NCBI RefSeq assembly: GCF_026151205.1 | Contig: NC_087073.1 | Location: 20,800,837 to 20,860,836 of the forward strand | Source of the DNA: Bolinopsis microptera | Lineage: Eukaryota > Ctenophora > Tentaculata > Lobata > Bolinopsidae | DNA: 60,000 nt | Direction: 5' to 3' | Shown: positions 1-60,000 of the stretch, piece by piece | Layout of the letters: each line of letters opens with the position of its first letter | Position numbering within the stretch: the first letter of the stretch is position 1 | Translations under genes and position numbers: made by a program | Notes under the pieces: generated by a model | Database searches by the model: none | The model's input: only the letters and a program-made list of their open reading frames with translations | What the model was told of the DNA's origin: nothing

Positions 1-1130
1 AACTGTATGGCTGGTCACTGGTCTCATATCCTAACCGTAATCAGATGATATAATTAGATTAGATTAGAGATAAAACCTAATTACTCCACACTTCAATTTG
101 AACTCCTTGGATAGCACATACTTCACGGATATATTTGTGATTGAGTCAGTTACAATCATTAATCATACATCAGTTTTCAAACCGAGTGTTTTTCCGGTAT
201 TAAGTTGTGTGTGACAGTGCATATTATGCAATCTTGATAGACCTGACGTTGTTTTAGGTTTTCTAATCCAAAGCACGAGATTTTATTATCGTGCGGTTCC
301 CAACAGGGGCCGAGAAAGTCATCCAGTGATTTAATTCTTCATACTTCTTCCGCACAACAGATCTCAAAACTTCTTGGCAGCCTCAGTTTTGTTATGTTAC
401 ATCAACTGATTATCTTTAACCGCAAGGAGTAATGAAAAATTAAATGTAAAAGTACCTGTCATGTGTTAAAACATGAGCAAAGCTGTTCCTCTCAGGGAAA
501 AGCCACCAAGGCCCAGAGTTTGACTTTATTTGAAAGAGTTATACAGCGAGAAAAGACATTGCACTTAAGTGAAATCTAACTTTTTAAAAATTATTCGACA
601 ATTCGTTTTATTTTGATCCAGGTGCTATGTTTTGATTTTGACACCTAATTCAGTACCGATATGAGATCCAAAGAAAAAAAAAATGTACGACACCGTTAAA
701 AAGACAGTAAAAATTTACGTAAGAATCAACAACCATCGTAAAAATACAAATATCTATCATTTGGAACATATTTTCTTAAAAACCTTACAAAACAAAACAT
801 CCCAACAAAAATGTAGAAGTCCTTCAATTCTTCATTATTCAAGATAATTTTTTAAACAGTTCATTTCAGTTGCAATTACAGTTGTCGGTGACAGCATTGA
901 TGATATTCTTCACATTGTACGCATTGCAGAGGTTGGTGAGACGATAGAGATATTTGGTGATGTAAGGGTGGGTCTGCATCTTGTAGCACTGGCTGAAGAA
1001 AGCACTCAGCACACCTTTGTTGCACTCTGGATGAGCTATGGTTTGAGCATATCTCGAGACCGTGATAGAGCCAGTAACTTGGCGAGAGATCTGATCCAAT
1101 ATCTCCTGGACCTTACCCTCGGTTAAAGTG
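1..1130. repeat. Tandem-duplication block, copy 1 (legumain array)
   Basis: This block covers the spacer downstream of legumain copy A and the last part of its coding region. It is almost identical to 2226-3390. Differences are scattered single bases, a roughly 30-bp stretch present only in copy 2 (near 2908-2937) and a few small indels. The window starts exactly where the second block starts relative to its gene, so a third unit probably lies to the left. A minus-strand AATAAA (607-612) about 255 bp past the stop codon could be the polyadenylation signal of copy A. Confidence 0.9.
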
Positions 1131-2170
1131 TGATACTTGATCTCCTGATCCAATCTGTCTGCTTCCTTCTTGTTGTTGCATCTCCCCCTTTTCCTCTCCA
1201 GATGATACATCATCACATCAGGAGTAGCTGTTGACTGGTACCTGTATTTCCTGGCAGGAGGAGACAGTGGTTCGGTCTCTGTCTTCTTTCTGTTATGTCC
1301 CATGAAAAAGGAGATTGGCTCTTTGTAAATAAGCGTCAAATCACCAAAAATTTCAGTATGACTTTCGAAAGTCATATTCTTGACAGCTAAGTACTGCTGT
1401 TCCACCGTTTCCTCTACCAAGTTAGGGAAGAACTGCTCAGTGTTATTCATCCAGTTGAGACTCCAGCAGTCCCCCAGATAAACCCCGATATCATCATCCC
1501 AAATACATGCCCAGGAGCTCTCGCTCTCGTTAGCAGCCGTGTGAGCTGTGATGTTCATGTTAGGGTCCAGCGTGTTGAACATGGAGCCGGAAAAGCAGGC
1601 CTCCACGTACCACAACATCTGCTTGTATTTCTGTTGACTGTGCATGGCATCAAGGACCTTAGTAAGATCTGCCAAGTAAAGTTCGTCTCTGGGGAATCCA
1701 AGAACACCAGGGGCTCCGTGATCGACAAAGTTTACGAAGACCTTGTCCTTTGGTCCACTCAAGAGCGTCTTACGACTGCCAACATCCATTTCTTTACCCA
1801 GCAAGACGTCTAAGAAATTTTGTGGGGTTACGTCTATCCCCATGTAATCTATCATGACACCTTCATACACATCTTTACCAGAGAGAGCATTGATAATGTA
1901 TCCTCGATTCGGGTTTTCCCCGTTGAAGGCAATGTCGTTGACCATAAACGTAATGACATTCCGTCTAGGAATCCCATGTTTCTTGGTTAGCAAATGGTAG
2001 GCATGACAAACATCAGACTGGTGCCGATAGTTGAACCAGTTGGAGGACCCAGCAATTAACACTGCCCATATCTCTCCTCCTCCTTCAGGCTGCTGGAGGA
2101 GTTCCTCATCAAGATGATATCCCTGCACTGCAAGCAAGAAACACGCCGCAATCAGGGCGATCCTAAACAT
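866..2170 (-). CDS. Legumain-like cysteine protease (C13), copy A
   Basis: Asparaginyl endopeptidase of the legumain family, expected to be secreted or lysosomal and made as a proenzyme. The ATG at 2170 is chosen because its product MFRIALIAACFLLAVQG is a signal peptide matching the start of copy B; the longer open frame begins only with TTG. Catalytic His is at residue 151 (VDHGAPG) and catalytic Cys at 192 (VEACFSGSM). S1-pocket residues known from the family are present: Arg-His in YRHQSD, Glu before Ala-Cys, and Asp in LGDCWS. The residue after the catalytic Cys is Phe, where most family members have Glu. The C-terminal prodomain is Cys-containing and ends in DNCNCN. There are about 434 residues, the usual legumain length. 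No introns interrupt it, unlike typical animal legumain genes. Confidence 0.93.
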   Translation of the reverse strand: MFRIALIAACFLLAVQGYHLDEELLQQPEGGGEIWAVLIAGSSNWFNYRHQSDVCHAYHLLTKKHGIPRRNVITFMVNDIAFNGENPNRGYIINALSGKDVYEGVMIDYMGIDVTPQNFLDVLLGKEMDVGSRKTLLSGPKDKVFVNFVDHGAPGVLGFPRDELYLADLTKVLDAMHSQQKYKQMLWYVEACFSGSMFNTLDPNMNITAHTAANESESSWACIWDDDIGVYLGDCWSLNWMNNTEQFFPNLVEETVEQQYLAVKNMTFESHTEIFGDLTLIYKEPISFFMGHNRKKTETEPLSPPARKYRYQSTATPDVMMYHLERKRGRCNNKKEADRLDQEIKYHTLTEGKVQEILDQISRQVTGSITVSRYAQTIAHPECNKGVLSAFFSQCYKMQTHPYITKYLYRLTNLCNAYNVKNIINAVTDNCNCN

Positions 2171-2225
2171 GTCTTCTTTTTGGAGCAGAGCAAAGGAAAC
2201 GAGAAAATAAAAATTGCACGATTTC

Positions 2226-3390
2226 AACTGTATGGCTGGTCACTGGTCTCATATCCTGACCGTAATCAGATGATATAATTAGATTAGATTAGAGATAAAA
2301 CCTAATTACTCCACACTAGAATTTGAACTCCTTGGAAAGCACATACTTCACGGATATATTTGTGATTGACTTTGAGTCAGTTACAATCATTAATCATACA
2401 TCAGTTTTCAAACCGAGTGTTTTTCCGGTATTAAGTTGTGTGTGACAGTGCATATTATGCAATCTTGATAGACCTGACGTTGTTTTAGGTTTTCTAATCC
2501 AAAGCACGAGATTATATTATCGTGCGGTTCCCAACAGGGGCCGAGAAAGTCATCCAGTGATTTAATTCTTCATACTTCTTCCGCACAACAAATCTCAAAA
2601 CTTCTTGGCAGCCTCAGTTTTGTTATGTTACATCAACTGATTATCTTTAACCGCAAAGAGTAATGAAAAATTAAATGTACAAGTACCTGTCATGTGTTAA
2701 AACATGAGCAAAGCTGTTCCTCCCAGGGAAAAGCCACCAAGGCCCAGAGTTTGACTTTATTTAAAAGAGTTATAGAGCGAGAAGAGACATTGCACTTTAG
2801 TGAAATCTTACTTTTTAAAAGTATTCGACAATTCGTTTTATTTTGATCCAGGTGTTTTGATTTTTATACCTCATTCAGTACCGATATGAGATCCAAAGAA
2901 AAAGAAAAAGCTAGAGTAAACTTCAAGTTTTCCGGATGTACGACACCGTTAAAAAGACAGTAAAAATTTACGTAAGAATCAACAACCATCGTAAAAATAC
3001 AATTATCTATCATTCGGAACGTATTTTCTTAAAAACCTTACAAAACAAAACATCCCAACAAAAATGTAGAAGTCCTTCAATTCTTCATTATTCAAGATAA
3101 TTTTGTATACAGTTCATTTCAGTTGCAATTACAGTTGTCGGTGACAGCACTTACGATATTCTTCACATTGTACGCATTACAGAGGTTGGTGAGACGATAG
3201 AGATATTTGGTGATGTAAGGGTGTGTCTGCATCTTGTAGCACTGGCTGAAGAAAGCACTCAGCACACCTTTGTTGCACTCTGGATGAGCTATAGTTTGTG
3301 GATGCCTAGAGAACACCGTATCCATCTCCCGGGAACCAGTAACTTGGCGAGAGATCTGATCCAAAACCTCCTGGACCTTGCCCTCGGTTA
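2226..3390. repeat. Tandem-duplication block, copy 2 (legumain array)
   Basis: Spacer between the two legumain genes plus the 3' end of copy B, nearly identical to 1-1130. It acts both as downstream region of copy B and as upstream (promoter) region of copy A. The minus-strand AATAAA at 2837-2842 lies about 280 bp past the stop codon of copy B. No other gene is visible in the spacer. Confidence 0.9.
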
Positions 3391-4426
3391 AAATGTGATA
3401 CCTGATCTCTGCGTCTAGTTTCTCAGTTTCCTCCACATCGAAGGACTTATCTCTTTTACTTTTGAGATATTCCATCATCACATCCTGGCTGGGAATAGGC
3501 TTGTAAATATAGTCCCAGTCAGAAACTGGCTCAACCTCTATTGCACTTCCAGGATGACCGAGGAACACGGAGATTGGCTCCTTGTAAATGTAAGTCAAAT
3601 CACCGTAAATTGAGGCATGACTGTGGGTAGTCATGTTCTTCACAATCTCGTATTGCTCTTCCACAGTTTCCTTTGACAAATTAGGGTAAATCTGCTCAGT
3701 GTTGTTCATCCAGTTGAGGCTCCAGCAGTCTCCAAGGTACACATCCATCTCCTCGTCTTTAACACAAGCGTAAGAGCTCTCCTTTGTGTTTGATGCAGTG
3801 TGAGCTGTGATGTTCATGTCAGGACTCAACTCGTCGAACATAGACCCGGAATAGCAAGCTTCTACGTACCATAGCATCTGTTTGTAATGTTTATCCATGT
3901 ACATAGTCTGAAGGGTCTTGGTCAGGTCTGCAACGTGAAGTTCACCTGCGGGGAATCCGAGTACTCCAGGACCTCCGTGATCGACAAAGTTTACGAAAAC
4001 TGTGTCCTTTGGTCCACTCTTTAGACTCTTACGGCTGCCGAACTCCATGTCTTTGCCCATTAGGACGTCCAAGAAAAGCTGTGGAGTTACGTCCTTTCCC
4101 ATGTAATCTATCATGACACCTTCATACACATCTTTACCATGGAGAGCGTTGATTATGACTCCTTGGTGCGGGTTTTCTTCGTTGAAGGCGATGTCGTTGT
4201 ACATAAAGGTGATGACGTTTTTCTTGGGAATCCCATGCTTTTTGGTCAGAAGATGATAGAGATGACACACGTCAGACTGGTGCCGGTAGTTGTACCAATT
4301 TTTCGACCCAGCAATAATAACTGCCCATATCTGTCCTCCTTCTTCAGGCTGCTGGAGAAGATCCTCAATAGGGTGGGATTGTACTGCAAGCAGGAAACAG
4401 GCCGCGACCAGGGCGATCCTAAACAT
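3119..4426 (-). CDS. Legumain-like cysteine protease (C13), copy B
   Basis: Second legumain-family asparaginyl endopeptidase, 435 residues, intronless, same orientation as copy A. It starts with a signal peptide (MFRIALVAACFLLAVQS). Catalytic His is residue 150 (VDHGGPG) and Cys residue 191 (VEACYSGSM). The S1-pocket Arg-His (YRHQSD) and Asp (LGDCWS) are kept, and Tyr follows the catalytic Cys in place of the usual Glu. The last 60 or so residues, from QTIAHPECNKG to DNCNCN, are nearly the same as copy A, whereas the middle has many substitutions. The upstream region beyond 4430 does not resemble that of copy A, so this looks like the outer member of the array. Confidence 0.93.
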   Translation of the reverse strand: MFRIALVAACFLLAVQSHPIEDLLQQPEEGGQIWAVIIAGSKNWYNYRHQSDVCHLYHLLTKKHGIPKKNVITFMYNDIAFNEENPHQGVIINALHGKDVYEGVMIDYMGKDVTPQLFLDVLMGKDMEFGSRKSLKSGPKDTVFVNFVDHGGPGVLGFPAGELHVADLTKTLQTMYMDKHYKQMLWYVEACYSGSMFDELSPDMNITAHTASNTKESSYACVKDEEMDVYLGDCWSLNWMNNTEQIYPNLSKETVEEQYEIVKNMTTHSHASIYGDLTYIYKEPISVFLGHPGSAIEVEPVSDWDYIYKPIPSQDVMMEYLKSKRDKSFDVEETEKLDAEIRYHILTEGKVQEVLDQISRQVTGSREMDTVFSRHPQTIAHPECNKGVLSAFFSQCYKMQTHPYITKYLYRLTNLCNAYNVKNIVSAVTDNCNCN

Positions 4427-5939
4427 GTCACGTTTTTCTTAAATTCAAACACAGACGAGGATGCAAGAAAGGAAGTGTGCTACAATATCAGCTGCATGTC
4501 TATGAGTATGGGTCGTGTCATGCGATTGCACTTTAAATCAGGTGACTGAACTTAGGAAAACTTGACTTCCAGTTCCGGTAATTTCATTAAATGCACAATT
4601 TCTAACATCGCGGTTATCTAAGTATTTGATAAAGTTATATTTGCTTTAAAAAGCAAATTTTGCCGACATGAATACAGTATACTCCTGATGTTTCGTGATT
4701 GTTGGTGTTGAATGTCGGTTTACCAAATATCGGGGAAAATAACGAATACAGTATATAATTATTTGTTATCTACAAGTGTAATATTATTTGGAATGAGAAC
4801 GTTGTCATTTTAGTTACATTTTTCGTGGAAAGGCTTCAAGAGACTTTGCTCTAAATTTAATATGTTTTGGATCAGGTGTACGGTTATATTAACAGATATA
4901 GAACGGGAAGAGAGTAGATCAAAATATTAAGATCAATTTTATAATGACTTCAACCTGGGTTGATATTATTGTATCCTTTTTAGCTATTTGAATCCTTTCC
5001 AAACCAAGTATGAGACTGATGGATAGAAAGAACAAATATTGAGATAGGGGTCGACTGTATGTAGAAACCTATTTTGGTAGATCCATTGGCACTCAACCAC
5101 TATGATGACATAGTATCTTGCAGCTTGCTGTCCTATATTGTCAACGTTTTTTTTCTACTGTATGTGACCTATCATGTAAAATTCCTGAACTAATAACGAA
5201 GTTTCTAGATAATTATAATTTGGATCATGAGTAAAGACTTATTACTTCAAATTGAGCAATAAATATAATGATAGTTCAAATTATGGCATGTTCTGTGAGG
5301 TAGAAGCTTGATAGGAAGTCTCGAAGTTTCTATGTGTCACATTTAATTTTTAATTTATTTAATAAAAAAACTAATTTGATAACATGAATAGAATGCTATG
5401 CGACACACCGAACCGCTGAGACTTTAAGTGACTTGAATGTGACCTACTACCGAGTAACCGAGTGGCATTCTACAACTAGAGTATTCGGGCACGTTTTTCA
5501 GAAGCTAAATGTCGTGACAGATGTAGCGGATAGTAGTTAGTGAAAGAGTAGTTGTAGTATAGTTGTCCAGCAACTTAACTTTGGTCATGAAAACTTCACT
5601 TCTCACGCTTAACAATGTTTTAGCTCTATATTTCAGGAGCTGCTATTGGAGTATGGAGATTGGCGGTGCAGCTTCCAGCCTCATCGGATACCGTGTACTT
5701 TATTCAACAAGTCTTGAGGTATTGAGGGCACCTTCGGATAGGAAATGTACGTCACTGCAACAACTATTTAAAGAAAACTCTTATTCCAAGCGCAGGTGCG
5801 AGTAGAAGGCTAAGGCGAGCCTCATAGAAAAAGGGTGGGATATCAAAGTTTATATTAGAGAGCTTCCCAGAGTAAGTTAGTCCAGTTTAACCAAACAACT
5901 TTTCGTGTGCTTTAGTTGCTTATCATCCGCTGTACCAGA
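4427..5939. other. Intergenic, no gene recognised
   Basis: AT-rich spacer between legumain copy B (minus) and the small secreted gene (plus), so it should contain both upstream regions. Only a short open frame without an ATG start (5563-5805) occurs, and it shows nothing protein-like. No repeat was recognised. Confidence 0.5.
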
Positions 5940-6347
5940 ATGTTGAGAATATTGCTGTTGTCACTGTGTGCCTTGGTGGTGTGTCAAGGAAGGAACATTG
6001 TCCGGGAAAAGAGGGAAGCTCGACTTAGGAAGAAGAGTATGCCACTAGCAGAACCGGCCTCCGAGAGTACGCCAAGTGATGGTTATCCCACCGGGAGTTG
6101 GGTTTCTGGTGACTACGTTTCGGGCAGCTACGTTTCTGGGGGCTACGTTTCTGGAAGTGGAGGTTACGTTTCTGATTACTTTTCAGATTGGTTCTCCGCG
6201 TTCCCAAGTGAGGAGCCAAGTGATGCAAGTGACCCTATTGGTGACTCTACCTTTAGAAGAGTGGCTAACCAAGTCGCCTCAATGTTTGATGGAGCCTTTA
6301 ACAGCAGGAAAGGAGATGAAAAGAAGGGGAGAGAATTGCATTTTTAA
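5940..6347 (+). CDS. Small secreted protein with VSG-x-Y repeats
   Basis: Unknown family, 135 residues. The ATG at 5940 gives a clear signal peptide (MLRILLLSLCALVVCQG); the frame is open eight codons further only through a TTG. After the signal come a basic stretch with possible dibasic processing sites (REKR, RLRKK), then residues about 45-80 with a repeated motif of the type VSG(D/S/G)YVSGSY that is rich in Gly, Ser and Tyr, then an acidic Ser/Pro stretch and a basic C-terminus. It could be a secreted structural or precursor peptide; the function is not known. A pyrimidine-rich AG (near 5901-5915) sits 24 nt before the ATG, so an upstream 5' UTR exon or trans-splicing is possible. Expression is not proven by sequence alone. 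Confidence 0.6.
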   Translation: MLRILLLSLCALVVCQGRNIVREKREARLRKKSMPLAEPASESTPSDGYPTGSWVSGDYVSGSYVSGGYVSGSGGYVSDYFSDWFSAFPSEEPSDASDPIGDSTFRRVANQVASMFDGAFNSRKGDEKKGRELHF

Positions 6348-6761
6348 CAATGCAAATTTTATTTTATTATCATTCAGAGAACAATGCTATTCGTATAATT
6401 TTTAAAATGTAATTTGAACGCTTCCAACAACTATCATGTATAAAAGAAAGTATTTGGAGTCTTTTCTTGTATGAAAATTGTTTAAAATGTTTAATATTTA
6501 TTTGAAAGAAAAATTTCTAAAATGACGTTTAATAATGAAAAGTTTTTTTTGTTGTTGCTAAGACCTGAAATTTTAGCCAGATATCAAAGAAATTGTCCGA
6601 AATTTAACCATTCAAAGTGGAGTCGGATTAATCATCAATAAGGACTAAGGAGTGAATATAAATACCTTGATTATCGGACGTTAATTGACCGGACGCGGAC
6701 ATTGCGTGAACGGACATAATTTTGAACGGACACTAAAATGAACGCTCGAAGGCATTCAAAA
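6348..6761. other. Short spacer between converging genes
   Basis: Holds the 3' UTRs of the secreted-protein gene (plus) and of the PPP1R16-like gene (minus). No other feature is seen. Confidence 0.5.
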
Positions 6762-6875
6762 CTATGAGAAGCAACAGGTGCCTCTGATGGTGCCTCCAGG
6801 TAGGTCATTCAGGGGCCTTAAAATCCATGTTAAAAACCACAATTTTTCAATCGATGGATTCAACGACGTTGTAAC
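6762..6875 (-). CDS. Proposed last exon with CaaX-like end
   Basis: On the minus strand an AG at 6877-6876 opens a 37-codon phase-0 reading frame that follows exon 11 without a shift and ends IRGTCCFS then TAG. The family's vertebrate members end in a short Gly-Cys-Cys-containing prenylated tail, so the match in phase, size and ending supports it. The acceptor lacks a strong pyrimidine tract, which lowers certainty. A different frame in the same place reads MDFKAPE and stops; it does not join exon 11 in phase. Confidence 0.65.
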   Translation of the reverse strand, partial: VTTSLNPSIEKLWFLTWILRPLNDLPGGTIRGTCCFS

Positions 6876-9800
6876 CTACAATTATATACAAGGTAACACT
6901 GCAGTTCCACATCGGACACGTAATTGAAGAAAAAATGTATTTAATTTAAGTTTTCTTCTGAAGGGTGTAGAAACAGGGAATACGTCAATTCATTTCTTGT
7001 CACGTAACAGATTATTGAATACCGTAAATAATTTCTCTGAATTATAGCGGTTCATTCTTAGAAGCGGTTTGAAGATAACAGAAATTTGCCCATCACAAGT
7101 AGGAGTGCCTCTACCAACGCTGAATGCAGAATACGATAACGGAACCGCATTAAAAATACTTGAAATTTAGTAGATAATATATCTAAACAACATATCGACA
7201 TTCCAAGGTTAAATACCTAAATCACTGGGAGCATACTTAATGAAGTATCCTGGCACAATCTAGATTCTAGACCCATGTTAGTGCTTTCTGTATTAACTGA
7301 AAGTAATCATAGAATGCACCCCTGACTAATTTAAAGAATTTGTCATACATTTTTCTCTTTACGACTCATTTCCTCAAAGAAATCATCTCTACGACCAGTT
7401 ATTTTGTTGTTGTACAACATGATATGTAGAAGAACAAAGTGACAAAAATTTCCAAAAATGTGATTAAATTTACCTTGTTTCTGTTGGCATGGTGGGGAGT
7501 GTTGCTCCAAACTCCTTCTGAAGCTAAGGTGTCAGTGCTTGGTGAAATCAGCTCAAATGTTTGGTCGTCCAAGGATACCTGTCTGCGGGCCTGATGTGGT
7601 TCAGTTATGCTACTGTCACTCACCTGAGGGTCATGTTTACATTACATTTATTTTCTTTTAAAAATTGCATGTATGTTTGTTAACTTTACAATATACCATC
7701 AATGTATAAAAGGTGGACAAAAAGAGATTAAATCAACATTTATTCAAAAGAATTAGTAAATTGTAACTTTATCCAGTCCACACCTGATTGATATCAGAGT
7801 TTTCTTTATCATCTGATGACGTCACATGTATATCATTTAATGAAATATCCTCGTGTTTTGGTAGCAACGCCTCTTTTAACTCGGACTCTGAAGAGGTGTC
7901 TTTTGCCTCCCCATTCTCGCAGATGGATGACAAGGCTTCAGTCTGACCATTCTGGTAATCCTCACTATTTTCTGAGATGGAAGCACTTCGTTCCAAGCTG
8001 GGCCGCTGTGACGCTGTTAGATATTATAGTTAACGTTAAATTAAGTTTGAGGATTTAAAATAAAAATGAAACAACTCAGTCAAGGAAACGTATACCTTTA
8101 AATTCTTTATTATATGTATAATAACCCTTGAAAATCCAACGAAAGTTCTAATTATCTATGTAAAATACTAACTTTGGACGTCTGCCATTCCTTTACAGCT
8201 TGGTTCGTTCTCGGGAATGTTATGGTCTGTTAACTTCTCCTGAATGACAGGGGAGGCGGGAGCGTCGAATGTCAGATCTCTGAGAGCGGGTCTAACGTAC
8301 TTTCCTGTCCGGACCCTCCACGAGTCGGGTCGCTTAGACGCGTCCTGTTCAATCTGCAAAAGAATGTGTCAACTGTCATGATCAGGAACAAGGTATATAG
8401 ACACTAGTTGCATAAAATGTATTAACTTTTTAAGCTTAATATACTCCACATTTGAAATTGACGAGTTGCTGAGTCATCATTCACATTTAACTTATCAAGA
8501 TTAAATATAATTAGAATCGTCACTCGTGAGTCGTGAAGTAAATGCCCATGAATCTCAAACTCGACTGAGTCTAGAAGCTTTCATGGGATCCTGCGTTTCA
8601 CTAACCTGTTCCACAAACACGTTGTGTAGTTCAGCACTCTCACGTCTTTTGTCCTCTCTCTCGCCAGTGGTCATGCGACTCACTAGCCGCCTGGGTTTTA
8701 ATTACACAATTAATCACACAATTCATTACACAATTAAATACACAGTTAAATACATTGAATCAGAGCTGGACCATCTAGTTATTACGCATACAAGTGAAGA
8801 AAATTAGAATGCAGAAAATGTTCGGTAACTTATGCAATTCTGTCCCTGTTCACTGATAAGAATTCGATCAATAAATTTAAAATGAATGATTGATTACATT
8901 GAAGCACTGAGAATTGAGAGAAATTTATTGAGTCATATTCACGTCGAAACCGATACCCAATAGAAATCTTTAAGTTATATGGTCCGAAATAAGTAATCTT
9001 GATATCGGTCGCGGTGCTCGTGATGTGGCTACAAACATTTAAAGGGTAATGGTGCCAATTTTCTAGTAATTAAGGCTAACTGAAACTGAAAGATCACCAA
9101 ATCTACAGTAGAAAAAGGGAAAAAGGCGCGGCAGCAGCGTGACGAGTTCAGCTACACAAGGGGAGGTATAAGCAAAGTAAAAGCCATCATATGAAATAAA
9201 ATGAATATTTTGTAATTAAGCTATATTTAAATATTGGTAGCAAAATTTCGTTAAATGATCCATTTCATCAAAGCTTGGCAGTAGTCATCGCCAAGATGTA
9301 ACCCATTACCCATAAGTAGCTTAATAACTAGATTAAAAATGTAATGCTATTTGGCGGCGGTTCAGTGGGAGGGAGGTGGGTAAATAGTAAATACTCGTGA
9401 GGGTGCGGTTATACTTGGAGGTTTTTTTGAGGAACTGTTAAAATACAGCTGTGTATAAAAACCAGTCACACTACTACAGCTGATGGTGAGATACGTTTAA
9501 ATTCACGGCTAAGTCTAAAACTCAACTGTCTATCCAAACATATTTCAATCTAGAACTTTAGTACAACATTGCTTCAGGAGATGGACCAATGGTTGCCAGG
9601 AAAATGTGCAGATCTACACGGGATGTGAACATTTAAACGGAACAGCATCGTTTCAACCTATTAACGGGTAATTGTCAAACAAAAATATGGAAATATCGAC
9701 GAAGATGGCTAGATTCAAAATCTTTGGTCCATTGTAGATATTACTCTTTGCTTTTAAGTATTCACGTACGATTTAAAATTCATCAGTTTGTCTTTAGATA

Positions 9801-12800
9801 CTGTTAAAAAATCGACGAATTCGAATACTCACACTGCTGCAATACCCATGACGCTTACACCACCGGGGAGATACACCCCGTATCTCCCCTTAACCGCCGC
9901 CCCTCCCGTACGGAAAGCACAAGTTGGGTCTCGAAGTGAGTCGACGTAGTGGCCTATTAATTGCTAGGTTATATAGAGTGGTTCGAGGGTTTAGAGGAAT
10001 ATACACTGAAGGAGTATAACTAAAGACAATATAGCTAGACGTACTCCATAATGGTTATATCCTTTAATTGGTACAGGTCACTACAATAAACCACTAACGG
10101 AAAGCCTTCTGAAACTAATCGTTTCATGGACGATATACATTGCAGTTCATACAATTCTATACATTTGTGAACCAACTCGAAAACTGCGTGGAATCCAATT
10201 TAAAGACTGCCAATTCGGCAAACAGATTGACCACTTGGACACAAAGCTCTACCTCGGAGATAACAGCAGTATACAGTGTATAGTGCAGTGTATACTATAA
10301 GTGTATAATTATAGTATACACTACAAACGAAATAAAAAGAAGTCTCATAAGTTGATTATTTCTTCAGACGGATAGTTTTCCTCTGGAAAACGTGTTCAAA
10401 TTAGTTGTATTCTCACAAGTGAGTTCCTACAACGTGGAGCAAATGAAACAGTTATTTAAACTCAATTTAGCATTTTGGTTATTGGAAGTTCCGTGCATCA
10501 GGATTTTGTGCTAAAATGAAAGAAAGCGATCTTTAATAAACTTTAACTCGGCATGAGATCCTGGAGAGGTTCGCTGTTTATCAGTCTCATGATAAGATAA
10601 TGATTCAAGGGATAATATCCGGTAGTAGAGACTAGGTAGCGTAGGACAAGTGAAACTACTGTTTAGGAGGAAACGCAAGCTTTCAGTGTGCTACACTTTC
10701 ATCAGGCTCAAATTATTGGTTATATAGTAACAATACTTTCAACACTACTATATAACAAATAATTAAAGCCTGATGAAAGTGTAGCACACTGAAAGCTTGC
10801 GTTTCACTTTCCTCCTAAACAGTAGTTTCACTTGTCCTACGCTACCTAGTCTCTACTACCGGATATTATCCCTTGAATCATTACTTTAACTCGGCATGTT
10901 TAGTTGATTTTGGAGCACCTACTTTAGCTTTTTAAAATGATACGTCCACCGTTACAGATAATGTCTAATTGAATCCCTCTGGTGAACTCTGCAGGGATTG
11001 GTTAACATCCTGCATGTTTGCTACAACCTACACAATCTGACAAATTTCTAAAACACTTGCAAGCTCATAACATTCCTCTTTACGGGCGCGTCTTAGTCTT
11101 ATTGCTGAGTGACTGTAAGTTCAACAATTTGATTCATCCAGTTAAATTGTTGAGATTTTGATCTTTAACGGTTTACGATCGCCTCCTCCAGAGCTGGTTC
11201 CAGATTCCAGCAGATTTAGTAATTACATAGTATTATAATATTGCAGAGTGAATTGTATTCATATTGAAAAGTGAGAAAAATTTGGTAGTCATGAAGACCA
11301 AATTTTTAAAATGAATGCCAACTACCTTTTGCTTATCGATTGCTAGGCTTATTTTTGTATATCTCCTGCTGTAAAAGTAAAAACTGTTAGTTAAAACAGA
11401 AGGTTCCTGTTTTAACTAAACAATTTTTCTCTCACAAAATCATTTTCAAATGATTAGTTGATTAAATAATTGGCTAACTGTGATTTTACTTTATATAAGC
11501 GATTGCTAGGCGGTTGTTGAATGTTGATGTTGACATATCTCTAGTAATGAGGAATCGCAGAAGTTTCTAGTCTAATCCAGGATCTTACCAGTCAGCTAAG
11601 TCCGAATGTTGACGGACAGTTACCTCTGGACCTGTGCGAAGACAAACTTATTCTACAGCTGATAGATCGAGATCTAATCAAGACGGGTAAGCTTCATTGC
11701 TGTTTCCTAAGATGTTGTTAGGAGTGGCAAAAGTTGTGAGGCTTCCTAGTTCCTAACAATGGTTATATCTTTTACAGATAACAGTACTATTCATTATGTA
11801 GGAAGAACGGTGCAGCCCCTCAGGGCACGAGTAAACGAACATCGCGCCCATTACTACAAACTCATTTCGGACAATACGTTTGTCCCTGAAGAAAACGACG
11901 ACGGATTCAGCTTGGGTAAACACCTTGTAGAAGTTCATAACATGAAACAACGTGACAATTTCAACCCGGCTTATAAAGTGTCAATTCTCAGTAATAGTAG
12001 CCCAAGAACTCTAGAAGTGGATGAACACCGTTATATTCAGAAACTAAGAACTATACGTCCATTGGGGCTCAATGCCGTGGACCCGTTTGGGATTCCATTA
12101 TTGGATTTATCTTAAATGTTTTCTATTGCATTGGGGCACAAGAGTTATGTTTTTTTAAAAAAAATATTCATATCGTTTTTAGTTGTGTCATTTCATTTCC
12201 AATGTTACACTTTGTAGGAACTGATATTAACCGAGTTTCTGATTCAGGATGTTACTGAAGATAGTAATGAAAATGTTTTAACACCTCAGTACTGTGTTTT
12301 ACTACAGCTCAACCTGCTCAGTCTGACTATTTGGGAATTTAAACTCTTGACTATTCAGATATTATAGTAGTTCAAGTTTCTTCCGCTTGAATTATATGTA
12401 CATAGCATAAGTTAGTAAACAGGTCAGTTTTAAGTTTGACCATATTTCTCTCTAGGGATCACAGAAAAAGACTTGGCTGAACCCCGGACAAATCAAGAAA
12501 CAAAGTTTTTCAACGAAGTCAGACAATTTTTGGAGCACGGTGTTAATCCAAACTTTCACCTTCTTGATAAGTTGATAACGACGCAAATCTGGTCAATATT
12601 AAACCATCGTCTGTAAAACAAATCATAATCCACCAAAATTGTCAGATCTCCATATTTCCGAGAAAGGAATGAAGTTCCCAAGCTTCTAGAAATTGCTATA
12701 AAATGGCTCAAGTCGGGACGTGCAATGAACGAACAGTGACAAAATCAATTTGTTGACGAATTAATTCATGAGCACAACGAAATGTATGATCAGAGCTGCA

Positions 12801-15800
12801 CTGACGCATCGTATGGTAAGTTTAGTGACAGGATAAATAGTCAGAATGTTCAAATACAAAGAATGTTAATAAGAGGGTAGTCGGAATGACGAGTGTCTAA
12901 TGCTCCGAGGCCAGGTTAGTGAGAGAGTACCCTAATATAGTCAAAACTGTTTCAAAACCAGAGACTATTTTGCAGTTAAGGGAGAAAAAGCGAGAGAGCT
13001 AAAGAGCTAGAGAGAGAGAGCGAGAACTGAGCAAGTCAGAGGATGCTGTATCTTGATAATGTGGAATGGTAACCGACATTAACCACATCTTCCTCCGCAA
13101 ACCACATCATCCTCCGCAAACCACATCATCCGCGCGGCGCACGTCAGTAAACTCCCATATTAATCGTATAGTTGTAATAAATGGTAGATTACTTATTGGT
13201 CTAATATGGTACTGACTACTCAGGTATACAGTGTAAAAACGATAAAATCGTATTAAATCTCATAATGTGCTGTGATCAAAAATCGATTTTGTCGCAGTTC
13301 CTAAAATACTAATCACTCGTAATTTCGGCATAATGAACGCTACACTCTGTCTAGATACTGAATCTTCTTTGTGATTGATTGACAACATTATTTGGCGGGG
13401 CTTGCTTACCATTGGTGGGCATTTTTACCTAGCAATTTCTGTTCAATATGTCAGATCCTGTCATTCTACCGTAACTGAACTCACTCATGCGATCTACTGT
13501 CACTGATTTTGATTAATTTATTTTCAGAATTTGCATTTTAATGTCTTCTTACTCTCAGTAGGAAATAATTGGGAGGTTTTGACAAGTTTCTTTTCAGCTT
13601 AGTGCGGAGAGCTTTCATTTGATAGCAACCTATTATTAGGAGAAAATGACGTCCTCAGTAAAATGTCCAATACATTTCTTGTACTTGCCACGAAAAACTG
13701 ATTGCATAATGCACATTCAGTAGAAATGGAAAATGGCGCCGGCTTGGCCTATTAAAATGAAACACGACGGGGATATGATATGTGAGATTAAACTGAAGCT
13801 TTAATATGTCTCTACTTTCTTTAGAACTAGATGGTAAAACAATGAGCGATTTAAGGAGTTCGTGCAACACTCATTTAGTAAATGAACGTGCATAAAAAAT
13901 GTAAGCTAAGAATAACCCACGTCCCGTTTGAAAAGGATCAAAGAATAAAGAAACATGCACTAGAAATTTCATATTTAAGCGAACAAGAAAAATGCACGCA
14001 AATTTAACGGCAATTCCCAGAGAGATCATTCGTGCAAACAATGGGCTGCTAGTAACGTACCCAGAACTGGAACTTCTTAATAGCCCCTTTCTAGGATTAA
14101 ATCGTGTAATTTATTTCTCTTTTTATCAACCAAATGTAATCATCGCAACTTAGCAGTTACTATTCTTGATTGCCGATTGGTCGGTTATAATCAAAGCAAT
14201 CGACAGCGAATAGATTAACAACCCAACATAGTACCACGAAGAAGCGATTAGAAACCCCCGATATTATGTTGTCTGCAACTCAAAGTTATGATCAGAATAT
14301 TCACAAAAATCACAAAAATGTGCTGTTTCTTACCCTCTGACACTGGAAGGTCTAAGAGCACCTCCAGGATGTTTCTTCATCAGCTCACTCCTCTCCGATA
14401 ACCGCTGTAACAAATTCTTGATGTCCTCATCTTCCGTGAGATCTGTTGAGAAGAAGGGACTAGGTGTTGATGTGAAGGAACGAAATTCAAACAAATTTTA
14501 AGTTTGGATTTGCTTTATTATATGGTTCATTTACAGATGACACAGTTGATAAATCTATTTCTGGACGCCAGTGCAGGTCTCATTCGATTGATAAAGATAT
14601 TACTGTCGCTATTTTTGTCTATTCAATCGCTCTTATAAAAAGTTTTGCTAATATTCAGCGGACCTCGTTACAATTCGTTACTGAATGACCGAATAATAAT
14701 ATAATCATGACACTGTATACTGCAGTACAAGGACTTCAGTTTATATTTTAAAATACCTTAATGGGAAAAATCGCGATTCCGTACATGCCGCGATTTCCTT
14801 TTGTCCCTGTGTGCGACAGACGATAACGTACTTGTTAAATTCTAGATTTCCAGTAAAAATTCAATAAAAACGCACCGGCCGGACGCTCTCCGCTAAAAGT
14901 CCTAATTTTGAAGTCAGCACCGTGTGCTCCGAGTAGTTCTATAATGTCAACTTCATCCCAGAAAGCTGCTGCATGGAGGGGTGTCCAACCGTCGATATCT
15001 TGTATATCTACCTTGCCAGACTTGGAGAGGATGTAGAGGGCGACCTTCGACATAGCCATTAGCTGCTGCCACGTGTAGCTGACGGAGGACACGTCATTAA
15101 CTTGTGTTTGGAAGTAGAGATCGGGTTGGGAAAAAGTGTGGAACTAACGAGAAAGGTAGGAAAATGTGAAATATGGAGATCTAAAGATTTTGGTAGATTA
15201 TGATTTGTTGTATACTACTACTAGTCGATGGTTTCATACTGACCAGAGTTGCATCGTTATCAAGAAGCTGAAAGTTTGGATTACCACCGTGCTCCAACAA
15301 TTGTCTGACTTCGTTGAAAAACTTTGTTTCTTGACTTGTCCGGGCTTCAGCCAAGTCTTTTTCTGTAATCCCTAGGGAGAAAGATGGTCAAACTTAAATT
15401 TGGCCTGTTTATTAACTAATGTAACTAGCAGGAACCCGTCTAACCCTAAAGTGGTGTCAAAAATCAAGAGACTAATATATAATAATTATTACCTATTTAA
15501 TCCGCGTTTTTGACACCTCTTGGGGGTCCAAATTTTGGGCACTAAATTTTGTTTATTTTTTCGTGCTGATTTAAAGGCCATTAAACATTTGAACCAGTCA
15601 AAAAAGTCGTGTTAAAGTTGGTGCCGTATAATATATATATATATGCATCTTACTATATATAAAGCGAGACGATATATATATATATATATAATATATTTCA
15701 TTGCTGAACTTCTACACAATAAAAAAGCGGTTGTGACTAGATCCTCGCAATTCTTTGCATCATTTATTTACATCAATTCTCAAATTATTTGTTATATAGT

Positions 15801-18800
15801 AGTGTTGAAGGTATAAAGTCTCGCTTTATATATATAGTAAGATGCATAATTTAAGCGAAATAAATTTGAACTACTATAATATCTGAATATTACTGCCGTT
15901 ATCTGTAAAAGATGTAATCATTGTTAGGAAGCCTCACAACTTTTGCCACTCCTAACAACATCTTAGGAAACAGCAATGAATCTTACCCTTCTCTATTAGA
16001 TCTCGATCTATCAGCTCTAGGATAAGTTTGTCTTCGCACAGGTCCAGAGGTAACTGTCCGTCAACATTCGGACTTAGCTGACTGGTAAGATTTATGTCAA
16101 TTATCTGGAGTGGACTGTGAGTCTGTGAGGCGACTGAGAAGAAAATTAATTGGGCAGCAGGTGAGTAGGTGGTGAGGATAGGTGAGTGTTGTAAACACTA
16201 ACAGGTAAGTATTGTAACCAGGTGAGTGTTGCAACCAGGTGAGTGTTGCAACCAGGTGAGTGTTGCAACCAGGTGAGTGTTGCAACCAGGTGACTAAGGT
16301 GAGTGTTACAACCAGGTGAGTGTTGTAATCAGGTGACTAAGGTGAGTGTTGCAACCAGGTGAGTGTTGTAATCAGGTGACTAAGGTGAGTGTTGTCACCA
16401 GTGTAGGAACCTGTGTGGTTATATTGTAAATACTAACAAGCTTGATAACACTTCATCGGATATTAATTTAAAAGACATGCATATTTGTACATTCAGCTAT
16501 TTAAAGCTTTTACTCCGGCAGACATTTAAAATGTTGGCTAACTTGGCGTTGTGTTTAAGAAGGAGGTCGACACATTCGTAGTTAGCGAGGGATACAGCAG
16601 CGTGGAGCGGAGTCCACAGCTCATTATCTAAACTGTCAATATCACATCCTGCTTCAATTAGCAACTCCGTTATCTCCTCGTCGTTTTCTAAACAACTCTG
16701 ATGGGAGATGTAAGGTTCAATAAAGAGTAACCACTGCACGGTATACCGTATAAGTCCAGAATTATAGTTCAAAACTAGTAGTAGGTAACATGTAATATGA
16801 TACAGTGTGGGCCAAATTAGGTGCGAATACTCTGGAATCTGAATCCTCTAAAATTCGCAATTAATATCATAGGATATATTGCGAATACTCTGGAAAGAGA
16901 ATCCTTTGAAATTCATAATCAATATCACAACATGTATTGCGAATATTCTGGAATCTGAATCCTTCTAAAATTCACGACAAATAGAACAGGATATTAAATT
17001 ATAATAAGATCTGCACTTGGTACCTGATGGAGAGGTGTTATTCTATCCACATTGTAAACAGTAGGATTAACCCCCTCACTTAGCAGCTTCCTAACTCCCT
17101 CTTGATCCCCAAGAGCTGCACAGTTCAGTAGCACAAGACCCGGGTCAAAGAACGGTCGGGATTCCTTCTTCCGCTTTTTCGGGTGTTGTTGTGTCTCGAT
17201 GAGGTCCTCATTTTCTGTAATTTATTTACTTTTAGAGATGAAACCGTGAAAATTCTGTTTTGATACTTATTGCAGACGTTTTTCAGACGTGTCTGAGGAA
17301 AATCGAAACTGGCTGAAGTTAACGACTTTGAATCAACGTAGACTGTATTCACACACACTACAACCATGACAGACAGTCGTACTAAAACATAGGTGCGTAA
17401 AATTGAAACAACGCAATTTAGAATAAATTAACGCTGACGTAAAACTAAAAGGACAGATTTATATCCAGAGATATATTCTTATTTCTTAACAATATATATG
17501 CTTATTGTAAAGCGACCACGTTGCAAACATCCGCTGTTTAATACATACCATTCCCTTATTTACTACATATCTGGGATTTCTTATTCAGCACGAGGTGTAA
17601 CACTGTAGATAATATGACCCTATACAGAGGAAGAAATGAACAAGACTCTATCATGTACTGTATTGAGCTCATAAAGGGATGGAAATATCCTCAACCTCTA
17701 TCATCGAGACGAATTTGGGCGGTCTAATCTCACTTCATTTACATGTCTTGGTTGGGAAGAGACTCCTCAAGTAGCTTCCCTACTGTCAAGTAAAAATCTA
17801 TATTATTTTATCATGTGCTAAGTAATAACTGAGTCTATTGTTTCCATTATTATGACACCATAACATAATAACATTGCATAAGTTAGGTTTCGTCACTTAA
17901 ATACTGTTGGATCTGACACGCAATGGCTGTCTCAACTTTTCTCAGGGAGAGCCAAGAAGTGAATTCAGGGTAACACCTTCACCTGTGATCTCAGTTCATT
18001 ATAGTTGTAGTTGCAGTGAGGTAAACAAAGCGAGTTCCTTTGCCTCGTTTCAAAAATAAAAGCGATCACCAAAAATGGTATTATTGTTGGTGAATCTAAT
18101 CGAGCTCCTTGCCAAGGTTTGAGGAGTAAAATTGTGGTCACTCGAAGAGGCAGATTTCTCAACATTTGACAGGCCATTTAAATATATCATATTAAACTGG
18201 TGACCATTTTAATTTTGATATACAGCTTCAGTCACAATTCCCACCAGTATGCGGATTGACAATTCACGATTGCGGTCGCAAATTCTTCTTTTGAGTAGGC
18301 GGTATGGCAAACAAAGGAAGTTCAAGATATTGTTTGTTATCTGATATGTGTCTACACCACACCCTAATAATTTAACATCAGAATCTGGTTGGAATCGTGT
18401 TTAAATTGTCGGTCAGAGTAGGGAAAATATTGGAATCAAGGTAAAATAACGGGCCTAGTATAATAACTGTCAGAACAGTATTATTCTTGGTGATATTTTG
18501 GAAAATCATGTCGGGTATTGATTGTAGAGACGCTACTGGCAATCGGTGGTACTAGGGCGTGCTTGGTATATTTCGAGTATTAGCGTCAACAACATTTATA
18601 ACGGTAAAACACGGGAAAAGTCCAGTTTTCAATTTACACGTTATCCGTGAAGCAGATGCAAATGCCAACACTTTCAATGTACATCACATTTCTAACTCCC
18701 AGCCAACAAGTTTCATTACACAAGTTACATTTGAAGTGACATAATTTAAATGCCAATTCCAACTCTACAGTAAATTTCATAATGGCATTTACACCACAAA

Positions 18801-18981
18801 TTTGATTATATTATGTTTAAAAAGCTAAATTAGATAATTAATAACCTTCACTTTCTTGGGATTTCTTCCAGCGTTCAAGTTGGGCGGATCTGCGGTTATC
18901 GTTAAGTTTTTTCCTCTCAGACGCGTTTAGACTCACTATCTTTGGTAGTTCATCGACTAGTTCAGTATGGGAAAGCAACAT
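6762..18981 (-). CDS. PPP1R16 (A/B-like): PPP1R16-like PP1 regulatory subunit (TIMAP/MYPT3 family), 12 exons
   Basis: Ankyrin-repeat protein that in vertebrates targets protein phosphatase 1 to membranes. I assembled it from exons 18846-18981, 17024-17214, 16524-16697, 15987-16077, 15240-15371, 14876-15100, 14334-14442, 8606-8690, 8173-8353, 7784-8013, 7474-7623 and 6762-6875. All phases agree, giving about 605 codons; vertebrate members have about 560. Exon 1 carries the family N-terminus (ELVDELPKI, then a basic helix ending QLERWKKSQ). Exon 2 has a basic run and the PP1-docking site, then ankyrin repeats (TPLHQ, DNELWTPLHAAV, LPLDLCED, DGWTPLHAAAFW). A Ser-rich tail follows. The C-terminus TCCFS ends in a CaaX-like CCFS; TIMAP also ends with a prenylated CaaX. 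The docking site reads RPFF where the family has K-V-x-F. The exon 3 donor (AAT before GTC) is weak. Exon 12 is inferred from phase and the CaaX end. Confidence 0.9.
10541..10898. mobile_element. Foldback element flanked by 16-bp direct repeats, possibly inverted Penelope-type terminal repeats
   Basis: Left arm 10598-10729 and right arm 10746-10883 are reverse complements with very few differences (one 6-nt indel), separated by a 16-nt loop. The direct repeat actttaactcggcatg occurs at 10541-10556 and 10883-10898. Each arm carries CTGATGA, a short hairpin and GAAA (plus strand 10770-10794; minus strand 10705-10681), the core layout of the hammerhead ribozymes known from Penelope-like elements. 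A Penelope-type GIY-YIG fragment lies 0.9 kb to the right. Penelope elements often end in inverted partial copies. The family assignment is inferred; the inverted repeat is directly visible. Confidence 0.75.
11582..12660 (+). pseudogene. Inverted, decayed duplicate of PPP1R16-like exons 4 and 5
   Basis: The plus strand here matches the minus strand at 15172-16092 with only scattered differences, including exon 4 (copy 11595-11686), its flanking splice sites and intron sequence, and exon 5 (copy 12457 to about 12590). It lies in the gene's own intron 7 in opposite orientation. Exon 5 copy has an 8-bp insertion shifting the frame, and its donor GTATGA has become ATATTA, so it is not a usable exon. 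It is interrupted at 11794-12349 by a GIY-YIG fragment absent from the source. Confidence 0.9.
11794..12349 (+). mobile_element. Penelope-like element fragment encoding GIY-YIG nuclease C-terminus
   Basis: Open frame to the stop at 12115 reads HYVGRTVQPLRARVNEHR at its start, then LEVDEHRYIQKL and GLNAVDPFG near the end. This is the layout of a GIY-YIG endonuclease: the YVG strand, the catalytic Arg region and the catalytic Glu. It resembles the C-terminal nuclease of Penelope-like retroelements, though other retroelements also carry such domains. The first GIY strand and the reverse transcriptase are missing, so it is 5'-truncated. The 8-bp target duplication ACTATTCA stands at 11786-11793 and 12350-12357; the uninterrupted source at 15.9 kb has one related copy. 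The leading codons of the open frame come from host intron sequence. Confidence 0.75.
15172..16092 (-). repeat. Source segment of the inverted exon 4-5 duplication
   Basis: Contains exons 4 (15987-16077) and 5 (15240-15371) of the PPP1R16-like gene with the intron between. Similarity with 11582-12660 begins at the intron just before exon 4 and ends near 15172. The MITE at 15644-15846 is present here but not in the duplicate. Confidence 0.88.
15644..15846. mobile_element. MITE with about 27-bp terminal inverted repeats
   Basis: Left end tgcatcttactatatataa and its reverse complement at the right end (15818-15846) bound a 203-bp AT-rich element with no open frame. Its ends abut TA dinucleotides, suggesting a Tc1/mariner-type non-autonomous element. 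Inside it, 15784-15808 shares a roughly 24-bp segment (ttatttgttatatagtag type) with the loop side of the foldback at 10746-10770. The inverted duplicate of this intron lacks the element, so it serves as an empty site. Confidence 0.75.
16170..16400. repeat. 17-bp minisatellite (aggtgagtgttgcaacc)
   Basis: About a dozen imperfect copies with interspersed shorter units (aggtgacta). It lies in the intron between exons 3 and 4 of the PPP1R16-like gene. Each unit looks like a splice donor on the plus strand, but the gene is on the minus strand. Confidence 0.85.
17215..18845 (-). other. Intron 1 of the PPP1R16-like gene
   Basis: AT-rich sequence between exons 1 and 2 with only short open frames. 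I see no coding region, RNA gene or repeat. Confidence 0.5.
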
Positions 18982-20396
18982 GGGTCATGACACTGCGAGG
19001 AGAAGAGAATGTTGTAAATAAAAGGAGGAGACTGTATTATATTCTTAATCAAGTTATTTAATGTATCAAATTTGTGCGTCCATTTAAACGCCCATTTTTG
19101 AAAGCCGCGAAAATAAATTTACGAAAAACTTCCGATTGTAAAAATTTATCAATTCTCGGCCAGAATCAAGGTCCATACAATCAAGAGGTTTCTTATCGTA
19201 AATTATAAAATTCCCGTATTAAAAAAATCGCGATATTCTAAGAAAACGACAAACGTGAATACTGAATACCAATCCCACGAAGATAATTAGGCGAGAATAT
19301 TTTCAATAGAAAGGTATGTTACAGAAAGAAGCTGAGCGAATTATGGACAAAATTAATTACAATAAATTTATACCATGTCTTTGCGTGCGCACCTGGTAAT
19401 TTGCTACCTTAATCGTTGAACTGAAGCCCCATGAGCCGTTGCTTCCTAGCTTATTTAAGTGAACAGTCTAACCCCTATATCTTACACTGCCCGCTTAAAT
19501 ATCTTAAGACTTTTTACAGGGATATAATTAATTATCATTCTCAAAAATGTTGTTAATTTAACAGCAGCTCATCTTTTAACCCTGAATATTTCCCAGGAAA
19601 GACTGCATATGGTATAATAAGGAGGTGGTACGTTGGTTCAATGTACTAATATAAATAGTAAAGTCTTTGTGTTCACATGTCAAACGAGCTTGAGTAGTAA
19701 AAATGCAGTGTACTGTAGAAATTCTCGGAGGATGTTACGAAATCTTAGAAGCTGTAAATCAAAATTTATCGAAAAATCTAGCTATCGACTGTCACGATCA
19801 TAAAATGGAAGTATTAAACTAAACAATATTAAATCATTGTTTAGATAATGTTAGTAAAAGGTAGACCCTCGCTAATAATGTGATAATTTACAAAGACTCA
19901 TCAGAAAACGGCACTTCTATATATGCAAAGAAACGATATATGATCGAGGGATGACATCCGATATCTTTTGAAAAGGCACCTTCACGTCATCACCACATAA
20001 ACCTTATTCGGATCTAACAAAGAGTTGTATTTTGAGCCTGCAACCATTATACTATTATACTATTATACAATCCATAACAAAAGAGTACTAGCCAAAGCAA
20101 CAGCAATATATAGCATACATGGCAGAGGCCAGCTGGAACACCTATTATTGGAGTCTAATTCAGAAGTGGTTAAATGGCGGGAACAAGTCAGTTGGATATC
20201 CAACAGGATGACTTAAGGTCTGTATAATTTCATGACAAGATGAAATTAGCGCTCGAGTGACCTATTGACGTTTCAGACGAAAAGTAAATCTCAACAAGAC
20301 AAGTTGTATATAACAATGACAAGTTACCACATTGCACAACAAGTATACACAGAGGTGACAACTTATGGGTTTTACATGACGAGATGTAATCCAGAG

Positions 20397-20399
<3 letters not shown>

Positions 20400-20442
<43 letters not shown>
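20400..20442. repeat. (AG)n microsatellite
   Basis: About 20 uninterrupted AG dinucleotides. It produces an artificial Leu-Ser or Arg-Glu open frame on either strand that is not a gene. Confidence 0.95.
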
Positions 20443-20448
<6 letters not shown>

Positions 20449-23400
20449 ACACAGTGTGGTGATGGTGGTGGTGGTCCAGGAGACCTGACTGATCAAAATG
20501 AAACTCAATACTGATAATCAACCGGGTCACTGCAGCTGAATATATGGGAGTTATTATATTATATATACGAGAGGGGTTCTCTACAGTCTACAGCTTGTTT
20601 CTGGACCGACAACAATTAACAAATAACAATATATAGCAGTACTAGTTGTAGCTGTAGTACTGGATACAGCAAGCTCAGACAAATACCATCTTATCATCAC
20701 ACTGCTAGATATTCGGGCATCTTTTACTCTGGCACGAAACAGCTCTACGTTAATGTAGCAGGACACTCTGACAATTATCTGAATCAAACAAATTAGCGCC
20801 CCAGATATATTGCAGAGTGCCAATGATGATGGTAGATCTGTGAAACAGATTATCACCATTATTATATAGTAGCCACATCTGCGAATCAAATCATGGAATT
20901 ATCTTCAAGTATTGGCAGTTCTATTATATAATACCCAAGGAACATGGTGTAGTCTGTATAGCAGCTCAGTACAGCAACGTAAACACGACAAAAATAGTGA
21001 AGTGTCGACAAAAGTAAATAAAGGAGCGCTATTATTATAAAGGAGCACTATTATTATAAAGGAGCACTATTATTGTGCTCTCTACCACGCAAACACAAAA
21101 GTTTTGTTGTAGCGTGGTGTTACAATGAAGTAATGGACTAAAACAGGGGACGCTTATAATAATGAAGAAACTTGACGTTACAGAGCGGTGGTTTCTAATG
21201 TAGCGGTTCCGTCATAATTTATGCTAATCTTAAACGGTGCGATTCTATGAAGCAATCCTGTTGATTTCAGTATGGAAATAAATCAAAGTATGATATAGAG
21301 TATACGTATAAACGAAACGATTAAACAAACCACAGTATTCACTACCCCGCTCTTATGCGGCAAAGATATCGTATAAGATATAACTAAATAAAGAGAAAAG
21401 GATAGAGAAAAATTTAGATGGAAAAAGATAGAGGAAAACAAACAGAGCGGAAAAAATAACGTGTCATCTTATAATGGTGAATAATAAATTCCGTGAATAA
21501 CTCAGCTAAGAGAATTCATTTTACTTCGTTGAAGAAGCTGTTTTTGGTGTTCACAGATAGCACTTTGTGGAAGAAAATAACTTCGCAAGCGGGTGTCATC
21601 GAATGATAATCCATCATAAAAACATTAAATCCATCGTGGCCGGCTTTCGCAACAAAGAAAAAGCACTAAATGCGGTCACAGTGAAGGGGTGCAGCCAGCT
21701 AAGATTCACATTGCAAACCTTCCAAACATTCCGCATGTCACAGTCGACGCCTTTAATTCCCGATACGTGACGTGCAAACGGAGAACAATACGCACCTTTC
21801 GGTAGATTTACAATACATCAGGTGACTGCAGTACTTGAGTTTAGCGAATAGAGAAACATGGTGCGGTGCTCTGCCTGGTTTTATATTGGGTAGGTGATGG
21901 TGTGGCTTGTTACGGGGGTCATCAGGCGAAGATGTCGACTATCGAGCTGAATAATAATATTGTGATGAAACATGCTGTGAACGCAATGAAAGGATCTGAT
22001 ACTATTCTAATCCAATCATTCCTATCTACATTCTACAGTCGGCATGATAGAATCAGACAAGAACTATAACGTGGAGCGATTATCTCGTATTTGAATACAC
22101 AAGTTTTACATACTCCGATAGTTGGTCGAATCAGTCACTGTTTAAATTACTGGTGCTGACTAACTCTTGTAAGAGATGGCATGTTAATAAGTTTCAATTA
22201 GATTGAATAACGTTCTCTAAATTTACATAACACAACACTCCTTGGAGCTCAACAAATACAGGGATAGTTATCACCACAAAATTACACTAAGCTTTAAGAA
22301 TTCTAGAAAAACGCATCTCTGCGATTACTCTAAACCAAACACAGCCCAGCTCCTATAGTAACAAGATGAAGTGTGCGCTGTGGCATATGGATTAACATAA
22401 AGCAGCCTAGGCAGGAAAACTCAACTCTGCTTTATAATATGGCCAGCATCTGTCAGCAGGATGTGTGGTGTGACGTCACGAGGACACGTGACTAGGTAAC
22501 AGTCACCTGATCAGCTGGGGTAGGTCGGTTAAAAAACTGTTTTCAGTTTGAGAGAAGGGGAGAAGGAGGGCCGAGTGATGGGGCGTATTTGTGGTGTTAG
22601 CGCAGGAAGCAGGGACCTGGAAAACAGGTAAACTTATGGCTGGAACATGGGCCCTTCAAGACAGAAGCCGGAGTACAGAGCTGATGTTATGAATCTGGAA
22701 TCCAATATTCATTACATGTTTAGTAGCGGGGGGTGTTGAAATGTAATTTGGAAATATGCCAGTTATGGACGATTAATACATTGTTTCGGTGAGGTTGGAC
22801 TTGGTTGTCATTATATATAATTGTGGTGATTGTGGCAGCAGTTTCTGGCCTATAACCGTGTTTACTTAGAATGAAACTTCAGGGTTGGTAAGGTAAGTTT
22901 GTACTAGACGAAAGGTGGAATTTAGATCGAGTTGCTGACAAGGCCGCGACAAACGAGAGTATCTTGACCTTTTTAGCGGTCAGTATATGAGGCAATGTTG
23001 CTCTCTGTAGAGATTTAAGAAAACTGCTGCAAAGCTTCCCACATGTTAAAATAACGATGTGTTTAATGAAGAATTAGAGACCACGATACAATACAAATAC
23101 TGCAGACTATCTGAAATACACTATATAGTATATTATCATGTACTCACGTTATCTTGCAGCGACAAATTTAAAGTTCGATCGAGTGCTACAATGCTACACA
23201 AAAAAGCATAATGTTGTCGGTACAAAAATTAAATAGCAAGAGAAATCTGTGCAGTAGCGAGAGAGCTGCAAGGGTGTGACAGTTGCACAAAATGCGAATT
23301 AAAAGAGCTGGTCACGATACGTAGAACTTTATACACCCATCACCGTGGCTTTCAGTACAACTTTGAAACTTTATCATGCTTATTAAGCTTTATATGAGGT

Positions 23401-24017
23401 GACATCATGTACACGTTTTATTTTCATTGTATCGTGTAATAGGAGATTATAGAAAGATAAAGCACAAAAATGTGTGTGTAGACACAGATGGAAACCTATA
23501 CAATTCAAAGGATCAGTCTAGAACTAATATTGACCTGTACTGATTTTCATGAAATCTAATCACAAAATTTAAAAAATTGTAATAAATGCTTATATATTTA
23601 AAGCTATACATGTATATGGCTTCCTTGAGTTCACGGGCGCAATAAAAGCATGGTCTCATCAAAACGTTATATAAAATTAGTCGGAATATAATGTTAACAC
23701 CATAACCATTTCTCTGAAATCAAAAATTAAGATGCGAATGGGCCATTTTTACCTCATTATGTATTAATTCCAAGAAAATAATTACATTTCTGCGTTTGGT
23801 TAACAAGTGAGACTGTTACAATGACCAATAATACAAAGAGGAGAGTGTTTTCTATCCTATATAATATATATTATATATTAAGTTAAATATGCCCTACAGA
23901 AGTCATATGCCACACACTTTACAAAGCAGGGAAACTTCAAGTAAAGTGGTTTCAATATCTACAAACCGTTGGGTTTCTTGGGTTTCTGGAAAATCTCGTC
24001 ACAGAGCCACCCACAAT

Positions 24018-24219
24018 TACGAATCAAATTATATCATTATGGAAGGATCAATTTTAAAAGAAGGGACTAGAAGGAACTGGCTGAACAAATGTTTTAGCAG
24101 GGCTGGTATACGGTAAAAATGTATCAAATTATATCATTATGGAAGGATCAACTTTAAAAGATGAGACGAGAAGGGACTGGTCTAACAAATATTTTAGCAG
24201 AGCTAAGGACGAAGATTAG
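24018..24219. repeat. Tandem duplication of about 100 bp
   Basis: Two adjacent copies beginning atcaaattatatcattatgg (24022 and 24123) differ at roughly one site in ten. Read on the plus strand both contain similar peptide-like stretches (EGSILKEGTRRNW and EGSTLKDETRRDW). Only the first copy lies within an open frame of 75 codons. No gene is claimed. Confidence 0.75.
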
Positions 24220-26345
24220 GTAAAATCAGGATATATAAACAGAGCAAATCTAATTTCTCATTAGCGGGTACACTAGCCGGTAACAGGCATGTTGAGTAAG
24301 CAGTGTATATAACTGGACTCATGTTTAACATAATTTGAAACTTAATACCTGGTGCGGACGAAGGCAGAGGCTACGTTTTAAACGTCTTTATGCGGTTTTT
24401 ACATATGCGATAAGGCATAAGCTAATCAACGCCTTATATTAAACATGTACACATATTGTATACCAATTTATAAGGGTTCGTCGATATTGGGAAAACATCA
24501 TGAAAACTGGTCTTTGGTTGATGATTGAATGAATTAAAATTCACAGGAATGCGTGGGAGTAATTAAGGTAGGTAAATGAAATGAAGTTCACCAGAGAAGG
24601 AATGTCGAATAACGCCGTCAAGAAAGAGATGCTAGAAAGAGATGCTAGAAAGAGATGGCAACAGTGAGAGTTCTAGCTCAATACAGCGATTAAATGTACT
24701 ACAGTGACAGTAACGGATGGAAAGTTACAATGATTACAGTGCACTATACTATAGCCAGCGGTGTAATTACATATGATTGCAGAAGAAAGTAAGTAGTGCA
24801 CTGTGTACCGATGGAATGCAAGGATTACATGTCATATATGTTGTACTGCAGATAATATCACTGATAATATCACTGATGCAGTCGGGCTGGGTCATCGTGA
24901 GAATTTAGATTTGCAAAAAACAAAACACACACAAAAATCAATCTATCGCACGCAAAACAATTAGTGAATTAGCTAGAAGTGCGGATCTGGTGTCTACTAA
25001 GGCTTGTGTATACAAGTGCACTCGCAGAGGGTGCCGGTTCTTTGTGTAGGGTGTAACAGAACACAGTGTATCATGGGCAACACTGCACACATCAATAATG
25101 TGCAGGTAACACAACAAAACACTTAATTCTTACTCTGAGAGGGGAAGTACTAGCCACTAGGTCGCACAATACAACTCACAACATAAACAAACTGAGCGGA
25201 ACTGAAAGTGTAAGTGAGATCATGTAGTCGGGTGTCTGGGGAGCTGCATAAGCTCCTCCAACTGCCTAGCAACCTGATTAGAGTGTATACAGTAGGATGT
25301 GTATGATTCGATCAGCTTAATAGATTGTAGGGCCCTAGACCCCCTACGGGGTGGTATATACATGTCAAAATACATTAGGGCAAGGTGAATACATTGGTTA
25401 TATATATGGTATAAAGTAGGTAATGGCAGCCACTAAAGAAAAATCAAGATGAAATACTTGTGTAAACTCCCAATTACCTTAAATCAAAGAGGGCCGGGTC
25501 TACGTTGTTGCAAGCGACCAGGCACCGCACCTCAAACAGCAAACCAACAAAGCCAAGTGTGAAGAAGTAGACCCCTAGCAGGAAGTTTGACTACCGCGTG
25601 GTTGTCCGGCGCACATTCTATCCACAGGTAATTAACCAATCCACCGTCTTGAAAGAGGAGCGTGTCTCAACTCCAAACTCTCTGCTGCTGGTGACATATC
25701 ATCACTTAAAGAGAAGTTTCTTTATTGATAACAGCCTGATACTTGTTGGGTAAAGGTAAAGTAATCACATTTGTTGAATACAACGTTGATGTATTTCTTT
25801 GGAAATGGTGAAGCCTCATGACAAATTTGTCACATCTATTTTAGCCCGTCGCGTTGCTTTTATAACTTCATGCATGCGCGGCGCGCCTCTTATGTTATGG
25901 TGAATGCTTGCAATAAAAAAGTTAATGCATATTTAATTACTGCGTGTTACTTACTCAGATGACCATGATTGTCTTTTTTGTGCTATCACGCTTAAATTTA
26001 AAACTTAAGCTCCTAAGAAATTGGGCGAATTGTACATCAGCCGGATATTTTCAGAAATTAAAACTCGCCTGATTAAAAAAAGTGCCGTTATGGACTATGG
26101 TGTGTCAAAATATATCTCAAACAAGTCGTTAAAAGTTAAGATTAAAGTTTAAATTGTTTCTCGTAATTGCTAAGGGCTATGTCATGTGAACGTCAGAATT
26201 GAGACACCAGAGTGACCCTACAGCGAACCAAACAGTAACGCTTTTACCACGTAATAATTACTTAAATACCATTTTTGAACAAAATTTTAACGAAAGAAAT
26301 TATAAACGTTTAATAAGTATGTCCCTTTTCAGACATGTCCTATAT

Positions 26346-28911
26346 TCAAACGGTAACACTGTCGGAATTCTTAGCAAAGAATAAGACAACGCACCCGTCC
26401 ATAGCAGACAAACCATTTTTAATCTCCTGATAAGACGAAGTCATAACAGACATAAGATGAACATTCTCCTGCAGCTGCGATTGCTCATAATTAGTAAAAC
26501 ACCAGTGAACAAAGTCGTAGTGCATGTGTTCTGTGTTGGATTGAGAGAGGGACCTATCAGCAGAGTCGCTCAGCCTCACCACAGGAGTAACACTGCTATC
26601 CTCCAGCTTTATCGTCACCACGCTGAGCGTTCCCACGTACCCGCACATACCGAGCGTACACTTACTCTTTAGGGTCACGTGCTCTCCTAGGAGGAGTAGC
26701 TCCAGGTTATCCTTAGTCAGGACAAATTTCTGGGTCACGTGCTCGTAGGTTGTTGGGCGTGAGTTGAAGCATGAGTTTATGTAAGAGAAGGCTTCTGGAC
26801 CAAGCAGAGCATGGGTCTCTGCAACCACCACTTCCACAAACATTGCACTCAATTTATCCAGCTTTCGTATAGCTTTCAGCACATTAACGCAAAGCACTGC
26901 AGGCAGGTCAAACTTGTTGAACTTTATCCAATCTATTATTATCTCAACAACCACGAAGTCTATCAGATTACCATCGTATTGTACAGGAACAGTTGGTAAA
27001 TGATGTTGAAATGCCAGGAGAAGCTCCCTGCCTGTACATCTCCTCCACCGCCTGTCCTCAAATAGTCCAGATTCTTCTTCGTCCTGATCGTCTTTTTCCA
27101 CAGTGGCTTTGATACTGGCCACAATCGAACCAAAGTTACTTGACATCATAGTAGTCATAATCTTTTGCGTTATCTGCTGCTCCATTCGGAAGAGACTCCT
27201 CATTTGCTCCATTTCTGTCACTGATTCCATCAGATCGTCAAAAATTGCTCTAAAATCCGGCGAGATGAGTTTAACGAAGAGTGGGCTCCTATCCAGTTCT
27301 TGGTGGGTTTTGTTCAGCTCCCTCCCGACAGCTCCACACATTATCCTGGACATACTGTTAGAACCCCCGACTGTCCTTGATGCCCGCAGCAGCTCCACGG
27401 AAATGTAGTTCAGTCCAATTATCTTCACCCAGTCCAGGTTGTGTTTTATCAAATTGGAGATGATACCTGTTACTTCACTCGAAGCAGCTGTTCGAACAAA
27501 TTGCCGGATAATGTGGATAACATCAGAGCAGGAGCCGTAATCTTTTATCTTATCGTACATATTGACTATGTCTAAGAAGTTGGCCGGCTTTATATGATTT
27601 TTTATCCACTGTGTGTTAACTTGAACTAATTCTGGGATATCATAGATCAAGCCGAATATAATTCCCACCTGTAGGGATAAAAGCTTAATGAGAAAACAAT
27701 TAGTGAAAAACCAGAAGCTTACTGACAATTTCAAGGATCTGGTAAACCACGCTCGCGTGCTTGCAATTCAAGTTGTGTTAATCCAAGAAAATGTGGCATT
27801 CAAATAATGGAAATGAGCAGTGAAATTGCGCATTCAGAGATCGAATAGCAACGTCTAAAATAGAGAACTTGCCTCAACAGATCCCAGAGAGGGAGTTAGA
27901 ATTGTGCCCCCTGACAAAAGAACTGTGATAGCTAACATTTCCTGCATTCTTCCACAAAACACTGGATCCAGTTCAATCCTGTTGTAGCGAGAAGAAAATA
28001 GTTAAAATAATTCATTGTTTTAAATCAAGAAAGGCATTGATTGCAGGCTAGGTGTTATAAAGTTGTTAAGACCTAAAAGCCAGATTTAACCTGAATAGTG
28101 AATACCTTTGCTCTGCAGTGTCCGTCAGCTTGTTCAGTTTCTCACTCCACCAGCAAAGAGCCAACGTTTTAACTTCAATCTCCTCCTTTAAATCTTTCTC
28201 AACCCTCTCTTTGGTATAATTGTGCACTGTGATATCTTCATATAAAAGTGAATCTTTGTCCAGCGATGTATTGACATTTATATCTGGCCTTGCACCGTCA
28301 TCCATGTCTTCGTAGACGTCATCATTGTTACCATCTGTACCAAATTTCACTAGCAGGATAGCATCCTGAACAGCGGGACTTGCTCTGAAATTAGAGGTTC
28401 CAGCGTAGTCTTTCTTGTCTTTCTTGTTTGCATGCTTCGACATGTTTCTGTAGAATCCACCTTTCTCTTTTATTTGAGAGCCCTTGGATTGGCTTCTAAT
28501 TGGCGGTCCTAGATTTGCAGTGCTCGACGAAGTACAAGACGAACGTCGTGGGACTGGGGGTGGCGGTTTTGGAATTAAAGGAGGTCCGGATTGTTGATTG
28601 GTACTGGAGGTGGAACTGGTCCTGGTACTACTACTGTCACTTCCTGATCTTAGCACCTGCTGTACTGCACTCTGGATGTCTTGAGGCAAACAGTACAGCG
28701 ACTCATCTGAGTACAGCGAATCATCAGCTGTTTCCTGGTGTCTTGAAGTATCAGCTTCTGGGTTGGGAGCTACATTCGCATTTGGCGGGATGTCAGTTAT
28801 CTTGGAAAATCCTAGAGTTGTGAAGACGTTGAGAGGAGTTTTTCTTTCTAGTAACCTTTTAAAAACCTTGTTTTTGTTGCCATGAAGCTGGTCTGCAGCA
28901 CTTAAAAACAT
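26346..28911 (-). CDS. Unrecognised protein with Pro-rich and Tyr-motif N-terminus, 3 exons
   Basis: Exons 28106-28911, 27873-27978 and 26346-27668 join in phase to 744 residues. I do not recognise the family. Residues about 105-135 form a proline-rich stretch (PPLIPKPPPPVPRR) that looks like an SH3 ligand, and tyrosine motifs that could bind SH2 domains follow (GFYRNM, VYEDMDD, LYEDITV). A helical, Leu-rich region of about 450 residues makes up the rest, with no membrane segment. This suggests a cytoplasmic signalling adaptor, which is inference only. Intron 2 appears to use a GC donor (GAG then GCAAGT) with a normal AG acceptor. The AG of a possible acceptor immediately precedes the first ATG, so either translation starts there after a 5' UTR or trans-splice junction, or more coding exons lie upstream and were not found. 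Confidence 0.75.
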
Positions 28912-31182
28912 CTGGAACCTACTTTAACACTGCAATATGTCTGTATTGCATCAACCGAACAAGGAAACGTTAACAAGAGGTAAAACGATATACCGCAAAC
29001 AAAAAACCATAAAGTTTAAAGTAAAATTTGATGCTGATGCCATCAAATACGAATGCCATCGTATTCTGAGTTTTGACTTTCAGTGAAACTCAAAACACGG
29101 AATATTACGAACCTCAACTTGGCATCATAACAGCATGTAATTTAATAACATATTTCCTAAGACCTGATTATAATTACGTCATCAATCAACTGTAAGGGAG
29201 GTTTCAAATAACAAGAATCAGCTTCAAATGCACCTGTGCTATGTGGAATTTAGCAAACATTAGTAGAAGAAGCGCAGTTCACCTCTTGAAAGTTCTCCAC
29301 ATTGAAAAGATACAATTAGGTATGCTCCAAAACTATCAGGAATCCATAACATGCTTAAGTATTGGGGCATTTTCAAAAACTATGTTAGCGAATCTGTCAC
29401 GGGAAAAATGTCGTCTTCTAGAAGCTCACATTTGGTGGATATACTCAATTTTTTGATCAAACTGTGGGACATCTACAGGTTTGCGATAGTACAACATTTA
29501 CAAAAAGAATAAAATGTCTACTATGCCTATGAGCAGAGATAAATGCATTTAACTCCGGGCTAATAATGGTGGATATACTTTTCAGAAGGGTTGGGTGGAT
29601 ATGTCATTGATTGGCCTGTAAATTTACGATAGATTTAGCTAAATAAATCCACCAGATTTAGCCCAAAATCGAAACAAAAAGTGGCAGAAAGTAAAGGTTA
29701 GGATATTGCACACCATAACCTGCACTGGAGTGACAGATGTTTTTGAAAGTGCCCATTGGTAAACATTTATACAATAAAATATGATACCATGCAGAATGCT
29801 GATCACGGTATCAATATATCCCTTTTTCGGTACTGTGTGCACACAAGTTGAGCACGAATTTAAGCAAAATTAATATAAAAATGTCTGATGAGTGCTCAGT
29901 TATTGAACTTTTAGTGCTCACATTGCCTTCTTTATGCGCTTATCTTGTGCTCATCTTGTGCTCAATTGTTCATTTGCTCACTTTCATTCTGACTGTAGAG
30001 AGATATTACTTCACAGATAACAGCAAAACTTAAGATTTCGAGCAGCCAACGGAATCAACTTAAATGCACATGAATAGATTGCAATATAATGGTGAAATTT
30101 AAGTCATAACAAATTATAAGCAGTTTTGTTTTTTGTGTAATTTAATGTGATATTCCTCAGCTGGACTGTAGTTAGTAAGTAAGTAGTAAGGACTGGAGTG
30201 GAGTAACAATTTCAATACCGGGAAACATCAAAGAGCTAAGTGGTTTTGCAGATTTCCATTCCAAGATCAAGAGTGGGTGCAGTAGTAACACACTGTTGAA
30301 TTAAAATTACAGGGGGTTTTAGAAATTCTTCTGTAGTTTTGTAAGTTTAAACTCGACAAATTAATTTTTAAAGACTTGGTTCGTTAAATTTATAGTTGTA
30401 CCAAATGAAACTAATTGAAACAACCACCCATAAAGGTTCAACTTTGGGCTCGAAATAATTTGCATATTTCAGCTCTTCATAGGGAACCAATTTAAATCAA
30501 TGTGACAGGAACTAGAACAAAGAAAAGATCTCGTAATATTAATGCAGACAGCACTTGGGGTATTTAACGACGTCAAAAGAATTCTGAGAACTAAACTCAT
30601 TTATTGAGATTTGCGTTTGAATTTAGGAAAGCCGCGCCATATTTAGCAAAATCGCGGTCAGATGATGCCATATTCCTAGGTTCAGTAAAACGATCATTAT
30701 TTTCTGATATTAAGCAACTAATTACCAATTTATATGAATACATTAATACTTGAAATTTCATAAAGTAGGGTAAATACGATGATAAAGAAATACCGATTTG
30801 TTACTCATTTTATTAGTTAGCAATCATCAATTAATAAAATATCAATTATATTTAAAACTTAAAGATAGTTTTTAACAAATGGATAAGATCCATTTTACAG
30901 CATATCCCAGCTAATATAGTGTCAACGTTAAGAGGGGCAGCTAAGGGGTCATGAGTTTGAATTGAGAATGTTGAAATTGATTGGTAACCACTTAAAAAAT
31001 ACCAAGATCTACTTTTCACTGATTTAATGTAAAATAGATGTTAAATAAATATCGATCATAACTTCATAGCAGGAGTAAGCCCATAACTTCAAACACCCCC
31101 TGCCTCCTTACTTCAAATCTGACAAATAATATTTCTACAACGTTTATAATGTTAAACAGTCAAAACTTGTATTGCCAACATT
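28912..31182. other. Intergenic, no gene recognised
   Basis: AT-rich spacer between the unknown adaptor gene and the polycystin gene, both on the minus strand, so it holds the upstream region of the former and the 3' UTR of the latter. Short open frames only (for example 29639-29842), none convincing. Confidence 0.5.
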
Positions 31183-34100
31183 TTAACAACCGGTAATTCT
31201 CTCAAGACGAGACTCCACGCAATTAAGCAGATTGTTCAAGTCCCCCAGAGTCCTGGTTTGACGCTTCAGTTTTGATCTCATCCTTTTGATACTTTCGCTT
31301 TGTTCCTGACCAGCTGTTGGAATAGTTGATGGTACGTTTTGAATCTCTACTTCAGAGGCGTGAAGAGAAGCATTGCTACTTCCTCCTTCCGAGGAAATCG
31401 TTTTGTAGTAAGGATTCTTATACTTTCCACTTCCACCAGGCATGTTCCTCTTAACCAAAGTGTAGAGATCATCCAACAAGGGCACTACGAAGAAGACCAT
31501 ATTTTTGATAGTCTTGGTGAGGTAGCCGAATATAGCTAAGTGTTGTGAGGTAGGCGGGTTCATGCGGATATATGTGGTGTTGTAACATACGATCACTGCG
31601 AACATGTTGGCTAGGTAAGTGACGGACAGTAGACCCAGTAACAAACCAAGAAATGGTGTCAGATACGGTCTTAACCTCATCATCGCATCCCAGTTGTACT
31701 CTCCGAGAATGAAAGCAAGTGTCATCCCGAATGAGTTTTGCAAGGAAAACTCGGGCATGCTGGAGCTGTACAAGAAATAAAAGGTTTGAGAGAACACAGC
31801 CAGCAAGATGAAGAACGGGACACTAAAAGAGGACAGTTCCACAAGAGAGTTGTGAATAACAAGAGTCATCAGCTTTATCTTGACGTGAGCAATTGTCAGG
31901 TCAACAATCTTCACAGTAACAAGAAACACCAACGAACCTAAGCAGTAACCAAAGTAGATATCAACTTCAGCAGCACGATGAAAGTCAATATAATAGTACG
32001 GTGTAGCTTGGAACTGCGCAATAGCAGTTTGGATGTATATGTACCTGTAGATGTACATACCGACGCTCATCCACCCAGCAAGGAGTGTAACAGAATCTAA
32101 CAAGCTCCAGAACCCCCTCCAAACGGTGTGACCGTCGCTGTGAGCCTGGTACGTGAGGTAAATGTAGTGGACGGTCAGGATGAGCAGGCTTATCAGGAAC
32201 AGCAGCTCCGTTCGGATTATGGAGAGGGTTATGGGTTTGGAGTACTTCAAAAAGTTTATAGAATGTAATTGGACATCTGATACAGCAGTACCGGTTGGCA
32301 AAAATTCTGTGATAAGCTTGACGGTACACAGAAAACCAGTAGGTGGATTGTACACTGATAATTCCACCAAGACGGCCCTGGTCAGTTCATCAATCCATCC
32401 ATCTTGTTCCAGCATCTTCAGTTGTTTTTTGGCATTGATAGGAGAATTAGCAATGGGAACTTGATACCCTCCAGTAGGGTAAAGACCAGAGTGCCCTTTG
32501 ACAGCCACCCCATCTTTACCATCTTTATACTCCCAGTAAGACTTGTATCTTATGGTAGAGAACCAAGCATTGTCCGCTGCAGGTGTGTGTTCTTTCCAAC
32601 TTGGATCAAAGTTTGTTTTTTCAATCAGTGAGCTGCTGTAGCCTTCGTTACACAGCTCCTTTTTGTTGGTTAAGCAGGTGGTGGGTTTAATTCTTACTTG
32701 CTTCAGACGTGAAATGGAAATAATGAAAGAGCTGCTGTCCCTGAGATAGTTCTCTTTAGGCGGCCGAGTTCGTGTTCCTTCAAAGAAGTCTTCACTAGAA
32801 AGGGTTGAGGAGTAATCGTTTTGTATCCAGCTCCAGAAATTATCATTCGTCTCAATTGCATCAAAGGCAGGTGTAGCAAAAACACTGCGAACAGACTTGT
32901 TTAAGTAGTAGCAGTTAGTTTGACGATCCTGTTTAGACAACACCACGACGATGATAATGAAAGTAATATAGCTGAACAACTTTGTGATGATAGTGTTCAT
33001 CTTACGTCGCTTGCTGACAGTACGATCCCATGTCCTGATTTCAGGATGTTGAGTGAGGTTCCCAGCAGCCTCTCCGTGGTTGAGAAGTGTCTCACAGTGT
33101 GAGTCAGGAGTACTGATTCCGTACCAGAGCCTACGGGAGTATATCAGGGTGATAACTCCGCACACCAGAGGCTGCTCAACAAACAGAAACAGGACCATTA
33201 ACATCAGGTAGTACATGAGACAGGTGTGTATGTGGATTGAGTCGCTAGTGTAGGTGTAAAATAGGTAGAAGCAAGTTGTTGTTATGATGCCAATGTAGGA
33301 AAATATCGCCAGGGATTTTTTCAGAATTTTTGAGTAAAATTTGAAGGTCAAGTTAGGAAGAGCTGCCAACGGTTTCAAGGACACATTGAAATTAAGTGAA
33401 GACATTGTATCACTGCTACCGACTGAACTGGCATCATCCCAGAAGAACCTGAAGTAGTCATCTACCTTGACTTTTCTTTTGGCATCTCCTAATCCTACAC
33501 TTTGATATTCCAATAATGTTTCCTCGTTAGCTTGTTTTAAAGATCCATGGTCGAATATTCCATTTTTCATAACTGAATCCTCTGGTTCAACCTTTGCAGT
33601 CAGTCGAAAATATTCGTCCAGGGAACATTGGGAGGGCTCAGAGTATTGAACTGAATTTTGAAGAGAATTGTACTTTCCATGTTTTTTGCCCCCTTTTTCA
33701 GGTGCAGTTACCCAAAAATATTTGTCTATATCAAAACTGAAAATTGATGAATCGCTCTCATGTCTATTCAACATCTTCTTGACAAGAAAATTATAACGTT
33801 CATTCTTGCATAGAATTTCTTGGCTTTTCTCCAGAATAAAGAAAACTGGGTAAGTTGAGAATAACAAGAGGGTTAGTTTCAAAGAACCGGCCAAGGATAT
33901 GTGATCATCAAGAGAGTCCTCAAAGGTGACCACAACAAGGCAAAGAAGGGTCAGGCACCTCAACACAAACAATGAGGTCAGATAGGTCCTGAGAGGGAAG
34001 ATTCTAGTTCCTTTGAACAGATTTGAGAGTCCAGTGTGATAATTCACCAGACATTCAGTCCAACACGTGGTTAGTCTCTTGACCAAGGACATCTCAGAAG

Positions 34101-37100
34101 GACGGAACCTGGGAATACTGCAGACGTATTTTTCTATGTCGTAACCAATCCAGTTGTGGTAGATGAACATGTAAACACGATCTTTGCTGTTTGTAATTCT
34201 TACCGACTCCAAAAACCAGTCAGGACGGTTTCCGCTGTAATCGATCCAAATGTTGATCCTATCAATACTCCCGACATTGATATCCGAGTAAAACAGAAAC
34301 GTAGATGTCTGGTTGGTTTCAAAGAGTTCCCCATTTTTCTGTTTGATCTTAATTTTCCTGGTGGCCTTGGAGCCATGCAATTCTAAATAAACTTGAGAAG
34401 TGGTCCCAGCTTTAGGTCTGAGTCCTGTCCTTACCTCTATCTTATAGCTGTACTCAGTTCTTTCAGAAGAGAGCAAGTGTAGTAGATTACTACTTCTCAA
34501 GTCCCGATCACATAACCGCAGGATTAGAGTGAAAGTTAAAAGAAGATAACCATACACCACGATTAGAGGAAGCCATATCTTGAGAGCATCAAGAACCCGG
34601 AACGACTCATCCTCTTCAGGCACAGGCTTCTTGAATTCAGCTAAGTCGGGATAACTCAAATCAGCAGCATACAAGGACAACTCATTGAACTTGCAGTGGG
34701 TTGTGGTAGAGTTAGAGAGAATGCCCACATTATCAGAGCTTACTGACCAACCTATACCGGTCCACTTCAGACATGATGTCACGTAGGCAAGTAACCAGAA
34801 TCTCCTCACTTTTGTCCCGTCAACTCTCACCCCGATAAAGAATGTACCGTTACGTTTTATAGGAACTTGAATGGTGTTTGTGCTCGAATTTTGACGAGGC
34901 GAAAATTCAAGATCATCCAGCTTTTCTTCCTTCACTTTGTCTGCTGTTGAATTGGGAAATTCAAGTCTAAAGTCATGGTCTAAAAGTTTTGGAAGACTAC
35001 CATGTTTGATCAAAAGTGTTGTTGCTCTTGTGGTCAGAATTTCGAGGAACAGGACAGAGTGATGCTTGGTAAAAATGTCCAGCTGTAGATATAGCCAATT
35101 GTAATCTGGATTGTAAATGAATTCGCGGAGTGAGTGTGCTCCTTTCAGTGGTATGAGAACATCTAGAGGTGTCTCGAAATCTTCAACAACAATCTTACTT
35201 GGACTCGAGGAATCAGTAATATTGAGTCCAATAACGACACTTTTTATGCGATCTGAGTTTTCAGTTAAAATACATGGATTTCTGGTGAATTTAACAAATG
35301 AAATGCTCAAAGTGTCGGTGAATGAAACATCAATGAACTGAGGAGGGGGAACCTTGAGAAATTTTTTCCCAACCAGTTGATTACCAGACAGTAAGATTGC
35401 AGCTGTCAGCCTTCCGATAGAATAATGTACATTAGGGAGGTCCAGAGAAGAGACTTTTCCAATACCTGCCCCGTTCTGCAGATATTTTGAAACGTAATCT
35501 TGCAACGTTTGCAGGGTTGAACATACATCACTGCTTCTTGTAGTGTCATTCTTTGTCTGCGATTCTTCCTCGATATCAAAATCCACCCATTTATTGTAAT
35601 ATGCTTTGTCAGGAGACTCTGTTATAAAGTAAAGATTCAATTCCGGAACTTCCGTTTGAACATTCGATATTTCAGCATTAGATTCAACTACGTTCCACAT
35701 GATAGATAGCATTGCATTACTAGCAGACTTTGCAACCTCCTCCGGAGCATTCTGTATGCTCTGATACGTAATGTTAGTGATAGAGCTCAAGTTGCTCGTA
35801 ATAACATCATTCACTTTCATTTGAGACAAAGGGTACAAAACGGAGAACATTGCCATGGAAACGTCATTGTGCTGCTGTTCAACTTTCTTTAAGAATTCTA
35901 CCAGCTGATTTTGGACAGTTTCGTTAATTTCGCCATGCGACAGTGCAACCCCAACCTTCTTCACAGATTGGAACACCTCTTCATCTGTGCTGCTGTTATT
36001 AATTCCAGAGGAAAGATCATCAAGTATGACATCAAATTTGAGTAGAGGATCAGGTTTTGAAGTAACAGACACGAGCTTATGAATATACTCCACATTACCT
36101 TTATTATCATACATACAGACAACCACTGTCAAATTAAAATTTTCGTTTTCATTACCTACTGGGAGATAAATACCAGTAAGTATTGGTTGAGTTAGGCTTC
36201 CGAGGGTCAGAGGATATAGAATCTGACACTCTCCATGGTCCAGACATGACTTAAAGTAATACGTATAATCCAGGCTACAGAGATTACACAAGGTGCTATC
36301 AGAATTTTCACAAAGTGAACATTTTATGTTGTCTATAACCGGCTCGCAAATTATGTTATGTGAAGTTTGAAGCGAAATTCCTGATGAGGGTTCAACAGAA
36401 CAGTCAAGAATGTATTCCGGGTAGGACATATTGAACAGGTAGTCATCATGAATAGAGATATTTCTTTGAGCAGTTACAATAATCAAGTTGACGACGTAAT
36501 ACTTCTTGGTTAATATTGAGGTGTCAATGGAAAGTTCGACGAGGTCATCAAAGAGCGTTACATTATCAGTGATTAACTTCCCGTTATCATTCTCAACCAC
36601 TCTCCACTTTGCCGATACTATTTCATAGTTGACCTTAGACAAAATGGCAACATCGACAGAAAGATGTAAGTCAGCATAACCGGTGGTAAAAGATGGGTCA
36701 CAGTTGAACAGGCATCTGATAAATGAAAAAACATCTGAGACATACTCGATGTCAGAAAACGTACTGAATGTCATATTGTCGTTAGTGTCAAACTCTAAAG
36801 TAAGACGATAATTTCCAGGCATAACCAGATCGTTATAACTGAATTCCTTCTTTGATGAGAACTTGATAGGAGTTTCGCTGGGCAATACAACAAGATTCCA
36901 TCTGTAACTTATTATGGAAGTTTTGAAAAGGGCTTCTTTATCATTTCCACTCTTTAGATAAGCATTCAACTTGGTATCAGGATATGTTATGATTGAGTTT
37001 GAAATGTGGAATGTTATAGGGGGTGGCATGTTCATTATGTTGTTCAAAGACCAGGAAGTGTTAGGCATGCCACCTAAATTTCCATCAATTATAGCTAGAA

Positions 37101-38082
37101 AATTAAAGGAGACGGCATCATGATTGTTATACAGCACATCCCATTGAGGAATCTCCAAAATCATTGTGTACGAAGAAAAATATCCTGTTAATGATTTCGA
37201 AATAGAGAGGGTTCCATCAGTTGCATTCAACATAGAATGCTTGGAAATATCAACAGTTTCATAATCAAGAGAGGATGTTATCTCATCCGTCAACTTCAGC
37301 ACATATGGTTGATATGCTTTGTAACGGAAATGTAGAGTGAAGAATGGAGCCAATTTCGATGAAGCTGGAGTTTCATGATATGTGTATACTATTGCGTCAA
37401 TTGGATCAAAACTGTTACAAAACAAAGTTGCATTGACAGACTCGAATCCAATATAGTGTCCTTTTTGTACTAAGAAATCTACAATTTCATCCTGATCTCC
37501 TGTATTCGTTAAAGGCACATCATAATCATCAACAACATAAAATGTGTCTTCAAGCAAACTTGCTGAGAGATATTCAAGTTCATCAATTGCAGAGCTAACA
37601 TCTTTACCCCAATCAGCTTCTAGAGCAGAAGAGTTGTCCAAACACCTCCAAAACATGTTAAATCTGTTACATTGGTCATACATGCTCAAAGAATATACTT
37701 GAATCACCCCACCATGGCTTATATTCAAAGAAATTGAGTGCAAAAATCCATTTCCAAGGAGAGGAAGTTGAGATATCCACAATCCAGAGTTAACATGGAA
37801 GTATTCGTCTCTCTCATCAGAAGTTGTAAGAGTGTGACTCAGATAGCTAGGAGTCTCCCCGACATCTACAGTTATTGCAACAGAAGATTCGTAATCTTCA
37901 ATAGTGTTGCCTTTTGTTTTGATGACCACTGATGTCATCCATTTCAATTCACTTGGGTGAGAAAAATTGCTAGGGATGCAGACATTATGTTGACAATCTA
38001 TATTCTTCAATATCTCATCTGATGAGGTGACAACGCTTAATAATGCAGCAACAAACAGGAACACATTTCTTGTTTCTGACAT
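31183..38082 (-). CDS. Polycystin-1-like receptor/channel, single 6.9-kb exon
   Basis: Polycystin-1 family membrane protein (closest in layout to PKD1L or PKDREJ types), 2299 residues. It has a signal peptide (1-21), a large extracellular region with many Asn-x-Ser/Thr sites and a REJ-like section with a Cys cluster (about 584-620), and a GPS-like site near 1105-1140 (THCKFNELSLY in place of the usual C-x-H-L-T). A first membrane segment follows (about 1168-1190), then an intracellular PLAT/LH2 domain (about 1208-1325) and ten more membrane segments, giving the family's 11. The polycystin extracellular domain lies between the sixth and seventh, about 1720-1945. A pore helix (SFGMTLAFILGEYNWD, about 2115-2132) precedes the last segment. 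A short coiled coil (2260-2295) ends the protein. There are no PKD, LRR or lectin domains. The absence of introns across 6.9 kb is unusual. A TTTCAG acceptor-like site ends 2 nt before the ATG. Confidence 0.93.
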   Translation of the reverse strand: MSETRNVFLFVAALLSVVTSSDEILKNIDCQHNVCIPSNFSHPSELKWMTSVVIKTKGNTIEDYESSVAITVDVGETPSYLSHTLTTSDERDEYFHVNSGLWISQLPLLGNGFLHSISLNISHGGVIQVYSLSMYDQCNRFNMFWRCLDNSSALEADWGKDVSSAIDELEYLSASLLEDTFYVVDDYDVPLTNTGDQDEIVDFLVQKGHYIGFESVNATLFCNSFDPIDAIVYTYHETPASSKLAPFFTLHFRYKAYQPYVLKLTDEITSSLDYETVDISKHSMLNATDGTLSISKSLTGYFSSYTMILEIPQWDVLYNNHDAVSFNFLAIIDGNLGGMPNTSWSLNNIMNMPPPITFHISNSIITYPDTKLNAYLKSGNDKEALFKTSIISYRWNLVVLPSETPIKFSSKKEFSYNDLVMPGNYRLTLEFDTNDNMTFSTFSDIEYVSDVFSFIRCLFNCDPSFTTGYADLHLSVDVAILSKVNYEIVSAKWRVVENDNGKLITDNVTLFDDLVELSIDTSILTKKYYVVNLIIVTAQRNISIHDDYLFNMSYPEYILDCSVEPSSGISLQTSHNIICEPVIDNIKCSLCENSDSTLCNLCSLDYTYYFKSCLDHGECQILYPLTLGSLTQPILTGIYLPVGNENENFNLTVVVCMYDNKGNVEYIHKLVSVTSKPDPLLKFDVILDDLSSGINNSSTDEEVFQSVKKVGVALSHGEINETVQNQLVEFLKKVEQQHNDVSMAMFSVLYPLSQMKVNDVITSNLSSITNITYQSIQNAPEEVAKSASNAMLSIMWNVVESNAEISNVQTEVPELNLYFITESPDKAYYNKWVDFDIEEESQTKNDTTRSSDVCSTLQTLQDYVSKYLQNGAGIGKVSSLDLPNVHYSIGRLTAAILLSGNQLVGKKFLKVPPPQFIDVSFTDTLSISFVKFTRNPCILTENSDRIKSVVIGLNITDSSSPSKIVVEDFETPLDVLIPLKGAHSLREFIYNPDYNWLYLQLDIFTKHHSVLFLEILTTRATTLLIKHGSLPKLLDHDFRLEFPNSTADKVKEEKLDDLEFSPRQNSSTNTIQVPIKRNGTFFIGVRVDGTKVRRFWLLAYVTSCLKWTGIGWSVSSDNVGILSNSTTTHCKFNELSLYAADLSYPDLAEFKKPVPEEDESFRVLDALKIWLPLIVVYGYLLLTFTLILRLCDRDLRSSNLLHLLSSERTEYSYKIEVRTGLRPKAGTTSQVYLELHGSKATRKIKIKQKNGELFETNQTSTFLFYSDINVGSIDRINIWIDYSGNRPDWFLESVRITNSKDRVYMFIYHNWIGYDIEKYVCSIPRFRPSEMSLVKRLTTCWTECLVNYHTGLSNLFKGTRIFPLRTYLTSLFVLRCLTLLCLVVVTFEDSLDDHISLAGSLKLTLLLFSTYPVFFILEKSQEILCKNERYNFLVKKMLNRHESDSSIFSFDIDKYFWVTAPEKGGKKHGKYNSLQNSVQYSEPSQCSLDEYFRLTAKVEPEDSVMKNGIFDHGSLKQANEETLLEYQSVGLGDAKRKVKVDDYFRFFWDDASSVGSSDTMSSLNFNVSLKPLAALPNLTFKFYSKILKKSLAIFSYIGIITTTCFYLFYTYTSDSIHIHTCLMYYLMLMVLFLFVEQPLVCGVITLIYSRRLWYGISTPDSHCETLLNHGEAAGNLTQHPEIRTWDRTVSKRRKMNTIITKLFSYITFIIIVVVLSKQDRQTNCYYLNKSVRSVFATPAFDAIETNDNFWSWIQNDYSSTLSSEDFFEGTRTRPPKENYLRDSSSFIISISRLKQVRIKPTTCLTNKKELCNEGYSSSLIEKTNFDPSWKEHTPAADNAWFSTIRYKSYWEYKDGKDGVAVKGHSGLYPTGGYQVPIANSPINAKKQLKMLEQDGWIDELTRAVLVELSVYNPPTGFLCTVKLITEFLPTGTAVSDVQLHSINFLKYSKPITLSIIRTELLFLISLLILTVHYIYLTYQAHSDGHTVWRGFWSLLDSVTLLAGWMSVGMYIYRYIYIQTAIAQFQATPYYYIDFHRAAEVDIYFGYCLGSLVFLVTVKIVDLTIAHVKIKLMTLVIHNSLVELSSFSVPFFILLAVFSQTFYFLYSSSMPEFSLQNSFGMTLAFILGEYNWDAMMRLRPYLTPFLGLLLGLLSVTYLANMFAVIVCYNTTYIRMNPPTSQHLAIFGYLTKTIKNMVFFVVPLLDDLYTLVKRNMPGGSGKYKNPYYKTISSEGGSSNASLHASEVEIQNVPSTIPTAGQEQSESIKRMRSKLKRQTRTLGDLNNLLNCVESRLERITGC

Positions 38083-38227
38083 TACCTGAAATTTATTATC
38101 ATTTACTCATTCGTGGTGCAAAATAATTCATTACGAAAGTAGGTAATAAAAACAAACACAGTACACAGTAATAAAGAAATGTAATGATTCCAATTTACTT
38201 GAAATTCTCTATAACCATGTCACCAAT

Positions 38228-38402
38228 CACAGGAGGGCCAAAGTGCAAAGAAACCGCTGCACACAACTGCTGAAAACTGCTGATAACTGCTGCAAATGGC
38301 GCGTTTGACAGCAGCAGTTAGCAGTAGTGAGCAGCAGTTAGCACAGTGAGCAGCAGTTAGCAGCAGTTAGCAGCAGTTTATTTGCACTTTGGTCCTCCTG
38401 TG
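38228..38402. mobile_element. 175-bp foldback element with 22-bp inverted ends
   Basis: Ends CACAGGAGGGCCAAAGTGCA and the reverse complement at 38381-38402 match over 22 bp with one mismatch. The interior consists of AACTGCTG-type repeats on the left and CAGCAGTTAG-type repeats on the right, so the whole element can fold into one hairpin. It is flanked by caat on both sides (38224-38227, 38403-38406), a possible 4-bp target duplication. There is no open frame. Confidence 0.75.
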
Positions 38403-38406
38403 CAAT

Positions 38407-39248
38407 ACGAACACATACTATGTATTATATATGAATTTCTACTAAATATTAAACAAACTTCCAATTCTAGCTCCCAGAGTATGTTTTAGATGGACACATG
38501 GTCTCTACTGGGTGTTTTCAGTCCATTCTGTCGATGATGTTACAACGAAATTAAGTATTGCTATTGCGTTGGCGAGATTGATTACCCTCGCAATTTGTAA
38601 CCCTTACAAGAAGTACACCCCAAATCGTGCACAGTTCAAATTGCATCAAGCTCTTTTTAGTCCACACTAATAAGAAAGCACTAAAATATAGTGAATAATC
38701 CGATTACACATCAAAACAATAGTTAAATAGAGGCAAACCGCAAAAAGAGTTATGGGAAACAACAATAACACCAATAAAGATTTGCTATAGCGCTCGATTT
38801 TCATACTTCGGTAAAATATGCGCGGCGCACCTAAAATTGTATTTTAATTTTAAATAATTTTTGGGCATAATTGTATTACATACATTTATATAAGTTACTA
38901 TTAAATTGCAATATATAGGGACAAATTTGCATACGATACAGCACAAAGTGCTTTATCGAAAAGCGCGCAAAAAACCTTTAACAATTAAACATTTTTCCCG
39001 TCCCTTGATACACGTTTTATACCACTTTTCACCGAAAAAATTTATTTTTAACTGGTGATACTGTACTTGTCAAATATTTGTTCCTAATATAAGAGACCGT
39101 CGACGATTTCAAACTTGAAAGATTCTTTTTACAATTTCCACTCACTCAGAGTTGTGATTCTTCATTGATGAACTTATTGTGTCATGTAACGTCAATGTGC
39201 ATGGCCGATGTTATACATTATTGGAAAGAGCAGTGGATGGTGGAATAG
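38407..39248. other. Intergenic, nothing recognised
   Basis: AT-rich sequence between two foldback elements. No open frame of note and no repeat identified. Confidence 0.4.
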
Positions 39249-39935
39249 TTGCTTTATCCAGAGCCCTTTCCACTTGCACTTGCAGTGACGCACGCCCACC
39301 TCCCAGTGAAACAAGCGCGCCTGCAGTGGTGCGAAAGTGGAAAGCACATGGTTAGGTGTAATGGAATAATTCTAATACATAATACTAATAGACGATCGCA
39401 ATAACAAACAAAATGAAATTATTTAGACTGTCATGCACGACAGTCTAAATAATTTCATTTTCTTTAGATGTGTTTAGATATTATCGAAAAAATTAACGGG
39501 TGAACTTAAAATATAAATATTCGTTCCAAATATTATATTAGACTGTCGACGAGTTTAAATAATAATATATTAACTCGGCGCGCGTTTTGTTAGATTATAA
39601 ACGGGCAGGATTAGATTTCTACTTTTTTGTTTGACCATTGTTAATGATCTGGCCCGGCGCGCGCTACTTCGTAGCTCGTGCCGTCGGCGCGCGCTACTTC
39701 GAAGAAATTTAGACGAGTAACATCCGTAAACTTTTTTGTTTATATTAGTAATTGGAGGACTTCGACGCGACGCGCCGCGAAAACTAGCATTTTTGCTTCG
39801 CATTTCACCTAACCAAGTGCTTTCGCGCCACTGCGAAAGCACATGGTTTCACAAGTTTCACAAGAAAACTTGTGAAACTTACCGCCGTGAGGCGGGCGCG
39901 CGCTACTGCAAGCGCAAGGGCTCTGGATAGAGCAA
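39249..39935. mobile_element. CpG-rich foldback element with long imperfect inverted ends
   Basis: Left end (gttgctttatccagagccct at 39249) matches the reverse complement of the right end (39905-39935, ending ctctggatagagcaac). A second inverted match is internal (39330-39360 against 39804-39845, around cacctaacca and gtgctttc). The interior contains a 23-bp-arm hairpin (39410-39432 with 39439-39461, 6-nt loop) and a 12-bp-arm hairpin (39853-39864 with 39869-39880, loop AAAA). GC content is much higher than in the neighbourhood, with many gcgcgc runs. There is no transposase. Probably a non-autonomous foldback element. Confidence 0.6.
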
Positions 39936-40143
39936 CTTCGCATCGTTGATCGTTGAATTGCAGGGATTTCGACGCGAATTATTAGTTATTACATAGCTTA
40001 CTACTACTTGTCTATTAAATTGTAAGTTTATAACCTAGTCACTAGTGAACCTACCAATACAAAAGTCAGTACGCTCGTTGATTGGAGGACTTCGCCGCTT
40101 CGACGCGCCGCGCAAACTAGCATTCTTGCTTCGCATCGTCGAC

Positions 40144-40174
40144 GATCGTTGCTCTGCTTCGCAGAGCAACGATC
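40144..40174. repeat. Perfect 14-bp-arm hairpin, 3-nt loop
   Basis: GATCGTTGCTCTGC, loop TTC, then its exact reverse complement. It lies in sequence (40080-40140) that resembles 39755-39805 (ggaggacttcg and actagcatt motifs), so it probably belongs to the same repeat family as the foldback just to the left. Confidence 0.8.
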
Positions 40175-40212
40175 TCGAAGGATTGACATCGTCAATCAAG
40201 CGCGTTGACAGT

Positions 40213-40376
40213 CTTACCTGAGGACCCCAGGCTATTATGTTCATTAACATATAATAAAGATTTGGCGGAATGACAGGCTGAGCGCGGCCCAGTAAAGCTT
40301 ACTGGGCCGCGCTCAGCCTGTCATCCATTGTTAATGAACATGATAGCCTGAGGTCCCCAGATAAGGCATAGCCAAC
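40213..40376. mobile_element. Foldback with nested GC-rich 26-bp perfect hairpin
   Basis: Outer arms (40213-40250 and 40330-40376, around gcctgaggtcccca) pair with few mismatches. The core (40270-40295 with 40299-40324, loop AGC) is a perfect 26-bp palindrome containing GAGCGCGGCCCAGTAA. It would extrude readily as a cruciform. No coding capacity. Confidence 0.75.
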
Positions 40377-42243
40377 CCAGCAAACCCTACCAGCCGGGCA
40401 ATATTTCCAAAAGTGAAATAGATAGAACCTTCCTTCATTTTCAACAAAATGTCCGTCTCGTAGTAAAACAAAATTTTTAGTAAAACAAAATTTTTATTTA
40501 CCACAAAACAATCAATACATATTTAATATTATTATACATTTACAATCTAAATTTAAATTCAGCTATATACACAATTCACAGCCCGCTGCGCAGACAGCCA
40601 CACATTGCTGAGAGATTCTCAGGTGCAGATGTAAGCGCCGCGCGCGAGGTTTGTTATCTTACAATTACATGTCACGATATATTATTAATTATCAGAGAAT
40701 TTTAGAAGCAAAATAATAATTGCATATTGGGAAAATTTCGGTCGTTAACGCAGTACAGGGCGTGGACACTGCAATGCTAATAACGGAAAGTTTTGAGCAC
40801 CGCGGCAGAAGGAGTAGGGACCTTTTCACGCGCAGATTGGGAAAATACGGCCATCTCGCTCTTAGACAGCTTGATTAGTGTGTTTATTCGTTTTCATTTG
40901 ACAAATGAAGTACACCAATGTATTCATAAACAATAAAGGTTTACACATGATCACACAGAAAGAATTTTAAAAATCGGATAAAATCTGTTAAAATGGTAAA
41001 AAGAAACCTCCGCGCATTTGGTAATATTGAACGAATTTGCGCCCATAATTTTTGTCTTCATTAAACAATTTCTTGGCTGATAGACACAATACAAAAATTG
41101 TGCAGTTAAGTGTAGAAAGCTGAAATGATTTTCTAACCGTACATATCAAAATTTTTCCTCAAAATTGATGTCTTAAATCACAATAGATACCATATTGAAA
41201 TCAGTCCGCCGATAAAAATATTACATATCTGGCGCAAATATATCTCACTTAATCGTTGTCGGTTTTTAACACAAATTTCTACAAATAAAGTCTTTATTTC
41301 TCCAAATGAGCATAATATTCTATTATACAATTAATATTTGGCAGTTTTGACATTTTAGTAATAAGAAATGTTTCTTTGGTTGATACGAAAAGATAAAGTT
41401 TAGTTTTTTCGGCAGAGAACTATAAGAAGTGATTTGTCCGATGTATCTTCATTGTGGGTTATTCACTGAATTAGAAACATTATTTCCATGTCATCATTCA
41501 TCATCGTTTGGTGCTTTACCATGCTTGCTGATGGAATACAATGTGGGATATTCCGGTTTCAATTATCACCCATTGACTGTCTGTAGTGTCACACGGTTGA
41601 CGACTAGAGGAACTGAAAATATGTACGACATTAGTTAAAAGTGTAAACAAGAGAAGTCAGAGTATAAACAGTTAAACTGGTATCCAATTAGTATGTCAAG
41701 ATGCGATGGAGTAAAGTGTAGAATAGTAATGGTTTTATGACCGTTGGGCTTGCATTGAAATTAGGCGGGAAAAATTGTGTACACAGCACTGAGGTCCCTA
41801 CTCCAAGAGGCAAGAAAACGCGCGCGCAAACTTCAAAAGGTCCCGAATCCAGCCGACCAAAATGGTAGTCGATCTCATTGTAGAATTTGACCGTAGAGAA
41901 ATTTACTAACTAACATTAATTTTGTTAAAACTGCGTTATCATATTTGTTAAACAATCCTCCAAAGTCACAGCAAGTTGTTCATATACTGGTAATCTATTG
42001 CAGAAATACCGTATTTCTTGTTTTCGGTCGGAGCAAAACGCAACATGGGGCAAAATTTCGCAAAAGCTTTAAAGTTTTAGTAAGATCATCAGTAAGATGA
42101 TTTGATTATAAGGCTGTAGGTACCTCCAATCCTACTTAATCAGATTTGCTGGTCCAAGGTAAATCGGTGACAAATCGAATCAAATGCGTGTAGATTCGGT
42201 TGAATTCTAGCACATTCAAGCACATTTTTCTAATCCTAGGTAG
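40377..42243. other. Non-coding region with a dispersed CpG motif
   Basis: No gene seen. It has a short tandem repeat (agtaaaacaaaattttt twice, near 40460-40495). A conserved block at 40795-40860 contains gcagaaggagtagggacctt; an inverted version is at about 41785-41830 (ggtccctactcc), and a clear relative occurs at 50320-50385. The two inverted blocks could bound one roughly 1-kb element. Confidence 0.5.
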
Positions 42244-45200
42244 ATATAATAACGTGGTCATGGTAAGTAAATAAAACTTGAGCATAAAGTTAGCTACTAT
42301 ATGGTTGTTAGAAATTACCACAATTGCACTTTTAAACTTTACAACTGAATCACCAATCAATTCTTGTCACTACTTCAAAGTTTTGAGACGGTAGAATGTT
42401 GTGAATTGTGAATCCTAAGCTATCACACCAGTTCAATTACACTTCAAAACTTCAAAACTGAATCACCAATCAATTCTTGTCACTACTTCAAAGTTTTGAG
42501 ACGGCAGAATGTTGTGAATTATAGCTCATAAGCTATCCACTCCAGTTCAATTACATTTTCTTACTTCAAAACTGAATCACCAATCAATCCTGGTCACTAT
42601 TTCAAAGTTTTGAGTCGGCAGAATGTTGTTAATTATGGTTCCTAAGCTATCACTCCAGTTCAATTACACTTTTAAACTTCAAAACTGAATCACCAATCAA
42701 TCCTGGTCACTATTTCAAAGTTTTGATACGGCAGAATGTTGTGAATTATGGTTCCTAAGCTATCACTCCAGTTCAATTACACTTTTAAACTTCAAAACTG
42801 AATCACCGATCAATCCTGGTCACTATTTCAAAGTTTTGAGTCGGCAAAATGTTGTTAATTATGGTTCCTAAGCTATCACACCAGTTCAATTACACTTCAA
42901 AACTTCAAAACTGAATCACCAATCAATTCTTGTCACTACTTCAAAGTTTTGAGACGGCAGAATGTTGTGAATTGTGAATCCTAAGCTATCACACCAGTTC
43001 AATTACACTTCAAAACTTCAAAACTGAATCACCAATCAATTCTTGTCACTACTTCAAAGTTTTGAGACGGCAGAATGTTGTGAATTATAGCTCATAAGCT
43101 ATCCACTCCAGTTCAATTACACTTTTAAACTTCAAAACTGAATCACCAATCAATCCTGGTCACTATTTCAAAGTTTTGAGTCGGCAGAATGTTGTGAATT
43201 ATGGTTCCTAAGCTATCACTCCAGTTCAATTACACTTTTAAACTTCAAAACTGAATCACCGATCAATTCTGGTCACTATTTCAAAGTTTTGAGTCTGCAG
43301 AATGTTGTGAATTATGGTTCCTAAGCTATCACTCCAGTTCAATTACACTTTTAAACTTCAAAACTGAATCACCAATTAATTCTGATCACTATTTCAAAGT
43401 TTTGAGTCGGCAGAATGTTGTGAATTATGGTTCCTAAGCTAATAACGTGGTCATGGTAAGTAAATAAAACTTGAGCATAAAGTTAGCTACTATATAGTTG
43501 TTAGAAATTACCACAATTGCACTTTTAAACTTCACAACTGAATCACCAATCAATTCTTGTCACTACTTCAAAGTTTTGAGTCGGCAGAATGTTGTTAATT
43601 ATGGTTCCTAAGCTATCACACCAGTTCAATTACACTTCAAAACTTCAAAACTGAATCACCAATCAATTCTTGTCACTACTTCAAAGTTTTGAGACGGCAG
43701 AATGTTGTGAATTGTGAATCCTAAGCTATCACACCAGTTCAATTACACTTCAAAACTTCAAAACTGAATCACCAATCAATTCTTGTCACTACTTCAAAGT
43801 TTTGAGACGGCAGAATGTTGTGAATTATAGCTCATAAGCTATCACTCCAGTTCAATTACATTTTCTTACTTCAAAACTGAATCACCAATCAATCCTGGTC
43901 ACTATTTCAAAGTTTTGAGTCGGCAGAATGTTGTTAATTATGGTTCCTAAGCTATCGCTCCAGTTCAATTACACTTTTAAACTTCAAAACTGAATCACCA
44001 ATCAATCCTGGTCACTATTTCAAAGTTTTGAGTCGGCAGAATGTTGTGAATTATGGTTCCTAAGCTATCACTCCAGTTCAATTACACTTTTAAACTTCAA
44101 AACTGAATCACCAATTAATTCTGATCACTATTTCAAAGTTTTGAGTCGGCAAAATGTTGTGAATTATGGTTCCTAAGCTAATAACGTGGTCATGGTAAGT
44201 AAATAAAACTTGAGCATAAAGTTAGCTACTATATAGTTGTTAGAAATTACCACAATTGCACTTTTAAACTTCACAACTGAATCACCAATCAATTCTTGTC
44301 ACTACTTCAAAGTTTTGAGTCGGCAGAATGTTGTTAATTATGGTTCCTAAGCTATCACACCAGTTCAATTACACTTCAAAACTTCAAAACTGAATCACCA
44401 ATCAATTCTTGTCACTACTTCAAAGTTTTGAGACGGCAGAATGTTGTGAATTGTGAATCCTAAGCTATCACACCAGTTCAATTACACTTCAAAACTTCAA
44501 AACTGAATCACCAATCAATTCTTGTCACTACTTCAAAGTTTTGAGACGGCAGAATGTTGTGAATTATAGCTCATAAGCTATCACTCCAGTTCAATTACAT
44601 TTTCTTACTTCAAAACTGAATCACCAATCAATCCTGGTCACTATTTCAAAGTTTTGAGTCGGCAGAATGTTGTTAATTATGGTTCCTAAGCTATCGCTCC
44701 AGTTCAATTACACTTTTAAACTTCAAAACTGAATCACCAATTAATTCTGATCACTATTTCAAAGTTTTGAGTCGGCAGAATGTTGTGAATTATGGTTCCT
44801 AAGCTAATAATGTGGTCATGGTAAGTAAATAAAACTTGAGCATAAAGTTAGCTACTATATAGTTGTTAGAAATTACCACAATTGCACTTTTAAACTTCAC
44901 AACTGAATCACCAATCAATTCTTGTCACTACTTCAAAGTTTTGAGACGGCAGAATGTTGTGAATTGTGGTTCCTAAGCTATCACACCAGTTCAATTACAC
45001 TTCAAAACTTCAAAACTGAATCACCAATCGATTCTTGTCACTACTTCAAAGTTTTGAGACGGCAGAATGTTGTGAATTATAGCTCATAAGCTATCACTCC
45101 AGTTCAATTACACTTTTAAACTTCAAAACTGAATCATCAATCAATCCTGGTCACTATTTCAAAGTTTTGATACGGCAGAATGTTGTGAATTATGGTTCCT

Positions 45201-45345
45201 AAGCTATCACTCCAGTTCAATTACACTTTTAAACTTCAAAACTGAATCACCGATCAATTCTGGTCACTATTTCAAAGTTTTGAGTCGGCAGAATGTTGTG
45301 AATTATGGTTCCTAAGCTATCACTTCAGTTCAATTACACTTGCAA
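42244..45345. repeat. 113-bp satellite array with higher-order structure
   Basis: About 25 tandem monomers of roughly 113 bp. Each contains tcaaaactgaatcaccaatc and ttgagtcggcagaatgttg. An 81-bp insert (starting aataacgtggtcatggtaag) marks block starts at about 42247, 43441, 44183 and 44804. The blocks hold about 10, 6, 5 and 4 monomers. Within blocks, monomer variants recur in the same order (agacgg or agtcgg, tcataagc or tcctaagc), so the array grew by duplication of multi-monomer units. An 8-bp inverted repeat (TCAAAACT with AGTTTTGA) lies in each monomer. There is no open frame. Confidence 0.95.
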
Positions 45346-45381
45346 ATAAATACTTAATAAATAACAAAAATAAATACTTAC

Positions 45382-45458
45382 TGATTGGACGATAGTCTGC
45401 TGCCACTGATCCGCAACTCTCCGCTCCAATCGGTTAATCTGGTGTGCTTGACATTTTG
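45382..45458 (-). CDS. Candidate internal exon of an unidentified minus-strand gene
   Basis: On the minus strand a strong acceptor (TTTACCCTTTCTAG) and a perfect donor (GTAAGT) bound 77 bp that is open in the frame reading AHQINRLERRVADQWQQT, which looks like natural coiled-coil protein. If real, the satellite array to its left and the LINE to its right lie in introns of this gene. No partner exon was found in the window, and chance cannot be ruled out. Confidence 0.35.
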
Positions 45459-45593
45459 CTAGAAAGGGTAAACCCGGTTAAATGTAATCTGTCACAAAAG
45501 GTAAGAAAGGCGTGATCAGAAGTCAAAACTAACATCCTAAGCTACCATTATAGTTGTGGTTGAAAACGAAGAGACACTATGTAACAAAACTAG

Positions 45594-45660
45594 ATGGCCG
45601 AGTGGGCTAAGCTGTCACCATTTGAATAGACGGTCAAGGGTTCGAATCCCAGTGTCAAAT
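45594..45660 (+). other. tRNA-like sequence with polymerase III boxes A and B (SINE-type or LINE 5' leader)
   Basis: Box A TGGCCGAGTGGG and box B GGTTCGAATCC match the consensus and sit about 33 nt apart, as in Leu/Ser-type tRNAs. The acceptor stem does not pair and the T-stem pairs only three base pairs, so it should not make a functional tRNA. It stands about 200 bp before the ATG of the LINE and may be a SINE head or part of the LINE leader. Confidence 0.5.
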
Positions 45661-45862
45661 AGCTAAAGATATGTGGATCTACCTTACAATGTACAAGTTA
45701 CACAGTAAAGTGTTATTTTTCTTAGGTGGGGTTGTTTGAAAATGAAACATGTAAATCCAAAATCTGTTATACAATCTGTCTATACACCATACTATACACT
45801 CTTATCTATTTAATATCTTACTTAATTATTCACAGATATTTGGTATTTACACATCTTGAACA

Positions 45863-48800
45863 ATGGTTGAACCTAGTTTCAAATCACAATGCTCAAGTTG
45901 CTTCGGGTGGTCTTATGCTCCTAGAAATGTTTTCATTTGTCATGTATGTGACAAACCAGTTCATAAAAAATGCCTCAAAGATTATCTTGGTTGTATTACA
46001 TGCTGTCTAAACCTAATACCTGGCTATAGAGTAACTTCCTACGAACTTAATGATAATTACAATACAATAACCCCCACTTTTAACCCCTATATTCGTTCTC
46101 ACGTACTGAATCAAATAGGCGAACTTACTGATGAAATAGATTCCAGCGAAATCGATCTCAACAATTGTATATCGGAGATATTGGTTAGCTGTAAGTACCA
46201 ACACCCTGATAATATCAAGACCCCTAGCAATCGCGAATTTAAGATACTTTCGTTAAACGTTAGATCACTCGTGAAGAATATCTCAAATTTTAGAGAAGAA
46301 ATGGAAACATTCTCCAAATTTGACCTCATCTGCCTCAATGAAACCAACTGTAAAATTTCTAATCTTCCTAATGGTCTGAACGACATTGAAATCGAACAGT
46401 TTTACGAGCCCTTTATCAATGAACCTGCACGTAAATCTGGAAAAGGAGGTGGTCTTGCGCTCTATGTTAACAAACGCGTTTGTGATTACGATAAAATACA
46501 GGAACTCGAACTCAATCTGAGTCCAGAAGAAGTTACTTGCGGAGAATTTCAATTGCTTAAAATCAACAATTTTAAAAACGGAAATAAGACAAAAATCATC
46601 GTAAATTTCTACCGCTCGCCATCCACAAGCCCTAAAAAATTCCTTGAAAAGTTTGAAAACGTGCTCAGGGGTCTTGATAGACACTCCAGAAAGCAGATAG
46701 TCTTCCTGGGTGATGCAAATATTGATCTTATAAAATACGATACCGACGCTTACAGCCAGGATCTTATAAGCTTACTAGAAAAATATGGGTTTGCCCAGAC
46801 TGTCTCCAAGCCTACCAGGGTAACTGACCACAGTGCAACGCTTATCGATCACGTGTATACTAATCACGTGACCAACGTTATTAGTTGTAATGTCGTGACG
46901 TTGGATATGTCAGATCATCTCGCGGTTAGCACGACCATTAGTTTAGGAGCCACACCTAGTTTGAACGAGCGATTCCGTAGTCAACGTGTAAAGAACAACA
47001 ACACTAGCTTGAAATTAGAGGCCCGTGTATTTAACGAAGCTAATCATGCTAAATTCAAAGAGCTTATTGTAAGTGAGACCTGGGATGATGCTACCTCCTC
47101 AACGTGCGCTGATGAACAATACAATTCCATCTATGAAACGTACATGAAACACTACAATACTGCATACCCCCTGAAGCGCGACAGTTCGAGAAGAAAATTC
47201 GAAAGAGCTGACCCAAAGCCTTGGATCTTACCCTGGCTTGAGGCGGCATGCAACCGCAAGAAGTTACTTTTTTTTGAAAAAACTATAAATCCATCACAAA
47301 AAAACTGCGACGCGTATGATAAAATGAAAAAGTTTTGTCACAAACATGTGAATCTAGCCAAAGAAAAGTACTATAAAAAAATGTTTGACAAATACCAAAA
47401 CTGCTCTAAAAGTCAATGGAAAATTATCAATGGCCTCCTGAACCGTAACAGAAAAAAGTTCGGACACACCCGTCTGAAGGACGACGATGGCACGATTATA
47501 AGCTCCGATCTGGCAGTCGCTGAGAAATTTAACGGCTACTTCTCCGGTATTGCAGCCAGTATCAAGAGGCAAATCGCTGCCCGTCGAACCTTTGACCCAG
47601 GTGGTTTCAAGCATTTTCTTAAGGCTTCGTGTAGTAACTCGATGTTTCTTAAGCCTACATCACACGGTGAAGTCCAAAAGATAATATCAGGGCTTAAGAA
47701 CAAGTCCACACTCGATTGTAAAATTGAGCCATTGAAAATTGCAAACAGCTGCGAAAACTTTACCAGGGCACTAGCTAATGTCATTAACTGTTCGTTCTCC
47801 AGTGGTACCTTCCCAAATGCTCTAAAAACTGCGAAAGTCGTTCCTATCCACAAAGGTGGTTCAAAATTGGAAGTAGCTAATTATAGGCCGATCTCTCTTT
47901 TGGGATCATTCTCGAAAATTTATGAGAAACTTATGCATGCTCGTGTTTTAGAATTTTTAGATAAGAACGATTCTCTTTTCGAAAATCAATACGGATTTCG
48001 GCCAGGAAGATCGTGCGAACATGCACTGCTCAATGCCCAAAATTCTATACTACACTCTCTGAATAAGAAACAAATTTCCCTACTGCTCCTGCTCGATTAC
48101 AGTAAAGCCTTTGACGTGCTTGATCATAAGACCTTGCTTAAGAAGCTTGACCATTATGGGATCAGGGGAGTCGCGCACGAATGGTTTAGATCTTACCTTT
48201 GTAATCGATCTCAATACGTAACTTTAAACGGAACTTGCTCTTCTAGCATGCCCATAGTTTACGGCGTACCTCAGGGTAGCATTTTAGGACCTCTCTTATT
48301 TGTAATTTATATAAACGACCTACCTGGAATTAGTGATTTTGCAAAGTTCATCCTTTATGCCGACGACGCAAACATATTAATTAGTGGAACCACCCTAGAA
48401 GAAATACAATTAAAAGCTAATCAGCTAATTTCACGTCTTGTAGATTGGGTAGGTGTTAATGGGCTATCTTTAAATGTAAAAAAGACGTGTTACATGATTT
48501 TCACTAGAAAAAGAATCGACTTCAGCGGCTTTAATTTGTCCATTGACAACACTGTAATCGAACGTAAGACTGAAGCAAGATTTTTAGGAGTGATCCTAGA
48601 CGAAAAGCTCACTTGGCAAAAACACATTACGGCCGTTAGAATAAAGATGGGTCGCTACCTCGGAGTTATGTATAAGCTAAAGCACCTTCTACCTATCAAA
48701 GCCCGCCTAAACATTTTCCAAAGCCTTATCCAATCCCATCTAAATTTCTGTTCTTTAGTGTGGGGATTTGCCTCAAAATGTCACATTGAATCTCTGTTCA

Positions 48801-49345
48801 CCAAGCAAAAGCAGGGAATTAGAGCTGTTATGTCAGGATATGTAAATTATAGATATAAAGACGGCAATCCCCCGGAGCACACAAAAAGTGCGTTTAGATT
48901 GCATAATATCCTAACAGTCCATAGCGTCATTGTAAAAAACGCTCTTTTTCTACTACACAAAGTAAGGAACATGCCAAGCCTTCTCCCTAAATCCATCAAA
49001 GAACTTTTCCCTCACGATATTCCCACCTATAATTCCACATACGAACATAACCTTTCTTGGTTCACAACTTACAACGGCCCAACATTTAGAAATACTCTTT
49101 TCTTCAAAGGACCCATGCTCTCTATTACAAAGCAAAGTAAGGATATAACTATTCCAAGTTCTACCTTTTCAATTGAAATCTTTAAAAATTCAGCTAAGCG
49201 CGAACTCCTCAAGCTGCAAAGCTCAGGAGACGATGAAAATTGGCCAAATTTCTTACTTTATAGTATACCTGGGCTAAGAAAGTCTCAAAGAGAAGGGCGC
49301 TCGCAAATAGACTACAGCACCGAGTTAGTAAGCGACAACGCGTAA
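45863..49345 (+). CDS. LINE polyprotein: zinc finger, endonuclease, reverse transcriptase
   Basis: Non-LTR retrotransposon protein of 1160 residues in one open frame, probably of the Jockey/CR1 group. Order of domains: a Cys/His-rich finger (residues about 10-52, CSSC and CHVCDKPVHKKC), an apurinic-type endonuclease (LNVRS about 130, LNETN about 157, GDANID about 282, SDHLAV about 350), and a reverse transcriptase (YRPISLL about 673, DYSKAFDVLDH about 745, GVPQGS about 801, catalytic YADD about 831, LGVILDEKLTW about 908). Fusion of the finger to the endonuclease means there is no separate ORF1 here. With no stop or frameshift, the copy looks young. It sits next to a satellite array. The 3' UTR probably runs to about 49620, and no poly-A tail or target duplication was seen. 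Confidence 0.93.
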   Translation: MVEPSFKSQCSSCFGWSYAPRNVFICHVCDKPVHKKCLKDYLGCITCCLNLIPGYRVTSYELNDNYNTITPTFNPYIRSHVLNQIGELTDEIDSSEIDLNNCISEILVSCKYQHPDNIKTPSNREFKILSLNVRSLVKNISNFREEMETFSKFDLICLNETNCKISNLPNGLNDIEIEQFYEPFINEPARKSGKGGGLALYVNKRVCDYDKIQELELNLSPEEVTCGEFQLLKINNFKNGNKTKIIVNFYRSPSTSPKKFLEKFENVLRGLDRHSRKQIVFLGDANIDLIKYDTDAYSQDLISLLEKYGFAQTVSKPTRVTDHSATLIDHVYTNHVTNVISCNVVTLDMSDHLAVSTTISLGATPSLNERFRSQRVKNNNTSLKLEARVFNEANHAKFKELIVSETWDDATSSTCADEQYNSIYETYMKHYNTAYPLKRDSSRRKFERADPKPWILPWLEAACNRKKLLFFEKTINPSQKNCDAYDKMKKFCHKHVNLAKEKYYKKMFDKYQNCSKSQWKIINGLLNRNRKKFGHTRLKDDDGTIISSDLAVAEKFNGYFSGIAASIKRQIAARRTFDPGGFKHFLKASCSNSMFLKPTSHGEVQKIISGLKNKSTLDCKIEPLKIANSCENFTRALANVINCSFSSGTFPNALKTAKVVPIHKGGSKLEVANYRPISLLGSFSKIYEKLMHARVLEFLDKNDSLFENQYGFRPGRSCEHALLNAQNSILHSLNKKQISLLLLLDYSKAFDVLDHKTLLKKLDHYGIRGVAHEWFRSYLCNRSQYVTLNGTCSSSMPIVYGVPQGSILGPLLFVIYINDLPGISDFAKFILYADDANILISGTTLEEIQLKANQLISRLVDWVGVNGLSLNVKKTCYMIFTRKRIDFSGFNLSIDNTVIERKTEARFLGVILDEKLTWQKHITAVRIKMGRYLGVMYKLKHLLPIKARLNIFQSLIQSHLNFCSLVWGFASKCHIESLFTKQKQGIRAVMSGYVNYRYKDGNPPEHTKSAFRLHNILTVHSVIVKNALFLLHKVRNMPSLLPKSIKELFPHDIPTYNSTYEHNLSWFTTYNGPTFRNTLFFKGPMLSITKQSKDITIPSSTFSIEIFKNSAKRELLKLQSSGDDENWPNFLLYSIPGLRKSQREGRSQIDYSTELVSDNA

Positions 49346-51557
49346 AGAAAGATCACTGGCGACAAATGACTATGATCTTTTATCAACAACATATCATTTT
49401 AATTTCACTGCCATTATACAATGCCGAATTTACATCTGCCGCGCAAAACTTTTTATCTATTATTATTAAATAGTAATTAGCATGTTTACAAATTGCGACT
49501 TCAACCAGTTTTGCAGACCGTTAGTTATATAGTACTTTTAGTAGGGCATTTATTTTATTATATTTTAGTGTGACTTCTATAATTTCATTTATGTAATAAC
49601 CATTGATCAATAAATTGCGGCACACGCCAACCTCCACCGTGGGGTTTCAAAACAAACGTTATGTCTCACAAAACTGTGGTTCAACAGACCAAGAAATTTA
49701 AACTTTATATCCGAACGACGTCCAAGACCCTGTACGTCATGTACAAATTCATTACAATCTTATATGTTTTAGCCTAATTTATATTTCTTAGCTAAGTTAA
49801 ATCTTGAACGGGCCAGCAACAACTGAATACGGTAATGTGATCGTTTAAGTACAAAGAAAAACAGTGCAATTGACAGTGATAAGAAAGTTAGCGTTGCAAA
49901 GATTCAAGAGTCGCAGGAATGATACAAATCATACGTGTCATGATCCAACGCGAATGGCGAAACAAAATTGCGTTGGCACTTATATTTCATATCCCAATGT
50001 CTTGCGCGGCGTAAGATTGTATTTATGACGCGCACAAAATTTACAGCTTTTTGCACTTAAAAAAATTTTTTTCCTATCATGATAAAAAAAAAAGTTATGA
50101 ACAATTTTATACACCTTTTTTGGCTCATATTTTTGCGATTTTTCCCAACTTTTTTTGCTCTGACACGTACCATTTTTTACAGTTTTCTTCAATTTTTATC
50201 AAACCTTCACTATTCATTTATTTAAACATTTTATTTCATGTTTTACATTCCACTTTTGCCGAAACTTCCATAAGTGTTTCCAAAAACTTATTTTGCTATC
50301 GCAAACCCCGAATTTTGCCAATTGTACGCGGAAAAGGTCCCTACTCCTTCTGGCGCGGTGTTGAGGCACGAGTTTCATTCAGCTACCCAATTTATATGTG
50401 ACATGTACTTGTATTAAATTCAGATAAATGTTAGTAACAATCGACGCCAACATTGCGCAACTGTAAACTGCAAAATGTTAACGTCGATTATCACTAAATC
50501 ACATCTCGCAAGTTACTAATTCTTTGCACTATATATGTTACGTCACTATAGCATATGTCATTCATATTGTACGTTATATAAGATAAAAATAAACATTTTA
50601 TAATTGTTTCAATGTTCAACACTGCTAAAAAACAAATACCTACTTGCCCATCGATTAAGCAGTCGCCAAAACAAGGCTCAAAGTTAATTTACCTTCACAC
50701 CTCGTTTTGGAGACTGAAGGATGTCTAAATAAATAATGGATAACATTAATACTGAATATGATGGATAATCAGTAATATCAATAAAATCCACAATCACTAA
50801 TCATGTTTTCGATGGGCAAGCACTCGCAACTGGATGCTGAAACAAACGGCGCAAGTCTTGCACCGTTCATGCAGCATACGTCGCGAGATATCATGAGCTC
50901 CGCTAACTCTGCGATTCTAACGGATGAATTAGGCTACCCCGACAGAAACACAGGTAACAGGGGGTTGTGGAAGGACACGAACACTGTTCGTTAACTCGTA
51001 CCCCGGGTACCCCCTATATAGATCTATGTCCCGCCGGAGAGAGCCCACCACCAGTCATATCGAAAGCAGCTTTTAATTCTGAATTATAAATATCAGTTAT
51101 CACGTCGTCATAATAAATAATATACATTACCACTACACACTTGTCACTACACACTTTTATGCACAGTACAACTAAAATATTAACAAGAGACAGAAGAGTT
51201 TTACATCGGCTCAGCACCGCAAGGACGTTGGCTATACACGTGGTTCATAAATTAGTTTGATTTGGGTACGGTTCGACCGGGAAAGTGGTCGGGATTAGTT
51301 CTCATAATGAGTGATCACTGTCGTCAGATATATTAGAGCGGGAACTCCCCCAGGTTCCGGACGAAACGCGCACAGTATTTAGAGTATCAGCGCGCAATGC
51401 TGTGCGCGCGCGTTCCCATATTGTTTTATCATTCGGCGATCGCGTTCAACGTGACTGGTGAGGAAGTGCTATGTTGTTTACCTAAATTCAAGCATGGTAT
51501 CCATAGATAAGATTATCAGTCAGTAAGTGGGAATAACAGGCAAGTATCACTTCTCAC
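49346..51557. other. Between two LINEs: 3' regions and one dispersed repeat
   Basis: 49346-49620 is likely the 3' UTR of the first LINE, and roughly 51240-51557 that of the second LINE on the minus strand. 50320-50385 (ggtccctactccttctggcg) repeats, inverted, the block at 40795-40860. The open frame 50803-50994 resembles no known protein. No gene is called. Confidence 0.5.
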
Positions 51558-53486
51558 TCAGAATTCAGTGAAATTTTTGTCACACCAATCAGTTCCATAC
51601 CTGTTTTGAGCTCTTAGAAGTGACTGTTTAAGCAAATTCTTGACAGAGCTGCAAGGGGAGGTGAAATTCATCGGCCCAACTTTACGAAATTCGTTCCACA
51701 GCCATGCAGATTTGTACATAAATTGATTAGTTGGAGAGGGCGTGATTAACAAATTATCTTTCCTGTTTGATAAGCCGAATAGGTAGTATAACGAAATTGG
51801 TACTCGTGACTTAATGATCTTAAACAATTCCATTAAACAACGGTATCTGTATAGGTTCTCTATAGCAAGTAGTTCGTGTTTTGTGAATAGAGGTTTGGTG
51901 GACTCTTTAACATAGAATTCAGATCCTAGACGTTGAGAATTAATTGGTCTTGCTCTAGCACATGTCTTGAACTTGTCTACATAGGCTTCAAAGTCTCCAA
52001 AGAGAATCCTGATACACTTCTTTTGAGTAATAAATAGCGGTTTCAACTGATTATTGGGAATACCTCCCCAGACAGAAATAGCATAACCTAGGTGTGATTC
52101 AAAGAGGGAATGATATATTTGCTTATATAGTGATTCTGGCAAGCATTTCTTAATACGGTAGATACGTCCACAAGCACTACTTAGTTTCTTATTGAGAGAT
52201 AATATGTGTGGTTTCCAGCTCAGTTTATCATCAATGATTACTCCAAGAAATTTTGTCTGACTTACACGTTTAATTATTTTGTTATTTATGGACAAGTTTT
52301 GGCTATCTATATCTGCATTTAATTCGCTATTATCACGTTTAGAGGGAGAAAAGTACATATAACAACACTTCTTTACATTAATGTGCAGTAGGTTAACTCC
52401 CATATACTTGTTTACGGCCTGTAGTACTTCATTAGCCAATTCGTATGCTTTATTTTTCGAATCGGCAGCGACAAATATATTAGTATCGTCTGCAAATAAG
52501 ACAAATTTACCCTTATTAGTTATATTGCAAATATCATTGATATACAGTAGGAAAAGTAGAGGTCCTAATACACTACCCTGAGGGACTCCAAATTCGACCG
52601 GTAATTCATCAGATTTGGTATCTAGAACATTTACAAATTGTTTCCTATTAGACAAGTAACTAGAGATAAGATTCAGAGCATTCCCTCTTATACCGTAGTT
52701 TTTTAATTTAGTAGTTAGTTTACAGTGATCTAGAGTGTCAAAGGCTTTTGAGAGATCGATGAAGACCCCTAGGACATGTTGCTTTTTACTAATTAACGAT
52801 TCTATATGTTCTACAGAGTAGTTCAGTGCATGGCTGGTGGAGTGTCCTTTCCTAAAGCCGAACTGGTTTTCATGTATTATCCCCTTGGAGGTAAGGAAAC
52901 TATAGAGCCTCTTATAAATTAACTTTTCTAGAATTTTCCCGAATACAGGTAGAGTTGATACTGGTCTATAGTTTTCTAATAGCTGTTCATCTTCTTTTTT
53001 GTAAATGGGGCTGATTCTCCCAGTCTTCAATTCATCGGGGAAGTGGCCTTCTTGCATGCATTTGTTAAAGTATCTAGCTAAGTACGGTGCAGTAATTTGG
53101 CATGACTTCTTGATCACATGAATAGGTATGTCACTGGATTTCCCGTTTTTTAGTTCGCTTATGGTCTCTTTAATCTCAGTACAGTCAGAATCCCAAAGAT
53201 AAATACTGGACGTAATTGATGTTGGCAGGTAGTCAGTAAATGAAGGCAGCGAATTTATTCTCAAATAGTCACCAGAGTATGCTTCGTTCAGGTTAGCTGC
53301 AATAGAGGCAAAGTATTTATTGAACTCATTTGCAATTATACGACGATTAATCACACGTTCATTATTTATCACGAAGTTCGGCTTGATCTCACGTCTTTTC
53401 TTACCACGTAGTTCGTTGATTATCTGCCAGGTTTTCTTACTATCCTTACTCCTTTTAAATTTAAAGGAGGCTCCCCAGGAGCACAA
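51558..53486 (-). CDS. 5'-truncated LINE reverse transcriptase
   Basis: About 640 codons of a non-LTR retrotransposon reverse transcriptase, distantly related to the LINE at 45863. It contains ENYRPVSTLP, LSKAFDTLDH, GVPQGSVLGPLLF, the catalytic FADDTN, and FLGVIIDDKLSW followed by the C-terminal region. The endonuclease and anything before it are missing; similarity to LINE protein stops near 53486-53500, so the copy is truncated at its 5' end. There is no ATG at the open-frame start (it begins with TTG), and independent translation is unlikely. The remaining frame is free of stops. Confidence 0.9.
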   Translation of the reverse strand: MCSWGASFKFKRSKDSKKTWQIINELRGKKRREIKPNFVINNERVINRRIIANEFNKYFASIAANLNEAYSGDYLRINSLPSFTDYLPTSITSSIYLWDSDCTEIKETISELKNGKSSDIPIHVIKKSCQITAPYLARYFNKCMQEGHFPDELKTGRISPIYKKEDEQLLENYRPVSTLPVFGKILEKLIYKRLYSFLTSKGIIHENQFGFRKGHSTSHALNYSVEHIESLISKKQHVLGVFIDLSKAFDTLDHCKLTTKLKNYGIRGNALNLISSYLSNRKQFVNVLDTKSDELPVEFGVPQGSVLGPLLFLLYINDICNITNKGKFVLFADDTNIFVAADSKNKAYELANEVLQAVNKYMGVNLLHINVKKCCYMYFSPSKRDNSELNADIDSQNLSINNKIIKRVSQTKFLGVIIDDKLSWKPHILSLNKKLSSACGRIYRIKKCLPESLYKQIYHSLFESHLGYAISVWGGIPNNQLKPLFITQKKCIRILFGDFEAYVDKFKTCARARPINSQRLGSEFYVKESTKPLFTKHELLAIENLYRYRCLMELFKIIKSRVPISLYYLFGLSNRKDNLLITPSPTNQFMYKSAWLWNEFRKVGPMNFTSPCSSVKNLLKQSLLRAQNRYGTDWCDKNFTEF

Positions 53487-53499
53487 TTGGGGACAACTT

Positions 53500-55158
53500 A
53501 GATTCTGAATTAAACCGAAAAGTTTGATTTTTGGCTAAATTAAAGATTGCAGCTTTTAAACTTTGCAAAGTCATGTCGTTGTCATGACTACTAAACTAAA
53601 TGCAGCGTGTGAAAGGTAAACTCGATGTGACGCGCGACGCCAAACGTGCTGTTGAAAATCTATCACCTCTAGCAAGCCCAGCAGGCGGTAAGGTTTTCTG
53701 GGTAGGCGAGAAAGCTGAGAGTTCATAGTTCAGCTGCAAAAGAAAGCAGAAGGAAGGGGGGGGGGGGGGAGTGGAAGGGGGGGGGGTTGCAGGGAGGTAG
53801 GGGGATGTTTTGCGATATAAGACTTTAATTTATTAACTTATCATACTTAGTATTTATTTTTGGTGACTGTATCACCCAGTTTTAACATTTGATAATTGTA
53901 CAGTTTATTGACGACACATTAACTGAATGTTATTTTATATTCTAATTTATATTCTAGATATTTTATTTATTTTACAACAGACGACAACTTCCTGTTTTTT
54001 CTTCTACATTAGTTACTCATATCTCTTGTACAGACCTTTTTACAAGGACATTGACAAATGATACTCACATTAGGCATTCATTATTGCATCTAAATTATTT
54101 CACTTGCATTAGGCTTAGAAATTTATTATCTGGTCAACAGATTTCAAATGTTTAATAAATTTGTAGTATGACAGTAAGGTATATAAGAAGTTATTTAATT
54201 TTGCTTGGGCTATTATATTGACTAGGTATTGAGGTTTAATGATGATATGTAATTTGAATTCTATATAAATTTACACTATGTGGTTGGGGCATTTTGCATA
54301 GTAAATATGGTTACTACTCATATATATCATATTATTTGATTGGTATTCGATTTCTGATTATTTCTTAGGAATATGATTATTATATCTCAATTTGGCTTTA
54401 GGTAGGGTGCCCCGCTAAAAGAACTGGATTCTTCCAGGAAGCATCTCGTGCACAGACCTTGGTCTACATATAATATATTAAATTATTAACCATTCATTCT
54501 GTATGTGCACGAAAATTTATTTCAATCAAACTTCCACTTTTATATTATTACTTCAACAACGAAAATCGAGATATGATCAATGATTGCATTTATAGTCTAG
54601 AAATAATGTCCACAAATATTCAGAGCTACATATTTTTGAGATATATTTTTCTGATCTAAATAAAAGAATTTTGCAGTTTGCTGCACAAATAAATTATGAG
54701 TAATTATTCATCATCTTTGATATATAATAATATATTATATATCTAACCATTTATTGAATTCCGCTGATCAGTCAAACTTTATTAGATAACAGGTATTCAC
54801 GGTTAAAGAATGACAGTTTACTTTCACTTCTATATTATTAGTTCACCAACGAGGTATGATCAATGGTTGCATTTATTGTTTAGAAATAATCTCCATAAAT
54901 GTTCAGAGCTATGTTTGAAATGAATTTTTCTGATTTGAATAAAAGAATTTTAAAGAGAAACAAATTTGCCATTAAATTGTGTTTGATTTTTTTCAAAAAT
55001 GTGCCAAAATCATTCATGAAATCCCCGGCTGTGCGTCCGGCAAATGCATGGTTTTTGGCCGGGGTTAAATTTATTGGCCGGGGCCGTGGCTGGGGTTTAC
55101 CCCCGGCAATTTGCCAAATTTTGACCGGGAAGGGCCGGGGGTTGTGATTTTGGCCGGG
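53500..55158. other. Low-complexity AT-rich DNA with a G-run
   Basis: Contains a poly-G stretch (about 53757-53790), a long AT-rich part with no open frame, and a GC-rich segment at 55027-55158 with repeated ggccgggg. No gene is seen. Confidence 0.55.
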
Positions 55159-55480
55159 GCCCCGGCCACTGGTACTTCTGAAGTGGTAGTGTGTTGAGCC
55201 AACTGGAAGCCCCCTTTTCTCTTGCTGCTAGTAGAGCTCTCTTGAAGGAGGTGCCACACTTTTCAGCTATATCGGCATACTTGGCTTGGAGTTTGGAATT
55301 CTTTGATTTCTTTATCATTTCTTTCCCAGAGTTGGTGAGGCTACTTGATGCGGTGTATACTTCCTAGTACCTTGGTCCACTATTGCCTTAGCCAGCTCAG
55401 TAGTGATTAGCTTGGAGGCTGTGTACTCAAACTGGCATTCTTCGTGAGGTTTACCAATGCCCAATCCTCCCAATCTTATT
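55159..55480 (-). pseudogene. Decayed retroelement polyprotein fragment
   Basis: The minus strand reads LGGLGIGKPHEECQFEY and then, after a frameshift, LLAAREKGASSWLNTLPLQKY. Both stretches resemble the C-terminal tail common in invertebrate retroelement polyproteins (a LGGLG segment followed by EKGASSWL). A frameshift and stop show that it is dead. The element class was not determined. Confidence 0.55.
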
Positions 55481-55761
55481 GGTAAACACACTACACTACA
55501 CTACACACACACTATAACTGTTTACTGGTAAACTTAACACGTCTCTCTCTAGAGATCTCCCTGCCCAGCATCTCATCTCCTATTCTAGCGGCTCCATGGC
55601 CTCAGAGATGGCACAGTCCTTTGCACAAACTCCCATCTGTGTTGAATGCCAGAGATGTGTGGCACTCCCATCTGTGTTGGATGCCAGAGTCGAGATGTAG
55701 GCTGAGTAGGCTGCTTGAGGTTCAGATTTTGAGGGCTGGTTCTGTCGAGACAGTCATGAGC

Positions 55762-55850
55762 CATGACTGACAAATAGTGAGCGCCGAGCGTTCGCCTCAC
55801 GACAGACATGACTGACAAATAGTGAGCGCCGAGCGTTCTCCTCAAATTCC
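55762..55850. repeat. Two 45-bp direct repeats
   Basis: The unit catgactgacaaatagtgag, continuing gcgccgagcgttc, is present twice in a row. A separate pair with ctcccatctgtgttg lies at 55628-55690. They create a repetitive minus-strand open frame that is not a gene. Confidence 0.8.
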
Positions 55851-56149
55851 TAATCGTTGGGTAAAAATACTTCCCTGGATTGGAGAGTCATGGGCAATAA
55901 ACTGTTTTGGTCACGTGGCGAATTCTATTGTTTAGGCGCCAGATGTCGCGGCGACATATAGCGCCAACTGTCGCAAACCAACATTCTCCGCTATATAGCT
56001 CTATTGCACACTAGATGATGCTAGATGTCGAATTTCAACTATCGGTAAAGGTCCATTTTTCATTGGCCATTTTAAGAGAGCACTCATTACACTCCCATAT
56101 TTTACCTTAACATTGATATACCTTAATCATTACAACTATTTTAACAGAC
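55851..56149. promoter_or_regulatory. Upstream region of ATP synthase gamma
   Basis: About 300 bp before the ATG, without a recognised TATA box. The sequence ending TTTTAACAG at 56147 looks like a 3' splice acceptor 2 nt before the ATG. Confidence 0.4.
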
Positions 56150-59100
56150 ATGGCTACAACATGGCTGAGAGCGTCTATGTCAATGACACCCACCTCTGCA
56201 AGAGGAATGGCCACATTGAAAGACATTGAGACTCGGCTGAAGAGTGTTAAGAACATTAAGAAGATCACATCTTCAATGAAGATGGTGTCAGCTGCTAAGT
56301 TCACCCGAGCTGAGAAGGCTCTCAAGGTTTGGTTTTTGTTTAGTTTTATACTATTAAATTACTATATTTTATTTATAGCTGTTTGATTGATAAACCTGTC
56401 CAACATTTTTAAACAGATTTTGTTCTGCCTTGTTTACATTTGATTATTAGTGCAGGGATGAAACCTCATAAATAATAGTTATAATTCATTATGTCTCTGT
56501 GATCTGTCCTGGAAATATTATTTGCCACACATATTACATTATTACATATTTTTAATTCACTCCTCCTTGCCAAGATGCAACTAAATTACGTTTCCCGGTA
56601 CTTAGCACAACATTTCCCACCAGCCTGCCTGAACAGTCTTGCTTGCAATGTCCGCTTATTGGGCATTTGGAGTTGGGCCGCAGAAAACTTTTACGTTTTT
56701 ACTTGGGCAGATTGAAATTTCAGTCGAACCTGTATAAAGCGTAATGTGCTTGGTCGAATCACACGGCAAACTCGTGGCACTAATATTATAATATTCACAT
56801 TATTAGACACATAATAAAGGCTCTTATTTACAGTTAACGCTAGTTCAGCTCCGTATACCGCTTGCAACTGTTTAGTGTTTCTAGTCTTATTTTTAAAAGT
56901 GAGTTAAATCATGCATAATTGCATAATTGCATAAATTATAGCCGATCAGAGCAGGATTAAAGCCTACAAATATTTTTTTAATTTATGTGAAACAAGATTT
57001 AAATTTTACAGCCAGTAAATATAATAAATACCAAATTCAATTCTCAACTTCAGTTGGGCCTTGCCGTTCACAGTTCACTTTTCTTTTAATTTTTATTATT
57101 TGTGTGCAGCATTGCAAAATGCTGTTTTAAATATTAATTGATTTTTATGTTTTCATTTCCCTTCAATAATGTGTTGATCCGTGTTGTCTTGGGCTTGAAA
57201 GTGAGGAAAAGATCCAAAGCTGTTATAAAAGTAAAGTGCCCCACTGTCGCCCTGTCACAATTGTTGTCATTTACGTAACGCGCGATCTTAATTTCCCTAG
57301 AACAAGCTGGAGTCACTCAGCCCAATCTCATCTTTTCGAGCGCGCGCAATTCTAGACCTACGCGACGCATTGATCGACGCTATTTGCTATTGAGTGGATC
57401 AATTTTAATTTCTCACCAGTCTTCAAATTTCAGCCTGCTCGTGTCTACGGCACAGGAGCAGCAGCTCTTTACGATAAGAACGAATTCGTTGCTGGAGAGG
57501 ATAAGCTGTATGTAGCAATCTCCTCTGACAGAGGTCTTTGCGGAGGTATCCACTCCGGACTGGGCAGGAAATTTAAGGCCCTTCACCTCGAAAGTCCTAT
57601 CAAGAAGTCTATCATAGTTGGTGACAAGGTGAGACTTTCAGGAGCTTTCAAGTAGCACGTGTTTATCGTTTCTAACTGGTTATCAGGGTTTTCTGTTCTC
57701 CACTCTTAAGCCGCTATTTCATAACACTCCCTCCACAGGCTAAGCTCATTCTTCTGAAGACGATGGGAGACACCTATCTGTCCACATTTAACAATGTTGG
57801 AAAGAAAGCGAGCTCTTTCACTGACGCTCTGGAGATTGCCGAGGAGATCCTGTCTCACGAGTTTGACAGTGCTGATATTGCTTACAACTCATTTATCAAC
57901 GTGGTCTCTTATAAACCCATCGTTAGTTCTTTCCTAATACCTTAGATATTTATTATTTACTTTGTTAAAAAACAGTTTTAAGGGCGCCTTGAAGAGATCT
58001 TCAGTAGAGCTGACAGATTTTGGCAATCTTGATAGAGAACGAATTATCTTTTGTAACTTGCGATAAGTTCAGTTTGCTGCTACCGCGTAGTTATCATTTG
58101 CGTGTGTACTTGTACATTATTATACAAGTACACTATGGAGGATGATCTGAATTTGAGCCGATCTCAGGATAACATCAAGAATTTCGATTATGATGAACTG
58201 GAAAATGTGGAGGGCAAGTGGTTCATTGCGTTGGGAAAAGAACTGAAAATCGACAACGTCCACCATGACATTTGTGGAGATATGGACAGAGAAATATTCA
58301 TGGCTCCGTCTGTTTATAAAAGGCATCTATATCTGGCACTCAGGCTTGTGGAAGCAATAGACCTCGTTCGACGACAGGAATGCCATATGGCTAAAATGAT
58401 GGAGATCATCCATTGCTTCAAGACAGAAGCGTTAGCAGACAAGGAAAAGGTGATCAGGCTGCAGGGCCAGCTGATTGTGCAGAAGGACAAAGAACTACAG
58501 TTGTTTAAGACGTCGGTTGAGGTGACAGTGCAAACAACGGTGGAGTCAGGGATAAAGAGCTACAGTGCAGCTGTACAAAAGAACAGCACAAGTGGCGCGG
58601 TCTGCAACAGTAACATCCTGAAGAAGGTGATTCAGAGTGTGGCTGCAGAGGAGGACAGGAGCAAGAACCTGATCGTGTTTGGGCTGAAATAAGAGGAAGA
58701 AGAACAGCTTCCAGCCCTGGTAACCGCAGTTTTGGAGGAGATTGGGGTGAAACCTCACTTCGAAGCGACTAGAGTCGGCTGGAAGAGGCCAGGTAGTGTG
58801 GCTATCCGACCAGTCAAGATTACCGTCCCAAGCTCAACAGCAGTTCATCAGATTCTAATGAAAACAGGGAGACTGAGGCTAGTTGAGACCTTTGAAAGTT
58901 GTCCTCTGTACTTGTTTCACTGGCCGACGCTTTTTAGCATTTATACATTTTGGCCCAATTTATATGTTCGATTTGCTGTACATTTGTATATTTGCTATTT
59001 TTTAAAACTTTCAAATCAAATCATTTATAATGGCATTTATAATGGCATGAAAGATAATTTGGGGCAATGTGGTGTCATTTCTGCAAGTTCAAACTCTGGA

Positions 59101-59626
59101 TATTTGTAGCTCTCGCGAGTTTATTATATAGGGCTTATCCCCGAACTTCATTTCAGATAAAGCCGATACCCTCTGCTGCTAATATTGAATCTAACGATGC
59201 TGTGTACGCTTACGATGAAGTTGATAGTGAGGTGGTCAGATGTTACCAGGTTTGTTTACTCATTAACGGAGAACAATATTTCAATTACAATCAACCTTTA
59301 CATTAATAAATAAATAATTTATTTAACAGTACTATATATTTAATAGATCTTGATACGGTGGGGAACAGATGATTGTGATTCGCCTCCCCAACAATATCAA
59401 GATCTGTTATCTGAAACATACTGTCGAAATTAATTCTGTATATTAACTACTGCACTACTGTATATTATCCTCTTTTTACATATCATTGTGAAGCACATCT
59501 CCACTCAACTATCATTCTCGCAGGAGTTCTCTCTAGCTAATATTATACATCATGCGCTCAAGGAGCAGGAATCTAGCGAACAGAGTGCCAGGATGAATGC
59601 TATGGAGAATGCCACTAGGAACGCAG
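56150..59626 (+). CDS. ATP5F1C: Mitochondrial ATP synthase F1 subunit gamma (5' exons, partial)
   Basis: Central rotor subunit of the mitochondrial F1Fo ATP synthase, turning inside the alpha3beta3 ring to drive ATP formation in the matrix. Exons 56150-56326, 57434-57628, 57739-57921, 59157-59249 and 59524-59626 join in phase into 250 codons plus one base; the C-terminal 40 or so residues lie beyond the window. Residues 1-19 ([19 protein letters not shown]) are a mitochondrial presequence. The mature protein begins [17 protein letters not shown], as in animal gamma subunits. Conserved pieces follow: [36 protein letters not shown], and [16 protein letters not shown] at the end of exon 5. All introns are GT-AG. 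The intron 3 junction drops about two residues compared with the human protein. Confidence 0.95.
58135..58910 (+). pseudogene. LINE ORF1-like fragment in intron 3 of ATP5F1C
   Basis: Open from an ATG at 58135 to a TAA at 58690, after which the same frame continues as similar protein ([20 protein letters not shown], then [10 protein letters not shown]) up to about 58910. The coiled-coil part (residues about 85-130) followed by [10 protein letters not shown] is the layout of ORF1-type proteins found upstream of LINE reverse transcriptases in marine invertebrates. The in-frame stop and missing rest mark it as a dead, 3'-truncated copy. It lies in sense orientation within the intron. Confidence 0.7.
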
Positions 59627-59695
59627 GTAAGTCTCTAGGTTGTTTATTTCAGGGTAGGACTCTATAAGATCATAGTGGGTAATCTTTATAAGTAG

Positions 59696-60000
59696 GCTAG
59701 AGTATGAGATACTGAGTAGAGGCTAGAGTATGAGATACTGAGTTGAGGCTAGAGTATGAGATACTGAGTAGAGGCTAGAGTATGAGATACTGAGTAGAGG
59801 CCCTAGTATGAGATACTGAGTAGAGGCTAGAGTATGAGATACTGAGTAGAGGCTAGAGTATGAGATACTGAGTAGAGGCTAGAGTATGAGATACTGAGTA
59901 GAGAGTATGAGATACTGAGTAGAGGCTAGAGTATGAGATACTGAGTAGAGGGCAGAGGCTAGAGTATGAGATACTGAGTAGAGGCTAGAGTATGAGATAC
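59696..60000. repeat. 26-bp minisatellite running off the window
   Basis: About eleven copies of gtagaggctagagtatgaga followed by tactga, a few of them shortened or altered. It lies in the intron after exon 5 of ATP synthase gamma and continues past the end of the window. Confidence 0.95.

Follow-up and report, generated by a model that had tools for sequence, protein, structure and literature searches.

What does it mean for a gene to hold two of its own exons a second time, in the opposite orientation and only a few kilobases away: does the inverted copy do something for the gene, or is it a chance product of duplication? We addressed this question in the window, the 60,000-nt stretch of Bolinopsis microptera DNA that was analysed (GC 38.3%), whose coordinates are used here. 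The parent gene is a minus-strand MYPT/PPP1R16-like ankyrin gene, in which five minus-strand open stretches among the open reading frames of the window encode successive parts of one ankyrin protein, with the ankyrin repeats in the MYPT arrangement. Three of the five exon frames submitted to Pfam gave Ank matches that passed or came near the cut-off. The joined-exon peptide aligned in one continuous stretch to the MYPT1 chain 1s70_B (query 2-270, E 2.2e-42), generic ankyrin chains outscore this chain against the same peptide, and we take the ankyrin spacing to be nearest that of PPP1R16 (MYPT3/TIMAP). Exon 4 (15987-16077, minus strand, 91 nt, LSPNVDGQLPLDLCEDKLILELIDRDLIEK) has the donor GGGTAAG and a start placed from the acceptor and the frame, its borders being deduced from sequence, and is followed by exon 5 (15244-15371, minus strand, 128 nt, ITEKDLAEARTSQETKFFNEVRQLLEHGGNPNFQLLDNDATL). 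Exon 6 (14876-15078, minus strand) and exon 7 (14334-14459, minus strand, with a strong donor GTAAGA and an alternative start at about 14443) lie within the loop between the two arms. Exon 6 contains a 1-nt frameshift near 15039-15051, which may reflect an error in the sequence or else a genuine lesion of this allele.

The preliminary description held that the gene carries an inverted copy of its own exons 4 and 5, and this is borne out: the peptides of both exons match the right arm, which is the gene, and the left arm, which is the copy. Within the window each of these two peptides has two places and the other exons have one place each. When the joined-exon peptide was compared with the genome (264,652,675 bases in 232 contigs), all 130 candidates were scored and 43 matches were obtained; beyond the gene's own exons these were weaker ankyrin genes only, and at high identity the exon 4 and exon 5 peptides were confined to two places. 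The exon-5 arm likewise occurs at exactly two genomic places (both candidates scored). The further claim, that one and the same segment is present in both orientations, is correct for roughly 500 bp per arm but fails for the middles of the arms. Comparison of the window with itself by BLAST aligned 11582-11793 with 16091-15884 (91.2% over 215 columns, E 3e-82), 12406-12658 with 15421-15168 (84.4% over 262 columns, E 5e-80) and 12352-12395 with 15889-15846 (90.9% over 44 columns, E 5e-10), and these E-values exclude a chance match between the arms. Summed over six paired sub-segments, the arms agree at 449 of 484 aligned bases, leaving 35 mismatches (7.2%). Self-BLAST, sub-segment alignment and the peptide matches together define the upstream arm (15168-16091, minus strand) as the gene's exons 4 and 5 together with intron 4 and the first part of intron 5. 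The downstream arm, on the plus strand, falls into part A (11582-11793), which holds exon 4 in inverted form (11596-11686 in the copy) and the first part of intron 4, and part B (12350-12658), with the inverted remainder of intron 4, exon 5 (copy 12456-12591) and the start of intron 5.

This is a genuine local inverted duplication. Because the duplicated segment includes intron 4 as well as the exons, the event took place at the DNA level, and the presence of intron 4 sequence in the copy rules out a retrocopy. We also considered whether the copy had been carried in inside a repeat; this is unsupported, the flank at 12655-14300 being single-copy in the genome, a result that applies to that side, as 10884-11581 lay outside the separate search.

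Only the outer parts of the arms match, and the middles are unrelated repeats. In the copy the middle is a young retroelement 3' end of about 560 bp with a GIY-YIG-like open frame (11794-12349, plus strand, defined by genome matches), flanked by an 8-bp target duplication, ACTATTCA, at 11786-11793 and 12350-12357. It was found at 96-99% identity in at least 39 other genomic places among the best 40 of 117 candidates, and may be Penelope-like. In another copy of the element (L021), a 403-aa frame matched PF01541 with an E-value of 0.0099 and 16.6 bits, below the cut-off of 22.6, and no Pfam reverse transcriptase match was returned for this frame; judged by eye, we take it to resemble the end of a Penelope-type reverse transcriptase. 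The gene's intron 4 has a different insert of about 424 bp (approximately 15422-15845, minus strand, also defined by genome matches), which is absent from the copy; 88 of the 92 matches listed, from the best 40 of 2,459 candidates, fall here and lie elsewhere in the genome. These differences bear on the possibility that the copy is an assembly artefact, an inverted haplotype fragment misjoined to the gene. The Bolinopsis microptera assembly was, according to the available part of its description, built with wtdbg from PacBio reads, followed by gap closing and haplotig purging (PMC10232365), and the frameshift in exon 6 may be a sequence error of the kind that such an explanation would accommodate. 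However, 7% divergence and several indels separate the arms, each of which has its own mobile insertion, and the flank and the spacer (14300-15167) are single-copy, except that the spacer includes a repeat only about 52 bp long (best 40 of 832 candidates). We therefore consider a misjoin very improbable.

The position of the copy relative to the gene determines what its transcript could contain. The preliminary description placed the copy in intron 7, a placement that is itself deduced but agrees with what we found: the exon 7 donor at 14333 is strong, and the next convincing minus-strand coding exon is 8353-8173. This candidate exon 8 (minus strand) came from a scan of minus-strand coding segments between AG and GT ranked by codon score, where it was the top candidate below exon 7 and second in the whole scan, followed by 7618-7474; the codon score behind it had been trained on 41 frames, each at least 250 codons long, some of which are perhaps not genes. 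Intron 7 is thus probably 14333-8354, about 6 kb long, and contains the inverted copy. With the copy within intron 7, one primary transcript would contain both arms.

The copied exons appear to be free of constraint. In the copy, exon 4 differs by two silent and three protein-changing substitutions, and exon 5 by two silent and six protein-changing substitutions together with an 8-nt insertion that breaks the frame. Protein-changing substitutions thus make up 9 of 13 in the exons, near the 78% expected from random changes, and in this small set (n=13), compared within one genome, there was no sign of purifying selection on the copy. Divergence did not differ significantly between exon (13 of 220) and intron (22 of 254; p=0.29). 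The part comprising exon 4 and intron 4 has diverged less than the remainder (12 of 243 versus 23 of 241, p=0.055), a difference that might point to gene conversion or constraint, and the intron-4 borders of the copy are still GT/AG. The arms have 109 exact 21-mers in common, and the copy thus retains some potential as a source of antisense sequence.

We regard it as probable that the locus is a local inverted duplication of two exons that is neutral and decaying, with a predicted potential to form dsRNA. On this account, about 500 bp, running from the last part of intron 3 through exon 4, intron 4 and exon 5 into the first part of intron 5, would have been copied in inverted orientation at the DNA level and inserted, presumably in intron 7, some 3 kb further along in the direction of transcription, perhaps by a mechanism of the template-switch type. 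Unconstrained drift would then have produced the 7% substitutions, the 8-nt insertion in exon 5 and one unrelated mobile insertion per arm, and the inverted copy would have no selected function. As a by-product, an unspliced transcript with both arms would fold into two long stems, burying exons 4 and 5 and looping out exons 6 and 7; the folded transcript may be a substrate for editing or dicing, and might allow low-level skipping of exons 4 and 5.

Folding predictions show how far the arms could pair. Stem A (246 and 212 nt) has a duplex energy of -340.3 kcal/mol, compared with -71.3 (sd 6.2) for 100 shuffles, and stem B (254 and 255 nt) has -349.0 kcal/mol, compared with -76.3 (sd 6.4) for shuffles. 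The stems have 197 and 229 pairs, well over the 100 bp that the stem of a hairpin RNA (hpRNA) locus should exceed. In the minimum-energy fold of 16150-11520 (4,631 nt), 467 of the 1,535 pairs join the arms. The duplex of several hundred base pairs that had been proposed is accordingly retained as regards pairing of the arms, but it is predicted as two stems with large loops and not as one continuous duplex. In the same fold, 87 arm-arm pairs lie within exon 4 and 123 within exon 5, and all four splice dinucleotides of these exons are paired. Exons 4 and 5 together with intron 4 make up most of the upstream arm, to which intron 5 contributes no more than some 76 nt (15168-15243), and the downstream arm appears to be intronic. 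Masking or skipping of exons 4 and 5 is a direct prediction, because the upstream arm is these exons and all four of their splice sites are buried. The two exons together measure 219 nt (91+128), which is in frame if exon 4 starts at 16077. Under that condition, their in-frame skipping, which the preliminary description did not propose, is no less natural a prediction than its circle of exons 6 and 7, and a sharper one; a circular RNA of exons 6 and 7 would follow from the geometry only.

These predictions raise the possibility that the stem is a splicing switch, masking the splice sites of exons 4 and 5 to give a regulated in-frame isoform that lacks 219 nt, a circle of exons 6 and 7, or both. 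The predicted pairing of the four splice dinucleotides is what such a switch would use, the exon lengths would preserve the frame, and in C. elegans, as described in the accessible part of the report, reverse complementary matches favour back-splicing as well as the skipping of exons (PMC8330042). However, those known examples rely on intronic matches and not on the exons themselves, and the arms here show decay with nothing to indicate constraint. Transcription would pass the upstream arm kilobases before it reaches the copy, and this arm may be spliced first; moreover, the term in-frame is conditional on the exon 3 donor and exon 4 phase that we assigned. On balance, we consider a regulated switch unlikely, and a neutral, decaying duplication remains the reading that we prefer.

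Whether a folded transcript would meet enzymes able to act on it was addressed by profile searches of the genome. A_deamin (ADAR/ADAT-type) gave 13 matches in all, with six long frames, the Piwi domain gave 19 matches, 17 of them above the cut-off, and one 1,626-aa frame has two RNase III matches, consistent with one Dicer. In the ctenophore Mnemiopsis leidyi, A-to-I editing mainly targets repeats and antisense transcription occurs at 45% of editing sites, according to the portion of the report available (PMC9989829). Partial texts also describe abundant endo-siRNAs in Mnemiopsis, with 4,408 unique clusters that tend to be structured and do not favour coding genes (PMC6211395), and an absence of microRNAs from the studied ctenophore (PMC3563456; PMC6211395). 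It is therefore conceivable that the folded pre-mRNA is a self-targeting hairpin, diced into siRNAs against the gene's own exons 4 and 5 that would damp its expression. Exact complementarity of siRNA length is present, since 42 of the 77 21-mers from the exon-4 stretch recur exactly in the copy, as do 17 of the 103 from the exon-5 stretch, and the genome encodes the frame with two RNase III matches and several Piwi-domain genes. In Drosophila simulans, hp58 is, in the source as available, an inverted piece of exon 2 from the gene next to it, which it silences (PMC10317233). However, the unique endo-siRNAs of Mnemiopsis show no coding-gene bias in the text cited above, and Drosophila hpRNAs are separate transcripts with both arms copies, whereas one arm here is the gene itself. 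We consider self-targeting of this kind rather improbable. A broader proposal, that the hairpin is an intragenic switch in which the speed of transcription or splicing would determine whether the gene yields full-length mRNA, an mRNA that lacks an ankyrin stretch but stays in frame, a circle of exons 6 and 7, or self-directed siRNAs, appears to us just as doubtful.

To put the locus in context, we sampled 20 random 10-kb stretches (200,000 bases without N), which stand in for a whole-genome count of exon-bearing inverted duplications; positions were drawn within the largest coordinates of earlier matches, and chromosome ends are therefore under-sampled. Inverted pairs are common in this genome: those with arms of at least 60 bp and a spacer of at least 100 bp occurred in 6 of the 20 stretches, and aligned arms exceeded 200 bp in three of the six (L004, L019 and L020). 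Copy number was checked for L020, L004 and L003, leaving out L009, L017 and L019: L020 is a two-copy local inverted duplication and the other two are repeat families. The parent-gene locus stands out from the sampled pairs solely by containing exons.

In the part of the open-licence literature covered, no paper was recognised, judging by title and abstract, as an account of a gene of this type. Should the fold form in cells, the locus would offer a compact natural experiment on the effects of long intramolecular dsRNA containing coding exons, in a lineage whose studied member, as far as the available texts describe it, lacks microRNAs (PMC3563456, PMC6211395) but has endo-siRNAs and ADARs. If it does not form, the locus would show a local inverted duplication decaying once mobile elements break its arms, and would caution against inferring function from inverted repeats in such genomes.

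Several known systems resemble this arrangement in part. Intron 22 of human F8 provides an inverted-repeat pair that serves recombination, and inverted copies flanking exons could here too invert the intervening segment, although the arms are much shorter. A local pair in the same genome (G000:C7, 12528685-12529063 and 12529679-12529991) is likewise two-copy, inverted and closely spaced; unlike the parent-gene locus, it has 76% identity and no long open frame or recognisable exon was seen in it. The reverse complementary matches of circular RNA systems also place complementary stretches on either side of exons, here exons 6 and 7, within one primary transcript, but in the available account those matches are intronic and proven by deletion, whereas here the upstream match is exonic and intronic and the effect is predicted from sequence (PMC8330042). 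Drosophila hpRNA loci such as hp58 of D. simulans share with this gene an exon fragment present as an inverted repeat near its progenitor and long, near-perfect stems; hp58 is, in the sections of the report available, a separate transcript with demonstrated Dicer-dependent siRNAs, whereas in Bolinopsis the gene's own exons form one arm and the copy apparently lies in the gene's own intron (PMC10317233).

The presumed intron 7 of the MYPT/PPP1R16-like ankyrin gene, which lies on the minus strand, also contains a near-perfect hairpin at window positions 10598-10883, found to be 88.6% self-complementary over 298 columns when the window was compared with itself by BLAST. Reading of the sequence revealed a 16-nt direct repeat, apparently present on both sides of this hairpin. 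Intron 3 of the same gene carries, by a similar reading, short tandem repeats at 16180-16401 that resemble strings of splice donors (caggtgagtgttg); the resemblance is seen on the plus strand, opposite to that of the gene. Within exon 6, the reading frame changes at 15039-15051 (minus strand) through a 1-nt difference, with LHVAAANGYV encoded in one frame and VALYILSKSG onward in another; this change may stem either from an error in the sequence or from a genuine lesion.

Elsewhere in the window, the same self-comparison resolved positions 1-4438 into two tandem copies with 83.5% identity over 2,227 columns; in the second, a legumain gene occupies a single frame (PF01650, E 2e-92). It also showed a tandem array at 42247-45346 that is built of units of approximately 113 bp, has in addition a longer period of approximately 740 bp, and contains many copies that are 90-98% alike. 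An open frame at 5916-6347 (plus strand) has a signal-peptide-like start and GYVSG-type repeats.

A profile search of the genome with PF14622 gave two RNase III matches and no others, both in one 1,626-aa frame (G000:C2:9739083-9740117) on the contig containing the window. Among 20 random 10-kb stretches of this genome sampled for inverted pairs, one (L019) has a satellite-like repeat at 1-4508, with an inverted block of approximately 528 bp and 97% identity inside it, and a second (L020) holds another local inverted duplication, 1140-1518 and 2134-2446, occurring at exactly two genomic places.
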